Shown here: in pieces, positions 1-64,000 of the stretch | How the letters are laid out: each line of letters opens with the position of its first letter | Position numbering within the stretch: the first letter of the stretch is position 1 | Assembly: GCA_021325235.1 (NCBI GenBank) | Contig: JAJPHN010000049.1 | Location: forward strand, 62,001-126,000 | Direction of reading: 5' to 3' | Length of the DNA: 64,000 nucleotides | Origin: Terriglobia bacterium | GTDB lineage: Bacteria > Acidobacteriota > Terriglobia > Bryobacterales > Bryobacteraceae | Notes under the pieces: generated by a model | Database searches by the model: none | What the model was told of the DNA's origin: nothing | The model's input: only the letters and a program-made list of their open reading frames with translations | Program-made: the position numbers and the translations under genes

Positions 1-910
1 AGAAGAAGGTCTTGTTCTTGCCGTTGTAAACCTTCGGGATCAGCACCGGACCGCCCACGGTCGCGCCAAAGTCATTCTGTTTGTAAATCTGCCGCGGCTT
101 GCCCGCGCGATTGCTGAACCAGTCGTTCGCATCGAAGTCGTTGTTGCGCAAAAACTCGTACGCCGAGCCGTGAAACTGGTTCGTCCCCGATTTCGCCACG
201 AACATCATCACGCCCCCGCCTGCATGCCCGTACTCCGCCTTGAAACCGTTCGTGTCCACCGTAAACTGCGTGATCGCCTCCACCGACGGAGCATTCGAGG
301 CCACCCAGTTCTTCTGCAGCGCCCGCGACGTATTCACCGAAACGCCGTCAAGTGTCGCCTGATAGCTGTCCGCCTGCCCGCCGCCCAGCGCGAATCCCTG
401 CGAGCTGCCGGTGTTTTTCGCTTCTGGCGTCAGCGCCGCAAGGTCGAACGGACTCCGCACCGTCCCGCCCACCACCAGCGGCAGCGTATTCACCAGCGTG
501 TTGTTCACCGTCACCGACGTGCGCGCATCTTCCGAGTTGAGCTGCAGCGCCGTCGCCTGCACCTCCACTGTCTGCCGGGCCTGTCCAAGTTCGAGATTCA
601 CATCCGCTCGCTCGGTGACGCCAGCATCCACATTCAGCGCCTTGATCTGCGAATCGCGAAAACCTTCCTTCGCCACGCTTACGTCATACACGCCCACCGG
701 CACATCGGCCGCCGTGTATTCGCCCGCCTCGTTCGTCGTCAGATTGAAGCGTTGTCCGGTGGCTTCGTTCACCACCGTCACATGAGCGCCGGGCACAACC
801 GCCCCGCTCGAATCCTTCACCGCCCCGGCGATATTCCCTCGCCCGGACTGTGCCATCAGCAGGCTGCTCCCCAGCAGCAGCGCAAAACAACCGAGTAGTG
901 CACGCGCCAT
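1..910 (-). CDS. TonB-dependent receptor, Oar-like (N-terminal part; runs off the left edge)
   Basis: Start is the ATG at 910-908 on the minus strand, and 303 codons are open to the window edge. The protein begins with a signal peptide (hydrophobic CFALLLGSSLLM then AQS), followed by a carboxypeptidase-regulatory-like beta-sandwich (GNIAGAVKDSSGAVVPGAHV, about residues 24-105). The plug domain then shows receptor hallmarks: LDGVSVNT, AEYGHAGGGV and FHGSAYEFLRNNDFDAN. In this family the barrel is expected to bring substrates, often glycan- or peptide-derived, across the outer membrane using TonB energy. The C-terminal barrel lies outside the window. It is similar in architecture to the receptors at 4796-8266 and 32835-36095. 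The substrate cannot be told from sequence. Confidence 0.9.
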   Translation of the reverse strand, partial: MARALLGCFALLLGSSLLMAQSGRGNIAGAVKDSSGAVVPGAHVTVVNEATGQRFNLTTNEAGEYTAADVPVGVYDVSVAKEGFRDSQIKALNVDAGVTERADVNLELGQARQTVEVQATALQLNSEDARTSVTVNNTLVNTLPLVVGGTVRSPFDLAALTPEAKNTGSSQGFALGGGQADSYQATLDGVSVNTSRALQKNWVASNAPSVEAITQFTVDTNGFKAEYGHAGGGVMMFVAKSGTNQFHGSAYEFLRNNDFDANDWFSNRAGKPRQIYKQNDFGATVGGPVLIPKVYNGKNKTFF

Positions 911-994
911 AAAGTGTGTGCGCGATTGTATAACAAAACTTTTTTTGAGGGATTGCACCTCGCATTCCGGCGTTACAGAATGGAGCTACCCAAA

Positions 995-1471
995 ATGCCT
1001 TTCAACCTTCATTCGCTTCGCCGTACCCTCACGGTGCTCGCTTTTACAGGAGTCGTCGTATGCGTGATTCCGCCCGATGCTGCAGCCGGTCAATCCGGTC
1101 AGTACGCTCTCCCGCCGGTCGGCCGCTACACCTGCTACTCCGGAGGAATGTCCGTGCTCGCTAATGGTATGGGCTACAACCCCATGACCATCCACATCGC
1201 CGGCTTCACCGGATACCTGCACATCCTCGATAAGAGCCACTATGGCGGCAATGAATCGGGCCCGCCGAAAGATACCGGCACTTACGTCATGAACGGCAAC
1301 GACGTTGTCCCGCAGAGTGGGCCGTACAAGCGCAATCCCGCCGCTCTTCATTACGTCGCCGACGGCCAGTACCACCGGCCCACCATGTTCGTGCAGTGGC
1401 TCGACGATAACGGCAAGCCCATGGGCGCAGGCAGCATGATCTGCACCTGGGACGGCACCAACAGCAAATAG
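995..1471 (+). CDS. hypothetical small secreted protein
   Basis: 158 residues from ATG 995, chosen because GGAG at 982-985 sits nine bases upstream; an in-frame ATG at 980 would add five residues. The N-terminus is a typical signal peptide (basic MPFNLHSLRRT, hydrophobic LAFTGVVVCVI, small residues ending in AAAG). The mature part is Gly/Tyr/Pro-rich with two Cys (TCYSGGMS near the start, SMICTWDG at the end) that could form a disulfide. I do not recognise the family. It is convergent with gatB. The reading frame is credible because of the signal peptide, the SD and the lack of rare codons, but no function can be assigned. Confidence 0.7.
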   Translation: MPFNLHSLRRTLTVLAFTGVVVCVIPPDAAAGQSGQYALPPVGRYTCYSGGMSVLANGMGYNPMTIHIAGFTGYLHILDKSHYGGNESGPPKDTGTYVMNGNDVVPQSGPYKRNPAALHYVADGQYHRPTMFVQWLDDNGKPMGAGSMICTWDGTNSK

Positions 1472-1494
1472 CGCCGCCCGGTTGGCTCGAACTG

Positions 1495-1532
1495 CTTGCC
1501 GAGCCGCGACTGTAAGGAGCGGTCATCAGACC
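1495..1532. repeat. dispersed repeat, copy A
   Basis: A 38-bp stretch beginning CTTGCCGAGCCGCGA, containing AAGGAGCGGTCA and ending CAGACC. It matches 34 of 38 positions at 8275-8312 (copy B). It contains a short CCGC/GCGG palindrome and lies between two convergent gene ends. Confidence 0.75.
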
Positions 1533-1556
1533 GGCGAGCCGTCGCCGCGAATCCCC

Positions 1557-3029
1557 TCAGCCCAGCTTCTTCTTGAGCGCTTCGTTCACCGCTGCCGGAT
1601 TCGCTTGCCCGCGGCTCGCCTTCATCACTTGCCCTACCAGGAATCCAAGCACCGCAGTTTTGCCGCCGCGATACTGCTCCACTTGCTTCGGATTCGCCGC
1701 GATCACTTCGTCCACAATCTTCTCAAGCGCTCCCGTATCGGAAATCTGCTTCAGCCCTTCGCGTTCCGCAATCACCGATGGCGCCTCGCCCGATTCGAAC
1801 ATCTTCGGCAGAATCTCTTTCGCCAGCTTGCCCGAAAGCTCGCCCTTATTGATCAGCGCCACCAGCTCCCCGATATGCTCCGCCCGAACCGGCGATTCCG
1901 CAATCGTTTTCCCGGCCGCTTTGAGCAAGCCCACTAGATCCCCAACTACCCAGTTCGCCGTCGCGCGTCCATCCCCGCTCGCCTTCGCCGCAACTTCGAA
2001 ATAATCGCCCGTCTCCCGCGTCAGCGTGAGCACCTGTGCATCGTATTCCCGCACCCCATACTCACGCACAAAGCGGTCGCGCCGGTCCGCCGGCAACTCC
2101 GGCAGCTTGTTCTCCACTTCGTGCAGCCAGTGCTCGCTCACCCGTAGCGGCACCAGGTCCGGCTCGGGAAAATAGCGATAATCATGCGCGTGCTCCTTGC
2201 TGCGCATCCCGATCGTCTTCCCGAGATCCACGTTATACAGCCGCGTCTCCTGCACCACCTTGCCGCCCGATTCGATCAGCTCCACCTGCCGCTCAATCTC
2301 GTACTCGAGCGCCATCTTCAGAAATCGGAACGAATTCAGATTCTTCACCTCCGCCTTCGTCCCAAACTTCTGCGCACCGCGCAGCCGCACCGACACATTC
2401 GCATCGCAGCGCAGCTGCCCCTTCTCCATATCGCAATCCGACACGCCGATATACTGCATCACCTGCTTGATCTCGGTCAGATACGCATACGCTTCGTCCG
2501 GCGACCGCATATCCGGCTCGCTCACAATCTCGATCAGCGGCGTTCCCGAGCGGTTCAGATCGACATACGTATAGCGGTCCGAATCCTTGAAGCCGTCGTG
2601 CAGACTTTTTCCCGCATCGTCCTCCATATGCACGCGCGTCACGCCAATCCGTTTCTTCTCGCCCGACGGCAGCACAATATCCAGATACCCGTGCTCCGCC
2701 AGCGGCTGATCGTACTGCGAGATCTGATAGCCCTTCGGCAGGTCCGGATAAAAGTAGTTCTTACGCGCAAATCGCGAAAACGGATTGATCCGGCAATGCA
2801 GCGCAATTCCCGCGCTGATCGCGAGTTCCACCGCTTGCCGGCTGAGCACCGGCAATGCGCCCGGCAGCCCCAGACACACCGGACACACATTCGTATTCGG
2901 CGCCGCCCCGAACTCCACCGGACAACTGCAGAAAATCTTCGTCTTCGTGCCCAGTTGGACGTGCACCTCGAGCCCGATCACCGGCTCATATTTCGTCAGA
3001 ATTTCTTCGCTCGTCGCAGTCTCCGGCAT
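1557..3029 (-). CDS. gatB: Asp-tRNA(Asn)/Glu-tRNA(Gln) amidotransferase subunit B
   Basis: 490 residues, usual length for GatB. The protein transfers an amide to misacylated Glu-tRNA(Gln) or Asp-tRNA(Asn) as part of the cytoplasmic GatCAB complex, in which GatB carries the tRNA-binding and kinase activity. Hallmarks: PVIGLEVHVQL near residue 17, the zinc-site cysteines around FCSCPVEF and NVCPVCLGLPGALP, the YFYPDLPKGYQISQ segment, and a helical GatB/YqeY tail over about the last 150 residues (ATANWVVGDLVG, ending in NEALKKKLG). gatA and gatC are not adjacent. It is divergent from the serine hydrolase with only 23 bp between starts. TATAGT lies six bases before its ATG and there is no convincing SD, so the mRNA may be leaderless. 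Confidence 0.97.
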   Translation of the reverse strand: MPETATSEEILTKYEPVIGLEVHVQLGTKTKIFCSCPVEFGAAPNTNVCPVCLGLPGALPVLSRQAVELAISAGIALHCRINPFSRFARKNYFYPDLPKGYQISQYDQPLAEHGYLDIVLPSGEKKRIGVTRVHMEDDAGKSLHDGFKDSDRYTYVDLNRSGTPLIEIVSEPDMRSPDEAYAYLTEIKQVMQYIGVSDCDMEKGQLRCDANVSVRLRGAQKFGTKAEVKNLNSFRFLKMALEYEIERQVELIESGGKVVQETRLYNVDLGKTIGMRSKEHAHDYRYFPEPDLVPLRVSEHWLHEVENKLPELPADRRDRFVREYGVREYDAQVLTLTRETGDYFEVAAKASGDGRATANWVVGDLVGLLKAAGKTIAESPVRAEHIGELVALINKGELSGKLAKEILPKMFESGEAPSVIAEREGLKQISDTGALEKIVDEVIAANPKQVEQYRGGKTAVLGFLVGQVMKASRGQANPAAVNEALKKKLG

Positions 3030-3052
3030 CTTTTCACTATACTTGTCAAACG

Positions 3053-4609
3053 GTGCTCAGCCTTCGTCTTCTCGCGCTTCCCTTCGCGCTTGCAATCGCC
3101 TCCAACGCGCAAAATAATCTCGACAATCTCGGCGCCCGCACGCTCAAGGAATTCAACGTTCCCGGCATCGCCGTCGGCGTGATCGAGGACGGTCGCGTCC
3201 TCGTCGAAAAGGGCTACGGGGTGCGCAAAATCGGCGAGAGCGCGCCCGTCACCGAACACTCTCTTTTCCAGATCGCCTCCAACACCAAGGCCTTCACCGC
3301 CGCTTCGCTCGCCATCCTCGCAGACCAGAAAAAAATCTCCTGGGACGATCGCGTCATCGACGTCCTGCCCTCGTTCCAGATGTCCGACGCCTACGTCTCG
3401 CGCGAAATGCGCATCCGCGATCTGCTCTGCCATCGCAGCGGTCTCTCGCTCGGCGCCGGCGACCTCATGGTTTTCCCCGATTCCACCCTCAGCGCGCCCG
3501 TCTTCCTGCAGCATCTCCGCTACGTGCCGCTCTCGACCAGTTTCCGCAGCCGCTACGCCTACGACAACGTGCTCTACACCGTCGCCGGACAGGTCATCGA
3601 AAAAGTCTCCGGCCTGAGCTGGCAGGATTTCATCCAGCAGAAAATCTTCGATCCGCTCGGCATGACCGAAAGCCGTCCGCGTGCCGAAGAGTTGAAGCCC
3701 ACCGACGAAATCGCCTTCCCGCATGCCCGCAATGGCTCAAAACTGGAGGTGCTCGCCCCCGATCGTCTCGGCTCAGGCGCTCCCGCCGGCGCCATCAATT
3801 CCTCCGTCCACGACATCCTGAAATGGGTCAACACGCAGCTCAACCAGGGTGCATACGCGGGCGGCCGCTTGTTCTCCGCCGAGCAATCGAAAGAGATGTG
3901 GACGCCGCATATCTTCGTCCCCATCTCCGACAAATACCCGCCCGAGCTCGCTTCCCAAAAGCCGAATTTTCAGGCCTACGGACTCGGCTGGTTCCTCACC
4001 GAATATCACGGTGAGCGCATCATCTTTCACACCGGCGGTCTCGGCGGCATGGTCACCCGCGTCACGCTCGTGCCCTCCAAAAAGCTCGGCATCGTCGTAT
4101 TCACGAACCAGGAAGCAGGCGCAGCGTTCAACGCCATCACCTATTCGCTGCTCGATCAGTACCTCGGCAATCCGCCGCACGATTGGGTCGCCGCCTACAG
4201 CACCGTCACGAAACGCCACGAAGCCGAAGGCCATGAAGCCGTCGAAAAAGCCGTAGCCAAACGCAACGCCAACTCAAAGCCATCTCTGCCGCTCGAAAAA
4301 TTCGCCGGCCGTTATCGCGACGCCTGGTACGGCGATATCCTCATCACCCACAACAACGGCCAGCTCGCCATCCAGTTCACCCATTCGCCCCACCTCACCG
4401 GCACGCTCGAGCATTTCCAGTACGACACCTTTATCGCCCGCTGGCGCGATCGCAGCATGGACGCCGACGCCTACGTCACCTTCGCCCTCAACCCCGACGG
4501 CTCGATCCGCGAAGTCAAAATGCAGCCCGTCTCGCCGCTGACCGATTTCAGCTTCGATTTCCAGGATCTCGATCTCAAGCCCGTCGCCTCCGACGCAAAG
4601 CCCTGGTAA
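3053..4609 (+). CDS. serine hydrolase, beta-lactamase class C / S12-like, with C-terminal DUF3471-type domain
   Basis: Start placed at GTG 3053, which gives a signal peptide (SLRLLALPFALAIASNAQ) and 518 residues; the frame is open further upstream, but only antisense to gatB. The catalytic SxxK is SNTK at residues 76-79, the second motif is Y-x-N in YAYDNVLYTV, and the HTGG triad motif is seen in FHTGGLGGM. Family members are periplasmic or exported esterases, D-amino peptidases or penicillin-binding-like enzymes; the substrate is unknown. The last 100 or so residues (EKFAGRYRDAWYGDI onward) form a small beta-rich domain of the DUF3471 type, common downstream of these hydrolases. Confidence 0.9.
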   Translation: MLSLRLLALPFALAIASNAQNNLDNLGARTLKEFNVPGIAVGVIEDGRVLVEKGYGVRKIGESAPVTEHSLFQIASNTKAFTAASLAILADQKKISWDDRVIDVLPSFQMSDAYVSREMRIRDLLCHRSGLSLGAGDLMVFPDSTLSAPVFLQHLRYVPLSTSFRSRYAYDNVLYTVAGQVIEKVSGLSWQDFIQQKIFDPLGMTESRPRAEELKPTDEIAFPHARNGSKLEVLAPDRLGSGAPAGAINSSVHDILKWVNTQLNQGAYAGGRLFSAEQSKEMWTPHIFVPISDKYPPELASQKPNFQAYGLGWFLTEYHGERIIFHTGGLGGMVTRVTLVPSKKLGIVVFTNQEAGAAFNAITYSLLDQYLGNPPHDWVAAYSTVTKRHEAEGHEAVEKAVAKRNANSKPSLPLEKFAGRYRDAWYGDILITHNNGQLAIQFTHSPHLTGTLEHFQYDTFIARWRDRSMDADAYVTFALNPDGSIREVKMQPVSPLTDFSFDFQDLDLKPVASDAKPW

Positions 4610-4795
4610 GCCCAAATCCTGCCTCTTTACCGCCGACTAAACAAAAGCTAAAATTCTACACACCGGTGCTGGATTCGTATTACTTCGTGTGACATCATAG
4701 TTACCAACGCACTTTCATCAAGTTGCTTCGAATTTTCGCTGACCCTTTTCCCGGGCCAGCCACGTTGAAAATCTGTTTGTAAAAGGGGGTCCAGG

Positions 4796-7700
4796 TTGAC
4801 TATGTTTCAACACCTGTCTTTCCGGGCCGTGAAGATACCCGTCTTTGCACTGGCTATCGCACTGCTCGCACTCTGTAATCGTCCGCTCCGCGCGCAATCG
4901 CAACCCATCAGCGGCGTCGTTGTGGATACGTCCGGATCCGTCATTCCGGGCGCCACCGTGACCATCAAGGATGCCGCCAAGGGCGATATCGCACGGCAAA
5001 CCACCACCGATGAAAATGGCCGCTTTCAGGCCATCAATATCCAGCCCGGCGCCTACACCATCACGGTCGAAAAAACCGGCTTCAAGAGCGCAGAGGAAAA
5101 CGTCACGCTCAACGTCAACGAGAAACTCGACGTGGGCAAGATCGCCCTTGAAGTTGGCCAGGTGAACGAAACCGTCTCCGTCTCCGACGTGGCGCCATCG
5201 GTTGAAACCGGCAGCATGGACAAAGCCTATCTCGTGAATCAGATCCAGATCTCGCAGCTGCCCATGAATGGCCGCAACTGGATCGCGCTCATGAGCACCG
5301 TGCCCGGCATGACCAGTTCCGCGCAAAGCGACTTCAACGTCAATTTCAACGACGTTTCCCAGTTCCACGGTCTCGGCGGCCGCGGCTCGGAAAACAACTT
5401 CTATCTCGACGGCTCGCCCAACGTCGATGTCGGCGATAACCAGTCGCAGTACACGCAGCCGAGCATCGATTCGATCTCGGAATTCCGCGTTCTGCAGAGC
5501 GCCTTCAATGCCGAATACGGCCGCGCGGAGTCAACCGCGATTTCGGTGCAGACCAAGTCCGGCACCGCGCAGTTCCACGGCGCTGCCTACGAGTACCTCC
5601 GCAACGATTACTTCGATGCGAAATGCGTCCTCTGCAACACGCTCTCGCCCACCCTCCGCTATAACCAGTTCGGCGGCAACTTAGGCGGCTGGCTCTGGAT
5701 TCCGAAAATTTCCACGCCTCAGGACAAGAAACTCTTCTTCTTCTACAACCGCGAGATGACGCGCCGCAATCTGCCGTCGAGCAACTACGCCGATGTGCCG
5801 GACGCGCAGATTCTCTCGGGAGATTTCAGCCCCTGGCTCACCAGCAATAAGATGCAATACGCGCCGGCCTTCAACGTCGGCACGGTCTTCGAGCCCGGCA
5901 CCATCACCCGCGACGGCTCCGGCAACATCACCGGCGGCGTGCCGTTCCCCGGCAACAAAGTGCCGCAGACCATGTGGAATCAGCAGAGCGCCGCTTTGTT
6001 GAATGTCTACACCAAGACTATCCCCAACTACGCGGGTCTTCCCGCCGCTCCCAGCCCCGGCTACGCCCGCTACTACTACAACAATCCCGACATCCTTCAC
6101 AAGGATCAGGATCTGGCGCGCGTCGATTACCAGGTCTCGAGCAAGTTCAGCACCTTCTTCCGCTGGGTCAACGACTATCAGAAGGAGCAGATTCAGACCG
6201 GTATCTGGACCGGCGAGCCCTTCCCGATTCAGCCGCAGGAACGTCCCAAGCCCGGCAGTTCCTGGTCGCTGAATTTCGTCAACACCTTCACGCCGACCCT
6301 CGCCTCCGAGACGATTCTCGCTTACAACAAGCAGTCGCAGTCGCTCTCGATCGTCGGCAACAATCCGATCAGTATCCAGAACGTTGGCGCTACCTTCCCG
6401 CAGCTCTATCCCTTGAGCAACATCACCAACTCCGTACCCAACGTCACCACCAACGCCGGCTTCGGCTACAGCCTCGGCGATCCGGGCTGGCATAACTGGG
6501 GCAAGGACTACTCGATCACCGAGAATATGACCAAGGTGCTCTCCTCGCACACGCTGAAATTCGGCACCTTCCTCGAGCGCGACGATAAAGCCCAGACGGC
6601 GACCTGGCCGCAGAACGCCTCGATCGACTACACCTCGAACGCCGCCATGGTCAACGACACCGGCAACGGTCTCGCCAATCTCATGCTCGGCAACTTCAAC
6701 AGCTACACCCAGCCGAACGTCTCGGTGTTCCCGTACTTCCGCTTCTGGTCCGCCGAGTTCTATGCGCAGGACAGCTGGAAAGTGAACCGGCGTCTCACCA
6801 TCGATTACGGTCTCCGCTTCCAGCACATGGTCCCGACTTACACCGTGGTGCGCGGCGGCACACCCGGCGGCGAAGGAACCTTCAAACTCTACAGCGTCGA
6901 TCTGACTAAGTACAATCCGGCCAACGCACCGGCCATCGATCCGAAGACCGGTTACCTCATCGGCAACGCTTCGCAGATCCTGTCGCAACTCGGCCTCGTC
7001 TGCGATCCGTGCGCCGGAACGCCTCCTGGCTTCTCGCCGGCCAAAAACTTCTTCCAGCCGCGCGTCGGTTTCGCCTACGATCTGACCGGCGACGGCAAAA
7101 CCGCCGTCCGTGCGGGACTCGGCCTCTTCAACGAGCGCCTGCGCCAAAATAACTTCAACTTCGGCGCCGGTTCGTCCTGGCCGAATCAGACCACTGCCAC
7201 GGCGCTCTACGGCAACACCGGCAACATTAACGTGGCTGCCATTACCGGACAGAATGGGCCGATCCCGCCGCCCAGCGAACTCGTCTGGGGCAAGGACAAC
7301 ACCATGCCCACCATCTACTCCTGGTACTTCGGTATCCAGCGGCAGCTCACGTCGAGCATGGCGCTCGATCTGTCCTACGCCGGCAATCGCTCGGTCCATC
7401 TGATGGACCAACGCAGCATCAACGCACTGCCCGCCGGCTACACACTGGTCAATCCACTCGCGCTGCCCTCCGTCGGCAACAAGCCGACGGCACTCTATCC
7501 CTACCGCGGCTGGGGCACGCTCACCGATATCGAAACCGCTTCCATCTCGCGCTACAACGCTCTGATGGTCCGTTTCACCCGCCGCTTCGCGCACGGGCTC
7601 ACCGGCAACGTCAACTACACCTTCTCGAAGGCCATGGACGAAGCCGATAACGACTCGGACACCATCAACAACCCCTTCAACATGCGCCAGAGCTATGCAC

Positions 7701-8266
7701 TCGCCGGCTACGATCAGACCCACGTTTTCTCCACCGACTGGGTCTACGATCTGCCCAACGCGCGCGGCGCTTTCGATAAACCCGTCGTCCGCGCCATTCT
7801 CAACGGCTGGGAACTGACCGGCATTTTCCGCATCCAGTCCGGTATGCCGATCACCATCACCGGCAACGGCAATCTCGACGGCTACAACGTCGGCAGCCAG
7901 TACGTCGATCTGGTCGGCGATCCCTACGCCGGACAGAACAGCGCCCAATGGCTCAATCCGCAGGCCTTCACCCGCCCGGCGGACGGCACTTACGGCAGCC
8001 TCGGCCGCAATTCGCTGCGCCTGCCCACCATCAACAACCTCGACGCGAGTCTCCTGAAGAACTTCAACTTCACCGAGCGCTTCAAACTGACGTACCGCTT
8101 CGAGGTCTTCAACGTGGCCAACCATCCCGAGATCTGGGGCATCAACACCAGCTTTTCGGGCGACAACCCCGGTTCGCACATCTCGGCGACGAACAACACG
8201 TTTGGCGAAGTGAACGCCTGGCGCGATCCACGCACCATCCAGATGGCGCTGCGCTTCTCCTTCTAA
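4796..8266 (+). CDS. TonB-dependent receptor, Oar-like
   Basis: About 1156 residues. Start is TTG 4796 or ATG 4802; the purine-rich AAAAGGGGG at 4781-4789 is six bases from the TTG and twelve from the ATG. After a signal peptide (FALAIALLALC...RAQ) comes a carboxypeptidase-regulatory domain (ISGVVVDTSGSVIPGATV, about residues 38-120), a plug (LPMNGRNWIALMS, NNFYLDGSPNVDVGDN, AEYGRAESTAISVQTKSG) and a large beta barrel ending in MALRFSF, whose terminal aromatic residue is a typical outer-membrane signal. The Oar-like subgroup is expanded in acidobacteria. It is a single gene; a repeat copy and a strong hairpin follow its stop. Substrate unknown. Confidence 0.95.
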   Translation: MTMFQHLSFRAVKIPVFALAIALLALCNRPLRAQSQPISGVVVDTSGSVIPGATVTIKDAAKGDIARQTTTDENGRFQAINIQPGAYTITVEKTGFKSAEENVTLNVNEKLDVGKIALEVGQVNETVSVSDVAPSVETGSMDKAYLVNQIQISQLPMNGRNWIALMSTVPGMTSSAQSDFNVNFNDVSQFHGLGGRGSENNFYLDGSPNVDVGDNQSQYTQPSIDSISEFRVLQSAFNAEYGRAESTAISVQTKSGTAQFHGAAYEYLRNDYFDAKCVLCNTLSPTLRYNQFGGNLGGWLWIPKISTPQDKKLFFFYNREMTRRNLPSSNYADVPDAQILSGDFSPWLTSNKMQYAPAFNVGTVFEPGTITRDGSGNITGGVPFPGNKVPQTMWNQQSAALLNVYTKTIPNYAGLPAAPSPGYARYYYNNPDILHKDQDLARVDYQVSSKFSTFFRWVNDYQKEQIQTGIWTGEPFPIQPQERPKPGSSWSLNFVNTFTPTLASETILAYNKQSQSLSIVGNNPISIQNVGATFPQLYPLSNITNSVPNVTTNAGFGYSLGDPGWHNWGKDYSITENMTKVLSSHTLKFGTFLERDDKAQTATWPQNASIDYTSNAAMVNDTGNGLANLMLGNFNSYTQPNVSVFPYFRFWSAEFYAQDSWKVNRRLTIDYGLRFQHMVPTYTVVRGGTPGGEGTFKLYSVDLTKYNPANAPAIDPKTGYLIGNASQILSQLGLVCDPCAGTPPGFSPAKNFFQPRVGFAYDLTGDGKTAVRAGLGLFNERLRQNNFNFGAGSSWPNQTTATALYGNTGNINVAAITGQNGPIPPPSELVWGKDNTMPTIYSWYFGIQRQLTSSMALDLSYAGNRSVHLMDQRSINALPAGYTLVNPLALPSVGNKPTALYPYRGWGTLTDIETASISRYNALMVRFTRRFAHGLTGNVNYTFSKAMDEADNDSDTINNPFNMRQSYALAGYDQTHVFSTDWVYDLPNARGAFDKPVVRAILNGWELTGIFRIQSGMPITITGNGNLDGYNVGSQYVDLVGDPYAGQNSAQWLNPQAFTRPADGTYGSLGRNSLRLPTINNLDASLLKNFNFTERFKLTYRFEVFNVANHPEIWGINTSFSGDNPGSHISATNNTFGEVNAWRDPRTIQMALRFSF

Positions 8267-8274
8267 CCCGGCCA

Positions 8275-8312
8275 CTTGCCGAGCCGCGATTAAAAGGAGC
8301 GGTCAGCAGACC
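8275..8312. repeat. dispersed repeat, copy B
   Basis: 38 bp with 34 identities to copy A at 1495-1532, starting eight bases after the stop of the TonB receptor. It shares CTTGCCGAGCCGCGA, AAGGAGCGGTCA and CAGACC with copy A. Confidence 0.75.
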
Positions 8313-8321
8313 ACGCTTCGC

Positions 8322-8351
8322 GGACTGGGGCGAACATCCCCGCCCCAGTCC
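8322..8351 (+). terminator. strong stem-loop downstream of the TonB receptor
   Basis: Perfect 11-bp stem GGACTGGGGCG / CGCCCCAGTCC with an 8-nt loop. There is no long T tract immediately after it, so it may terminate transcription or protect the 3' end of the receptor mRNA rather than being a textbook intrinsic terminator. Confidence 0.6.
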
Positions 8352-8448
8352 GTTCACAAATTTCAAGAATCTTTCTTCCTTAGTCTTTCCCGCCACTTCC
8401 CAGCCGCTACTCCTTTTCTTCGCTTTCCGGCCTGCTACTTAAGTCGGC

Positions 8449-9057
8449 ATGACACCGCGTCAGATCCGCCGCGCCGCCGAGCGCAAAGCCGCTAAGCAGG
8501 CTCGCAAAGAAGCTAACCGCGCCAATGCCCAATCTTCAACAGGGCCGAAAACCGAACAGGGCAAGGCCATCTCCTCCATGAACGCGCTCAAAACCGCGCT
8601 CACCGGCCGCACCGTCCTGCTCCCGGAAGACGACCGCGCCCGCTACCAGCAACACCTTTCTTATTACTTCCGCCTGTGGAACCCGGTCGGCGAGCACGAA
8701 TGCGCTCTTGTCCAAATCCTGGCCGATACCTGGTGGCGTCTGCTTCGCATCCCGCATCTCGAAGCCGCCCTCCACGCCAAAGGCCGCGCCGAAGGTCTCG
8801 ACGAACTCGAAACCTGGCTCAAATACGAAAAGCAATTCCGCAACTTAGCCCTCCAGGAGCGCCGCCTCTCGAACTACGCCATCCGCCTGCGCGCCGAGCT
8901 CGAAGAATACGTTTCCCAACGCGAAGCGGGAGACGAAGCGGAAACCGAAACTTCCGATACGATTGGCTTCGAATTTTCACCTCGCGTTCCTAACTCCGAA
9001 ACGCTTCCCCTCGAAAGCGTCAGTACCCCTGCCGAACCGTCTATGATCCACTTATGA
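8449..9057 (+). CDS. hypothetical basic protein with N-terminal STGPKT-type motif
   Basis: 202 residues, no signal peptide and no membrane segment. The N-terminus is a Lys/Arg/Ala-rich helix (residues 1-25), then NAQSSTGPKTEQGK followed by SSMNALKTALTGR. I recall this arrangement from a family of short proteins of unknown function that recur many times in acidobacterial genomes. The middle (about 60-150) is helical and Trp/Leu-rich (LADTWWRLLRIPHLEAALHA); the C-terminus is acidic and probably disordered. Its stop overlaps the next gene's start in ATGA, so the two are translationally coupled. The ATG has no SD but TACTTA lies seven bases upstream. Confidence 0.75.
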   Translation: MTPRQIRRAAERKAAKQARKEANRANAQSSTGPKTEQGKAISSMNALKTALTGRTVLLPEDDRARYQQHLSYYFRLWNPVGEHECALVQILADTWWRLLRIPHLEAALHAKGRAEGLDELETWLKYEKQFRNLALQERRLSNYAIRLRAELEEYVSQREAGDEAETETSDTIGFEFSPRVPNSETLPLESVSTPAEPSMIHL

Positions 9058-10163
9058 AGCCCGCTCTTTCCCTGCTCTTCTGCGGTCTTCTCCTTTTCGC
9101 CGCCACCGATCCGCCGCCCGTGTTGTTCGACCGCGCTGCCCGTGCGCTCGCCGCCGGAGATTACGCCGCCGCTGAGCACGGTTTCGAACAGGTTCTGCAG
9201 CAGGAGCCGAATAACGTGAGCGCGATCGGCAATCTGGGCATACTCTACGCGCGGACCGATCGACTGGGAAAGGCCATTGCCCTCTACCGGCGAGCCCTGA
9301 GGCTCAGTCCGAACGACGAGCCCATCCTGCTCAATCTCGGCATCGCTTATCTGAAGCAGGACCGGCATGCCCAGGCGCTGCCCTACTTTGCGCGCGTGGC
9401 GCAGATGGATCCCGCGAATTTGCAGGCCCGCCAGTTGCTCGCCGTCTGCCGCATCTATACCGGCGAGAGCGCTGCGGCCGTGCAAGAACTAACCGCGCTT
9501 CGCGCCGCGAATCCCTCCGACCGGCAGACCCTGTTCTTACTCGGCTTTGCGTACTTGAAAGCCGGCGATCAGAAGTCTGCACAGGAGGTCTTTCATCAGA
9601 TGTTCGATATCGCCGGCCCCGCCGAAACCGAGTTTCTGCTCGGACGTGCCTCGTATGAAGCCGCGCTCTTCCCGCAGGCCGAAGAAAGTTTCCTTCAGGT
9701 CCAGAAGACAAACCCCAGCTATCCCGGCTTACATCTCGCGCTTGGAAAACTCTACATCAGCGAGCGCCGCACCGACGATGCTGTACGCGAACTGAAAGCC
9801 GCGCTGGGTGAGAATCCCAACGACGAAGACGCCAACTACTTTCTCGGCAGCCTCCTGGTCCGCGAGAACCAGTTCGAGGCCGGCATTCCGTATCTCGAAC
9901 GCGCGCGCCAGCTGAAACCCGATTCCTGGGCGGTCTATTTATATCTGGGCCGCGCCGATCTGCATTTGAACCGTTACGACAGTGCCATTCGTAACCTGAA
10001 AACCGCCGCCGAACTAAACCCGGACGACGCCGACACCCAATACCAGTTCGGCCGCGCCCTGCAAGCCGGCGGTCAGAAACAGGCAGCCTCCGCCGCCTTC
10101 GCCAAAGCTCGCGCATTGAAGGCCGGCGCCCTCGAGGAAACCGTCATCCCCGGCACTCGATAA
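9054..10163 (+). CDS. tetratricopeptide-repeat protein, secreted
   Basis: 369 residues. A short signal peptide (MKPALSLLFCGLLLFAA) is followed by consecutive TPR units from about residue 25 to the end; clear units include EHGFEQVLQQEPNNVSAI, ALRLSPNDEPILLNLG, GIPYLERARQLKPDSW and AIRNLKTAAELNPDDADT. TPR solenoids act as protein-protein scaffolds; this one should sit in the periplasm. Its start overlaps the previous stop by 4 bp, so the two genes are likely expressed together, but the partner's role is not known. Confidence 0.88.
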   Translation: MKPALSLLFCGLLLFAATDPPPVLFDRAARALAAGDYAAAEHGFEQVLQQEPNNVSAIGNLGILYARTDRLGKAIALYRRALRLSPNDEPILLNLGIAYLKQDRHAQALPYFARVAQMDPANLQARQLLAVCRIYTGESAAAVQELTALRAANPSDRQTLFLLGFAYLKAGDQKSAQEVFHQMFDIAGPAETEFLLGRASYEAALFPQAEESFLQVQKTNPSYPGLHLALGKLYISERRTDDAVRELKAALGENPNDEDANYFLGSLLVRENQFEAGIPYLERARQLKPDSWAVYLYLGRADLHLNRYDSAIRNLKTAAELNPDDADTQYQFGRALQAGGQKQAASAAFAKARALKAGALEETVIPGTR

Positions 10164-10204
10164 CTGCTATGATGGCCAACGCGTCAACAGCCCGGTAGCC
10201 ACGC

Positions 10205-10441
10205 ATGCCCAAAAGCTATCTCGCCGTCCTCGGCGTTGCCTTTTGTTGGGCGCTCTGGTACATCGAGCGCGGCCCGGGCTTTCTCTTCTGGATGATGGCC
10301 TTTCTCTACGCAACCATGCTGATCATTCCGGGCCGCCCTGTGGACCGCAGTACGCGCCGGCTCTTGCTCGTATTGATCCCTCTGGCACTCGGGGCGGGAA
10401 TCCTTGCCGGTTACCTGATGTACGGCCATCGACCGGGTTGA
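10205..10441 (+). CDS. hypothetical small membrane protein
   Basis: 78 residues with three likely transmembrane helices: AVLGVAFCWALWY, FLFWMMAFLYATMLII, and LLLVLIPLALGAGILAGYLM. A positive stretch (RPVDRSTRR) lies between helices two and three. There is no recognisable family. It lies 41 bp after the TPR gene in the same direction and may be co-transcribed. Confidence 0.6.
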   Translation: MPKSYLAVLGVAFCWALWYIERGPGFLFWMMAFLYATMLIIPGRPVDRSTRRLLLVLIPLALGAGILAGYLMYGHRPG

Positions 10442-10490
10442 CGTGCAACCTAAGCCGGAAGCGCAAGCGACCAAGCCCCGCCCCATACGC

Positions 10491-10496
10491 TATACT
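10491..10496 (+). promoter_or_regulatory. candidate -10 box for the rpmH operon
   Basis: TATACT fits the sigma-70 -10 consensus well and is the best match in the 152-bp gap before rpmH. The corresponding -35 position (near 10467-10472, GCGACC) is weak. The 5' leader would be about 90 nt. Confidence 0.45.
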
Positions 10497-10593
10497 GGTT
10501 CTTCACGTTCACACGCGCGGGCCGCACTGTGCCTCGACCCCGCACCGAACGAGCGAAATTCAAGACATAAGCAAGATTTAAGAGAGACCGGTC

Positions 10594-10758
10594 ATGCCCA
10601 AACGTACTTTTCAGCCGAATAATCGCAAGCGCGCCAAAACGCACGGATTCCGCGTGCGCATGAAGACCGCCGATGGGCGCGCCGTTCTCGCCCGCCGCCG
10701 CGCCAAAGGCCGCCACAAACTGACCGTCAGCGACGAGCGCGCCGTTCGCGGGCTGTAA
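10594..10758 (+). CDS. rpmH: 50S ribosomal protein L34
   Basis: 54 residues, [19 protein letters not shown] at the start and [12 protein letters not shown] at the end, with the usual Arg/Lys-rich core ([12 protein letters not shown]). It is a structural component of the large ribosomal subunit. It heads the conserved rpmH-rnpA-yidD-yidC-jag-mnmE block. Its stop codon is in the same reading frame as rnpA, 12 bases before the likely rnpA start. Confidence 0.98.
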
Positions 10759-10770
10759 GCAAGCTCAACC

Positions 10771-11109
10771 CTGCTTCCGAAAAACAGACGCATACTCCGG
10801 CGCTCCGAATTTCGCGAGGTTTACGATTCCGGCGTCCGCATGACCAGCCGCTATTTCGCCGCGTTTTGCCTTTTGGGGAACGAGAGCCGGCCCGCCTGCG
10901 TTGGTTTTACTGTGCCACGCGCGGTCGGCAAAGCGGTCACGCGCAACCGGCTTAAGCGGCGCATGCGCGAAGCTGTACGCTCGCAACTGTCGCTGCTGCC
11001 GGACCGCTGGAAAATCGTTTTTAACCCGCGGCGCTCCGCGCTCGAAGCCGAATTTAAGGACCTGTGCGCCGAAGTGGGACGGGTGTTCACAAAATGCAGA
11101 GAGTCGTAG
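10771..11109 (+). CDS. rnpA: ribonuclease P protein component, probable CTG start
   Basis: RnpA binds RNase P RNA to mature tRNA 5' ends. The RNR signature is present ([14 protein letters not shown]), as is the conserved N-terminus [20 protein letters not shown]. The first ATG (10840) would cut off that N-terminus. Between rpmH's in-frame TAA (10756) and 10840 there is no ATG, GTG or TTG; the only near-cognate codon in the right place is CTG 10771, giving 112 residues, the normal length. Its 3' end overlaps yidD by 16 bp. The gene identity is firm and the start codon is inference. Confidence 0.93.
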
Positions 11110-11303
11110 TGGCCTTGCTGCGCGGCTATAAGCTGGTTATCTCGCCGCTCCTGCCCTCGGCCTGCCGTTTCTATCCGACCTGCTCGGAGTACATGCTCGA
11201 AGCGGTCCGGAAATACGGCGTGCTGAAAGGTACGTGGCTGGGTCTGAAGCGCCTGGGCCGCTGCCACCCGTTTCACGAAGGCGGCTACGACCCGGTGGCC
11301 TGA
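11094..11303 (+). CDS. yidD: membrane protein insertion efficiency factor YidD
   Basis: 69 residues from ATG 11094. The family signature is clear: [20 protein letters not shown] then [15 protein letters not shown], and [14 protein letters not shown] at the end, with the three conserved Cys. YidD is a small peripheral membrane protein that aids YidC-dependent insertion. The start lies inside the end of rnpA, and yidC follows after 41 bp. Confidence 0.97.
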
Positions 11304-11344
11304 AAGGCGCAACCCGCACGCGACAATGAAACTGAGATCCCGAT

Positions 11345-13063
11345 ATGTCCAATAGCCCCGGCGGCGCGAATCCTAACCCGCCGTCCTTAGAAAAGCGGCT
11401 GCCCATCGCGCTCGCGCTGATGATGCTGGTCCTGCTCGCCTGGCAGTATTTCTTCAAACCGCCACCGGGACCCAAACCCGTCACGCCCGCTGATCAGAAA
11501 CCGGCCGCCGCCCAGGTAACGCAGAAACCGGCCGCTGCACAGACCGGCCCCATCGCCGCCTCGGAAGAATCAAGCTCGCCGGTGAACCGCACTCAGGCCG
11601 CAACCGAAGTTACCAGCGAAATCGACACCGCACTCTACCACGTGGTCTTCAGCAATCGCGGCGCGGTCGCCACAAGCTGGGTGCTCAAGAAATACCGCGA
11701 CGATACCGGCAAACCGCTGCAACTCATTGCGCACGCTGCCGACGTGCCGCTGCCCTTTGCCCTCGATTTCCCCGGCCAGAAACCGGCCTTCGACGCGAAT
11801 ACCGTTCTGTATCAGCCGACCCTCTCGCCCGACGGGCTCACCATTACCTACACCTATTCCGACGGCCAGACCTCGGTTCAGAAATCCTTCTCCTTCGCCA
11901 AAGACAGCTACCTGTCGCAGGTGAAATCCTCCGTGCTGGTCAACGGCACGCCCGTTCCCGCCCTGCTCATGTGGCGCGGTGGATTTGGCGATGCCAAAGT
12001 GCGTAACGCCTACGCCAACCAGCACACGGTGCGCTTCGATACCGCGGCCGGCAAGCTCGTCACTAAGACCGCGAAAGATGCCAAGAATGGTCCTGTCACG
12101 GATTCCGGCGCTTATACCTTTGCCGGCCTCGAAGACAACTTCTTCGCCGCCGTGGCCTTGCCCGCCGGCGCCTCGAATCTGGAAGTCCGCACCTATTCGG
12201 ACTCGCTCAATCCGCCTGGCGAATCGAAACCCGAGCCGTTCGTCGGCGCAGGCCTCGCCACCGGTGCGCAGAACGACATCTCGCTCTTCGTCGGGCCGAA
12301 GGACGTTGACATCCTCAAGTCCGTCAACCCCAAGCTTTCGCAGCTGATCGACTGGGGCTTCTTCGGCGTCATCGCCAAGCCGCTATTCATCTGGCTCAAG
12401 TACACCAGGGATCATTGGACGTTCAATTACGGCTGGGCGATCATCCTGGTCACGCTCATCATCAATCTGGCGCTGTTCCCGTTCCGGCTGTCGAGCCTGA
12501 AGTCCGCGCGCAAAATGCAGAAGCTGCAGCCGCAGATTCAGGCCATCAACGCCAGGTACAAGAACATCTCCATGCGCGACCCGAAAAAGGCCGAGCAAAA
12601 CCAGGAGATCATGGCGCTGTACAAGGAAAACGGAGTAAACCCGGTGGGCGGCTGCCTGCCCATGCTGGTGCAGATTCCGTTCTTCTATGCCTTCTACCGT
12701 GTGCTGGCCATCGCCATCGAGCTGCGGCACGCGCCCTGGCTGTGGGTGCCCGATCTGTCGTCGGCTGAAACGCTGCCGATTCACCTGCTGCCGATCATTC
12801 TCATCGCTACGCAGTTCTTCTCACAGAAGCTGACGCCGGCCGCGGGCGTCGATCCGAACCAGCAGAAAATGATGATGTTCATGCCGCTGATGTTCGGCTT
12901 CATGTTCTACTACGCATCGGCCGGGCTTGTACTATATTGGTTAACCGGAAATGTGGTGGGAATCGTCCAGCAGTTGATTATCAATCGCTTCATGCCGACT
13001 CCTACTCCACCGCCGCCCCCTCCGGCCACCAAAGCGCCCGTCAAGAGGACGGTCAAGAAGTAG
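11345..13063 (+). CDS. yidC: membrane protein insertase YidC
   Basis: 572 residues. It has the layout of a Gram-negative YidC: an N-terminal transmembrane helix (LPIALALMMLVLLAWQYFF, about 19-38), a Pro/Ala-rich linker, a large periplasmic beta-sandwich (about 75-330), then the conserved insertase core (GWAIILVTLIINLALFPFRL, then a cytoplasmic helical hairpin KMQKLQPQIQAINARY, NPVGGCLPMLVQIPFFYAFY) and further helices. The tail is Pro-rich then Lys-rich (APVKRTVKK), as in ribosome-contacting YidC tails. It is coupled to yidD upstream and jag 4 bp downstream. Confidence 0.97.
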   Translation: MSNSPGGANPNPPSLEKRLPIALALMMLVLLAWQYFFKPPPGPKPVTPADQKPAAAQVTQKPAAAQTGPIAASEESSSPVNRTQAATEVTSEIDTALYHVVFSNRGAVATSWVLKKYRDDTGKPLQLIAHAADVPLPFALDFPGQKPAFDANTVLYQPTLSPDGLTITYTYSDGQTSVQKSFSFAKDSYLSQVKSSVLVNGTPVPALLMWRGGFGDAKVRNAYANQHTVRFDTAAGKLVTKTAKDAKNGPVTDSGAYTFAGLEDNFFAAVALPAGASNLEVRTYSDSLNPPGESKPEPFVGAGLATGAQNDISLFVGPKDVDILKSVNPKLSQLIDWGFFGVIAKPLFIWLKYTRDHWTFNYGWAIILVTLIINLALFPFRLSSLKSARKMQKLQPQIQAINARYKNISMRDPKKAEQNQEIMALYKENGVNPVGGCLPMLVQIPFFYAFYRVLAIAIELRHAPWLWVPDLSSAETLPIHLLPIILIATQFFSQKLTPAAGVDPNQQKMMMFMPLMFGFMFYYASAGLVLYWLTGNVVGIVQQLIINRFMPTPTPPPPPPATKAPVKRTVKK

Positions 13064-13067
13064 GTCG

Positions 13068-13730
13068 ATGAAATACAACATAGAGACCCTCAGGCCGAAG
13101 CTGGACCAGTTCCTCGCGCCCTTACTGCAACACGCCGGCTTCGACGTGAAGTATGAACTCCGCTCACCGGAGAATCCGCATCCTGAAGTAGAAAACCCCG
13201 AAGTCACGGTGGTCTTCAGTGGACCCGATGTCGAACTGCTGCTCGCCAATCGCGCCGAACTGCTGCTGGCGCTCGAGCATTTGTCGATGGAAGCGATGCG
13301 GCTGCCCGCCGAAGATCACTCGCTGATCTCCTTCGACGCCAACGATTACCGTCTGCTGCGGATGGAAGAGCTACGCATGAGCGCGCTGGCCGCTGCCGAA
13401 AAAGTGAAGCGCACGCGCGTACCGTTCCACTTCAATCCCATGACCAGCCGCGAGCGCCGGGTGATTCACCTGGCTCTGCGCGAGGAAAAAGACCTGCGCA
13501 GCGAAAGCCTGGGCGTCGGTCCCGCGCGTGCCGTCGTGATTGTGCCCGCCGATATGCCGACTCCACCTGCGCCGCCCGTGCCGCCGCGGCGTCCGGAAGG
13601 CGGTCCTCGTCCGAATGGCGGGGGATTCCGAGGCGATCGCCGGGGTCCAGGCGGCGGTGGCGGCCGCGATCGTTTCCGGGGCGGCGGAAATCGCGGACCC
13701 AGGCGTGATCGCGACCGCGGCCCGCGCTAG
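13068..13730 (+). CDS. jag: R3H/KH RNA-binding protein (Jag/KhpB-like) with Gly/Arg-rich tail
   Basis: 220 residues. The N-terminal half is a KH-like fold (residues 1-80) and residues 85-160 form the R3H domain (FNPMTSRERRVIHLALREE, then SESLGVGPARAVVIVP). The separate Jag-N domain found in Firmicutes is not evident. From about residue 165 the tail becomes Pro-rich and then RGG-like (GGFRGDRRGPGGGGGRDRF), an extension I would not expect in the standard protein. It is a cytoplasmic RNA-binding protein by family; location between yidC and mnmE is the classical one. Confidence 0.9.
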   Translation: MKYNIETLRPKLDQFLAPLLQHAGFDVKYELRSPENPHPEVENPEVTVVFSGPDVELLLANRAELLLALEHLSMEAMRLPAEDHSLISFDANDYRLLRMEELRMSALAAAEKVKRTRVPFHFNPMTSRERRVIHLALREEKDLRSESLGVGPARAVVIVPADMPTPPAPPVPPRRPEGGPRPNGGGFRGDRRGPGGGGGRDRFRGGGNRGPRRDRDRGPR

Positions 13731-13888
13731 AATGGCGCAGTGCCATTCACGTTCTTTTCGAGTCTCAGATATCCGCCAAGCCGCTGGATCTGAATGTTTT
13801 CCGCACGGCACAGCCCGGACAGGCCTCAAGCGCAGCTAATTCCCGGTGCAAAATGCGGTCGTCAGTTCAAGACCGTTAAGCGCTAACT

Positions 13889-13911
13889 GAGCCGCGCGCG
13901 TAGCGAGCGGT
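13889..13911. repeat. degenerate copy of the dispersed repeat
   Basis: GAGCCGCG at the left and GAGCGGT at the right, with the same spacing as in copies A and B (about 18 of 23 positions match). It lies in the 228-bp gap between jag and mnmE. Confidence 0.45.
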
Positions 13912-13958
13912 TTTCGCAGGCGCGAGCAAGCTCACCGTGCCCTGACAAAATCGTTGTG

Positions 13959-15308
13959 ATGAATCTGCGCGACACGATCGTCGCTCTCGCTACCCCGATG
14001 GGCCGCGCTGGTATCGGCGTCGTTCGGCTTTCGGGGGGCGACAGCCGCCGCATCGCCGAAACGATTCTCTCCTTTCCGCACGAGCCGCGCTGGAAGCCCT
14101 GGTCGAGCCAGCTCGCAGCACTGACAGACGAATCCGGTGAGCACATCGATCAGGTTGTCGCAACTTTTTTCGAGAAGCCCGCTTCCTATACAGCCGAAGA
14201 TGTGATCGAAATTGCCTGTCACGGCGCGCCCGTCGTGCTGCGGCTGTGTCTTGAACGCGCCATACGTGCCGGAGCGCGTCCGGCCGAACCGGGTGAATTT
14301 ACTCTCCGCGCCTATGTGAACGGGCGCATCGATCTGCCGCAGGCCGAAGCGGTGCGCGACTTAATCGATGCAACCACGCTTTATCAGGCGCGCGTCGCGG
14401 CGCAGCAACTCGAAGGCTCGCTATCGAAGCGAATCCGTCCGATTAAAGAGCAACTGCTCGAACTGATCGCCCTCCTCGAAGCCGGTATCGACTTTGCCGA
14501 AAACGATGTGAGCGTCGCGCCGCCCGAAGAAATTCTGCGGCGGATCGGCGTCGTCGAGAGCGCTCTGCGCGAGCTGGTGCGCAGTTTCGATACCGGCAAA
14601 TACGTTTATCAGGGATTCACGCTGGCCATCGCGGGCCGCCCGAATGTCGGAAAAAGCAGCTTGTTCAACCGCCTGCTCGAGCAGGATCGCGCGATCGTAA
14701 CCGCCATTCCAGGCACCACCCGCGACTTAGTCTCGGAAAGTACCGCGATCGAAGGTATCCCGGTTAAGTTAGTCGATACAGCCGGAATTCGAAGCTCGGA
14801 CGACTTAGTTGAATCGCTCGGCATCGAGCGCACCTATAGCGCGATGGCCGACGCCGACCTTACTCTGCTGGTCTTCGATATCTCGGCCGGACTTACGCCG
14901 GAAGATCGCGAGCTTCTTGAGAAACTGCGCGAGCGCAGGCCGCTGCTGGTCGGCAATAAGGCCGATCAGGGAAGGCAACTCGAAGCGCTCGACGGCTTAC
15001 TCGCGGTTTCGGCGCTGACCGGCGAGGGCATAGGGCCATTACGCGGCGAGATTCTCCGGCGCATCGCTCCCGAAGGCATCGCCGAGCCTGAAAGCGGACT
15101 CCTGACCAATGTCCGGCATGCGGCGCTGCTGCGCGAAAGCCTGGAAGCGCTCGCCAATGCCCGGCGAGCGGTGGAATTCGGCATCCCTCATGAAATGATC
15201 CTGCTCGACCTCTACGCCACGCTGCGGCCCATTGATGCTGTGACCGGCGCGACCACCGCCGACGACATTCTGAACCGTATCTTCTCGACCTTCTGTATCG
15301 GCAAGTGA
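13959..15308 (+). CDS. mnmE: tRNA modification GTPase MnmE
   Basis: About 450 residues. It acts with MnmG to add carboxymethylaminomethyl to wobble U34 of tRNAs. Evidence: N-terminal formyl-THF domain ([21 protein letters not shown]), helical domain, inserted G domain with GRPNVGKSS (G1), GTTRD (G2), DTAG (G3) and NKAD (G4), and the C-terminal CIGK tetrapeptide. ATG 13959 is preferred over the adjoining GTG 13956. mnmG is not in the window. Confidence 0.97.
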
Positions 15309-15419
15309 GCTCGTACTAGTATCTACCTGACTTCCCACAGGGAGCACCACCGGTCCATTCTGTTGTAAGCGCACTTACGCTGCGCCAGGCAAGAAATTGT
15401 CAACTGAGCGGGAGGGGGA

Positions 15420-16907
15420 ATGATGCTCAGGAAGATTACAGTCGCCAGCTGGTTCGGAGCCTGCCTGGCGCTTTGCTCATATGCTCAGACGTTGAACGTT
15501 CCCATCTCAGGGAACTTAGCCAATCTGGTGCCGCCGGCGAATAACTGCACCGGGAAATCGGGACTGGCCTGCGTGATGCCGAATATCTACGGTCCTCGTG
15601 GGCTGGTGCTGCCGAACTCAACTTATGCCGCGCGCTTCGATTCGTCGTTTCAGTCGGCATTCTGGGCGCTGAATTCGGCCATCGCGACGCAGATTACCCT
15701 GCTGCCGGTCGCCAGCCCTGCATCCGGTTTCACATTCGAGTTCGATCGCTCGACCGGCGTCTACCGGCGCTCGAGCCAGACCTTCGGGCCGGTGCTGACC
15801 GAGCGCGCCGAGACCATCGGCAAGCACAAGATCTTCATCGCGGGCACGTTCCAGCGCTTCCGCTTCGACACCATCGACGGCAAGCCGCTGCATAACTGGC
15901 CCGCTGTGTTTACGCATGTCGCCGGGACTGGTCCGAACGGCGCAGCCGAGCCCTACGAGACGCAGTTTATTACGACCAATAACTCGCTCGACCTGAAGGT
16001 CAATCAGTTTACTTTCTTCGCGACGTATGGAGTGACCAATCACTTCGATGTTTCCGTCGCGGTTCCGTTTGTGCAGATCGGTATGAATGCGGCTTCCTAT
16101 GCGACGATCAATCGCACCGTAGGCACCGAACCGGCTCTTGTGAACGGCGTGCTGCAACCGTGCTGCAGCAGCGGGCCGCCGTACGCGAACTACTTCGATC
16201 CGGCGAATCCGGCGACCAGCCTGACGCACACATTCTCCAACAGCCAGTACGGCACGGCGGCAGCCAGCGTGAACAATCTCTACGGCGATCCAAGCCGGCA
16301 CGATGCTGAGGGCTTGGGCGACGTGATCTTCCGCTTTAAAGACAACCTCTATCACGGCGAGCGCATGAGTCTTTCGCTGCTGACTGATTTGCGGCTGCCG
16401 ACCGGAGACGCCATGAACCTGCTGGGCTCAGGCGCGATCGGCTGGAAGCCGTTCATGGCGCTCTCGGTGCGCACCGGGCCGGTGACGCCGCACGTGAATG
16501 CCGGTTACCAGTGGAACGGCCAATCGATACTCGGCGGAAATCTCATTACGGGTACCAAGGATAACTTACCGGGCTACGCGTTCTGGTCCGCGGGCGCCGA
16601 TTATGGAGTGTTCCGGAGATTGACGGTTGCCGCCGACTACATCGGGCAGGAACTGATCAACGCGCCACGCATCGGCGTCACGACCTATACTTCGCAGCTA
16701 CCGCTGGTCACGACGGGCAAAGTGGAGACGTTTGGAAGTGCCGCGCCGGTGACGAACCAGACTTACAATCAGAGCAACCTGGCCATCGGCGTAAAAGCCA
16801 GCGTAATCGGGCAGTTCGTAGTCGCCGGGAATTTACTCGTCGCGCTAAACGATGGCGGACTGCGGCAGAAAGTGGTACCGCTGATCGGGCTTTCCTACAC
16901 GTTCTAG
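15420..16907 (+). CDS. porin-like outer-membrane protein (MetA-pathway/transporter-like)
   Basis: 495 residues with a strong SD (GGGAGGGGG immediately upstream) and a signal peptide (VASWFGACLALCSYAQ). The body is rich in alternating aromatic/polar strands (NQFTFFATYGVTNHFDVSVAVPF in part, LRLPTGDAMNLLGSGAIGWK) and ends in LIGLSYTF, with C-terminal Phe as in barrel proteins. The pattern TGD..N.LG.G..g..p is typical of the Phenol_MetA_deg-type transporter barrels. The 111-bp gap upstream includes a GTAAG/CTTAC hairpin (15365-15378) of unknown use. Substrate unknown. Confidence 0.7.
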   Translation: MMLRKITVASWFGACLALCSYAQTLNVPISGNLANLVPPANNCTGKSGLACVMPNIYGPRGLVLPNSTYAARFDSSFQSAFWALNSAIATQITLLPVASPASGFTFEFDRSTGVYRRSSQTFGPVLTERAETIGKHKIFIAGTFQRFRFDTIDGKPLHNWPAVFTHVAGTGPNGAAEPYETQFITTNNSLDLKVNQFTFFATYGVTNHFDVSVAVPFVQIGMNAASYATINRTVGTEPALVNGVLQPCCSSGPPYANYFDPANPATSLTHTFSNSQYGTAAASVNNLYGDPSRHDAEGLGDVIFRFKDNLYHGERMSLSLLTDLRLPTGDAMNLLGSGAIGWKPFMALSVRTGPVTPHVNAGYQWNGQSILGGNLITGTKDNLPGYAFWSAGADYGVFRRLTVAADYIGQELINAPRIGVTTYTSQLPLVTTGKVETFGSAAPVTNQTYNQSNLAIGVKASVIGQFVVAGNLLVALNDGGLRQKVVPLIGLSYTF

Positions 16908-16914
16908 CGGCGAC

Positions 16915-17829
16915 TTACTCGGTCAGGCGCAGAGTGGTCATGGACTCTTCGGAATCGAGCGTGCCGTAGCGGCGGCGATAGATGCGCATCCCGGCATAAA
17001 TCAGACCGGCGACAACGCACAGAGCCGAGAGCACGACGCAGGTGTAGAGAATGTTGCGCAGCAGCAGATAAAGCGGCTTGATCGGGCTCGGCGGCGGCAG
17101 ATCGTCTTCGGTGACGTGCGCCGTGTAGTGCACGCGGCTGAGCAAGGTGTCGCTCAACTGCGAATCGGCGGGCGGGAGCGTCAGGGCTACCAGCGTGCCG
17201 GCGCGTTTGACGTGCAGATCAGAGCGCTGCCGGAGCTGCGCGCTGTGGATGCGCGCGATCTCCGGGGTCGGATAGTAGAAGAGCGCGAGCCGAACGGGCG
17301 CGGCATCTTTGCCGAGGCGGTATTGCGCGATCTGCGCTTCGCCCCCTCGGTCGAGGCCGAGGTCCATCGAACCGATTTCGGGAGCAAAGGCGGCCAGCGA
17401 AGCGGGCCCCAGAACGTAACGCGCCGAATTCGGGACCAGACCCTTCTCCGGCAGATAGGTGAGAAGCGCGGATAAGGCGCTGTCGTGCTTGTTGGGCAGA
17501 GCGGCCAACGCGGAGGCAACCTGCGCTTTATCCGGCTGACCGCCGCTGAAAACCAGCACCCAGTTGAAATCGGAGACAACAGTGCGGCCGGCGTCCTGGC
17601 TGCAAAGCGCAGCCAGATCGCAGCTATGCGCGCCCGGCGTGCGAATCCACTCCCAGGCCGCGAGCGCGCCGGTCGTGTCCTTCATCTGGTACGAGGTGAC
17701 GGTGAGCTTGCCTTGCTGTGCGGTCTGCGTCTGCACGAGCCCGTACTCTCGCCAGATCGCCTGGTCATCCGCGAAGAGGCTGGTGGAAAAGAGAAGTGCT
17801 GCCAGCGTCAGGCAGCCGCGCCGTGACAT
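16915..17829 (-). CDS. exported protein anchored by a C-terminal helix, DUF6599-like
   Basis: 304 residues. Signal peptide ([15 protein letters not shown]), an alpha/beta periplasmic region (about 20-240) and one transmembrane helix near the C-terminus ([20 protein letters not shown]) followed by a short basic-acidic cytoplasmic tail. The content ([37 protein letters not shown]) resembles a family of unknown function I know mainly from acidobacteria. Its start overlaps the end of secA by 22 bp on the same strand, so it is very likely translated from the secA mRNA. Confidence 0.75.
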
Positions 17830-20675
17830 TTCTTGTATTTCTTTCCGCTGCCGCAGGGGCAGAGATCATTGCGGCCGACTTTGGGTCCTGCTTTCTTAGA
17901 CTCCGTGTGGCCCGCTCCAGTTCCATTGCTGCCGGTGAGCTGCAAATCGGCGAGTTCCTTCTCTTTCTTGCGCTGGATGTTGCGGGTCAGGTCAAGCACC
18001 GACTTTTCGGCTTCGCGCTGCTGCTCGGCGAGTCGAAGCTCTTCGAGGCGTTTGGCTTCTGCGGAAGCTGGTTCCGTATCGGCATCTGCGGTCGGAGCCC
18101 CCTCGAAGATTTCTTCTTCGTCCTCGGGAGGCTCAGGATACGGGAGGGGCGGTCCGCCGGAGCCGAGCTCGATGCGCATGAAGTACAGGAACTTGATCGT
18201 CTCGTCTTCGATGCGGTCCATCATGGCCTGGAACATATCGAAGGATTCCTTCTTGTACTCGATGAGCGGGTCCTTCTGACCGTAGCCGCGCAGGCCGATG
18301 CCCTCTTTGAGGTGATCCATGGAAAGCAGGTGATCTTTCCACTGGTTATCGACCACGTTGAGCATGATGATGCGCTCCGCCTGACGCATGTTTTCAGGGC
18401 CGATCATGCGCTCCTTGGCTTCGTAGCGCTCGATGAGCAGATCGTTGAGCCTGGTTTCGATCTCGCCGCGGCTGGCACTGCCGAGTTCTTCAATTTCGAG
18501 CTTCACGCCGAACTGGTTGAGCACCGCGGTCTGCAGCCCGGGAAGGTCGAACTGATCGTAGCGCGCGTTTTCGGGGCAGAACTGATCGATAAAGCCGCCC
18601 GAAATGCCGCGGATGATGTCGAACATGCGCTCGCGCTGGTTGGCGCCTTCGAGCAGCTGGCGGCGCATGCCGTAGACGGCCTGCCGCTGCTTGTTCATCA
18701 CGTCGTCGTATTCGAGGACGTGTTTGCGCGAGGCGAAATGCTGGGCCTCGACGGCTTTCTGGGCGGCCGCGATGCGCTTGGTGATGAGCTTCGACTCGAT
18801 CGGCACATCTTCTTCCATGCCGAGCCGCAGCATGAGATTCTGCATGCGCTCGCCGCCGAAGATGCGGAGCAGGTCGTCTTGCAGCGAGAGATAGAAGCGC
18901 GAACTACCGGGATCGCCCTGGCGGCCGGCGCGTCCGCGAAGCTGGTTATCGATGCGGCGGGATTCGTGACGCTCGGTACCGAGGATGTGCAGGCCGCCGA
19001 GGGAGATGACTTCCTGGCGTTCCCTTTCGATTTCACCGCGGATCTGCGCGCGCAGCTGTTCGAGCTCTTCGGCCGGAATCACCTCGGCCGATTTGTTGAG
19101 TTTGTTCAGACGGTCTTCGAGCAGAAAGTCGGGGTTGCCGCCGAGCAGAATGTCGGTACCGCGGCCGGCCATGTTGGTCGAGACCGTAACGGCGCCCTTG
19201 CGCCCGGCCTGCGCGACGATGTGCGCTTCGCGCTCGTGATTCTTGGCGTTCAGCACTTCATGCCGGACGCCCATTTTCTTGAGAATGCCGGAAAGCCGCT
19301 CGGATTTTTCGACCGAGATGGTGCCCACGAGCACAGGCTGGCCCTTCTCGTTAAGAGCCTTGATTTCCTTGGCGGCGTTGCGGAACTTTTCTTCTTCGGT
19401 GCGATAGACGACGTCGGGATTTTCGATCCGGATCATCGGCTTGTTGGTCGGAATGACGGTGACTTCGAGGTTGTAGATCTTGCTGAACTCAGCGGCTTCG
19501 GTATCGGCGGTACCGGTCATGCCAGCGAGCTTCTTGTACATGCGGAAGAAGTTCTGGAAGGTGATCGTCGCAAGCGTCTGGTTCTCGCGCTCGATCTTCA
19601 CGCCTTCCTTGGCTTCGACCGCCTGATGCAGACCATCGCTCCAGCGGCGGCCGGGCATGAGACGTCCAGTGAACTCGTCGACGATGATGACCTGTCCGTC
19701 CTGCACGACATAATCGCGATCGCGCTGATAAAGGATGTGCGCGCGCAGCGACTGCTGCACGTGGTGGTTCATCTCGATATTGGCGGGATCGTAAAGATTG
19801 CCGGTGTTGAGCAGCTTCTCGACTTTGAGCACGCCGTCTTCGGTGAGCGCCACGGTGCGGTGCTTTTCGTCGACTGTGAAGTCACCGGTTGTGTATGACT
19901 GTCCGGGCTCTTTGCCTTCTATGACTTCGCCGCGCTCCAGGTACGGGATGATGCGGTTGACCTTGTAGTATTTGTCGGTGGATTCCTCGCTGGGTCCGGC
20001 GATGATGAGCGGCGTACGGGCTTCATCAATGAGGATGGAATCGACTTCGTCGACGATGGCGAAATTGAATTCCCGCTGGACGTAGGCGTCCAGGCTGAAT
20101 TTCATGTTGTCGCGCAGATAATCGAAGCCGAATTCGTTGTTGGTGCCGTAAGTGATATCGGCGTGATAGGCGGCGCGGCGCTCCTGATCATCGAGATCGT
20201 GGACGATGGTGCCCACGTTGAGTCCGAGAAAGCGATGAATGCGGCCCATCCACTCCGAGTCGCGGCGCGCGAGGTAATCGTTGACGGTGACGATGTGGAC
20301 GCCTTTGCCTTCGAGCGCGTTGAGGTAGCTGGGCAGAGTGGCGACGAGCGTTTTGCCTTCGCCGGTTTTCATTTCGGCGATGCGGCCGCGATGAAGCGTG
20401 ATCCCGCCGATCAGCTGAACATCGAAATGGCGCATGTTCAGGACGCGGCGCCCGGCTTCACGGCAGACGGAGAACGCTTCTACCAGGATGTCGTCGAGAG
20501 AAGCCCCGTTGGCCAGCCGCTGTTTGAAATCCTGAGTCCTGGCGGCGAGTTCGGCGTCAGACAGCTTCTGCAGTGCGGGCTCGAGATCGTTGATCGCGGC
20601 CACAAGCGGGCGGATGCGCTTGATCTCGCGATCGTGTTTCGTGCCAAATACTTTGGCCAGCGTACCTTCGAGCAT
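17808..20675 (-). CDS. secA: preprotein translocase ATPase SecA
   Basis: 955 residues from ATG 20675, chosen because [17 protein letters not shown] aligns with the canonical SecA start; a GTG at 20693 would add six residues. SecA drives proteins through SecYEG with ATP. Seen: Walker A (MKTGEGKTL), Walker B region [15 protein letters not shown], helicase motifs [11 protein letters not shown] and [20 protein letters not shown], a charged linker and a C-terminal zinc-binding motif [13 protein letters not shown]. The gene is the first of a two-gene unit with the DUF6599-like gene. Confidence 0.98.
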
Positions 20676-20888
20676 ATTTCGGATAGGGTGCACTTTTAGT
20701 TTAGCGGGGTTAGCAGCTTTACGCTGCGGCGTTTCCGGCCTGCCGCGAAAGCGGGGCGTGGCATGCTAAAAACGAGCCGAGCCCGATGCGGCGCCATCCG
20801 GGCTTCCTGAGCTGTACTGCAGGTTTTACGTAGTCGGCCGGCTTTCTTTCCAACCGTAAAAAACAGTCTAGAGGTTGTTTAAGCAGTA

Positions 20889-21629
20889 ATGACGTGCAGG
20901 ATTGCTGTGATCAGCACGCCTCGTTGCGGCAACACGTGGGTACGGCACGTGCTCAGCGAGGCATTGGATCTGGAACAGATCTCGGTTCATAACCCGAAAG
21001 ATCTTCCGCGTGTTCCACCGGAACGATTTATTTTTCAGCTTCACTGGTATCGGCGAAGCGATTTTGTGAGTTATCTACGCGAGCATGGTTTTCGAACGGT
21101 AACCATCGCGCGGCACCCGCTGGACGTGCTGCTTTCGGTGTTGCAATTCATTCGCTTCGAGCCGCAGACGGCGCGCTGGCTGGAAGGCGATGCAGAGATT
21201 CCGAAGACACTGGCGGGATGCGCTCCCACATCCCGCGAATTCGTTTCGTATGCCTCGAGCGCCGGCGCGGCGAGGCTTCTTTCGGTCAGCTCGCAGTGGT
21301 GGGCCGATCCGGAGACCATCAAGACGCGTTATGAAGACCTGGTGGCGGACCCGAATCGAGAGTTCGCGCGGATCATCGAGGCACTTGGCTTGGCGAGCGA
21401 AAAACTGGCCGCGGCGATTGCGGCGAATCCGTTCAGCCGGCTGCAGCAACTGCCAAACCGGCACGGATGGCAGGGCCGGCCGGGCTTATGGAAGCAACTG
21501 ATTGTGCCGCTGGATGCGTGGCGGATCTGCTATAGCAACCGAAACGTTTTTCGGGGGCTTGGATACGGTATTCGGCCGTATTTCGTGACGCGCCGCGCGG
21601 CCAGCCGGAGGTGGGAAGCGCTCGCCTAG
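20889..21629 (+). CDS. sulfotransferase-family protein
   Basis: 246 residues. The N-terminal phosphosulfate-binding loop STPRCGNTWVR corresponds to the PKSGTTW loop of PAPS-dependent sulfotransferases, and the 3'-phosphate-binding segment is RHPLDVLLS. TRYEDLVADP followed by a helical end is typical too. Such enzymes transfer sulfate from PAPS to a hydroxyl or amine acceptor; acceptor unknown. No SD is obvious. It is a single gene, followed by a YtkA-like gene that starts downstream of its stop. Confidence 0.82.
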   Translation: MTCRIAVISTPRCGNTWVRHVLSEALDLEQISVHNPKDLPRVPPERFIFQLHWYRRSDFVSYLREHGFRTVTIARHPLDVLLSVLQFIRFEPQTARWLEGDAEIPKTLAGCAPTSREFVSYASSAGAARLLSVSSQWWADPETIKTRYEDLVADPNREFARIIEALGLASEKLAAAIAANPFSRLQQLPNRHGWQGRPGLWKQLIVPLDAWRICYSNRNVFRGLGYGIRPYFVTRRAASRRWEALA

Positions 21630-21661
21630 CGATAACCGGCAGACCGTCCTACAATGGGGCT

Positions 21662-22027
21662 GTGAAAACGTTTGTTCTGCTGTTGGCGGCGGCCGGACTG
21701 CTATGGGCGCAGGATCAGGACCGCGCCGGCAATTTCACAATTCGCTTCGGGCCCGATGCGGATCTGCAGACGAAGGTGGAAGTGCCGTTTGCGATTCACG
21801 TGACGGACGATCTGGGCAAGCCAGTCGAGAACGCGAAGGTGACGCTGCAGATTGAGACGCCGCAGCATACGAACGTGCAGGTGTTCAAAGCGCCGGCCAC
21901 GGATCGCGGGCTCTATGTGGCGAAACCGGTGTTCCCTTCGCCGGGACCCTGGAGCGTCTACGTGGAGGTGCGGCGGGATGGGCTGCTCAGCGCGCGCACA
22001 CTCGAATTCACGGTGCCGAGTTCATAG
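21662..22027 (+). CDS. YtkA/FixH-like exported protein
   Basis: 121 residues from GTG 21662. That start gives a clean signal peptide (KTFVLLLAAAGLLWAQ); upstream in-frame codons overlap the sulfotransferase gene. The mature part is an immunoglobulin-like domain: VPFAIHVTDDLGKPVENAKV, then TDRGLYVAKPVFPSPGPW, matching the YtkA-like pattern. TACAAT lies exactly six bases before the GTG, with no SD, suggesting a leaderless transcript. Its role is unknown; relatives are found near copper or cytochrome oxidase genes, but not here. Confidence 0.75.
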   Translation: MKTFVLLLAAAGLLWAQDQDRAGNFTIRFGPDADLQTKVEVPFAIHVTDDLGKPVENAKVTLQIETPQHTNVQVFKAPATDRGLYVAKPVFPSPGPWSVYVEVRRDGLLSARTLEFTVPSS

Positions 22028-22030
22028 CTG

Positions 22031-22200
22031 TCAGCCTTCAGCTGTCAGCTATCAGCTATCAGCGGTCAGCACTCAGCCGTCAGCCTTCAGCTCTTAGCAC
22101 TCAGCGATCAGGCATAAGCAAGCTGCATGAGTGACATTCAGGATTGACAACTGAAGTCTGATAGCGCTGATAGCTGAAGGCTGATAGCTGACAGCTGATA
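22031..22200. repeat. phased heptamer repeat arranged as an inverted repeat
   Basis: The left arm (22031-22121) consists of 13 units of TCAGCNN in perfect 7-bp phase, with units 10, 12 and 13 degenerate. The right arm (22166-22200) has five units of the reverse complement, GCTGANN, also in 7-bp phase, with two further weaker units just before it. The arms can pair across a spacer of about 45 bp. The block starts at the stop of the ytkA-like gene and ends 22 bp before ppx. Confidence 0.85.
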
Positions 22201-22215
22201 GCGCGCTGCTATAAA
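22188..22215 (+). promoter_or_regulatory. candidate ppx promoter using a repeat unit as -35
   Basis: CTGACA (22188-22193, inside a heptamer unit) and TATAAA (22210-22215) are separated by 16 bases. The ppx ATG follows seven bases after the -10 box, so the message would be leaderless or nearly so. Confidence 0.5.
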
Positions 22216-22222
22216 TTCGGAT

Positions 22223-23764
22223 ATGGCGCGATACGCGGCGGTCGACATCGGCAGCAATTCGGTGCGCATGATGGCCGCCGATGTGAGCCACGGTGAAACG
22301 CGTGTGCTGGCCGAGGACCGGCAGGTGACGCGGCTCGGCGAGAGTGTGTTTCGCGACGGGCGCATCAGCAAAGACGCGCTCGATTTTCTGTGTGCGACGC
22401 TGGCGCGCATGGCTGCCGCTTACAGCCGGCTGGAGATTCTGGCGATGCGGGCGGTAGCGACGAGCGCGGTGCGCGATGCCAGCAATCAGGACGAGTTTCT
22501 GCAGCGAACCAGCAGCGCGCTCGGTACGAAAGTCGAAATTATTTCGGGGCCGGAAGAGGCGCGGCTGATTCACCTGGGCGTAGAGGCGCGCTGGCCGCGT
22601 CCGAAAGAGCGCACGCTGATTGTGGATGTGGGCGGCGGCAGCGGCGAGCTGATCATCAGCCAGAACGGCCAGCTGATCGATGCGGTATCGAAGCCGCTGG
22701 GAGCGGTGCGGCTGACCGAAGTGTTTCTGCAGAGCGATCCGCCACGCGCCGAAGAGCTGCGGCGGCTGAGCGGGTACATCGAAGAGAAGCTGAAGGGCTT
22801 TGCGAAAGAGCACGGGAGCGAAAAGTTCGATCGAGCGATAGCGACTTCGGCGACGGCGGCAGCGCTGGTGTGCGCGGCGAACCAGATTCCGCGCGCCAAA
22901 CGCGAAGAAGCCGACCGGACGCGCGCCTCGGCGGCTCAGCTGCAGGAGATTTTTGAAAAGCTGGCGGCGAGCGATCTGAATGCGCGGCGGAAGATGACCG
23001 GGATTGGTCCGAAACGCGCTGAGATCGTGACGGCCGGAGCGGCGGTGTTTCTGGCGGTGCTGCAGCAATTCAATCTGCGCTCGCTGTACTACTGCGCGGC
23101 GGGCGTGCGCGACGGCATCATTGCCGACCTGGCAGCGCGGCGAGCGGGATTGGAACAGGCGCAGCTTTCGCGCGACGAGCGGGCTGTGGTTGAAAACATG
23201 GCGAAGCGGTATGCGGTGTCGCTGCGGCATGCGCGGCATGTTGCGTACCTGGCGCAGCAGCTGTTTGGCACGCTGCAGCCGGTGCATCAGCTGCCGCCCG
23301 CGGCGGGCAAACTGCTCGAAGCGAGCGCGTACCTGCACGACATCGGGCATTATGTGAGCGGAACATCGCATCACAAACACTCGGCGTACCTGGTGGCGAA
23401 TTCGGACTTGCCGGGGTTCACGGACAAGGAGCGGCTGACAATTGCGGCGCTGTGCCGTTTTCACCGCAAATCGATGCCGCAGCCGCGCCACTCGCATTTT
23501 CAGGCGCTCGAAGCAGATTCCAAGCGCGCTGTGCTGTCGCTGGCGCCGCTGCTGCGAATTGCGGATGCGCTCGACCGCGGGCATGAGCAAAAAGTGAAGC
23601 AGGTTTCGAGCGTGATGCGGGACGGCGTGCTCAGCCTGGTGGTGGAAGGCGAGGGCGATCCGGATCTGGAGGTATGGGCGGCCAATGAAGCCGCCGAAGC
23701 GTTTCAGGAAGCGTACGGCAAGGCGTTGACGGTCCAGCGCGCTAAGTACGCGATGGCGAAGTAA
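22223..23764 (+). CDS. ppx: exopolyphosphatase / pppGpp phosphohydrolase with HD domain
   Basis: 513 residues. The ASKHA ATPase-like core shows the phosphate-1 loop AVDIGSNSVR (residues 6-15) and phosphate-2 loop VDVGGGSGEL (about 134-143). A C-terminal HD domain has LHDIGHYV (about 372-379) and further His (HHKHSAYL). Ppx/GppA enzymes release phosphate from polyphosphate and/or convert pppGpp to ppGpp, tying phosphate storage to the stringent response. No ppk is in the window, so which substrate is used cannot be told. Confidence 0.93.
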   Translation: MARYAAVDIGSNSVRMMAADVSHGETRVLAEDRQVTRLGESVFRDGRISKDALDFLCATLARMAAAYSRLEILAMRAVATSAVRDASNQDEFLQRTSSALGTKVEIISGPEEARLIHLGVEARWPRPKERTLIVDVGGGSGELIISQNGQLIDAVSKPLGAVRLTEVFLQSDPPRAEELRRLSGYIEEKLKGFAKEHGSEKFDRAIATSATAAALVCAANQIPRAKREEADRTRASAAQLQEIFEKLAASDLNARRKMTGIGPKRAEIVTAGAAVFLAVLQQFNLRSLYYCAAGVRDGIIADLAARRAGLEQAQLSRDERAVVENMAKRYAVSLRHARHVAYLAQQLFGTLQPVHQLPPAAGKLLEASAYLHDIGHYVSGTSHHKHSAYLVANSDLPGFTDKERLTIAALCRFHRKSMPQPRHSHFQALEADSKRAVLSLAPLLRIADALDRGHEQKVKQVSSVMRDGVLSLVVEGEGDPDLEVWAANEAAEAFQEAYGKALTVQRAKYAMAK

Positions 23765-23788
23765 GCTGCGTTTGATACTATCTTTCGG

Positions 23789-24916
23789 ATGCTGATCCTT
23801 TCCGCCATTCTGGCGATTTTCACCTATGGTCTGATTGCGCCGATCCTCGGAGCGCTGCTGCCGAGCTACGGATTGACGGCCCATCAACAGGGCTCGCTGG
23901 CCATGCTGTACGCGCTCGGACTGGTGGTGGCGTCGCTCTCGGCGGGCCCGTTTATCGACATCAAGGGCAGCAAGCTGGCGGTGCTGACGGGGCTGGCGCT
24001 GATTGTCGCCTCGCTGGCGGCGGCGCCGAATGCAGGCGGATTCAGCGGACTACTGGTGGTCTACTTTGTGCTCGGAATCGGCGGCGGCATTGTGGTGACC
24101 GGTTCAAACGCGCTGGCCGGGGCGGTGGACCCATCGCGGCGCGGATCGGTGCTGAACTTTCTAAATCTGTTCTTCGGGCTGGGCAGCATTATCACGACCT
24201 ATGTGGCAAGCGAGCACATCGATCCGGCGAAGGTCTGCTATTTGATCGCGGGTTTGAGCGTGATCGCATTCCTGGTGAGTGCCGCAACGAAAATGCCTTC
24301 GCCTTCGGGCAAGGCGAACTTTCAGGTGGGCGAAGTGCCCGGGCTGCTGGGCAAGCCGCAGCTGCTTCTGCTCTCGCTGTTTCTGTTTTTGTACGTGGCG
24401 TGCGAAGTAGGAGTCTGGAACTGGCTGAAGACGTATCTTGTCGAGACGGTGCATTTCGACGCGAGCGCGGCCGGGCATGTGGTGAGTTACGGCTTTGCGT
24501 TCGGCATTCTGCTGGGACGCGTGGTGGTTTCGCGCGTGCTGATCAAGGTCCCGGCGCTGATGGTAGTGCTGACGGCTTCGATCTGCATGGCGATCACGAC
24601 GTACCTGATGCTGCATCTGAATTCGAATGGCGCGATCACGGCGGCGGTGTTCTGCGCGGGCTTGAGCATGGCGCCGGTGTTCCCGACCACGCTGGCGATG
24701 GCGCAGGATGCGTTTCCGCGAGGAACGGCGACGGCGATGAGCATTGTGATTACGTTCGGCTGGATCGGGCTGACGGTAAGTTCGCCGATTATCGGCGCGC
24801 TGGCTGAGGGCGGGCATTATGAGCGCGGATTGATGCTGATTCCGCTGTTCTCGGTGCTGATGTTCCTGGTGAGCCTGGTACTACGTCCGGCGATGCGGCG
24901 TCCTGTTACGGCCTAG
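23789..24916 (+). CDS. MFS transporter
   Basis: 375 residues, about eleven to twelve hydrophobic helices (ILSAILAIFTYGLIAPILGA, LAVLTGLALIVASLAAA, GIGGGIVVTGSNAL, and a C-terminal series). The loop after helix two carries DIKGSK in the position of the MFS A motif, though the motif is weak. TTLAMAQDAFPRGTATAMS in the second half is typical of FucP- or sugar-type MFS carriers, but no substrate can be named. It follows ppx by 24 bp. TACTAT seven bases before the ATG suggests its own start-proximal promoter. Confidence 0.85.
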   Translation: MLILSAILAIFTYGLIAPILGALLPSYGLTAHQQGSLAMLYALGLVVASLSAGPFIDIKGSKLAVLTGLALIVASLAAAPNAGGFSGLLVVYFVLGIGGGIVVTGSNALAGAVDPSRRGSVLNFLNLFFGLGSIITTYVASEHIDPAKVCYLIAGLSVIAFLVSAATKMPSPSGKANFQVGEVPGLLGKPQLLLLSLFLFLYVACEVGVWNWLKTYLVETVHFDASAAGHVVSYGFAFGILLGRVVVSRVLIKVPALMVVLTASICMAITTYLMLHLNSNGAITAAVFCAGLSMAPVFPTTLAMAQDAFPRGTATAMSIVITFGWIGLTVSSPIIGALAEGGHYERGLMLIPLFSVLMFLVSLVLRPAMRRPVTA

Positions 24917-24974
24917 TAATTTCGCACGATTTGCACTACACTCGTAAGAACGTTTAGCGCTGGAGGAGGCGTCG

Positions 24975-25448
24975 ATGGCGTTCTGTCCGAACTGCGGTAC
25001 CCAGGCGACTGGTGCATTTTGTCCGAATTGCGGCGCAGCGCTCGGAGGCGCGACCGCGAATCCAAATCCGAATCCGAATGCGACGGCGGGAGGGTACGTG
25101 CCGCCCGCGGCGGCTTCAGCGCCGGGTCTTGAAACGAATGTTGCGAGCGCGCTGTGTTACCTGTTCGGCCTGGTGACGGGCATCATCTTTCTGCTGATTG
25201 CGCCCTATAACCAGAACAAGACGGTGCGCTTTCACGCGTTTCAATCGATCTTTCTGCACATCGGGCTGATCATCATCGGCATCATCCTGAGTATGTTCGG
25301 CATCATGACGCACGGGCTGGGACTCATCCTGTTTCCGATCTTCTGGATCTGCGTGCTGATTTTGTGGCTGTATATGATGTGGAGCGCGTACTCGAACAAG
25401 ATGGTGAAGCTGCCGGTAATAGGCGATCTGGCGCAAAAACAGGCGTAA
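24975..25448 (+). CDS. zinc-ribbon membrane protein with DUF4870-like domain
   Basis: 157 residues with a strong SD (GGAGGAGG). A double CxxC ribbon (FCPNCG at 3-8 and 15-20) is followed by a Pro/Asn-rich linker (NPNPNPNA), then a DUF4870-type integral domain with NVASALCYLFGLVTGIIFLL, NKTVRFHAFQSIFLH and two more helices. TACACT at about 24937-24942 could be its -10. The HAFQS motif is characteristic of that family, whose function is unknown. Confidence 0.85.
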   Translation: MAFCPNCGTQATGAFCPNCGAALGGATANPNPNPNATAGGYVPPAAASAPGLETNVASALCYLFGLVTGIIFLLIAPYNQNKTVRFHAFQSIFLHIGLIIIGIILSMFGIMTHGLGLILFPIFWICVLILWLYMMWSAYSNKMVKLPVIGDLAQKQA

Positions 25449-25484
25449 ACCGCGAACAGATGGGCCGCGTCCGATACTAGGACT

Positions 25485-26534
25485 GTGGTCCTTTCCCGAA
25501 TTTCAGCACTAGCGGGCGTAGCTGCGCTTTGTTTCTCGATGGCGGCGGAGGATCTGACGCCGCACCTGGCCTACATCGAAGTTTACGGCGCGCGCAGAGT
25601 ATCGGCAGAGAAAGTCCGTCGCGCTTTGGGGGTGGAGCCGGGCGGTCTACTTCCGCCGCGCGAAGATCTCGAGGAGCGAGTCAGTAAAGTTTCAGGCGTA
25701 ACGGAAGCGCGCGTGGAGGCGGTCTGCTGCGACGGGCATAACCTGGTGCTCTACGTGGGCGTGGCCGACCGCGAATCGGCGCACATGGAGTATCACGAAA
25801 CGCCGACGGGTGATCTGACGCTGCCGCCCAGTTTGTTCAGCGCGTACAAAAATTTTCTGGATGAAGTGTCAGAAAGTATTCACGGACGGAATAATGACGA
25901 GGATCTGACGAATGGGTATTCGCTGATGGCGGACCCGGCTTCGCGGAGTTTGCAGCAGTCGTTTCTGCCGGCGGTAGCACAGGATCTGGCCACGGTAGAT
26001 CGAGTGCTGCGCGAGGCGGCTGATCCGGAACAGCGCGCAGCGGCGGCTTATCTGCTGCAGTATGCGCCGCGCAACGAGCATGCCAGCAAGCTGATGACGG
26101 ACGGCTTGCAGTATGCGCTGCGGGATCCGGACGACGGCGTACGCCGCACGGCGATTCGTGCGCTCAAGGCCGTGATGGTGGGTGCGAAGTTGCATCCCGA
26201 GCAGCAGGTCCATATTGAGCCGACCTGGTATATCGAGCTGATGAACTCGGTAGTGTGGTCGGACCGGCGGGAGGCGAGCCAGGCACTGGTGGATTTAACG
26301 GAGAGCCGCAATCCGGATACCCTGGCACTGCTTAGAGAACGCGCGCTGCCCTCGGTAATCGAGATGGCGCGCTGGCGTCAGCTGCAGTATGCGTTGCCGC
26401 CGTTTATTCTTGCGGGGCGAATGGCCGGGTTGGACGAAGCGGTGATCAAGAAGGCGTGGCTGAGCGGCGAGCGGGATGATGTGCTCGATCAGGTTTTGCA
26501 TAGCCGTAAGCACAAGCAGGCACAGAGCAGCTAA
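25485..26534 (+). CDS. hypothetical exported protein with POTRA-like N-terminus and HEAT-like repeats
   Basis: 349 residues from GTG 25485; the N-terminus is a signal peptide ([17 protein letters not shown]). Residues 28-95 ([20 protein letters not shown]...[17 protein letters not shown]) have the beta-alpha-alpha-beta pattern of a POTRA domain. Residues 150-300 look like paired helices of HEAT type ([31 protein letters not shown]). It is likely a periplasmic scaffold; no pathway can be named. GATACT lies six bases before the GTG without an SD. The fold assignments are inference. Confidence 0.7.
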
Positions 26535-26575
26535 GCGAGGCGGCTGGTTCAGGCGTTCCACGCGAGAATGGAAGC

Positions 26576-27049
26576 ATGAGCGAAAAAGCGAGTTTCGGAG
26601 CGGGCTGTTTCTGGGGTGTCGAAGCAACCTTTCGCGAGATCCCGGGCGTCATCGAGGCAGTCTCGGGCTATCAGGGCGGCCACACCCAGAGTCCGACGTA
26701 CAAGGACGTCTGCACCGACCGGACGGGGCACGCCGAAGTGGTCGAAGTTGAATACGATCCGGCGAGAGTGTCTTACGACAAGCTGCTCGAGGTTTTCTGG
26801 AATGCGCATGACCCGACGCAAGTGAACCGGCAGGGTCCGGATGTGGGGACGCAATACCGCAGCGTGATTTTCTTCTACACGCCGGAGCAGGAGCAGGCGG
26901 CGCGGGCCTCGAAGGCCAAATTAGAAGCTTCGGGACGCTTCAAGAAACCGATCGCGACGGAAATCCTTCCGGCGCCGCCGTTCTATCGCGCGGAAGAATA
27001 TCATCAGCAGTACCTGGCCAAGCGCGGCCTACGGCACTGTCACATCTAA
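26576..27049 (+). CDS. msrA: peptide methionine sulfoxide reductase A
   Basis: 157 residues. It reduces Met-S-oxide in proteins. [14 protein letters not shown] carries the catalytic Cys11 in the invariant GCFWG motif, followed by [19 protein letters not shown] and the THAE-equivalent [12 protein letters not shown]. The C-terminus RHCHI holds a Cys that could be the resolving residue. The gene ends 21 bp inside the convergent epimerase gene. Confidence 0.97.
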
Positions 27050-27997
27050 CGGCTCGCCCGATTCCTGCCGGGCCTTTTTGCGGAAGTATTCGATGGTCAG
27101 CGTGAGTCCTTCCGCGAGCGGCACCTTCGGCTCCCAGCCGAGCAGGCGTTTTGCTTTGCCGATGTCGGGCCGGCGTAGTTTCGGATCATCGGCGGGCAGC
27201 GGCTTATAGTCGATGCCGACGGAGTTATCAAAGCGCTCGCGTATTTTGTCGGCGAACTCGCGAATTGTGATCTCGGCGGGGTTGCCGAGGTTCACCGGAT
27301 AACGCTCCTCCGATTCGCTGAGCCGCAGCAAACCTTCGACCAGATCGGAGACGTAGCAGAAGCTGCGTGTCTGGGAACCATCGCCGAAGACGGTCAGACT
27401 CTGCCCCCGCAGCGCCTGATCGATGAAGGCCGGCACCACGCGCCCGTCGTTGAGGGCCATGCGCGGCCCGTAGGTATTAAAGATGCGCGCGATATTGGTG
27501 CGGACGCCGAAGGTGCGGTGATAGGCCATGGTGAGCGCTTCCGCATAGCGCTTGCTCTCGTCGTAGCAGGAGCGCAGGCCGACGGGATTCACGTTGCCCC
27601 AATAGGTTTCCGCCTGCGGATGCTCGAGCGGATCGCCGTAGCACTCGGAGGTCGAGGTGAGCAGAAAGTTCGCATCGTGCTGGCGCGCGATTTCGAGCAT
27701 GCGGCGGGTGGCGGTTGAACCGGACTCGAGCGTTTCGATTGGATGCGCCAGATAGTCGACGGGACTGGCGAGCGAAGCCAGATGCATCACGCGATCGACC
27801 TGGCCTTCCACTTGAAACGGCTCGGAGACGTCCTGCACGCGGAAAGTGAAGCCGCGGCGATGCTCCAGATGCGCAATGTTCTCGCGGTGACCGGTGATCA
27901 GATTGTCGAGCGCAACGACTTCGTGACCCGCTTCGATGAGCCTGTCACACAGATGTGATCCAATGAAGCCTGCGGCCCCTGAAATGATGTATCTCAC
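27029..27997 (-). CDS. NAD-dependent epimerase/decarboxylase, UDP-glucuronate decarboxylase-like
   Basis: 322 residues from GTG 27997, with TATCAT eight bases upstream. It is a Rossmann short-chain dehydrogenase: GAAGFIGSH (7-15) binds NAD, the catalytic pair is Tyr145 and Lys149 in SCYDESK, and [10 protein letters not shown] is the conserved Ser/Thr strand. [19 protein letters not shown] and [10 protein letters not shown] are typical of UDP-xylose synthases, which decarboxylate UDP-glucuronate; other UDP-sugar epimerases are possible. It overlaps the 3' end of msrA tail to tail. Confidence 0.9.
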
Positions 27998-28057
27998 GCA
28001 CTCTCATGATACGAAACGCGGCCGTTTTTCGCGTCTGTCCGTTCCGTCTACCGGTGT

Positions 28058-29932
28058 ATGCCTTTTTCGTTAGTTGCCCGGCTCGTATTGACTGTTCTGA
28101 TCCTGATTTCGGTCGTGCTGTTCTGGCGGCGGTTTGCGCCGATCCTCGAGCGGATCCGGCATTCCAAACCGGATCCGGATTTTCATCTCGGGAGCGTAGC
28201 GCCGCGTCTCTGGCATTTCTTTTGGGACGTTTTGTGCCAGGCCAAAGTGATCCGCGAGCGGCCACTGCCCGGCATCGCGCACGCATTTGTCTTCTGGGCA
28301 TTTTGCGCCTTCGCGCTGGTCACACTCAATCACATTGCATCGGCGTATGGATTGGCATTCTTCGACCGGCACGCCGGTGTGGGCGTCTTCTATTACTGGT
28401 TCGCGTTTGCGTTTGCGCTCGCCTGTGCGCTGGGCATTGCTTATCTCGCGTTTCGGCGGTTTGTGCTGCGGCCGAAGTGGCTGGGACCGGTCTCATACGA
28501 ATCCGGCGTGATCGCGCTGTTCATTTTCATCCTGATGGTTACCTACATGCCGGCCTGGTGGGTGCCCGAAACGAGCGCCGCGGGGCGAACGCTCTGGTGG
28601 ATTCACACGCTGACGCTCCTGGCGTTCCTGCCGCTCATCCCGCACACCAAGCATCTGCATCTCATACTCAGCCCCTTCACGATTTTTCTCGACCGCGACC
28701 GCTTCAGCAAGATTCCGCCGCTCTCGGGTGACGAAGACTTCGGCCTGGTGGCCGGCAAAGACTTCACACGCATTACGGCGCTGCAGGCGTATTCGTGTGT
28801 CGAATGCGGGCGCTGCACCGAGCACTGTCCGGCGAACAATACCGGCAAAGAGCTGAATCCGAAACTGATCGCGCTCGGGATGCGTGCCTATCTGAATGAG
28901 TACGGCCCTGGGAGCGAGAAGCCCATTCTGGAAGCAACGGTGTCTCAGAAGGCGATTTTTCAGTGCACAACCTGCGGCGCCTGCGAGTATCAATGCCCGG
29001 TGGGTATTCAGCATCTGCCGATGATTATTGGTTTGCGGCGCGGCGCAGTGAACACCGGGACGTGGGAAGACGAGTACGGCACCAAGCTGTTCCTCAACCT
29101 CGAGCGCAACGGAAATGCTCTGGGGTTTTCACAAACCGAGCGGGACAAGTTCATCGCGAAACAGGAGCTGCCGATCTTTGATGGCTCTCAGGATTATTGC
29201 CTTTGGCTGGGCTGCATGGGTGCGTACGATCCGCAGGGGCGCGAAATCATTGCCGCGTTTGCAGCCGTGATGCGGCATCTGGGAACGTCGTTTGGGGTGC
29301 TCAAGAAAGAGCGCTGCACGGGCGACCCGGTGCGGCGCCTGGGTAATGATCTTGTCTTTGGACAACTCGCGGAACAAAATCTCGCGGGACTCAGCCAGGC
29401 CAAGGTGAAGAAGATTGTTTCGATCTGCCCGCATTGTGTGCGCACAATTCAGGAAGACTGGCGCGAATACGGCGTGGCGCCCGAGATTGAGCATCACAGC
29501 GAATTTCTGGCGCGCTACAAGGAGCAGTTGCCGGAAAGCGATGACGGGCAGCGGGTTGTCTTCCATGATCCCTGCTACCTCGGCCGATATCGCGGTATTT
29601 ACGATGCGCCGCGCGAGGTGATTGCGCGTTCCAGTGAGGTGATCGATCCGCCGCGTGCGCGCCAGCGTTCGTTCTGCTGCGGAGCCGGAGGCGGACTGGT
29701 TTTTCTCGGCGAAGAAACGGGCGAGCGTGTCAATCATGCACGCGCCAGGGAGCTGGCGGATACCGGAGCGGAGGTCGTCGGGGCGGCATGCCCGTTCTGC
29801 AACAGCATGTTTCGCGATGCGCTGACGGCTGTCGCCGAGAAGCCGCCGCAACTGCTGGATATTGCTCAGATCGTGAATCGCGGAATTGCAGCAGCGTCGA
29901 GCAAAGCACCTGCGAGTTCGGATATTGCGTGA
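28058..29932 (+). CDS. membrane Fe-S oxidoreductase with two CCG domains (HdrD/GlpC-like)
   Basis: 624 residues. The N-terminal part (1-220) is membrane-bound and resembles a nitrate-reductase-gamma type cytochrome b domain with five to six helices (FVFWAFCAFALVTLNHIA). Two [4Fe-4S] ferredoxin motifs follow: CVECGRCTEHCP and CTTCGACEYQCP (about 247-315). Then come two cysteine-rich CCG domains: LWLGCMGAYD...ICPHCVRTI and DPCYLGRYRGIYD...FCCGAGGG. The family passes electrons between a membrane quinone pool and a soluble dehydrogenase. No partner flavin subunit is adjacent, so its electron donor is unknown. Confidence 0.9.
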   Translation: MPFSLVARLVLTVLILISVVLFWRRFAPILERIRHSKPDPDFHLGSVAPRLWHFFWDVLCQAKVIRERPLPGIAHAFVFWAFCAFALVTLNHIASAYGLAFFDRHAGVGVFYYWFAFAFALACALGIAYLAFRRFVLRPKWLGPVSYESGVIALFIFILMVTYMPAWWVPETSAAGRTLWWIHTLTLLAFLPLIPHTKHLHLILSPFTIFLDRDRFSKIPPLSGDEDFGLVAGKDFTRITALQAYSCVECGRCTEHCPANNTGKELNPKLIALGMRAYLNEYGPGSEKPILEATVSQKAIFQCTTCGACEYQCPVGIQHLPMIIGLRRGAVNTGTWEDEYGTKLFLNLERNGNALGFSQTERDKFIAKQELPIFDGSQDYCLWLGCMGAYDPQGREIIAAFAAVMRHLGTSFGVLKKERCTGDPVRRLGNDLVFGQLAEQNLAGLSQAKVKKIVSICPHCVRTIQEDWREYGVAPEIEHHSEFLARYKEQLPESDDGQRVVFHDPCYLGRYRGIYDAPREVIARSSEVIDPPRARQRSFCCGAGGGLVFLGEETGERVNHARARELADTGAEVVGAACPFCNSMFRDALTAVAEKPPQLLDIAQIVNRGIAAASSKAPASSDIA

Positions 29933-29942
29933 ACGGCGCATT

Positions 29943-30182
29943 TCAGGGCGAAGTTCCCAATCCTTGCTCAGCAATGTCGTGGTCGCTGAGAACGCAGACG
30001 GACTCAACGTCATCGAAGGTCGTCCAAAATTGCATGTCGTCATCATTGTTGAGTTTGTGAACGTAACCTTCCTCATCGACATTGATGATGTATACAAACT
30101 GATCCACTCCGTCTGTATAGCGGACCCGAACCCACCTGCCCACGTTCTCGGTGTAGGTGCGTGTGATTGTGTCTCGATCCAT
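29943..30182 (-). CDS. hypothetical small acidic protein
   Basis: 79 residues, strongly acidic (NNDDDMQFWTTFDDVESV). Its sequence looks like one small beta domain (VGRWVRVRYTDGVDQFVYII). It has no signal peptide or membrane segment. The region is less GC-rich than its surroundings. It is the more plausible reading of the two opposite frames, because the plus-strand frame is biased to aromatic- and hydrophobic-poor sequence. I do not recognise the family. Confidence 0.5.
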   Translation of the reverse strand: MDRDTITRTYTENVGRWVRVRYTDGVDQFVYIINVDEEGYVHKLNNDDDMQFWTTFDDVESVCVLSDHDIAEQGLGTSP

Positions 30183-30425
30183 AGTCTTGACTGATACGAC
30201 GAATATACGGCTTCGGTCCAGGATAGATATTCCGAGGTGCCGATGCTAGCGGGGCATCAAATCTCGAGAATCATCAGCGTGGAGGCAGGGTGTAGATTAT
30301 TGAGAGTGTCGACCTGAATGTTTGACCGTATTCACGCGCTGTGGAAGTGAGTAGGGAGTGAAGGAAAGGCATTCAGGACGGACAGCGAGTTAAAACAAGT
30401 GGACGTGTTTCGGACGCCGATAAGC

Positions 30426-31364
30426 ATGAAAACGACGATTCTCATCGTGGCTGGATGTATTTTGCTGGGGACATTGCCTGCCGTTTCTCAAGTCAGGATG
30501 ACGAAGGAACAGATGATGTTCTACACGTCGGAATGGAAGGGCGAGCGCTTTCCGGATGGTCGGCCGAAAGTTTCGGATGATCTGCTGAAACGGGTTCAGG
30601 ATCTCTCGATTGAGGACGTTTGGGAATATCTTCGGGGACACGGCTACCGAAATCAATACGAGGGTGGATGGGAAGCGCTTCACATGGATAAGCCGTTCGC
30701 CGGCCGGGCGCTCACAGCGCAGTACATGCCCTCGCGACCGGATATGACGAAGCCGATCTATGCGGAAGGCAAAGCTGAAGGGAGGGTGGGAAGTAATAAC
30801 AGCTGGCCGATTGCAGAATTGCAGGTTGGCGACGTGTACGTGGCCGATGGCTTTGGAAAAATCATAGAAGGCACCCTGATCGGCTCGAATCTGGGGAACG
30901 CGATCGCGGCCCATACGCACGTTGGATTCATATTCAACGCCGGGATTCGAGATCAGGAAGAGAATCGCGAAATTCCCAATTTCAACGGCTTCTATCGAGG
31001 CTACGATCCGTCGGCCTGGGCGGATATGACGCTGACGGCGATCAATGCGCCGATCCGGATCGGACGAGCCGTGGTGCTGCCGGGAGACCTCGTTATGGCC
31101 AACAAGGACGGGGTGCTGTTTATTCCCGCCATACTGGCCGAACAAGCCGTGAGCGCGGCCGAATTCACCAATCTAAAGGACGCTTACAATTTCGAGCTGA
31201 ACCAAAAAGGCACGAACGGGGCGCAGTTTGAAGGCGGCTGGAATGAGGCGAAATATGCGGCGTTCTCGAAATGGGTGTACGCGCACCCGGATCGCCTGAA
31301 GATGCCGCGAAGCGAGTTTGATTCTCTGGTGTCCGAGGCCGTTCGATCCCACAAAGAGTATTGA
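30426..31364 (+). CDS. exported RraA-like protein
   Basis: 312 residues from ATG 30426, which starts a clean signal peptide (MKTTILIVAGCILLGTLPAVSQ); an in-frame GTG at 30399 would add nine residues that spoil it. The RraA/HMG-aldolase-like core is evident: IEDVWEYLRGHGY, VGDVYVADGFGKIIEGTLIG, GNAIAAHTHVGFIFNAGIRD, where the Arg-Asp pair in GIRDQEE corresponds to the family's substrate/metal site, and VVLPGDLVMANKDGVLFIP. Relatives are regulators of RNase E or class II pyruvate aldolases. Being exported argues against an RNase role. It lies upstream of an enolase-superfamily gene. Confidence 0.85.
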   Translation: MKTTILIVAGCILLGTLPAVSQVRMTKEQMMFYTSEWKGERFPDGRPKVSDDLLKRVQDLSIEDVWEYLRGHGYRNQYEGGWEALHMDKPFAGRALTAQYMPSRPDMTKPIYAEGKAEGRVGSNNSWPIAELQVGDVYVADGFGKIIEGTLIGSNLGNAIAAHTHVGFIFNAGIRDQEENREIPNFNGFYRGYDPSAWADMTLTAINAPIRIGRAVVLPGDLVMANKDGVLFIPAILAEQAVSAAEFTNLKDAYNFELNQKGTNGAQFEGGWNEAKYAAFSKWVYAHPDRLKMPRSEFDSLVSEAVRSHKEY

Positions 31365-31474
31365 GAAAGCGAGATCGAAGCTACTGGCTCGAGTGTTCGG
31401 CGGCTTTGATCAGCGGATGCTCCAGGTAACTGCTCACGTCTTTCTCATCCGTTTGGGCAAAGGAATAAATCAGA

Positions 31475-32827
31475 ATGACTGATCTTCTCAGATCCAAAGT
31501 TAACCGCCGCCGGATGCTGCAGTCCACGGCCGGCGCACTCTCGGGAGGACTTCTCAGCCGTTATGGGTTTGGGAAGGGCGCGGGCTACATGCAGGCCGAG
31601 AAGCGGCCGGGGAGTCGGGCGATTAAAATCACCGATGTGAGGTGCGCGGTTATTGGACGCAATCCGGTGATTCGCATTGTCACCGATCAGGGTGTATCGG
31701 GATACGCGCAGGGCGAGTCCGCTAAACCGTATCTAAAGCCGCTGGTGGAGCACTATAAATCATGGCTGATCGGACAGGATCCAACCGATGTGGGGCGGAT
31801 CCTGCTTCGTTTGCGGCGCATGGGCGCGATGAAGCCGTGGGGCGCGGCGGTCAGCTCCATCGAGATTGCGCTCTGGGACATTGCGGGGCAGGTAACGGGA
31901 TTGCCGGTGTACGAACTGCTCGGCGGGAAGATTCACGATCGAGTCTGCGCGTACGGCAATTCGGAGAATATGACTCCGGTATTTTCTCCACGCTCACCGC
32001 AGGAGATGGCCGAGATGGCGCAGAAGACGAAGGAGGCGAAGGAAGGCTTCAAGCTGATCAAGATGCCGGTGGGCTTCCACAATGGGCCGATGATGAATGC
32101 CACCCCGGACAGCTGGTATGGCCAACGCTGGACCGGGCCGAACCCGCCGTACATGAATCGCGGGCCGATGACGGAGCGCGGGCTCGAGTACGTGATCTCG
32201 TGTGTGGAAGCAGCTAAGAAAGTGCTCGGAGATGAAGTCAATCTGGCGCTCGACTGCGGGCCCGGGTGGACGCCGAAAGACGCGATCCGCTTTGCACGCG
32301 CGGTAGAACCGTTTCACCTCGCCTGGCTGGAAGACATTATTACCGGCGACTACACGCCGTATCCGAATGCGCAGGTCTACAAAGAGGTGAAAGACAGCAC
32401 GGTGACTCCCATTCATACGGGAGAAGAGATCTATCTGCGGGAGAATTTCAAAGATCTCATCGAGATGCAGGCTGTCGATGTGGTCGGACCGGATCCGGAA
32501 GATGTGGGCGGCATCGCCGAACTGAAGTGGATCGCCGAATACGCCGACCTGCACGGCATTCTGGTCGCTCCCCACGGGATTTTCGACGGGTTGTTCGGAG
32601 TTGCCGCGCAGGTGCATCTTGGCGCGGTCTGCCCGCAGAATTATGTCGCTTTCGAATATGCAAAGGGTCAGCCGGAATGGTGGTACGACATTGTGGACGG
32701 CCTGCCGAACCCGATTGTGAAAAACGGCTACATCGACGTGTGGGACAAGCCGGGTCTGGGTATCACGTTTAATGTCCGCGCCGCCAAAGCGCACCTTGCA
32801 GACGAAGACCGCGGCTTTTTCGATTAG
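31475..32827 (+). CDS. Tat-exported mandelate racemase / muconate lactonizing enzyme family protein (sugar-acid dehydratase-like)
   Basis: 450 residues. The N-terminus VNRRRMLQSTAGALSGGLLS is a Tat-type signal. The enolase-superfamily layout follows: N-terminal cap domain (about 45-170) and TIM barrel. Metal ligands appear as Asp in LALDCGPG, Glu in LEDIITGDY and Glu in HTGEEIY; the barrel base is KLIKMP, and the general acid is probably His in APHGIFDG. The WYDIVDGLPNPIVKNGYIDV tail resembles galactonate- or mannonate-type dehydratases. Location outside the cytoplasm is unusual for this family. The exact substrate is unknown. Confidence 0.87.
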   Translation: MTDLLRSKVNRRRMLQSTAGALSGGLLSRYGFGKGAGYMQAEKRPGSRAIKITDVRCAVIGRNPVIRIVTDQGVSGYAQGESAKPYLKPLVEHYKSWLIGQDPTDVGRILLRLRRMGAMKPWGAAVSSIEIALWDIAGQVTGLPVYELLGGKIHDRVCAYGNSENMTPVFSPRSPQEMAEMAQKTKEAKEGFKLIKMPVGFHNGPMMNATPDSWYGQRWTGPNPPYMNRGPMTERGLEYVISCVEAAKKVLGDEVNLALDCGPGWTPKDAIRFARAVEPFHLAWLEDIITGDYTPYPNAQVYKEVKDSTVTPIHTGEEIYLRENFKDLIEMQAVDVVGPDPEDVGGIAELKWIAEYADLHGILVAPHGIFDGLFGVAAQVHLGAVCPQNYVAFEYAKGQPEWWYDIVDGLPNPIVKNGYIDVWDKPGLGITFNVRAAKAHLADEDRGFFD

Positions 32828-32834
32828 CCCGTCA

Positions 32835-35800
32835 TTAAAACAGAAGCCGCACTGCTGTCTGGATCTGACGGTTTCCGTAACCGTTGAGCGTACTGGAGAT
32901 GATGCCGAAGGTGCTGTCGTTCACGTTGCCGTCGGGGTTGCCGAAGTGCGGCGTGTTCGTGAGATTGTAGAACTCGCCACGGAACTCCAGTTTGAATCGC
33001 TCGGTGAGCGAGAACCGGCGAAACAGGGAGAAGTCGTAGTTCTTGAAACCGGGGCCGCGAATCGTGTTACGGCCGGCGTTGCCGAAACGATTGGGCGAGG
33101 GCGTGGCGAACGAGGAAGTTGTGAACCACGGCTGGCCCGGTCCGATTCCGTTCAGGAGGTGTACCGGCGAGATCGCATCGGCATAGTTGCCGTTGCCCGG
33201 ACAGTTGCAGGAAGTCGCGTCGGCGCTCGCGGTGAAGGGCATGCCTGTGGCAAGTCGAAAAATTCCGTTGAGTTGCCAATTGGAAAGGATATGCGCAGCA
33301 ATTCCGCCGTTGTTGAGGAATGGCTTCCCTTTTCCGAACGGAAATTCGTAGATATGGCTGATGGTCAGGATGTGCGTCTGATCGAAATCGGAAGGCCCGT
33401 ACTGGCGATGGAGATCCAGATTGTCAGTGAGCCCCGGCTGATTGCTCCCGGTATCGAGACTCTTGCTGTAGGCATAGCCGATCGTGAAGCTGTAACCGGA
33501 GGAGAAGCGCTTGGTCGCGTTCGCCTGTAGCGCGTTGTAGTTGCTGTTGGCTCCATCGCCGCGCAACTGCGTGCTGGCTGTGCGTCCGTAGAGCGCATTT
33601 AAAGGCAGACCCGCGCTGCCGGTGCCCGGCGCGGCGGCATTCAGCTCGCGATAGTACGGCAACTCGTGTCCGAGCGCGCCGACGTAGCCGACGTTGAAGG
33701 AGAGAGTCGACAGGAGCTGGCGTTCGTAGGTGAAATTGTAATTTTCTACATAAGGCAGCCGATTGTTGAATGGGATGACGAAGAAGGCCTGGTTAGGGGC
33801 AGGGGTGATCCGGCCGCTTGCCGGAATCGCAACAAAAGGCACGACAGGAAGACTGCTGAGCGAGCCATCGACGCGGTAATCGCCGGTAACGCCGTCCTGC
33901 ACGTTATAGATGACCGGGAACTGAGTAGAAAGCGTGCCACCCGTAAAACCGAAGCGCCCGGTCCAGCCGCTAATCGCAAAGCCACCGCGGACCACGTTCT
34001 TGTCGTTCACGCGATAGGCAAAGCCGACGCGCGGCTCGGGTATCCATTGCGAGCTGACGCCGGTTGCCAGGTCGACTCCGCCGTAACCCGCCACCAGCAG
34101 CGTGTTCGTCGCTGGATCGAAGTTGGAAGCACCGCCTTTGTAGCGCGGCACGATAGGTGAGTAGAATTCGAAGCGCAGGCCGAGATCGAGTGTGAGCTTC
34201 GAGCTCATCTGATAGGTGTCCTGCACGAATCCCGCTATCTGCCACTGCCGGTTGGTCGGAGTGATTGGCATGTAGGTACGGCTGGACTGGTCAGGCGCGC
34301 CGAGCAGATAGGAAGCAAGCGAATTGAACAGCGTGCCGTAAGGCCCGAGCACCGGGTTTTCTTTGGTCTGTGTGGTGCCGGGATTGAAGTAGAAGAGTCC
34401 GCGCGGTCCGAGATTCAGGCCTTGCGGCTGAAAGCGATCCATTCGATTGCGATGCACTTCCCCGCCCCACTTCAGCGTGTGGCGCGCGAGCGTTTTGCTC
34501 CAGGTATCGACCGCTTCCATCAAGTTGTCGGTGTTCACGAGCGGGTAATAAAACTGCGTGTTTCCAAGCTCGGGCATGCCGTTGATATCGATGTTGGCGA
34601 AGCCCGCGGCCGAGATCGGATCGGGGTTCGGATTCGCGATGCCCAGCTTGGCATTCGTCAGTGTCTTCAGATCCACCCCGTTGACGTTAGTGCGATAGCG
34701 ATTGTAGCCGAGGCGTAACTCCGTCAACAGCGTCGGGCTGAAACCGTGCGTGAGGTTCACGATGCCCGTAACCGTGTAGTCGTGTCCAATATCGCTGTCG
34801 CTCACCACGTTGCCGAGGACGCCATTCTGTTGCACGGTGTAGTGCGAGGTGTTCATGATGGCGAACAACTTCGTCTGCTCGGTGAAGTTGTAGTCTACGC
34901 GCGCGTCGTACTGATTGCCGTCATAACTGTTGGGCACGTTGGTTACATAGTTGTTTTCGAAGCCGGGCAGATTGGGAGCAGGAAGGTACGAATCGATCTT
35001 TTGCGCGATGGGGCTGATACGGAAGGCCGGAATTTTGTTGTTCAAAAAGCGCGTGCGGCCAGTGCCGTCGGGATTGCCGGTTGCCGGATCGTACAGCACC
35101 AGACCCGGCACCGAACTGAAGTTACCTGTGAAGTAGCCGGGTGCAGGAACAGTAGTGGTGGTGGTGCTGGATTGTCGCAAATAGCGGCCCTGATATCCGA
35201 AGAAGAAGAAAGCTTTGTCTTTCTTTATGGGTCCGCCGAGCGTGAGACCAAACTCATTACGAGTCAGGCCGGGCTTGGGCTGGCCGCTCTGGTTGAAGAA
35301 GTCGCGGGCGGCAAGCGCCGCAACGCGATTGAACTCCCAGGCGGTGGCGTGAAAATCGTTGCTTCCGGAACGTGTGATCACATTCACGACGGCACCGCCC
35401 ACACGCCCGAATTCCGCGCTGTAGTTGCTGGTGGTGACGTTCACTTCCTCCACGACTTCCGGGTTCGGAAGATAGATGCTCAGGCCGAGCGTGGGATTTG
35501 TGTTGTCTACGCCATCGACAATCGTGTTGTTGGCTGAGTTACCCTGGCCGTTCGCATTGAAGAAGGTGGTGCCCTGCGGATCTTCGAGCGAAGTAAAATT
35601 TTGCACGGGCGGCGAAACGCCCGCGACCAGCCCGGCAAGCGCCTGGAAATTACGGTTGGCGACCGGCAGTTCGCGTACTTCCTGCGTGCCGAAGTTTCTG
35701 GCCACTTGCGCGCTCTCGGTCTGGAGCAGCGGGGCCTCGCCGGTCACGGTTACCGTCTCCTGCACATTGCCGGGACTGAGCACCAGGTCCACACGCTGCG

Positions 35801-36095
35801 ATGCCGAGACGTTCAGCACCACGTTTTCCTGCACGGCGCGTTTGAAGCCCTGCGCCTCGACGGTCACCCGGTAGGTTGCGGGTGCCAGATAGGAAAAATT
35901 GTAGATGCCGTTGCCGGTGGTCGTGGTGGATTGACTCACGCCGGTTGCCTGGTCCGTCGCGATTACGGTTGCGTTTGGCACAGTCGCGCCGGTGGAATCC
36001 GTGATCGTTCCGGTCAGCGTGCCGGTGACCACTTGTGCCCACGCGGCCGGCAGGCTCAGCGCGGCCAGAAGCAGCATCCTCTTACAAAGCGTCAT
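32835..36095 (-). CDS. TonB-dependent receptor, Oar-like, of the carbohydrate region
   Basis: 1086 residues from ATG 36095, preceded by GGGAGGT about ten bases upstream; a longer frame to 36173 lacks an SD. Signal peptide (CKRMLLLAALSLPAAWAQ), carboxypeptidase-regulatory domain (LTGTITDSTGATVPNATV), plug (ELPVANRNFQALAGLVAG, NTIVDGVDNTNPTLG, AEFGRVGGAVVNVITRSG) and barrel ending in TAVRLLF. The gene is divergent from the transmembrane regulator at 36217, with a perfect inverted repeat between them. It is next to sugar-metabolism genes, which suggests an oligosaccharide substrate, but this is inference. Confidence 0.95.
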   Translation of the reverse strand: MTLCKRMLLLAALSLPAAWAQVVTGTLTGTITDSTGATVPNATVIATDQATGVSQSTTTTGNGIYNFSYLAPATYRVTVEAQGFKRAVQENVVLNVSASQRVDLVLSPGNVQETVTVTGEAPLLQTESAQVARNFGTQEVRELPVANRNFQALAGLVAGVSPPVQNFTSLEDPQGTTFFNANGQGNSANNTIVDGVDNTNPTLGLSIYLPNPEVVEEVNVTTSNYSAEFGRVGGAVVNVITRSGSNDFHATAWEFNRVAALAARDFFNQSGQPKPGLTRNEFGLTLGGPIKKDKAFFFFGYQGRYLRQSSTTTTTVPAPGYFTGNFSSVPGLVLYDPATGNPDGTGRTRFLNNKIPAFRISPIAQKIDSYLPAPNLPGFENNYVTNVPNSYDGNQYDARVDYNFTEQTKLFAIMNTSHYTVQQNGVLGNVVSDSDIGHDYTVTGIVNLTHGFSPTLLTELRLGYNRYRTNVNGVDLKTLTNAKLGIANPNPDPISAAGFANIDINGMPELGNTQFYYPLVNTDNLMEAVDTWSKTLARHTLKWGGEVHRNRMDRFQPQGLNLGPRGLFYFNPGTTQTKENPVLGPYGTLFNSLASYLLGAPDQSSRTYMPITPTNRQWQIAGFVQDTYQMSSKLTLDLGLRFEFYSPIVPRYKGGASNFDPATNTLLVAGYGGVDLATGVSSQWIPEPRVGFAYRVNDKNVVRGGFAISGWTGRFGFTGGTLSTQFPVIYNVQDGVTGDYRVDGSLSSLPVVPFVAIPASGRITPAPNQAFFVIPFNNRLPYVENYNFTYERQLLSTLSFNVGYVGALGHELPYYRELNAAAPGTGSAGLPLNALYGRTASTQLRGDGANSNYNALQANATKRFSSGYSFTIGYAYSKSLDTGSNQPGLTDNLDLHRQYGPSDFDQTHILTISHIYEFPFGKGKPFLNNGGIAAHILSNWQLNGIFRLATGMPFTASADATSCNCPGNGNYADAISPVHLLNGIGPGQPWFTTSSFATPSPNRFGNAGRNTIRGPGFKNYDFSLFRRFSLTERFKLEFRGEFYNLTNTPHFGNPDGNVNDSTFGIISSTLNGYGNRQIQTAVRLLF

Positions 36096-36172
36096 AAGTG
36101 CGAGACCTCCCTGCTGTACTGCCACTTTGGCATTGTTTAAGCCCTTCTTCCAGTTATCGGGCAGTGAATTCA

Positions 36173-36195
36173 CCGTTAAAATCGGCAGTTAACGG
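36173..36195. promoter_or_regulatory. inverted repeat between divergent receptor and regulator genes
   Basis: CCGTTAA, nine-base spacer, TTAACGG: a perfect 7-bp inverted repeat ending 21 bp before the regulator ATG and 77 bp upstream of the receptor ATG. It is a candidate operator for the regulator or another transcription factor. Confidence 0.5.
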
Positions 36196-36216
36196 GCAAA
36201 TGCCACGAGTTGTGAT

Positions 36217-37554
36217 ATGTTCGTTGCACGTTCGAAAAAGATGCCGCTGCGCGATGCTGGATCCGTTCTGTTGCCTGTGGAATTCAGCCCGGCTGAGGTG
36301 GAGGATCAACTCGCGCGAGTGACTCATTCCCAGGCCTTCCGCGGCTCTGCGCTCCTGCAACAATTCCTGCGTTACATAACCGAGAAAACAGTCGCGGGCC
36401 ACGCTTCGGAGATCAACGAGTACAGCATTGCCACTCAGGTTTTTGGACGCGCGCCAGACTTCAATCCTTCAGTCGACACGATCGTCCGCACACAGGCGTA
36501 TCGTCTACGGCAGAAACTGAGTGATTACTACGAGTCAGAGGGTCGCGCGGACGCCATTCTCATTGCAATTCCGAAGGGGCATTACGTTCCCTCATTCAGC
36601 GCTCGTGAGGTCAGCGAGGCGCCGGCCCCTGTCGAGCAGGATTTCGTTGCCAGGCGGCCGAGTCGAGGGTGGTGGATTCTACCGCTCACGACTGCGGCCG
36701 CTTTTCTGCTGGGCGCCTTATTCTCCCTGCTATTTCATCGCGAAAAGGTGCAGAGTGCGGAAGTTCCGGCTACGGATCTCTTTTGGACGAGTTTTCTCCG
36801 CTCGGATAAAGAGCCCATCGTCGCTTACACGAATCCGCTTTATCTGGCTGACGGCTATGGAGACTTGTTCGTGTTTCGAAAAGGCGTATCGGGCGATCGA
36901 GGTGCCCTGGCCGACCCGGAGACCACACGCCGTGTGCTCAATGACCGCAATGTGCCGCCGGGCGAACCGCTGTATTTCGCCGATGATGTAACCGGTGTCA
37001 GTGATTTGCTTGCCGCATTGTCCGTGCAAAACGCGATCACGCGCGCGGGCGGCAAACCAATGTTCAAGCGCGGCCGTCTGCTCACCACGTATGATCTTGA
37101 AACTCACAATGTGGTTTTCATCGGATCGCCGTTTGTCAATGAAGTGATGGACGATCTTCCGAACCGGCCTCGCTTCTTGTTTACACGAAACGACGCCAAC
37201 CATCGCCTCTGGAGCGCCCGGATCGAGGATACAGCCCATGCTCGAAACGCGCCTGAATTCTACTCCATCGAGCGCGCGCCGGAGAGCGGCACAATTGTTT
37301 CCGATTACGCCATTATCACCGGCTTGCCAGGACTCAAACCCAACCGCCGCATCCTGATTCTGGCCGGACTCACGACCAGCGGGACGGCTGCTGCCGCGCG
37401 CTGCGCGAGTTCACCGGAAGATCTGCTTGCAATGCAGCACCGGTTGCCAGGTGCGCACGGAACGTGGCCGCCCTACTTCGAATTTCTGCTCAAAGTGCAG
37501 TTGAACCGCGGGCTGGATGTCGTTAGTTGGCGGACGATCGCCGCGCATTACTGA
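36217..37554 (+). CDS. single-pass transmembrane protein with acidobacterial N-terminal regulatory domain
   Basis: 445 residues. Residues 24-128 (SALLQQFLRYITEKTVAGHA, NEYSIATQVFGRAPDFNPSVD, TIVRTQAYRLRQKLSDYYES, IPKGHYVPSF) match a domain I know from the N-termini of many acidobacterial and some proteobacterial TPR or cyclase proteins, thought to be DNA-binding-like. A single helix (151-173, WWILPLTTAAAFLLGALFSLLF) leads to a periplasmic part of about 270 residues of unrecognised fold. The topology resembles CadC-type one-component membrane regulators. It is divergent from the receptor gene, and its end overlaps the alpha-galactosidase end by 7 bp. Confidence 0.75.
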   Translation: MFVARSKKMPLRDAGSVLLPVEFSPAEVEDQLARVTHSQAFRGSALLQQFLRYITEKTVAGHASEINEYSIATQVFGRAPDFNPSVDTIVRTQAYRLRQKLSDYYESEGRADAILIAIPKGHYVPSFSAREVSEAPAPVEQDFVARRPSRGWWILPLTTAAAFLLGALFSLLFHREKVQSAEVPATDLFWTSFLRSDKEPIVAYTNPLYLADGYGDLFVFRKGVSGDRGALADPETTRRVLNDRNVPPGEPLYFADDVTGVSDLLAALSVQNAITRAGGKPMFKRGRLLTTYDLETHNVVFIGSPFVNEVMDDLPNRPRFLFTRNDANHRLWSARIEDTAHARNAPEFYSIERAPESGTIVSDYAIITGLPGLKPNRRILILAGLTTSGTAAAARCASSPEDLLAMQHRLPGAHGTWPPYFEFLLKVQLNRGLDVVSWRTIAAHY

Positions 37555-39599
37555 GAGCGCTGTTGAACCCGGTGCAGTTCGATTATGGTTACGGATCGAT
37601 GCGCATCGAGCGGAATCTGCCAGCCCGAACTTAGCTGCGCGCTCGTGACGGTCCCCAAATCTTTGTTCTCGAACACGGAACGCGCGCGGTAGGTGGCGCT
37701 TCCCGGCGCAACCAGCTTCACTTCGGCTTCCGTTGCGGTGTTGCGGAAAATCGCGACCATGCCGTCGCTTTCGCGGCTCAGACGTACAAAGCCATCCCAG
37801 GCGCCGCTGCCCGGCTGCTGCCATGCGCCCAATGGGAAAAAAGAATCGAGCAGAGAGGCCCGCGCGCGCAGGGTCCGATACCAGGCGACCTGCTCGCCCC
37901 ACCACTGTTGTTGCTCCGCACTCAGTTTGCGCAGATCGCCCAGCAACACCGGACCCGAGCCGAAAGCAACCGCCAGGCGCTCTTCGAAAGGCGCGGTATC
38001 GGCGTGCAGATTGCCGATCAGCATCGTCTCTACCGGGATTGAGGCGGCACGCTGATACAGCAGCATGCGAGCTTGCCGCGGACCGGCGGATTTCGGATCG
38101 CGATCTTCCACATTGCTCAGCCAATCGAGATCGGCCACCCCAAGCAGCGCTGCATCGATCAGATGCTTCTCGCCCCAGAGCTCAAAGGTGTAGTCGACCA
38201 GCACGTCGGGATGCTCTTCATGCAGCTTCCGCCCGATATATTCCAGCCCTTCATAAATTCGATCCAGCGATTCGGCCCACGAGCGATGAAAATGCCCTTC
38301 TGCATGGCAGCCGGGCTCCTCGCCGTAAGCATTGAAAACGGTCGTCAAATCGACCTTTACATAGGCAAGCTGGTATTTGGCGATCAGATCCGAAATCCGC
38401 TTTAGAGCGAATTCGCGATAGCCGCTCGCCAGGCACATGAGGCCAGATGGACCCGAAGCCGTCATGGTGATTTTCGGGCGCTGCCGCGCGTCGAGACAAG
38501 CCCACTCAGGATGCGCTTTGTAATCGGCGGTATCGACGCCGATCGCCGCCAGCGGCACCCAAAGGCCAAGCCGGACACCTTGTGCTTTGAGCTTCGCCGC
38601 CACCGCATCCACACCGCTCGGGAAGCTCGTGCGGTTGATTTCGTTTTCGCCGTAACGAGGCTGCCAGCCATCGTCGATCGTGAACACATCAAACTTCATG
38701 CGGGCTGCGATTGGGGTGAGCTCGTTCACGAGCGATTCATTGATACGCCGCTCGAATGGCTCCCACGTGTTGTAGAGCCATGCCGGCTTGAAATCCGGAC
38801 CGCGTCGCATCACTATTCGCGACATATAGCCGGGTATCGCCCAGTGTGGATCGAGAAGACCGGCGCCGTCTTTGAAAAACACGATTGAGCTCCGAGCTGA
38901 TTCAAACGTTTCCCCCGGTGCAAGACTCCGAGCGAAGGGAAAGAGATCGGTGTCGTACATGACCGATAAACCTGTTCCCCATCCTTCCCCCATTTCGGTG
39001 CGCTTCAGATATCCGGGCGCCTCGTTAATGACCGCCATGCCTTCACCCGTCCGCACACTGCGTAGAAAAATGGCGGCGTCGGATACGCGCCCGGTCATGA
39101 AGAGCTCGCGCGGAATGGTACCGTAGCCGCCGGTGAGGACGCAATCGTGCGGTTCGCAGGGGCTGGCGTTCAAACGCGTGAAGGCCAGGTGCGTCAGCGT
39201 CTGCAGCCGGCCGGCGGTATTCGTGATCGTGAGCCACTGGCGAATTGCTGGCTCACCCGCGTAGACGGCGTAATGCACCGTCACGCCGAACGCGTTCTGC
39301 TTGTCTTTCAGTTCGATCGCGAGGATTTGAGCGCCCGAGTTCTCGCTCCGCCTGGCAGACTGTACCAGCCAGCCCGAATTGCCCGAAAACTGCCGCGTGC
39401 CGGCCTGAAATGAAAACTCTTCGGCGCGCCCGCGGACATACTCCGTGCCGGTTGCACGCAGTTGCAGCGAATCCGTATGCAGACCCCGCGCGTCGAACAC
39501 AACGCGACGGGAGATCTGGTCGTTCCCGATGCTCCAGCTCTGAGCTGGCATAAGGGCGACAGATCCAAACACCAGCACACAAACCCATGCACAACGCAT
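37548..39599 (-). CDS. alpha-galactosidase, GH36-like, exported
   Basis: 683 residues from ATG 39599, which opens a signal peptide (MRCAWVCVLVFGSVALMPAQ) and lies 7 bp after the lacI stop. It hydrolyses terminal alpha-galactosides. An N-terminal beta-sandwich (about 20-265) precedes a TIM barrel with YNTWE (276-280), FTIDDGW (306-312), and the catalytic nucleophile Asp417 in VKVDLT; the acid/base is probably the Asp in WLSNVEDRD near 490. It is likely co-transcribed with the lacI-type gene upstream, so expressed under its control. The substrate could also be another alpha-linked hexose. Confidence 0.9.
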   Translation of the reverse strand: MRCAWVCVLVFGSVALMPAQSWSIGNDQISRRVVFDARGLHTDSLQLRATGTEYVRGRAEEFSFQAGTRQFSGNSGWLVQSARRSENSGAQILAIELKDKQNAFGVTVHYAVYAGEPAIRQWLTITNTAGRLQTLTHLAFTRLNASPCEPHDCVLTGGYGTIPRELFMTGRVSDAAIFLRSVRTGEGMAVINEAPGYLKRTEMGEGWGTGLSVMYDTDLFPFARSLAPGETFESARSSIVFFKDGAGLLDPHWAIPGYMSRIVMRRGPDFKPAWLYNTWEPFERRINESLVNELTPIAARMKFDVFTIDDGWQPRYGENEINRTSFPSGVDAVAAKLKAQGVRLGLWVPLAAIGVDTADYKAHPEWACLDARQRPKITMTASGPSGLMCLASGYREFALKRISDLIAKYQLAYVKVDLTTVFNAYGEEPGCHAEGHFHRSWAESLDRIYEGLEYIGRKLHEEHPDVLVDYTFELWGEKHLIDAALLGVADLDWLSNVEDRDPKSAGPRQARMLLYQRAASIPVETMLIGNLHADTAPFEERLAVAFGSGPVLLGDLRKLSAEQQQWWGEQVAWYRTLRARASLLDSFFPLGAWQQPGSGAWDGFVRLSRESDGMVAIFRNTATEAEVKLVAPGSATYRARSVFENKDLGTVTSAQLSSGWQIPLDAHRSVTIIELHRVQQRSQ

Positions 39600-39606
39600 C
39601 CCGTGA

Positions 39607-40617
39607 TTATCCTTTCCTCGCGCATATACCGGTGGACCCGCGCACAATCAAGTCCGGCTCGAGCACGAATTCCCGGCCCCGCTCCGTATCGCCTCGAGCG
39701 TGCTTTCGCAAAGCTTCGAAGGCCAGCTCTGCGATGCGGTCGCGCGGCACATTTACGGTGGTAAGCGATGGAATCGTATACTGCCCGAGCTGAATATTGT
39801 CGAAGCCCGCGACCGACAATTCGCGCGGTACTGCGATCCGCCGCTCAGCCAATTCCTTCAGAACCCCCACGGCTGTCACGTCGTTGATGCAGATGATCGC
39901 GGTCGCATCGAAACCCGATTCGAGCAGTTCGGCTACTGCTTCCCGCCCACCCTGCGGCCCGTCTGCTGCAGGCGAGAACACGTGTGCCGGAGCTTTGTGG
40001 GAGGCCATGGTCTCGAGAAAGGCTCGCCTCCGGTCCTCGGTAGAGCCCAGCGCGATGCGATACGCCACCAGCGCCATGCGGCGATGCCCGAGACTGTAGA
40101 GATACTCGACCAACTGGCGCATGCCCTTGCCGTAGTTCGAGCGAATGTTGGTCAACCCGCGCTGCGAGGTGAAGTCGTAGCAGACTACGGGAATACCGGT
40201 GCCGTCGAGTTCATCGAGCACATCATCCTGCATCTCGGAGACAATCGCGGCGATGCCCGCGACCCTCTGACCGATGAGCGAGCGGATCCCTTCGCGGAGA
40301 CGCGCAGCGTCGTAATGACTGGCCAGAAGAAGCGTCTCGAAGCCGTTTGCATACGCCAGCGTCTCGAGCCTGCGGTACACGTCAAGGAAGAATGGATTAT
40401 CCAGATTGGAGACGATAACGCCCAGAATCCGGCTGGAACCCTCGACCAGCGAGCGCGCGTGCAGATTGGGGTGATACCTGAGGCGCTCCATCACCTTCTC
40501 GACTCGCTCCCGGGTAGAAGCGCGCACGTTCTCGTCGCCGTTTACAACACGGGACACGGTGCTCACCGAAACACCGGCGGCTTTGGCCACGTCCAGAAGT
40601 TTCACGTGATCCAGCAT
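39607..40617 (-). CDS. LacI-family transcriptional regulator
   Basis: 336 residues from ATG 40617; longer TTG starts exist. The N-terminal helix-turn-helix is VKLLDVAKAAGVSVSTVSRV with a hinge helix (ARSLVEGSS); the periplasmic-binding-like sensor domain follows (ILGVIVSNLDNPFF, GVLKELAERRIAVPRELSVAGFD). It sits at the centre of the sugar gene set: alpha-galactosidase downstream on the same strand, a PhyH oxygenase and sugar transporter divergent. A LacI-type operator overlaps the start of the divergent promoter. Its effector is probably a galactoside or related sugar. Confidence 0.93.
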   Translation of the reverse strand: MLDHVKLLDVAKAAGVSVSTVSRVVNGDENVRASTRERVEKVMERLRYHPNLHARSLVEGSSRILGVIVSNLDNPFFLDVYRRLETLAYANGFETLLLASHYDAARLREGIRSLIGQRVAGIAAIVSEMQDDVLDELDGTGIPVVCYDFTSQRGLTNIRSNYGKGMRQLVEYLYSLGHRRMALVAYRIALGSTEDRRRAFLETMASHKAPAHVFSPAADGPQGGREAVAELLESGFDATAIICINDVTAVGVLKELAERRIAVPRELSVAGFDNIQLGQYTIPSLTTVNVPRDRIAELAFEALRKHARGDTERGREFVLEPDLIVRGSTGICARKG

Positions 40618-40672
40618 AACCGCAATCGTCTGCAATCGTTCCCACAATTTATCTCTCGTAAGCAAATTTCTA

Positions 40673-40701
40673 TTGACAGGGTCAGGAAACGGGCATAACC
40701 T
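40673..40701 (+). promoter_or_regulatory. sigma-70-type promoter for the PhyH-MFS-glycosidase operon
   Basis: TTGACA at 40673-40678 is the exact -35 consensus, and TAACCT at 40696-40701 is a fair -10 with a 17-base spacer. The start point would be near 40708. Confidence 0.7.
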
Positions 40702-40706
40702 GTGTC

Positions 40707-40720
40707 TGGAAACGCTCCCA
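40707..40720. promoter_or_regulatory. LacI-family operator
   Basis: TGGAAACGCTCCCA matches its own reverse complement at 10 of 14 positions and is centred on CG, as LacI/GalR-type operators are. It overlaps the predicted transcription start, a position expected for repression, and lies between the lacI gene and its probable target. Confidence 0.65.
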
Positions 40721-40763
40721 GGTTTTGAGAAACAAATCGCCTCGGAGCACAGCAGGAGGACTC

Positions 40764-41615
40764 ATGGCAAAAGGCCCTATCTCGCAGGCGCAGGCCGCCG
40801 AATACCAGGAGCGCGGCTTCATTCTCGTCAAAGGCATGTTGGAACCTCAGGAAGTATCGCTACTAAGCCGGGCCGCGCACGAAGACCGCGTACTTGACCA
40901 GCACTCCTTCGGCAAAGGCGACGGCGAAGGGGGCAGCATCCGGCTTTCACTCTGGAACCACCCGACCGACACCATTTATGGCGCGATCGCCCGCTGCGAA
41001 AGCATCGTAAATTCAGCCGAAACGCTGCTGGGCGGCGAAGTGTATCACTATCATTCGAAGATGATCATGAAGGACGCCAAGGTCGGGGGCGCGTGGGCGT
41101 GGCATCAGGATTACGGCTACTGGTATCAAAATGGCGTGCTTTGGCCACTGCTCACCAGCGCGTTCATCGCGGTGGATCCCGCTACTCGAGAAAACGGCTG
41201 CCTGCAGGTGATCGAAGGCTCACACAAACTCGGCCGTATCGAGCATGTGCTGACCGGCGACCAGGCGGGCGCTGATCGCGAGCGAGTGGATGAAATCCTT
41301 AAGCGCCTTCCGCTTGTGTATGTCGAAATGGATCCGGGCGACGCGCTCTTCTTTGACGCCAATCTGCTCCATCGCTCCGATCAGAACAAGTCCGATCACT
41401 CGCGCTGGTCGATGATCTGCTGCTATAACGCCGCGCGCAACGATCCTTACAAGGAATCGCACCATCCGCGTTACACGAAGCTACACAAGCTGCCCGATTC
41501 GGCGATTCTGGAAGCCGGACTCAAGCGCTTTTCCGAAGCCGGCGACGATAGCGGCTGGCTTGATCCCGCCAAGGACGCGAGCGCGGCTAGCCTTTCGCAG
41601 ACCGTCCAGCAATAG
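40764..41615 (+). CDS. phytanoyl-CoA dioxygenase (PhyH) family protein
   Basis: 283 residues from ATG 40764 with AGGAGG at 40754-40759; the frame extends thirteen codons upstream without an SD. It is a Fe(II)/2-oxoglutarate-dependent oxygenase: metal ligands His114 and Asp116 (WAWHQDYGYW) and distal His203 (FFDANLLHRSDQNKSDHSR), with the Arg further on for 2OG. The substrate is unknown; the surrounding genes suggest a sugar-linked small molecule. It is the first gene of a unit with the MFS and glycosidase. Confidence 0.9.
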   Translation: MAKGPISQAQAAEYQERGFILVKGMLEPQEVSLLSRAAHEDRVLDQHSFGKGDGEGGSIRLSLWNHPTDTIYGAIARCESIVNSAETLLGGEVYHYHSKMIMKDAKVGGAWAWHQDYGYWYQNGVLWPLLTSAFIAVDPATRENGCLQVIEGSHKLGRIEHVLTGDQAGADRERVDEILKRLPLVYVEMDPGDALFFDANLLHRSDQNKSDHSRWSMICCYNAARNDPYKESHHPRYTKLHKLPDSAILEAGLKRFSEAGDDSGWLDPAKDASAASLSQTVQQ

Positions 41616-41645
41616 GCTGACAATCTCTGGTGATACGCTGCGCTG

Positions 41646-43010
41646 ATGCCGGCAACGTTGGCCGAAACCGCTCCTCGTCTTGATCTTCCGTATCTTCTGC
41701 GTCTGGCCGCCACAGCAGCGCTGGGCGGGCTGTTGTTCGGTTTCGACATTGCGATTATTACCGGTGCGGGCCCGTTTTTAACGACGCACTTCCACCTGAG
41801 CGACTGGAATCTCGGGGTCGCCTTCAGTTCCCTGCTCTTCGGTTGCGTGCTCGGTTCGGCTATCGCCGGCCGCGTCACGGATTTTCTCGGACGCCGGCGG
41901 CTGCTGCTTTGGGTCGCGCTACTGTTTGCGCTGACCTCAATTGCTACAGGCCTTGCGCCGAGTTTCACTCTTTTCCTGATCGCACGTTTTCTGGGCGGCA
42001 TTGCAGTCGGAGGTGCGTCGGTGCTTTCGCCGATGTACGTCTCCGAGATCGCGCCGCCCCATCTACGCGGCCGGCTCGGCGCACTGTATCAGTTCTCGAT
42101 CATTCTAGGCATTCTCGGCTCTTACGCCATTAACTATCTGCTGCGCAACTCGGGCCCTGCTAACTGGCGCTTCATGTTTGCCACGGGCGCCGTGCCATCG
42201 GTTCTGTTCTGGGTGCTGCTACTCTCCGCGCCCGAGACACCGCGCTTTCTTGCCATTGCGCACCGCACACCCGAAGCGTTGAAATTGCTCACCCGGCTGG
42301 TCGGCCCGCGCGAAGCACAAATCGAACTGGACGAGATTCAGGCCAGCCTTGCGCACACCCAGAGCCGCTGGCGCGATCTGCTCGATCCGAAAATTCGCCC
42401 GGCGCTCGTGGTCGGCTTCTGCCTCGCGATCCTGATCCACTTCTCGGGAATCAACACCATCATCGACTACGCGCCCGCGATCTTTACGGCGGCCGGCTGG
42501 AACATCGACGCCGCGCTCTTCTCCACGCTGATTGTGGGCGCGACGAACTTCGTATTCACGGTCGCCTCGTTCTGGATGATCGACCGCTTTGGCCGTCGAC
42601 CGCTCTATATCACGGGGTCATTTGGGATGACCGCCGCTCTCATCGGGCTCGTGATCGTCTGCCACTACGATCTCTTCAGCGGCACCATCGTGCTGGTGCT
42701 CATTCTGGCTTATCTTGCCTGCTTTGCCTCCTGCATCGGTCCGGTCTTTTGGACACTCGTTCCCGAAATCTTTCCCAACCACATTCGGGGCACCGCGATG
42801 ACCGTTCCTGTGCTCACACAGTGGGTCGCCAATGCCGTGGTCGTGCTGCTTTTTCCGCACGCCTTCCACCATCTGGGGAAAGCGGCAACGTTCAGCGTTC
42901 TCGCGATTGCGGCGCTCGGCCAGGCCCTTTTTACGATCCGCTACGTACCGGAAACCAAGAACCGCACACTCGAAGAAATCGCCGCCCACTGGAATCCGCC
43001 GCATACATGA
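41646..43010 (+). CDS. MFS sugar porter
   Basis: 454 residues and twelve helices. Sugar-porter family motifs are clear: LGGLLFGFDIAIITGAGPF in helix 1, GRVTDFLGRRRLLL (motif A), PMYVSEIAPPHLRGRLG, and VPETKNRTLEEI at the end. It would bring a mono- or disaccharide into the cell with protons. It lies 30 bp after phyH, with TGATACGCT ending six bases before the ATG, and its stop overlaps the glycosidase start by 4 bp. Confidence 0.92.
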   Translation: MPATLAETAPRLDLPYLLRLAATAALGGLLFGFDIAIITGAGPFLTTHFHLSDWNLGVAFSSLLFGCVLGSAIAGRVTDFLGRRRLLLWVALLFALTSIATGLAPSFTLFLIARFLGGIAVGGASVLSPMYVSEIAPPHLRGRLGALYQFSIILGILGSYAINYLLRNSGPANWRFMFATGAVPSVLFWVLLLSAPETPRFLAIAHRTPEALKLLTRLVGPREAQIELDEIQASLAHTQSRWRDLLDPKIRPALVVGFCLAILIHFSGINTIIDYAPAIFTAAGWNIDAALFSTLIVGATNFVFTVASFWMIDRFGRRPLYITGSFGMTAALIGLVIVCHYDLFSGTIVLVLILAYLACFASCIGPVFWTLVPEIFPNHIRGTAMTVPVLTQWVANAVVVLLFPHAFHHLGKAATFSVLAIAALGQALFTIRYVPETKNRTLEEIAAHWNPPHT

Positions 43011-44788
43011 GAATCAGCCGCCGCCAAATACTCGAGCTTGCCGCCGCTGCGCCGCTGGTGCGGTTTTCTACGCCGACTGTGGAAGCCGCCTTCGATGCCC
43101 AGCGGCTGCCGTTCAGCCGGGCCGGTTCGTACTGGGCCGTCTCCAAGGTCTGGTGGCCTTTCGGCGCAAGCTCACAGATCCCGCTCGACAGCTGGTACAT
43201 CCGCCTGCTGGCCGACGACGCCAATCCCAACGAAATCTTTCGGTTTGAACTGCTGCGCGACGGCAACCTGCAGTCGTTCACGCCGACGCTCACGCCCTCA
43301 ACGCTCCGCTTCGGTTCGGTAGCATTCGCCATAGCTGCCAACGATCTTCTTCAGGTGCGCGGCAACGGCTGTATGCTTCGGCTACACGGCATCCTCAGCT
43401 CCTATTCCTACGCCGTTCCGCACGGCCCGAATGCCTGCGAATTCTGCTCGGTGAATATTCCGCGGGTACTGGTGAAAGCCCAGCGCGGCACGCTCAAACT
43501 GGACGCCAAGTGGGCCGATGAAAAGTTGAAAGCCTCCTGCTCGGAAGTGACGATCGACATCGCACCCGATTCGGAGGGCCGCTTCGATTGCACGTTCGAG
43601 TATTACGACGGCACGCCTCCATACAGCGCGCATCCTGCCCCCTTCGAGGATGCCGTCGAGCACACCCGCGAGGATTTCAACCGGTTCTGCAATGCCATTC
43701 AGCCCCTGGCCGCACACTGGGAACCCGCTCGGCCTCTTGCGGCCTGGGTCCTGTGGTCGAGCACGGTCGCCGCGCGCGGACTGTATCGAAACCCGGTGAT
43801 CTGGTGCAGCAAGAACTGGATGAACCGCATATGGTCCTGGGATCATTGTTTCGTAACGGTCGGCCTCGCCCCCTACCTGCCCGAAGTTGCCTGGCAGCAG
43901 CTTATTCTCTTCAGAGACATGCAGGATCCACGCTCCGGGGTGCTCGCCGATTCCATGAGTAACATCCAGCGCAGCTGGCTCTGCACCAAGCCGCCCATTC
44001 ATGGATGGGCGCTCTCGCATCTCATGCGGGCGACCGAACTCAGCCGTGGCCAGCTCGTCGAAATTTATGAGCCGCTGGTTAAATGGACCAACTACTGGCT
44101 GCGCGATCGCGACCTTGCCGGCGATGGCCTGCCCTGCCTGCTTAATCCGAACGAGAGCTTCGATAACACAACTGGCAATACGCTCTTCGGGCCGGTGCAG
44201 GCGCCCGAGACTGCCAGCTATCTCGTTCTTCAGCTGGAGGCACTGAGCACGGTCGCAAGCAAACTCGGGCACGCTCAGGATGCCGCTGACTGGTCCCAAC
44301 GCGCTCACACGCTCACCCATGCTCTGGTTCAGAAGCTCTGGGATCCGCAAGCCGGGAAGTTTGTTGCGCGCCGTGTTCCCGACGGGAAGACCGGTTCCGG
44401 CGATTGCATTTTCAGCTATGTGCCTATCGTGCTGGGCAAGCGTCTGCCTGCCAGCATCGCGGAAACGCTCACTCGCGCGCTGTCGCAACCAGGCCGATTC
44501 CTGACTTCGTATGGCCTTGCGTCCGAAGCTCTGACCAGCCCGCGCTACGATCCCGATTCGTACGTCAAAGGCCCGGTCTGGGCGCCGCCGAACGTTTTCA
44601 TTGCCGAAGGTCTGGATGCCATCGGTCAGACCGCGCTCGCCTCTCGCATTCGCCATGCATTTCTGAGCAATTGTCTTCGACAGGGCATGAGCGAGCATTT
44701 CGATGCGAAAACGGGCACCCCGGCCGGCGACTCGCTGTACAACTGGACGGCCGCCATGTTCCTGCATATGGCACGGCACGAGGCCTGA
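43007..44788 (+). CDS. glycoside hydrolase of the (alpha/alpha)6 type (trehalase/MGH1-like), Tat-exported
   Basis: 593 residues; the ATG overlaps the preceding stop codon (ATGA). The N-terminus MRISRRQILELAAAAPLVRF is Tat-like. Residues 230-590 show the toroid of a GH37/GH63-type enzyme: NRIWSWDHCFVTVGLAPY, GVLADSMSNIQRSWLCTKPP, WTNYWLRDRDLAGDGLP, VKGPVWAPPNVFIAEGLDA. The Trp-rich WSWDHCF segment contains the likely acid. Substrate is probably an alpha-glucoside or glucosylglycerate-like sugar. Confidence 0.8.
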   Translation: MRISRRQILELAAAAPLVRFSTPTVEAAFDAQRLPFSRAGSYWAVSKVWWPFGASSQIPLDSWYIRLLADDANPNEIFRFELLRDGNLQSFTPTLTPSTLRFGSVAFAIAANDLLQVRGNGCMLRLHGILSSYSYAVPHGPNACEFCSVNIPRVLVKAQRGTLKLDAKWADEKLKASCSEVTIDIAPDSEGRFDCTFEYYDGTPPYSAHPAPFEDAVEHTREDFNRFCNAIQPLAAHWEPARPLAAWVLWSSTVAARGLYRNPVIWCSKNWMNRIWSWDHCFVTVGLAPYLPEVAWQQLILFRDMQDPRSGVLADSMSNIQRSWLCTKPPIHGWALSHLMRATELSRGQLVEIYEPLVKWTNYWLRDRDLAGDGLPCLLNPNESFDNTTGNTLFGPVQAPETASYLVLQLEALSTVASKLGHAQDAADWSQRAHTLTHALVQKLWDPQAGKFVARRVPDGKTGSGDCIFSYVPIVLGKRLPASIAETLTRALSQPGRFLTSYGLASEALTSPRYDPDSYVKGPVWAPPNVFIAEGLDAIGQTALASRIRHAFLSNCLRQGMSEHFDAKTGTPAGDSLYNWTAAMFLHMARHEA

Positions 44789-44831
44789 AACGGCTGTCGA
44801 ATTCGAATCGCGGACGCTATTCTGAGGAGGC

Positions 44832-44950
44832 GTGAAGCTGGCAGATGTCGCCAACGAGCGTAGGTATCGGTCACCACCGTGTCGCGCGTGCTCAATTGCA
44901 GTGGAAACGTCAACGCTTCGACTCGCGCGCGCGTGGAAGCGGTCCTGGAC
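44832..44950 (+). pseudogene. broken LacI-type helix-turn-helix remnant
   Basis: The first ten codons from GTG 44832 read VKLADVANER; then, after a one-base slip near 44862, the other frame reads VSVTTVSRVLNCSGNVNASTR and continues ARVEAVLD. Together this is the N-terminal DNA-binding helix-turn-helix of a LacI-family regulator. After 44950 nothing of the sensor domain remains. It lies just after the sugar genes. Confidence 0.75.
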
Positions 44951-45059
44951 TCGCCTGTCCGGTTGAGCCGGGATTGCTCCCGTTTCAGTTTTCACCATGA
45001 TCGTTTCAACGAGCAAGTGCGGCCCTGCTGGTGCGTCACAATATAAGAGCACCCCTCCC

Positions 45060-47819
45060 ATGTTGGACCGTATCTCCGTGCATGGCGCGCGCCAGCATAA
45101 TCTCAAGAACGTCAGCGTCGAAATTCCGAGGAATACGTTCACGGTTATCACGGGGCTGAGCGGGTCGGGCAAGAGTTCGCTCGCCTTCGACACCATCTAT
45201 GCCGAGGGGCAGCGACGCTACGTGGAGACGCTGTCGCCGTATGCGCGGCAGTTTCTGGATCAGATGGAGCGGCCCGAAGTCGATTCGATCGACGGACTGA
45301 GTCCGGCAATTTCGATTGAGCAGAAGACTACGACCCGGAGTCCGCGCTCGACGGTCGGAACCGTTACTGAGATTTACGATTATCTGCGGCTGCTGTACGC
45401 ATCGGTTGGCGTGCCGCATTGCCCGGTGTGCGGTACCGAGATTGCGAAACAGTCGCCGAATCAGATTCTGGAGCAGGTGTTCGCGCTGCATCAGGGCGAG
45501 CGGATCATGATTCTGGCGCCCATCGCGCGCGGTCGTAAAGGCGAATACAAGAAAGAGCTGGAAGCGATCGCCAAAGGCGGGTTTCGCGCGCGTATCGACG
45601 GCGAACTGCGCACGCTCGATGAGATTCCGAAGCTGGACAAACGCAAGAATCACACGATTGAAGTCGTAATCGACCGACTGGTTGTGAAAGACGGCATTCA
45701 GGCGCGTCTGGAAAGCTCGATTCAGACAGCGCTCAAATGGGCGAGCGGGCTGGTGATTGTCGCGGTCGTGAATGGCGATGAGCGTCTGTATTCGGAGAAG
45801 CTGGCGTGTCCGAACGACGGCACGAGTATTCCACAGCTCGAGCCGCGCTCGTTTTCGTTCAACAGTCCGTATGGCGCATGCGAAACCTGTCGCGGAGTGG
45901 GGAGTACGTGGGCATTCGATCCGGTTAAGGTGATTTGCGATCCGTCGAAGCCGCTTCTCGAAGGCGGTCTCGGACCTGGCTCGAGCTCGTCCTATATGAT
46001 CACCGCGCTGCAGGAAGTGGCGGAAGAGTGCAGGATCGACCTCAGCACGCCATTTGAGGAGTTGCCGAAAAAGACGCGGCATTTGTTGGTTTACGGCAAC
46101 AGCACGTTCCCGGGCATCATGAAAACGCTCGACGAAAACTATGCGCGAGCGAGCGAGGGCTATCGCGAATGGCTGATGGAGTACATGTCGCCGACGGAAT
46201 GCCCGGATTGCAAGGGGAAGCGATTGAAACCGGCAAGCCTAGCGGTGCAGGTCAAAGGGATTTCCATTGCAGATTTTACGGCTATGCCGATTGCGCGGGC
46301 GCTGCCGATGCTGCGCGGCTGGAAGTTCAGCGAGCGCGAGATGCAGATTGTCGGCCGCGTGCTCGATGAGATTGGCAACCGGCTCGAGTTTTTGTGCGCG
46401 GTGGGGCTGGATTATCTGAGCCTGGAGCGCTCGTCGGCTACGCTTTCGGGCGGAGAGGCGCAGCGCATTCGGCTGGCAACACAGATCGGTTCGAAGCTGC
46501 GCGGGGTTCTGTATGTGCTCGATGAACCTTCGATTGGTTTGCATCCACGCGATAACGGGCGACTGCTCGACACGCTGCATCACCTGCGCGATCTGGGCAA
46601 CACCGTACTGGTCGTGGAGCATGATGCGGAAACGATCGAACGCGCGGATTATGTGATCGATCTCGGACCCCGTGCAGGGCGGCTGGGCGGCGATCTGATG
46701 GCGCAGGGCACTCCGGCGCAGATCATGCATGCTCCGAAATCGCTGACAGGCGCGTATCTCTCGGGCCAGATGGAAATTCCGGCTCCGCTCGTACGGCGGC
46801 CGGGTAACGGAAACGCGATTTCGGTGAGAGGCGCGCGCGAGCACAACCTGAAGAATGTCGATGTTGACTTTCCGCTGGGCACGCTGACGGTTGTGACTGG
46901 TGTTTCAGGCAGCGGGAAATCGACGCTGGTGCACGACATTCTTTATCGCGCGCTCGCTCGAGAAGTCTACGGCTCGACCCAGGCGCCCGGAGCGCATGAT
47001 GCGGTGCTGGGGCTTGAGCATATCGATAAAGTGATCGCGATTGATCAATCCCCTATCGGGCGCACGCCGCGCTCCAATCCGGCGACGTACACCGGAGTGT
47101 TTGGGCCGATTCGTGAGATCTATGCCATGCTGCCCGAAGCGCGCGAACGCGGTTACAAGGCGGGGCGCTTCAGCTTCAACGTGAAGGGCGGCCGTTGCGA
47201 AGCGTGCCAGGGAGACGGGCTAAAGCGCATCGAAATGAATTTTCTGCCCGATGTGTATGTGACGTGTGACGTCTGCCGCGGGCGCCGCTATAACGTCGAA
47301 ACGTTACAGGTGAAGTACCGCGGCAAGAGTATCGCCGATCTGCTGGAATCGAGCGTAGACGAAGCACTCGAGATTCTGCAGAACATTCCGCAGGTGCATG
47401 CGAAGCTCAAAACACTGACGGAGGTCGGTCTGGGCTACCTGCATCTCGGGCAGTCGTCAACAACGCTTTCGGGCGGCGAGGCGCAGCGCATCAAACTCGC
47501 GAAAGAACTGAGTAAACGGCAGACCGGGCGCACCTTCTATCTGCTCGATGAACCGACGACCGGATTGCATTTCGAAGATGTGCGCCATTTGCTGGATGTT
47601 TTGCAGCGGCTGGTCGATCTGGGCAATACGGTGGTGGTGATCGAGCACCAGCTGGATGTGATCAAGAGCGCGGATTATCTGATCGATCTGGGGCCGGAAG
47701 GCGGCGAAGGCGGTGGTCGGATCGTTGCAACGGGTACGCCGGAAGAGGTGATGCGAAACCGCCAGAGTCATACCGCAGCAGCTTTGCGAAAAGCGTTGAA
47801 GGCCGAGAATGCAGCCTGA
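45060..47819 (+). CDS. uvrA: excinuclease ABC subunit A
   Basis: 919 residues from ATG 45060 ([17 protein letters not shown] matches the normal start); an in-frame ATG at 44997 would add 21 unrelated residues. UvrA recognises DNA damage in nucleotide excision repair. Two ABC ATPase cassettes: Walker [10 protein letters not shown] and GVSGSGKST, signature [12 protein letters not shown] and [12 protein letters not shown], and zinc fingers CPVCG and CEACQGDG...CDVCRG. The C-terminus overlaps the next gene by 11 bp. TATAAG lies about twelve bases before the start. Confidence 0.98.
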
Positions 47820-48579
47820 AGAAGTGAACGGGCCTTTGGAATCGCAGACGGGCGAACCACCGATTGAACAGATCGGGCCGGCGGAGCAGCGCGAGCCATT
47901 CTGGAGTTATCTGGATCTTGCGCTGGTGGTCGGTTTGCTCGTGGCATCTGTGATTGTCATCGGAGTCGTTGCGGGCGCGATTATGTTTTACAATCCTAAG
48001 CTACGCGCCGATCCAACGCCGTTGATGATTCCGATGAATCTGGTTGTTTACGGCGCGCTCTATTTCTGTCTACGGGGGGCGCTGCAACTGCGCTATGGAC
48101 GGCCAGTGTTTCGGTCCCTAGGCTGGCGCTGGACAGGCTCCAATCCGCTGCTGCTGATTCTGGGAGGAATCTTGCTGGCATTCTTGATATCGGTCGGCGC
48201 GGCCGCCCTGCATACGCCCAAGATTCCCACGCCCTTCGATCAGATGACCGAATCGCGGTTCAATTTCGCGCTGTTTGCGTTGACCGCGATTGTATTCGCG
48301 CCGATTTTTGAAGAGTTGTTTTTTCGAGGATTTATACAGCCGCTCCTTTCGCGCACGTTCGGTGTGATTGCCGGAGTGCTGATTACCGCGGTGATGTTCG
48401 GCTCACTGCATCTGATGGAGTACAAGTGGGCGTGGCAGTACGCGGTCTTCATCTCGCTTGCAGGTGCGATCTTTGGCTGGCTGCGCGCGCGCACGGGATC
48501 GATTATCCCGTCAACCGTGATGCACGGCGCTTTTAACGCCGTGTCGGTGGTGGCGCTGGCTTTCGGAAAGAATATCTAA
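47809..48579 (+). CDS. CPBP-family intramembrane metalloprotease
   Basis: 256 residues with six or so helices after a Gln/Glu-rich cytoplasmic N-terminus. The CAAX-protease/bacteriocin-processing signature is present: [14 protein letters not shown] (Glu-Glu-x3-Arg), [10 protein letters not shown] (His) and [11 protein letters not shown] (His-x3-Asn). Such proteins cleave or process within membranes; substrate unknown. Its start is inside the end of uvrA, and the TAA overlaps the mtnA ATG by one base, giving a coupled uvrA-CPBP-mtnA set. Confidence 0.9.
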
Positions 48580-49637
48580 TGTCAGAAACGGCAGTGCTCG
48601 CGCAGAGCACGATAGAAACAATCGAATGGACGCCCGAGGGCGTCGTAATGATCGACCAGACTCGGCTACCGCGCGAAGTCGTTTTTGTGACTTGCCGCGA
48701 TTACCGCGAAGTAGCCGAAGCGATCCGGAGTATGGTTATCCGCGGCGCTCCGGCAATCGGAGTCGCGGCGGCGATGGGTGTGGCGCTGGGCGTTTTGCAA
48801 TCGGACGACCCGGCGCGGGAAATGCCGGTGATCTGCGAAACACTGTCCAAGACGCGTCCGACTGCTGTGAATCTGTTCTGGGCCATCGACCGTATGAAGC
48901 GCGTCTTTGCCGAAGTTCAGGGAGCGCCGCTTGCGCGGATTCGCGAACGTCTGGTCGAAGAAGCGCAAGCGATTCGCAACGAAGATATCGCGATTAACGA
49001 AGCCATCGGGCGGAACGGCGCGCCGCTGGTGCCGGATGGAAAGACAGTGCTCACGCATTGTAATGCGGGCGCGCTGGCAACAGCCGGGTTCGGTACGGCG
49101 CTCGGTGTGATTCGCGCCGCGGTGCAGGCGGGAAAGAAAGTTGACGTATTCGCGGATGAGACGCGGCCGTTTTTGCAGGGTGCGCGGCTGACTGCCTGGG
49201 AACTCCAGCGCGACGGCATCGAAACAACGCTGATCACCGACAACATGGCCGGTCATTTTCTGAAAAGCGGGCGTATCGGGTGTGTTGTGGTGGGAGCGGA
49301 CCGGATTGCGGCGAATGGCGATGTCGCGAATAAGGTCGGCACGTACGGCGTGGCTGTGCTCGCGAAAGAGAATAACGTCCCGTTCTACGTGGCGGCGCCG
49401 ATTTCGACGCTCGATCTGACGCTTGTATCCGGCGATCAGATCCCGATCGAGGAGCGCGCGGCCAGGGAAGTGATCGAAGTGCAGGGTGTGGCGATAGCGC
49501 CCGAGGGCATCAAGGTGGCTAACCCCGCCTTTGATGTCACCCCGAACCGGTACGTGAGTGCGATTATCACGGAGCGCGGCGTGGCGCGTGCGCCGTACGA
49601 GCAGAGCCTGCGTGAACTGGTGGCACTCAAAAAGTAG
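48579..49637 (+). CDS. mtnA: S-methyl-5-thioribose-1-phosphate isomerase
   Basis: 352 residues. MtnA converts methylthioribose-1-phosphate to methylthioribulose-1-phosphate in methionine salvage. Conserved [12 protein letters not shown] (57-68), catalytic Cys161 in [13 protein letters not shown] and Asp241 in [20 protein letters not shown] are all present. No other mtn genes are in the window. It ends before a strong bidirectional hairpin shared with the S53 peptidase gene. Confidence 0.97.
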
Positions 49638-49674
49638 CCTGATATTTCGGCAATTCTTCAACCGCAATGGAAAG

Positions 49675-49707
49675 ACCGGGCCGCCAAAGAGAATTCGGCG
49701 GCCCGGT
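49675..49707. terminator. bidirectional hairpin between mtnA and the S53 peptidase
   Basis: ACCGGGCCGCC and GGCGGCCCGGT pair perfectly over 11 bp with an 11-nt loop. It lies 37 bp after mtnA and 14 bp beyond the 3' end of the convergent peptidase gene, so it can serve both transcripts. Confidence 0.75.
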
Positions 49708-49721
49708 ACTGGTTATGGCTA

Positions 49722-51773
49722 CTACGGTTTGGGCGAGGCGGGATTGAAGTAATCCGCGAACGCCTGGCCATTGGGCGTGCCAAGACCGGTTACGTTGTCC
49801 CAGCCATTGGTTGTCTTGAGGCCCGTATCGGTGCCGAAGGTGACCACAAGGGTTTCACCCGAGTATTGCGGTGTCCAGAGAGCACTATAGAACTGCGTCG
49901 TGTTCCCCAGCGGTGCGGCCAACTGAGCTGCGGTGTAGTTGGTCGTTGTGCCGGATGTAATGTTAAGGATCGAACCCGTTACGTTCGTTGTCGAGGTGAC
50001 CGGACGAACATCCGTGATGCTTCCGTAGGGCATAGAGTAGAGATACTTCGCGGCCTGGCCGAGCGGCGCACCGGCTTCCTGATTGGCGATGGCCCAGAGT
50101 GCGGAGAACATCGGACAGGCCAGGCTCGTGCCGCCGTACACTTGCCAGGTCGGAGCTGGATAGGTGCCGGGAACGGTTATGGCGATCACGCCGCCCGTAA
50201 ACGGATCGGCAAGCCACGAGATATCGGGCAACTGGCGGGCGGTACCCGGCAGATGCGCCTGAAACGCCGGCTTGCTGAAGACCGCGCTCGGGCCGCCCCC
50301 GGAACCGAAGAAGAAGCCGGTGTTCACAGGAGGATTAAAGATGGTCCCCTGAATATCAAGGTAGGTTTCGTTGGTGCCCCAACCGGTCTGCCAGGCAATC
50401 GAACCATTGCTTTTCAGGGCGAGACTAACCCCGCCGACCGCGGTGGCATGAGGACTGTCGGCCGGAGCTGAAACGGACGCTGTGATGCCGTTCAGATCAT
50501 AGGTGAAGTCGCCACTGTCGCCGGTGGAGAAATTCGCCGAGATACCCAGCACCGCGGCGATTTCGTTGAGCAGATCCTCATTCAAGAGGATGCTTCTCGG
50601 CACGAAAGCTTCTTCGGCGCCGTAGCTGCCCGAGATGACGTTGCCGAGGCCGTAGTTCTCTGCGTAGTACTGTGCCTGATTGACGTCCTGGAAGCTGGCA
50701 GACGGCGGCACGACCAAAGCGATGTTCGCGCCGGGTGCGATGGCATGTGCCCATTCGACATCAATGTTGATCTCGGGATCTTCTCCCGCGCAGCCGGACG
50801 CAACGGGATAGTTAATGATGCTGAAATTCGACGGGGTCAGCGGCGGAAGGCCATAGCGGGCAGAGAAGGCGTTGGCGTCCTGCGTAATGGTCGGCGAGCC
50901 GCACCAATCGATGATGACGATCGTCTGTCCGGTGCCGTCGTGACCGGCTTTATAAAGACCGCTCAGATTGTAGGCGCCCCAGACATCCTGGGGCGCGTAT
51001 CCGCAGCCCGGAATGGTGGGATCGAGCACGTAGCTGTTGCCCTTATAGGTGGCGACAGTGGTGCTGTTGGCGAACGTTTGAGTGGTGGTTCCGTTGAAGC
51101 AGGCATTGGTGAAGAAGTTGCCGCTGGTATCGTCGGCTGTTACAGCGGGCTTCGGACCGATGCCGTTTCGCACGGGCTTGAGAGCGCGCTGCACGTACGG
51201 ATGCTGGTATTCGAGATTATCGAGACCGGCTACGGATTGGACCAGCGCGGCTGCTGGACCCTCGACGAAGGGTTCAGTGGCGTTGGCGCGGAACGTCTTA
51301 CCCGACACCTGGTAGTTATTGAGCGTCGTATGGAAAGCACGCTGCACGTTGGCGACTGTGCCGCGGGCGCGCACGAACATGTTGTCGGGGCCGGTGCTGA
51401 CGACCTGCAAACCGTGGGAGACAAAGAAGGTTTTCACGGTTTCGGCTTCGTCTTTCGTGGGTGCGAAGCGGGCGGAGAACTCGGCTTTGGTGAGCCAGCG
51501 ATGATAATTCGGAGAATTGGGGTTGTATAAGTCCTGCGCCAGCTGATCGAGCTCACCCCGATTGTGCGGATTGAGCCAGATACTGACATCGATCGTCTGG
51601 GCCGGATCGACGGGGCCGGCGAGTTTGGACTCGGCCACGAACGACGGCGTGTTGCCGGCGATCAATTGACCGGGGACTGAGGCGGGCGGAGCGGCAACCA
51701 GCGGCACGGCAAGCAGCAGGGCCACTCCGAATCGGGGTACGATGCCAGGGGTTTCCTTAGCGGTAATAGGCAT
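49722..51773 (-). CDS. S53 family serine-carboxyl peptidase (kumamolisin/sedolisin-like)
   Basis: 683 residues from ATG 51773, with AGGAG seven bases upstream; a longer in-frame extension to 51860 lacks that SD. Signal peptide (FGVALLLAVPLVAAPPAS), pro-domain (about 45-190, LYNPNSPNYHRWLTKAEF) and catalytic domain. Active site: Glu and Asp in EINIDVEWAHAIAPGA, oxyanion Asp in TGDSGDFTYD, nucleophile Ser in YGGTSLACPMFSAL, and C-terminal calcium site. It is an exported, acid-active endopeptidase by family. It is one of two adjacent peptidase-like genes. Confidence 0.93.
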   Translation of the reverse strand: MPITAKETPGIVPRFGVALLLAVPLVAAPPASVPGQLIAGNTPSFVAESKLAGPVDPAQTIDVSIWLNPHNRGELDQLAQDLYNPNSPNYHRWLTKAEFSARFAPTKDEAETVKTFFVSHGLQVVSTGPDNMFVRARGTVANVQRAFHTTLNNYQVSGKTFRANATEPFVEGPAAALVQSVAGLDNLEYQHPYVQRALKPVRNGIGPKPAVTADDTSGNFFTNACFNGTTTQTFANSTTVATYKGNSYVLDPTIPGCGYAPQDVWGAYNLSGLYKAGHDGTGQTIVIIDWCGSPTITQDANAFSARYGLPPLTPSNFSIINYPVASGCAGEDPEINIDVEWAHAIAPGANIALVVPPSASFQDVNQAQYYAENYGLGNVISGSYGAEEAFVPRSILLNEDLLNEIAAVLGISANFSTGDSGDFTYDLNGITASVSAPADSPHATAVGGVSLALKSNGSIAWQTGWGTNETYLDIQGTIFNPPVNTGFFFGSGGGPSAVFSKPAFQAHLPGTARQLPDISWLADPFTGGVIAITVPGTYPAPTWQVYGGTSLACPMFSALWAIANQEAGAPLGQAAKYLYSMPYGSITDVRPVTSTTNVTGSILNITSGTTTNYTAAQLAAPLGNTTQFYSALWTPQYSGETLVVTFGTDTGLKTTNGWDNVTGLGTPNGQAFADYFNPASPKP

Positions 51774-51941
51774 GTGATCTCCTGATGGATTTTCAAGGGT
51801 CGGAATAAGGGCACCCAGTAACGGGCGTACTAGAACTCCCCTGAGGAGATCAGAATACACGGAGTTAAAGGTACTTACTAGTATTCTTTTGTACTACATA
51901 CAGCTGCACACAACGGCCTAGTGGGTAACAGTTAGAACCCA

Positions 51942-52541
51942 TCAATGCGCGTCGGTCCCACGACTCGCTTGGGTGTGCATCAACTGAATGGCTCGGGCGG
52001 AAAGACGAAGTTGGTCGGTGTTGGAAAAGTCAAGATCGCTGGTGGTCCAGCGGGCACGCATCAGGCCCTGCGACCTATGGCCTTCTTGCGGAAGCAGGAG
52101 ATGCGTGATCTCATGCGCCAGGATACGGCCCAGAATGATGAATAAGAACCGGTTGGCCCCTTGGAGGCTTAGTGCGCGATCGTAAAAAACAAAGGCCGCT
52201 GGCCGGCCGGAGGAGCTGTCGGCGAATCCGAATACGTTCGGCTTCACCTCCGGCCAGGCTTTCGGAACCAGGCGTAAGATCATCTCGCCGGGAAAGTGCG
52301 GTGAAAGGCACGGCTGAACGCTTGCCTCCGGGAGGCAGTTGATCCACTCCAGGCGAAGCTGTGCGGGACGGAGGATCCGCGCAGCTTCGCTCTCGGAGTA
52401 TTCGAGCAGGGAAGCCCGAACGTCGGACGAGCTGTAGACGTAGATTCGAATCGCGGGCGCCGGAGGGCCAGCGACCCCGGCTGCGCGAGCCCCAGACACG
52501 AAAAAGAAAGCGGTGAGCAAAACGGTTTGGCTGCGAGTCAT
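51942..52541 (-). CDS. exported HExxH metalloprotease-like protein
   Basis: 199 residues from ATG 52541 (a TTG five codons upstream is possible). Signal peptide (SQTVLLTAFFFVSGARA), then a globular domain with LAHEITHLLLPQEGHRSQGLMR, i.e. HEIxH plus a third His six residues on and a Met-turn-like GLM. This pattern is typical of a zincin family I have seen in acidobacteria. The role is not known; it is directly upstream of the S53 peptidase on the same strand, with a gap of 168 bp. Confidence 0.78.
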   Translation of the reverse strand: MTRSQTVLLTAFFFVSGARAAGVAGPPAPAIRIYVYSSSDVRASLLEYSESEAARILRPAQLRLEWINCLPEASVQPCLSPHFPGEMILRLVPKAWPEVKPNVFGFADSSSGRPAAFVFYDRALSLQGANRFLFIILGRILAHEITHLLLPQEGHRSQGLMRARWTTSDLDFSNTDQLRLSARAIQLMHTQASRGTDAH

Positions 52542-52722
52542 GGCGAGTGGCCTCAAGGTAATGCGAAGGTGAGCGCAAGTCGATGCAAGCGCAATGAAAC
52601 GCGAGCTACCCGTAGGTCACGAGCTATGTAGTTGTTAAGACAGGGCTTGTACGATCCGCTATGGGGCGAACCGGGAACGTGATACACTCGCCTGCTAAGC
52701 GGAGAGCGGCCTGGGGGAGCAG

Positions 52723-55230
52723 GTGGAGCAGGAATTACATTCGGGCCGGGAGGGTTCTGGGCCCGCCACCATCGTTTTCGGTCCATTCGAGCTGGATCTG
52801 CGCGCGGCGGAGCTTCGCAAGAACGGGCACCGGATCCGGTTACAGGAGCAGCCGTTTCAGATCCTGACCGAATTGCTCGCGCGCCCGGGAGAGGTGGTAA
52901 CGCGCGAAGAACTTCGCCGGAAACTCTGGCCGGATAATATCGCCGTCGAGTTCGATCACAGTATCAATGCCGCCGTGAAGCGGCTGCGCGACACGCTGCG
53001 CGATTCAGCGGAAAATCCGCGCTACATTGAGACCGTCGCGCGCCGAGGGTATCGGTTTATCGGGCAGATTCAGGCACCTTCTCCGCCGGGATTCTTGAAA
53101 GATAGCGGTGAGGCCGTGGAGCGCATTGTTCCATCGACCCTTCAGCCGAGCCGGCAAGCGCCAGGCTGGCTCTGGATCCCGCTAGCGGCCGGCCTGGCAT
53201 TGCTGCTGGCGGTATTCGCCCTCTGGTACCGGCGCACCGCTCCGGCGCGCTGGGTCCGAAACGAGGCGCTTCCCGAGATTCAACGCCTGGTCGACAAGGG
53301 TGAGTATGCGCGCGGGTTTCCCTTGCTGTATCGCAGCCAGCAGATTCTGCCGCACGATGCGCGGTTAAACAAGATTCGCCGCGAGATCTCGTATCTCGTT
53401 CCAATTCGCGTAACACCGGACGGTGCGAGCATTTATCTCAAGCCATATGCCCAGCCCGATGCGGAGTGGCTGCATGTCGGGCAGTCGCCGCTCGGAAATT
53501 TTCTGCTGCCAGTCGGGTATTTCCGCTGGAAAGTGACCAAGCCGGGTTACGAGACGCTCGAGGTGGCGGCCGGCCTGCAGGGTCCGATCGAGTTTGCGCT
53601 TCACCGGCAGGGAAGCGGTCCGGGCGGCATGGTGCACGTGCCCTCCGGCAATGTCGAGATGTTCGGGCACGCCCCGGTCTGGCTGCCGGATTTCTGGGTG
53701 GATAAATACGAAGTAACGAACCGGGAGTTTCAGGAATTCGTCGATGCGGGCGGCTATCGGGACCGCCGATTCTGGCGTGAGCCGTTCCTGGAGGATGGGC
53801 GAGAGCTCTCGTGGGAAGAAGCGATGCAGATATTTCGCGATGCAACGGGTCGCCCTGGCCCGGCAGGCTGGGAAGTGAGCCATTACGCGGGCGGCCGCGA
53901 GGATTTTCCTGTGACCGGCGTGAGCTGGTTTGAAGCGATGGCCTACGCGGCGTTTGCCAACAAGCAGCTGCCGACGGTGTATCAGTGGCAGCGCACCGCG
54001 AGCCCGGGAATTTACTCCGATTTCCTGCTCTTCAGCAACTTCAATGGTCAAGGACCGGTGCCGGCCGGAAGCATGCGCGGGCTGGGCGCGTTTGGGACTT
54101 ACGATCTGGCGGGAAATGCGAAGGAGTGGTGCTGGAATGCGACCGGTAGCCGTCGCTATATTCTGGGCGGTGGCTGGAATGAGGGCCGCTCGTACTATCT
54201 GACGCCGGATGCGGTAACGCCTTTCGACCGCTCTCCGCTGAACGGTTTCCGCTGCGTGCGGAATCCGGCCGGTCCACCGCCTGCTGCTCTCGCCGGACCA
54301 GTGGAAAACAACTCGCGCGACCATCGCCGCGAGAAGCCCGTATCCGATTCCGTGTTTCGGGTGCTGCAGGGTTTCTACACCTACGATCGAACGGCGCTCG
54401 ATCCGGTTCGGGAAGCGCTCGATGAGAGCGCGCCGGGCTGGCGAGCGGAGAAGATTGGGCTGAACGCCGCCTACGCTCACGAACGATTCGCCGCGTGGCT
54501 ATACCTGCCGAAGAATTCGAAGCCGCCGTATCAGACGGTGGTGTACTTCCCGGCGGGCGCGGCGTACCTGATGCCGGCCATTGACGAGGCGGAGATTCAC
54601 CGCTTCGATTTCCTGATGAAGAGCGGGCGGGCCGTGCTGTTCCCGATTTATCACGGGACTTATGAGCGCCGCACCGCCAGCCGCGAACCGATGCCCGGCG
54701 TGCCGGTCTCCTTTCCGATCTTCTTGCGAACGTATCAGCGCGAACCTGCGAAGCCCTTAGGACCAAGCGCCGAGCGAGACAGCATCATTCAGCAGTTCAA
54801 GGATTTTGCGCGCGCTCTCGATTACCTGGAGACGCGTAAGGATATCGCGCTGGACCGGCTTGGTTATTTCGGTATCAGCGGCGGCGCGCGGCTGGCGCTG
54901 ATTTTCCTGGCGCAGGATTCGCGGATCAGAGCGGCGAGTCTAGCCGAAGGCGGGCTCTCGTCGGAGAGTAAACCGCCGGAGATTGACGAGATCAACTTTG
55001 CGCCGCGCGTGAGGACGCCGGTGCTCATGCTGAACGGCCGTTACGACTTTCCGCATCCGGTGGAAACGGACCAGATTCCCACGTTTCGGCTGCTGGGCAC
55101 GGCGGAGAAAGACAAGCGGTACGTGCTGTTTGATGGCGGGCACGCCGGTCCGGTGCAGCAGTACATCAGGGACACACTCGACTGGTTCGACCGGTATCTT
55201 GGCCCGGTGAACGGCCCTGTTGACGAGTAA
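52723..55230 (+). CDS. fusion: OmpR/CadC-type winged helix + TM + PEGA-like + SUMF1/FGE domain + alpha/beta hydrolase
   Basis: 835 residues from GTG 52723 with GGGGGAG upstream. Domains in order: winged helix-turn-helix (17-116, GPFELDLRAAELRKNG, REELRRKLWPDNIAVEFDHS, ETVARRGYRF); transmembrane helix (148-169); PEGA-like beta domain (225-295); SUMF1/FGE-sulfatase fold (303-513, MVHVPSGNVEMFGH, DKYEVTNREFQEFV, LAGNAKEWCWN, GFRCVR); and a serine hydrolase (540-828) with GISGG (Ser719), Asp775 in RYDFPH and His807 in GGHAGP. TM topology places the SUMF1 and hydrolase domains outside and the DNA-binding part inside. TGATACACT near 52680 may be its -10. I know the kinase-headed analogue from acidobacteria; the winged-helix version is rarer to my knowledge. 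Confidence 0.88.
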   Translation: MEQELHSGREGSGPATIVFGPFELDLRAAELRKNGHRIRLQEQPFQILTELLARPGEVVTREELRRKLWPDNIAVEFDHSINAAVKRLRDTLRDSAENPRYIETVARRGYRFIGQIQAPSPPGFLKDSGEAVERIVPSTLQPSRQAPGWLWIPLAAGLALLLAVFALWYRRTAPARWVRNEALPEIQRLVDKGEYARGFPLLYRSQQILPHDARLNKIRREISYLVPIRVTPDGASIYLKPYAQPDAEWLHVGQSPLGNFLLPVGYFRWKVTKPGYETLEVAAGLQGPIEFALHRQGSGPGGMVHVPSGNVEMFGHAPVWLPDFWVDKYEVTNREFQEFVDAGGYRDRRFWREPFLEDGRELSWEEAMQIFRDATGRPGPAGWEVSHYAGGREDFPVTGVSWFEAMAYAAFANKQLPTVYQWQRTASPGIYSDFLLFSNFNGQGPVPAGSMRGLGAFGTYDLAGNAKEWCWNATGSRRYILGGGWNEGRSYYLTPDAVTPFDRSPLNGFRCVRNPAGPPPAALAGPVENNSRDHRREKPVSDSVFRVLQGFYTYDRTALDPVREALDESAPGWRAEKIGLNAAYAHERFAAWLYLPKNSKPPYQTVVYFPAGAAYLMPAIDEAEIHRFDFLMKSGRAVLFPIYHGTYERRTASREPMPGVPVSFPIFLRTYQREPAKPLGPSAERDSIIQQFKDFARALDYLETRKDIALDRLGYFGISGGARLALIFLAQDSRIRAASLAEGGLSSESKPPEIDEINFAPRVRTPVLMLNGRYDFPHPVETDQIPTFRLLGTAEKDKRYVLFDGGHAGPVQQYIRDTLDWFDRYLGPVNGPVDE

Positions 55231-55233
55231 AGC

Positions 55234-56709
55234 TCAGGCGAGCATGTCGCGGTTCACGTTGCCCGCGACATCGGTTAGCCGGAAGTGACGGCCCTGGAAT
55301 TTGTAGGTGAGCCGGGTGTGGTCAATACCCAGGCAGTTCAGCACGGTCGCCTGGACATCATGGATCGGCACGGGATCCTTGACAACGTTATAGGAGAAAT
55401 CGTCGGTCTCGCCGATGACGGCGCCGCGCTTGATGCCGCCGCCGGCAAACCACATGGTGAAGCAGCGGGGATGGTGGTCGCGGCCGTAATTGTCCTTCGT
55501 GAGATGGCCCTGGCAGTACACGGTTCGGCCGAATTCCCCGCCCCAGATGACGAGCGTGTCGTCGAGAAGCCCGCGCTGTTTGAGATCGGTGACGAGAGCA
55601 GCCGAGGCCTGGTCGGTGCCGCCGCATTGCAGTGCGAGGTCGCGGGGCAGGTCGTTGTGTTGATCCCAGCCGCGGTGGTAAAGCTGGATAAAACGCACGC
55701 CACGTTCCGCCAGCCGCCGCGCCATGAGGCAGTTCGCGGCATACGTGCCGGGCTTACGGGAATCGGGGCCGTAGAGCTCGAACGTGCTGGCGGGCTCCTT
55801 GGAGAGATCGGTCAGCTCCGGGATGGAGGATTGCATCCGATACGCCATCTCGTACTGCGAGATGCGGGTGGTGATTTCGGGATCCCCGTATTTCTGTTCG
55901 GTGATGTGGTTGAGTTCGGAGAGAGTATCGAGCATGGCGCGGCGCGTTTCGGCATCGACGCCTTCCGGATTCGCGAGGAAGAGCACGGGGTCGCCCGAGG
56001 CGCGGAAGCGCACGCCCTGATACTTCGAGGGCAGAAAGCCGCTGGACCAGAGGCGGGTAAATAGAGGCTGATCGCGGTTGAGCGCCTGCGCCTGTGAGAT
56101 GAGCACGACGAAGGCGGGCATGTTCTGGTTCTCGCTGCCGAGCCCGTACGTTACCCACGAACCCATGCTGGGGCGGCCGGGCTGCATGAAGCCGGTCTGG
56201 ATGAAGGTGATGGCGGGATCGTGGTTGATGGCGTCGGTGTTGACGGTCTTGACGACGGTGAGTTCGTCCACGATTTTCGCCGTGTGGGGCAGCAGCTCGC
56301 TGACCCAGAGGCCATTTTGCCCGGCCTGATGGAATTTGAAGATCGAGGGCGCCACCGGCAGCGAGTTTTGGCCCGAGGTCATGCCGGTGATGCGCTGACC
56401 TTGACGGACGGAGTCGGGCAGTTCGGTGCCGGAAAGCGCGGCGAGTTTCGGCTTGTAGTCGAAAAGGTCGATCTGCGAAGGCGCACCGGATTGGTGGAGA
56501 TAGATGACGCGCTTGGCTTTGGGAGCAAAGTGTGGCAGATCGGGCAGACCGCCAAATTTCGCGGCGCTTTCGAGCTTGGGTGCGGCTTCATCGGCGAAGA
56601 TTTCAGGATTCAACAGCGAGGCGAGAGCCATCACCCCGATGCCCTTGCTGGCGCGGCCGAACAGCTGACGGCGGGTGAGTTGGATTTGTTCTTCGAGGGC
56701 GGGATTCAT
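55234..56709 (-). CDS. DUF1501 domain protein (sulfatase-like fold)
   Basis: 491 residues. It starts with a twin-arginine-like [20 protein letters not shown] signal and then shows DUF1501 signatures: [105 protein letters not shown]. Members are secreted and share the alkaline-phosphatase/sulfatase fold; their activity is not established. It lies 11 bp after the DUF1549/DUF1553 gene and is surely co-transcribed. Confidence 0.93.
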
Positions 56710-56720
56710 GATTCTGGGCT

Positions 56721-59700
56721 CTAGTTCTTGGTAATGGTTTCATCCATGTTCAGGATGGTGCTCGACACCATGGTCCAGGCGGCGAGCTCACTCGGATTGC
56801 GTTTCGGGTCCCGCTTCGATTCGCCCACTGCCAGCAGTTTTTCGGCGGCTTTGGGGTTGGAATCGTAGTGCGCCATTTCTTTCTTGTACAGACCATCCAG
56901 GATTTCGATTTCCTGGGCGGTTGGCTCGCGATCGGTCGCCAGCCGGAAGGCGTGCCGGATACGTGCTTCGGGAGTCGGCCCGGCTTCGCGGAGGTCGCGC
57001 TCGGCCAATGCACGAGCGGCTTCGACATAGGTGGGATCGTTCATCAGCACGAGCGCCTGTAGCGGCGTGTTAGTGACGCCGCGGCGGGCGGTGCACTTTT
57101 CGCGCGATGGTGCATCGAAGATATTCAGCGTGGGATACGGCACAGTGCGTTTCCAGAAGGTGTACAGGCTGCGGCGGTAGAGATCGGCGCCGTGGCTCTG
57201 GTCATACGTCTGAGCAGAAAAGCCGCCGCCGAAGGCCATCTCTTCCCAGAGGCCTTTCGGCTGATACGGCGAGACGCTCGGGCCGCCGATTTTTTCGTTG
57301 ATGAGACCGCTGACGGCGAGCGCATTGTCGCGGACCATTTCAGCATCCAGACGGAAACGAGGACCATGAGCGAGAAGCCGGTTCTCCGGATCCTTTTCGA
57401 GCAGCTCGGGCGTGACTTCCGAGCCCTGGCGATACGTGGCGGATGTAACGATCAGCCGCTGCATGGCTTTCACGTTCCAATGCTGGGCGACGAACTCAGT
57501 GGCGAGCCAGTCGAGTAGTTCCTGGTTGCTCGGCGGATCGCCCTGGGAGCCGAAATCTTCGCTGGTTTTGACGATCCCGAGGCCGAAATAGATCTGCCAG
57601 AAATGATTCACGGCTACGCGCGCGGTTAAGGGATTCGCCGGATCGACCAGCCATTTCGCGAGCGTCAGGCGATTGCGCGGCGCATCCTTGGGAAGCGGCG
57701 GCAGGATGGCGGGCGTATTTGGTTCGACCTTTTCGCCCTTGTTGCGATAATCGCCGCGAGCGAGGACGTAAGTTTCGCGCGGCTTCTCCATTTCGCGCAT
57801 CACCATGGTCGACGGGATTTCCTGATTGATCTCGTCGAGACCGCGCTCGAACTCCCGGTAATCGACACTCAGCTGCTGCTCGGCGGGATTGCCGCCTTCC
57901 TTGAGAAAATAAGCGCGGAGCCATCGCTTCTGCTCGGCGGTGCGCTTCTCTTCCGGAATGGCAAGGATATTCGAGAGCGGATGCAGCAGACCGAGCTGGT
58001 AGGCTTCGGTCGCGTACAGACGGCGATTGTAGAAACGCAGGTCGCCGAGAGAACCTTTGAACGGCGTACCCCAGTCTTTATTGCCGATCTGCAGATCGCC
58101 TTTGGCAAACGAGACAGCGCCGAGATGGTCCTCGCCGACGGTGGTCTTTACACTGCGGCCATCGATATAAATCTGTATTGCCTTGGCGCGGCCCGAGCCG
58201 TCATACGAGACAGCGACGTGGTTCCAGTGCTCGACCGGTTCGCCGTTATCATCTTCTTCAAAGCGAACGCCATCTTTGGATCTGACTTCGAGCAAGGAAT
58301 GGGAATCCGCACCGCGCATGCGTACGATGACGCTGCAACTGCCCCGCGAGCAGTAATCGAGGGCGATTTCGTAACCAGCGCTGTCTTTGGGCGACTTTTC
58401 GTAATGCTGGAGAATCGCCATGCCCGAAGGGCCGCCCGCACGCACCCAGAATGCGATGGTAAAGGGCCGGGCGGAGTCGAGCGCGCCGGTTTCGCCGAAG
58501 CTGATCTGCGCCTCCTGCATCAAGTCGATCGCTCGACCGTAACGGCCATCCACAAAAGCAGGCTTGCCGCTGAGGACTTTGCCGCTCTTTGCGGGATCGT
58601 CGAACTGGAACTCCGAGACGAGGCCGTCGGTGACATCCGGTGCTGCGAGTTGCCGCTGATGCTGTTCCCAATCCGTCTGCGCTGCGCGGATTTCAGCATC
58701 CTTCTTGTCAATCGCATCGATCAGGCGCGCTTTCATCTCGGCCTGCTCTTTGCTTGGCAATTGCAGGAAGGGAACGGCGTTGCCTTTCTTGCCGTCGAGG
58801 CCCTTTTCGGCAACGCTGTTAAAGAATGCGCCGAAGCTGTAGAAGTCTTTCTGCCGGAGCGGGTCGTATTTGTGATCGTGGCAACGCGCGCAGCCGAGGG
58901 TGATACCAAGCCAGGTGGTAGCGGTGGCTTCAATGCGGTCGACGATGTACTCGTTCTGGTATTCCTCGGGAATCGCGCCGCCCTCGAAATTGATCATGTG
59001 ATTGCGGTTGAAACCGGTGGCAATGATCTGCGATTCGGTGGGGTGCGGAAGAAGGTCGCCGGCCAATTGCTCGATGGTGAATTCATCGTACGGCAGGTTG
59101 GCGTTGAAGGCCCGGATCACCCAATCCCGCCACGGCCACATCTCGCGGGCGCTATCGATGTGATAGCCGTGGGTATCGGCATAGCGCGCGAAATCGAGCC
59201 ACTGCATCGCCATGCGTTCGCCATAGTGCGGCGAGGCGAGCAGGCGGTCGACAACTTTTTCGTAGGCGTTGAGCGATTTGTCTTTAAGGAAGGCGTCCAG
59301 TTCGGCGGGTGTGGGCGGAAGCCCCGTGAGATCAAAGGTCACCCGGCGCAGCAGTGTGACCTTGTCAGCCTCCGGTGTGGGTTTGAGACCTTCCTTCTGG
59401 AGCTTAGCCAGCACGAAGCGGTCGATCGGATTGCGCACCCACTTTTCATCTGCGACGGGCGGGAGTTCGGGGCGTTTGGGCGGAGTAAAGGACCAGTGTG
59501 TCTCCCATGTGGCGCCGCTATCGATCCAGTTCCTGATGGTTTCGATCTGAGCAGCGGTCAGTTTCCGGTTTGCATACGGCGGGGGCATGCGCAGCGCCGG
59601 ATTCGGATTGCTGATTTTCTGATACATCTTGCTCGCAGCCGAATTGCCGGGCACGATCACGCCGGGCTTGCCGAAGGCTCCATCCTTGGTGTCGAAATGC

Positions 59701-59861
59701 AGACCGGCCATGCGGTGTTTCTCATCGGGACCATGGCAGGTGAAGCAGTTATCGGAGAGTATGGGACGAATCTGGCGATCAAAATCGACTGTGGGCGCGG
59801 TCGCAGCTAACAGCGTAGAAACAGCGAACGGTAAACAAAGGAGGGCCGACAGGGCACGCAT
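56721..59861 (-). CDS. cytochrome-like DUF1549/DUF1553 protein with LamG domain
   Basis: 1046 residues. Signal peptide ([17 protein letters not shown]), then a planctomycete-type cytochrome C domain with heme motif [11 protein letters not shown] (about 38-48), DUF1549 ([20 protein letters not shown] through [16 protein letters not shown], with a second CxxCH), a LamG/concanavalin-like insert (about 430-640, [28 protein letters not shown]), and DUF1553 ([57 protein letters not shown]). Pairs with DUF1501 are typical in planctomycetes, verrucomicrobia and acidobacteria; the function is thought to be in polymer breakdown but is unproven. Confidence 0.94.
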
Positions 59862-59941
59862 TGGGGGGCTAGCAGTTTATTTCATCATGTTTGAATCGCC
59901 GGTTTCAAGTCATCCAACCCGCGCGGTCTGAAAAGCCGAAA

Positions 59942-59963
59942 GGCGGGAGCCGAAACTCCCGCC
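59942..59963 (-). terminator. intrinsic terminator of the NHL/FG-GAP gene
   Basis: Read on the minus strand: GGCGGGAG, six-base loop, CTCCCGCC, followed by TTTCGGCTTTTC. The 8-bp GC-rich stem lies about 22 bases after the stop of the 59985-63095 gene. Confidence 0.75.
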
Positions 59964-59984
59964 GTCTGCAAGGTGGATTCCAGG

Positions 59985-62900
59985 TTAGTTCGCGGGCATC
60001 GCCATGGGTGTATCACCCGAGAGACCCCATTGATGGATGTAAGCGAAACCGGTGCTGGACGGGATGATGAACCAGTTGCCCCCGTTCGGACGCCAGACGG
60101 CGAAATCGGTCTTGCCGTCGCCGTCGTAGTCGCCCGGCACCGGAATATCGCCTTGCGCACCCCACTGGTGGATGTAAGCGAGACCCGTGCTGGAGGGGAT
60201 GATGAACCAGTTGCCGCCGTTTGGACGCCACACTGCGAAATCTGTCTTGCCGTCGCCATCGTAATCGCCCGCCACCGGAATATCGCCCTGCGCGCCCCAC
60301 TGATGAACGTAGGCGGCGCCGGTGCTGGACGGAATCACAAACCAAAGCCCTCCGTTCGGCTGCCAGACGGCGAAATCAGTCTTGCCGTCGCCATCGTAAT
60401 CGCCGGGTACCGGGATGTGGCCCGGAGCACCCCATTGATGCGCATAGGCGTAACCCGTGCTGCTGGGAATGACCCACCACGTACCGGTGGAGGGCCGCCA
60501 GACGGCGAAATCGGTTTTGCCGTCGCCATCGTAGTCGCCGGGCACCGGAATGTCTCCTGGAGCGCCCCACTGATGCACGTAGGGCTGACCGGTGCTGCTA
60601 GGAATCACATACCAATTGCCGTTTGAGGGACGCCAGACAGCGTAATCAGGTTTGCCGTCGCCGTCGAAATCGCCAACCACCGGTACGTCGCTGGATTGGC
60701 CCTGCTGGATGATGGATACGTTGCTCGGAGGAGGAAGCGCATACCAGGTTGCACTGGAAGAGCGCCACAGCAGCGGGAAGCTGAGCGCGGTGCCTTTGCC
60801 GGCGATATTAAGCGATTGTGTGCCAGCCGCATTGCTGGAGAGCGTAAGAGAGGCTGTTCTCAAACCGAAAGCTTTAGGCGCGAAGGTAAGTTTGATCGAG
60901 CAACTGGCGCCAGCCGCAACCGAGGCTCCGCAGCCGTTCGAGGCGACGTTGTAATCGCCGGCATTTGCACCCGCCACGGCCATACTGGCGATATTGAGAG
61001 GCGCCGAGCCGGTATTGGAAATCGTAATAGCGGCTCCGTTGCTGGCGCTGCCGACGGTTTGATTGGCAAACGTCAGTGCCGTGGTGCTTATGGAAATCTG
61101 GGGTGCTCCGCCGGTCCCGCTGAGCGATACCTGCGGCGAACTGGCCAGATTGTCTACCAGCGCGAGCGCAGCTGAACGCGAGCCGCTGCCCGACGGAGAA
61201 AATGCAATTGAAATCGTGCAGCTCGTGCCGGCTGACAGGGTAATACCGCAAGTAGTACCCGAGACTCGGAAGTCAGACGCATTCACGCCCTCCAGGCGGA
61301 TGCTGGAGATGAGCAGCGCGGCGGTTCCGGTGTTGCCGAGCGTGAGAGTCTGAGGTGTGCTCGCGCCGTTCAGTGTCTGCGGACCAAATGTCAGGCTCGC
61401 TGGGCTGATGGACAGCTGTGGCGCTGCGCCGCTTACGCCCGTTCCGGTTAGACCAATGGATTGTGTAGAGCCGGTCCGGTTGAGGTTGTTGTTGGTGAAG
61501 ACGGCGGTCCCGTTGATAACTCCGGCTGTCGAGGGTGCAAAGGCGAGCGTGAGGGCACAGCTTGTCCCGGCCTGGAGGACGGTTGATCCGGTGCAGCTTG
61601 CGCCCGCAATGCTCTGCTGCTGAAAATTGGCATTCACGTTCAGGCTGCTGAACGTTAGCGGCTGATTTCCAATATTCGCCAGGGTCACGGTCTGGCTCTG
61701 GCTGATTTCCTGAACGAGCGTGTTGGGGAAGCTGAGGGAGCCGAGGGCGACGATTCTGCGGACGATGCTATTGACCGAATCGGCTACGTACAGATTACCG
61801 GCGGTGTCGAGGACCAGTCCCTGCGGGCCATTCAGAGTGGTGCTGGTGGCCAGCATGTTATCGCCGATGTAGCCCGATGCGCCGTTTCCGGCAAGGACGG
61901 TGATGGCCTGCGTCTGCGCGTTCACCTGCCAAATCTGATTCTTGGCCTGGTCGGCGATATACACGTTCCCGGCGCTATCGACGCGAACGCCCATGGGATT
62001 GCCAGGCTGCGCGAGCAGGGTGACTTTCCCGGTACTGTCGATCTTTTCGACCGCGCCAGCAACTGAAAGATAGAGATTCCCGGCGGCATCGATGTCCAGG
62101 TTACGCGGATTGCTCAAACCTGCAACGACGGTCGTGATGATACCGGTCGTGGCGCTCACTTTGCGGATCAGGCCGTTATAGGAATCGACGATATAGAGGT
62201 TGCCCGCTCCGTCAAGGGCGACATCGGTCGGACCATTCAGGAGAGCATTAGTGGCGAGACCACCGTCGCCGATCCCGTTTGAACTGCTGCCGGGAGTGGA
62301 AGTGCCCGCCACGGTGGAGATAAGCCCGGAAGCAGCGGTTACTTTGCGGATACGATTGTTGCCTTGATCGGCGATAAAGAGATTACCGGCACCATCCACG
62401 CTGACTGCGACCGGATTGTTGAGGGTCGCGCTGGTGGCCAGGCCGCCATCGCCCGTTGCTCCGGGAACAGCCATGCGACCCGCCACGGTCGTGATGGTGC
62501 CGTTCGTGGCATTCACTTTTCGAATCACCTGATCCATAGAGTCAGCGATGTAGAGATTGCCGGCATTGTCGATCGCGAGTCCCTGCGGGTTGAAGAGCTG
62601 TCCCTGGGTCGCGAGGCCGCCATCGCCGTTCACATAGCTGCCGATTCCCATCACGCCCGGCTTGCCTGCGACCGTTGAGATCACGCCGGGGTACAGGACT
62701 GCCTGCGGGGCGAGCCCGGTCCCATAGAGTAGCGTCGTGGCAATCAGTTTTTGATTGACATCCTTCACCAGCAGGGCATTGCGGCGCAGGCCGGGCAAAG
62801 CGGGCAGAAAAGAAACTGTTGCCGAACAGGTCACCGTTCCGGAGCCACTGCACGAAACCGACTGCAGAGTGTAGTCGGTGCTGTATGCCAGGCTAAATCC

Positions 62901-63095
62901 CGGGGTAGCATAACCCGAGAAGCTGAAATTCATAACACTGGTTGCCGGATTGGATCCCAGCGCGACCTGGCCAAAACCCTGGCTGGTCGGAACCTGTACA
63001 GGCGTCTGGGCTTGTGCGCCTGCGATGCAGAGGAAAATTCCGGAGAAGACCGAAAAGACGACGGAAGCTGAAGATTTTGTGAAGGATTGCCGCAT
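59985..63095 (-). CDS. exported protein with NHL beta-propeller, ASPM/Hydin-like domains and FG-GAP repeats
   Basis: 1036 residues. Signal peptide (VVFSVFSGIFLCIAGAQAQ). Residues 40-125 are an ASPM-like sandwich; 130-450 are NHL-type propeller repeats (LFNPQGLAIDNAGNLYIAD, LNNPVAVSVDGAGNLFIADQ); 455-790 are three tandem choice-of-anchor-D (ASPM/SPD-2/Hydin) domains (ALSLSFTFGPQTL-like units, LNGASTPQTLTLGNTGTAA); the end (about 800-1025) has five FG-GAP units of 45 residues with calcium-binding DYDGDGKTD. Such proteins are surface or secreted adhesion or binding proteins. No enzymatic motif is seen. Confidence 0.9.
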   Translation of the reverse strand: MRQSFTKSSASVVFSVFSGIFLCIAGAQAQTPVQVPTSQGFGQVALGSNPATSVMNFSFSGYATPGFSLAYSTDYTLQSVSCSGSGTVTCSATVSFLPALPGLRRNALLVKDVNQKLIATTLLYGTGLAPQAVLYPGVISTVAGKPGVMGIGSYVNGDGGLATQGQLFNPQGLAIDNAGNLYIADSMDQVIRKVNATNGTITTVAGRMAVPGATGDGGLATSATLNNPVAVSVDGAGNLFIADQGNNRIRKVTAASGLISTVAGTSTPGSSSNGIGDGGLATNALLNGPTDVALDGAGNLYIVDSYNGLIRKVSATTGIITTVVAGLSNPRNLDIDAAGNLYLSVAGAVEKIDSTGKVTLLAQPGNPMGVRVDSAGNVYIADQAKNQIWQVNAQTQAITVLAGNGASGYIGDNMLATSTTLNGPQGLVLDTAGNLYVADSVNSIVRRIVALGSLSFPNTLVQEISQSQTVTLANIGNQPLTFSSLNVNANFQQQSIAGASCTGSTVLQAGTSCALTLAFAPSTAGVINGTAVFTNNNLNRTGSTQSIGLTGTGVSGAAPQLSISPASLTFGPQTLNGASTPQTLTLGNTGTAALLISSIRLEGVNASDFRVSGTTCGITLSAGTSCTISIAFSPSGSGSRSAALALVDNLASSPQVSLSGTGGAPQISISTTALTFANQTVGSASNGAAITISNTGSAPLNIASMAVAGANAGDYNVASNGCGASVAAGASCSIKLTFAPKAFGLRTASLTLSSNAAGTQSLNIAGKGTALSFPLLWRSSSATWYALPPPSNVSIIQQGQSSDVPVVGDFDGDGKPDYAVWRPSNGNWYVIPSSTGQPYVHQWGAPGDIPVPGDYDGDGKTDFAVWRPSTGTWWVIPSSTGYAYAHQWGAPGHIPVPGDYDGDGKTDFAVWQPNGGLWFVIPSSTGAAYVHQWGAQGDIPVAGDYDGDGKTDFAVWRPNGGNWFIIPSSTGLAYIHQWGAQGDIPVPGDYDGDGKTDFAVWRPNGGNWFIIPSSTGFAYIHQWGLSGDTPMAMPAN
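60015..60689. repeat. five tandem 135-bp repeats coding FG-GAP units
   Basis: Five units of exactly 135 bp (60015-60149, 60150-60284, 60285-60419, 60420-60554, 60555-60689). At protein level each runs DIPVPGDYDGDGKTDFAVW then RPNGGNWFIIPSSTG and HQWG. The two units nearest the gene's 3' end are almost identical, while the most N-terminal unit is the most divergent. Confidence 0.9.
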
Positions 63096-63232
63096 AAATT
63101 CTATCGATATCTGCGCGCCGCACCCGCCGAGCAGGCAGCGGCTACGAAGAGATCATCGGCATGTCAGGATTTTGACTTTATAGGCAGACGGCATGATCCA
63201 GCACTTTTTTTGAGGCGGCTTGGTAAATGTGA

Positions 63233-64000
63233 ATGGTGGCCGCGCCTGCAAAGCCCGTTCCTCGCGATCTGCTGTTTGCACTGGACACACCAGTCGCTGT
63301 ACCCATTAGCCCCGATGAGGCGTATATCCGCGGCTGGTTTATCCCTCCCGCTGGAATGGGTTGCGAGCTGGAGGTGCAGCTCGAGAACGAACGCATTCCG
63401 GTATTTACCGGCCTTCGGCGCCAGGACGTGGCCCGCCACTACGCAAACAATCCGGTTTTCAAATACTCCGGATTTGTAGCGCATCTGGCACGCCGCTCAA
63501 ATCCAGTAACAGCGAGACTCTTCGCGCGCGGCGAGCAATTTGAATTTGTGCTAGCCGAAGACATTGCGGTTCCCCCGGCAGCAGCGGAACCTGCTTCGGA
63601 GAATCCTCTAACTCTGCCTGATGATTCGCTTATTACCCTCCTTATTCCCATGCGCGGCGGGAGTATCTACCCGGTAACGCGCAGTGTCGAGTCGGTCCGG
63701 CGCCAATCCTATTCCCGCTGGCAAATTTGTCTCATCGGCCAAACACCCGATTCCTTTAAGGAGATACCGGAAATTTTTCGCTCCGAACCGCGAATCGCTT
63801 TCGGCGAAGAGGCTGCTCAGGCGAACGGGAAATTCATCTTATATATGGACGCGGGCGACGAGCTGGGACCGGGTGCTCTGGCTCAATACGTTTCCGCGCT
63901 CGAAGGTGGAGCGGACATCGTCTATTCCGACGAGTGTCAAATCGATGTGTATGGAGAGCGCGGGAGAATCTGGGCAAAGCCTGATTTTGATGCAGAAGCA
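63233..64000 (+). CDS. family-2 glycosyltransferase (N-terminal part; runs off the right edge)
   Basis: 256 residues from ATG 63233, open to the window end. The first 110 residues form an N-terminal domain with no known name (TPVAVPISPDEAYIRGWFIP). The GT-A core starts near 130: LITLLIPMRGGSIYPVTRSV, then ESVRRQSYSRWQICLIG, LYMDAGDELGPGALAQYV (the DxD-like region is MDAGD), DIVYSDECQIDVYGERG. Similar layouts are seen in multi-domain glycosyltransferases that build surface glycans. The acceptor is unknown. It is divergent from the 59985-63095 gene, with 137 bp between starts. Confidence 0.88.
   Translation, partial: MVAAPAKPVPRDLLFALDTPVAVPISPDEAYIRGWFIPPAGMGCELEVQLENERIPVFTGLRRQDVARHYANNPVFKYSGFVAHLARRSNPVTARLFARGEQFEFVLAEDIAVPPAAAEPASENPLTLPDDSLITLLIPMRGGSIYPVTRSVESVRRQSYSRWQICLIGQTPDSFKEIPEIFRSEPRIAFGEEAAQANGKFILYMDAGDELGPGALAQYVSALEGGADIVYSDECQIDVYGERGRIWAKPDFDAEA

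Follow-up and report, generated by a model that had tools for sequence, protein, structure and literature searches.

One gene in the window (the whole 64,000-nucleotide stretch of DNA analyzed here) joins a winged-helix DNA-binding head and a membrane helix to a C-terminal tail that most of its relatives carry behind a protein kinase. We regard its product as a probable transmembrane one-component transcription regulator with the layout of CadC and ToxR, in which direct DNA binding replaces a kinase output. The winged helix would bind promoter DNA in the cytoplasm, and the single membrane helix would join it to an outside module composed of a linker, a PEGA-like domain, a SUMF1-fold domain, and a hydrolase. 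Within this module, the SUMF1-fold domain would bind ligand alongside a hydrolase of esterase type whose triad is intact, and the module as a whole may bind, and perhaps hydrolyze, an acylated, glycan-like ligand. Ligand binding or ester hydrolysis on the outside would change the dimer state or conformation of the protein and thereby the transcription of nearby genes. The usual role of the module would be as the input of a Ser/Thr kinase, with an ECF sigma factor gene nearby upstream in about one-third of the cases examined. A winged helix appears to have taken the place of the kinase in this protein and in no fewer than two further lineages, and direct DNA binding would thereby supplant a relay from kinase to sigma.

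Architecture of the protein

The initial annotation held that a single polypeptide carries all of these domains in a CadC-style layout, and both points are borne out in the sequence. The gene is one uninterrupted frame (Table 1) on a contig of 137,544 bases in a genome of 5.03 Mb. No frameshift was found in it, and the same order of winged helix and tail recurs in three other species, with mutual identity of 68 to 73% over about 800 amino acids. This recurrence argues against an assembly join and, with the unbroken frame, rules out an assembly chimera or frameshift. Trans_reg_C (65.5 bits; cutoff, 26.2) and FGE-sulfatase (residues 306 to 513; 87.4 bits; cutoff, 23.3; E value, 1.7e-24) both lie above their Pfam cutoffs. 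The hydrolase part lies below the cutoff, with Peptidase_S9 at an E value of 0.0021 and DLH at 0.011.

Table 1. Features of the putative winged-helix regulator gene and its upstream neighbor, in window coordinates
Feature	Positions	Strand	Details
Whole gene	52723..55230	+	835 aa, GTG start, stop 55228-55230
Winged-helix DNA-binding head, Trans_reg_C residues 36-112	52828..53058	+	Pfam E 4.5e-18; genome-scan score 70.8 bits
Membrane helix, about residues 149-169	53167..53229	+	Sequence; modeled helix; hydropathy peak in 83/83 rows
Helical linker past membrane, residues 171-222	53233..53388	+	Model helices 151-191, 195-208, 213-222
PEGA-like beta domain, residues 223-293	53389..53601	+	Model strands; Pfam PEGA in relatives
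SUMF1/EgtB-fold domain, residues 300-516, without FGE catalytic cysteine pair	53620..54270	+	Pfam; structure match; FGE alignment
Alpha/beta hydrolase, residues 533-828, acetyl-xylan-esterase-like fold	54319..55206	+	5fdf Z 25.1; Foldseek E 5.5e-13
Ser719, predicted nucleophile in Gly-Ile-Ser-Gly-Gly	54877..54879	+	Ser in 83/83
Asp775, predicted triad acid	55045..55047	+	Asp in 83/83
His807, predicted triad base	55141..55143	+	His in 82/83
Divergent intergenic region, 166 bp, candidate operator place	52557..52722	.	ORF coordinates
Divergent neighbor, 204 aa, candidate target gene	51942..52556	-	Signal-peptide-like start; HEITH motif by eye

An AlphaFold2 model computed from 83 aligned rows has a mean pLDDT of 89.2 and a pTM of 0.79, with pLDDT below 50 at residues 1 to 11, 120 to 151, 656 to 673, and 833 to 835. 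In the model, the winged helix is ordered between about residues 16 and 115, where 10-residue blocks have mean pLDDT values of 91 to 96 except for residues 71 to 80 (66). By VIA-align, residues 301 to 516 match EgtB (4x8b) with a Z score of 23.4 and rmsd of 2.1 over 203 residues at 29% identity, and the family profile matches FGE (6s07) at an E value of 2.8e-23. The modeled hydrolase resembles acetyl xylan esterases (Z of about 25 over 260 to 274 residues), a fold match that Foldseek also reports; the superposition of residues 533 to 827 on the Thermotoga acetyl esterase 5fdf covers 262 residues at an rmsd of 2.9 (VIA-align). The proposal of a PEGA-like domain is upheld in part: the model has strands at residues 223 to 292, and PEGA exceeds the Pfam cutoff in 4 of 10 scanned relatives (L064, L075, L082, and L110), but the window protein itself has no Pfam match to PEGA at an E value of ≤1.

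The part held in common with kinase-headed relatives begins near the helical linker. A hydrophobic stretch of 20 residues precedes the tail in all 83 aligned rows, and hydropathy and the modeled helix agree on a single membrane helix between the head and the C-terminal domain. Flanking charge makes no prediction of the head-inside, tail-outside topology that had been proposed. Across the 83 rows, K plus R averages 3.75 on the N-terminal side of the helix versus 3.69 on the C-terminal side, which leaves the positive-inside rule uninformative, and the window protein (2 versus 4) runs contrary to an N-inside orientation. What remains is the cytoplasmic function of the heads, from which we infer that the C-terminal module is probably outside the cytoplasm.

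Distribution of the tail and exchange of its heads

The tail occurs in 28 of 200 genomes of the family (E ≤ 1e-40; query, residues 225 to 835), 45 of 396 genomes of the phylum (E ≤ 1e-40; query, whole protein), and 39 of 399 genomes of the class (E ≤ 1e-60), in overlapping samples that each count the window's own genome, where the tail is present in one copy. A scan of named genomes returned 18 loci, every match starting at residue 137 or later, under record titles that include Acidobacteria, Opitutaceae/Opitutae, Deltaproteobacteria, Myxococcaceae, and others. Ninety-three tails, one of them the window copy, satisfied the coverage rule, and 88 of these were without X and had a closed end. The 83-row alignment (A1) consists of those 88 minus six removed by hand, plus the window protein. 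The six were L020 and L096, which have in-frame stops; L057, whose match stops at residue 789; and L039, L086, and L104, which share 95%, 99.6%, and 98.7% identity with the kept rows L037, L085, and L103, respectively. A larger tree added 19 of 25 new loci from the class sample, five repeats and one short row being dropped.

Head classes were assigned by local HMMs built from fetched sequences. By this measure, the 83 tails of the first tree have 71 kinase heads, 6 winged helices, 2 combinations of winged helix and kinase, 2 TIR domains, 1 unknown head, and 1 case of no head. The 19 added rows comprise 18 kinase-headed tails and one, L233, whose HTH-like head scores below cutoff in Pfam (HTH_17, E value of 0.0025), so that of the 102 tails in the larger tree 89 are headed by a kinase, 6 by a winged helix, 2 by both, 2 by TIR, and 1 by a weak HTH, with 1 headless and 1 cut off. 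The headless row is L063, a closed ORF, and the one cut off, by a contig end, is L021. These counts cover ORFs that extend into a head and omit those cut before any head by a contig end, stop, or frame change (e.g., L011, L026, L030, L065, L095, L105, L106, L108, L109, L114, L119, L121, and L122). Pfam confirmed Trans_reg_C in L040, L064, L075, L082, and L110; Pkinase in L082, L110, L020, L010, and L018; and TIR_2 in L022. L020, kept out of the trees for its in-frame stop, is a TIR-kinase combination by the local HMMs. The predominance of kinases agrees with the statement, in the initial annotation, that this tail is headed by a protein kinase in acidobacteria. Its suggestion of modular swapping of input heads stands insofar as several head types occur on one tail, but the roles are reversed, the swapped heads being the outputs and the constant tail the input.

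The winged-helix head is itself widespread, with matches in 88 of the 297 genomes sampled from the phylum at an E value of ≤1e-20. Ten chosen proteins resembling it all have Trans_reg_C, followed by TPR tails in nine and a PD40 tail in one (Pfam). An anti-phage role was also considered and set aside: the window protein has no PADLOC match at an E value of ≤1e-3. PADLOC did match L022, with 6 families, and L082, with 25 of its 33 families shown; those shown lie in the TIR and the kinase region, and none of them is on the tail.

Evidence that heads have been exchanged in more than one lineage comes from the tail trees, which, like their AU tests, were computed by a quick method with SH-aLRT as the only support. 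Tails with winged-helix heads alone account for four state changes, at least three of them forced by starred branches, and these counts carry no direction of gain or loss. The AU test rejects one common origin for the six tails headed by a winged helix alone: forcing them into one clade lowers the log likelihood by 438.5 (AU, P = 2.6e-5), and the result holds without L064, the most distant (225.4 lower; AU, P = 1.9e-4). Uniting the window protein with L040, L052, and L062 lowers the log likelihood by 10.1, and such a clade is not rejected (AU, P = 0.281). The AU tests thus place winged-helix heads in at least three separate positions, namely, L064, L075, and the window protein, either together with the L040 group or separately. 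For the heads, a tree with long branches (41 rows, 112 columns) neither demonstrates nor rejects one origin for the eight winged helices that bear the tail (AU, P = 0.277). In that tree, the top identity of the window head, 64%, is to L124, a winged-helix protein of another family, and no tail match was found in the region of L124 (L115). Because winged-helix tails sit among kinase tails, replacement of a kinase by a winged helix is the simpler reading, and the exchange may well have run in that direction.

Sigma factor genes accompany a portion of the kinase-headed tails. The kinase-headed locus L159 is adjoined by an ECF sigma gene (TIGR02999, 225 bits against a cutoff of 126; Pfam Sigma70_ECF, E value of 3.4e-56), and an HMM grown from this sigma was used to search upstream on either strand. 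The test took in 69 kinase-headed loci for which 1.2 kb or more of upstream sequence was available, including the near copies L037/L039 and L085/L086 and the TIR-kinase locus L020. Outside it are seven loci that were too short, five unplaced ones (L070, L072, L077, L079, and L093), the wholly or partly kinase-headed L016, L023, L048, L096, and L120, and the new class-sample loci. The control was formed by the 27 of 29 loci of winged-helix regulators with other tails that had enough sequence. A sigma gene lies within 3 kb upstream in 23 of the 69 loci and is missing from the other 46. Within 1.5 kb, the frequency is 22/69 versus 0/27 in the control (Fisher, P = 2.9e-4, with kinship ignored). 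The eight winged-helix-containing tails have none within 1.5 kb, and the comparison of 0/8 with 23/69 within 3 kb is not significant (two-sided Fisher, P = 0.097, kinship again ignored). With the same HMM, no ECF sigma was found within 3 kb upstream of the window gene; the genome has three genes over the TIGR02999 cutoff, none on the window's contig. For the ECF43 group, co-occurrence with a Hanks kinase gene has been termed a hallmark, and the consensus motif QTTA includes the phosphorylated Thr (PMC13147305). QTTA is present in 8 of the 23 sigmas, and since the other 15 differ at that site, they may belong to other groups.

Catalytic residues and the role of the probable outside module

The triad predicted for the hydrolase, Ser719, Asp775, and His807, is intact as originally annotated, and it is conserved even in tails that share as little as 31% identity with the window protein, and in all six with winged-helix heads. 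The sole exception among the 83 rows is Ala in place of His807 in L063, which is also the only one with a closed ORF and no recognized head.

The SUMF1 part presents a different picture. The catalytic cysteines of FGE sit in a CHESYC stretch, which the alignment to FGE places in an insertion absent from the profile of this tail family. The pair is missing from the window protein, and the two cysteines to which attention had been drawn (in EWCW and GFRC), Cys470 and Cys511, lie elsewhere and, at 59/83 and 67/83, are less well conserved than had been implied. EgtB has an N-terminal DinB domain with iron-binding histidines. No Pfam match to DinB at an E value of ≤1 occurs in the window protein, which scores 65.5 bits with the egtB model, far under the cutoff of 360. 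Because both the CHESYC cysteines and DinB are absent, catalytic readings as FGE and as EgtB are ruled out. The earlier suspicion that this domain binds instead of catalyzing gains support, and binding is the more likely role.

How the hydrolase relates to regulation can be read in more than one way. The protein might be foremost a membrane-anchored extracytoplasmic esterase whose heads regulate it or, by autoregulation, its own expression, with no external signal being sensed. Conservation of the triad whatever the head and the acetyl xylan esterase fold are in keeping with this, but the recognized heads are all of signaling or DNA-binding types (kinase, winged helix, TIR, possibly HTH), and among 102 tails the only ones lacking such a head are L063, in which the triad His is lost, and the truncated L021; we consider this explanation unlikely.

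Slightly more doubtful still is that the hydrolase is catalytically idle, the whole outside module acting as a receptor in which the triad serves folding or the covalent capture of an ester that acylates Ser719. The CE7 family has the motifs GxSQGG and HE. Neither occurs in the window protein, which has G-I-S-G-G and H807-A808, and position 720 varies among the tails (Trp in 30, Leu in 11, Ala in 11, and Gly in 4 of 83). The fold and the Ser-Asp-His arrangement of CE7 are nevertheless present, and a triad that is invariant or nearly so down to such low identity is typical of working enzymes. That the protein is instead a decayed receptor, a kinase having been lost and a winged helix joined by chance without regulatory function, is very improbable: the window version is isolated, the one tail (L041, in G182; E ≤ 1e-40) in nine other listed genomes of genus g1 being kinase headed, but its head and triad are intact and the same design recurs in L040, L052, L062, L064, and L075, which do not form one clade with it.

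Candidate targets, known systems, and meaning

A regulator of the type that we favor may have its targets nearby. The divergent neighbor of the window gene is small and secreted-looking, with Peptidase_M13 as its Pfam match at an E value of only 0.21, no NCBIfam match at an E value of ≤1e-5, and no BLAST match at an E value of ≤1e-6 in the eight loci compared. The intergenic region between the two genes has two short, chance-like repeat pairs and no other candidate operator repeats. L040, L052, and L062 have in common a divergent TPR gene, with pairwise identities of 53 to 62%, that is a plausible target. A TCCTGAG-like repeat seen by eye upstream in these three loci was discarded as an operator on account of its shortness and its overlap with the start of the gene. 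At another locus, L155, the reading of the divergent TPR gene is split across two frames.

Several elements of this design are already in print, namely, transmembrane regulators, kinase-SUMF1 fusions, and kinase-ECF pairs. The CadC/ToxR transmembrane transcription regulators (TTRs) have, like the window protein, an N-terminal winged helix, one membrane helix, and a C-terminal domain taken to be outside, and the Acidobacteriae are named among the groups whose genomes carry more TTRs than those of other prokaryotes (PMC10269533). Unlike those surveyed, the window protein has a C-terminal part that consists of a SUMF1 fold and a hydrolase and is common to Ser/Thr kinases; the strings "hydrolase" and "enzym" do not occur in the main text of the survey (PMC10269533). 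The PknS-EcfK pair of ECF43 resembles the kinase-headed tails in its kinase, membrane helix, outside sensor, and ECF sigma, but the PknS sensor is TPR (PMC13147305), and the window protein differs in having neither a kinase match nor a sigma gene within that 3 kb upstream.

The joining of kinase and SUMF1 is known from Chlamydia and Planctomycetota, where SUMF1/DUF323 domains occur on Ser/Thr kinases (PMC1262709, PMC11032199), and in Planctomycetota the kinase-joined SUMF1-type domains are mostly periplasmic (PMC11032199). "Hydrolase" has no occurrence in the main text of either paper, nor do "winged" in that of PMC11032199 and "DNA-binding" and "helix-turn-helix" in that of PMC1262709. C-type-lectin/FGE sensors diversified by DGRs likewise combine the same general fold with exchangeable signaling heads, including kinases, TIR, and other effectors (PMC7517822, PMC10907252), and a ligand-binding role has been proposed for C-type-lectin domains on kinases (PMC7517822). 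In contrast to these sensors, the present tail has a conserved hydrolase after SUMF1. A parallel for a relay shortened by fusion of receptor to DNA-binding domain is Neisseria Rsp, which joins the PilS receptor to the PilR DNA-binding domain but derives from a two-component system rather than a Ser/Thr kinase and sigma and has other domains (PMC10269533). Judged by titles, the beginnings of abstracts, and passages, the open-license literature yielded no description of a SUMF1-hydrolase tail with a DNA-binding head.

These data suggest that one sensor can be rewired by evolution to different outputs. A bolder interpretation, which we put forward only tentatively, is that the tail is one active extracytoplasmic sensor repeatedly rewired among kinase, winged helix, both together, and TIR, such that the kinase-sigma relay and the DNA-binding head are interchangeable and the esterase makes or ends the signal. 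If right, this would amount to a natural experiment in output rewiring, with the input constant and the output varying among a kinase (alone or paired with a sigma), direct transcription, and TIR, and it would let one ask what a sensor requires to drive such differing outputs. Targets of the winged-helix versions may lie close at hand, and these versions could then reveal the signal of the far commoner kinase versions.

Neighbouring genes

The winged-helix gene under study (window 52723-55230, + strand) is convergent with a DUF1501 protein gene, their stop codons lying 3 bases apart, and a kumamolisin-type protease precursor gene lies on its divergent side. Upstream of the DUF1501 gene is a gene for a large protein, the start of which is Planctomycetes-cytochrome-like. 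The distant winged-helix-headed copy, L157 in genome G108, has a MacB/FtsX permease gene on one side and, on the other, a divergent gene for an outer-membrane beta-barrel.

Coordinates of neighbouring genes and of double-headed tail relatives
Feature	Location	Strand	Support
DUF1501 protein gene and large-protein gene upstream of it	window 55234-59861	-	DUF1501, Pfam E 5.6e-154
Kumamolisin-type protease precursor	window 49722-51860	-	Pro-kuma_activ E 3.6e-31
Winged helix plus kinase protein (genome G527)	L156:337-3603
Winged helix plus kinase protein (genome G208)	L158:8568-12062

Copies of the tail

Seven tail matches in genome G003, including two that are pieces of one gene, suggest that tail paralogues have expanded there. 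A closed ORF at L063 (G096:C166) carries the tail with no recognised head, and it is the only one among 83 aligned tails in which the triad histidine is replaced by Ala.

Alternative heads

TIR heads precede the window protein's type of tail at L022 and L024 (Opitutaceae/Opitutae records), and a TIR plus kinase head is found at L020 (Opitutus record), where the tail contains an in-frame stop. At L233 (G820), this tail follows a short helix-turn-helix-like head, WKEIAAYVSRSVPTVQRW, with Pfam matches below the cut-off, a candidate for a second type of DNA-binding head. In L156 and L158, a winged helix, a Ser/Thr kinase, a membrane helix and then the tail of the window protein occur in a single chain. 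With two outputs per protein, winged helix and kinase, these are possibly intermediate between the kinase-headed and winged-helix-headed forms.
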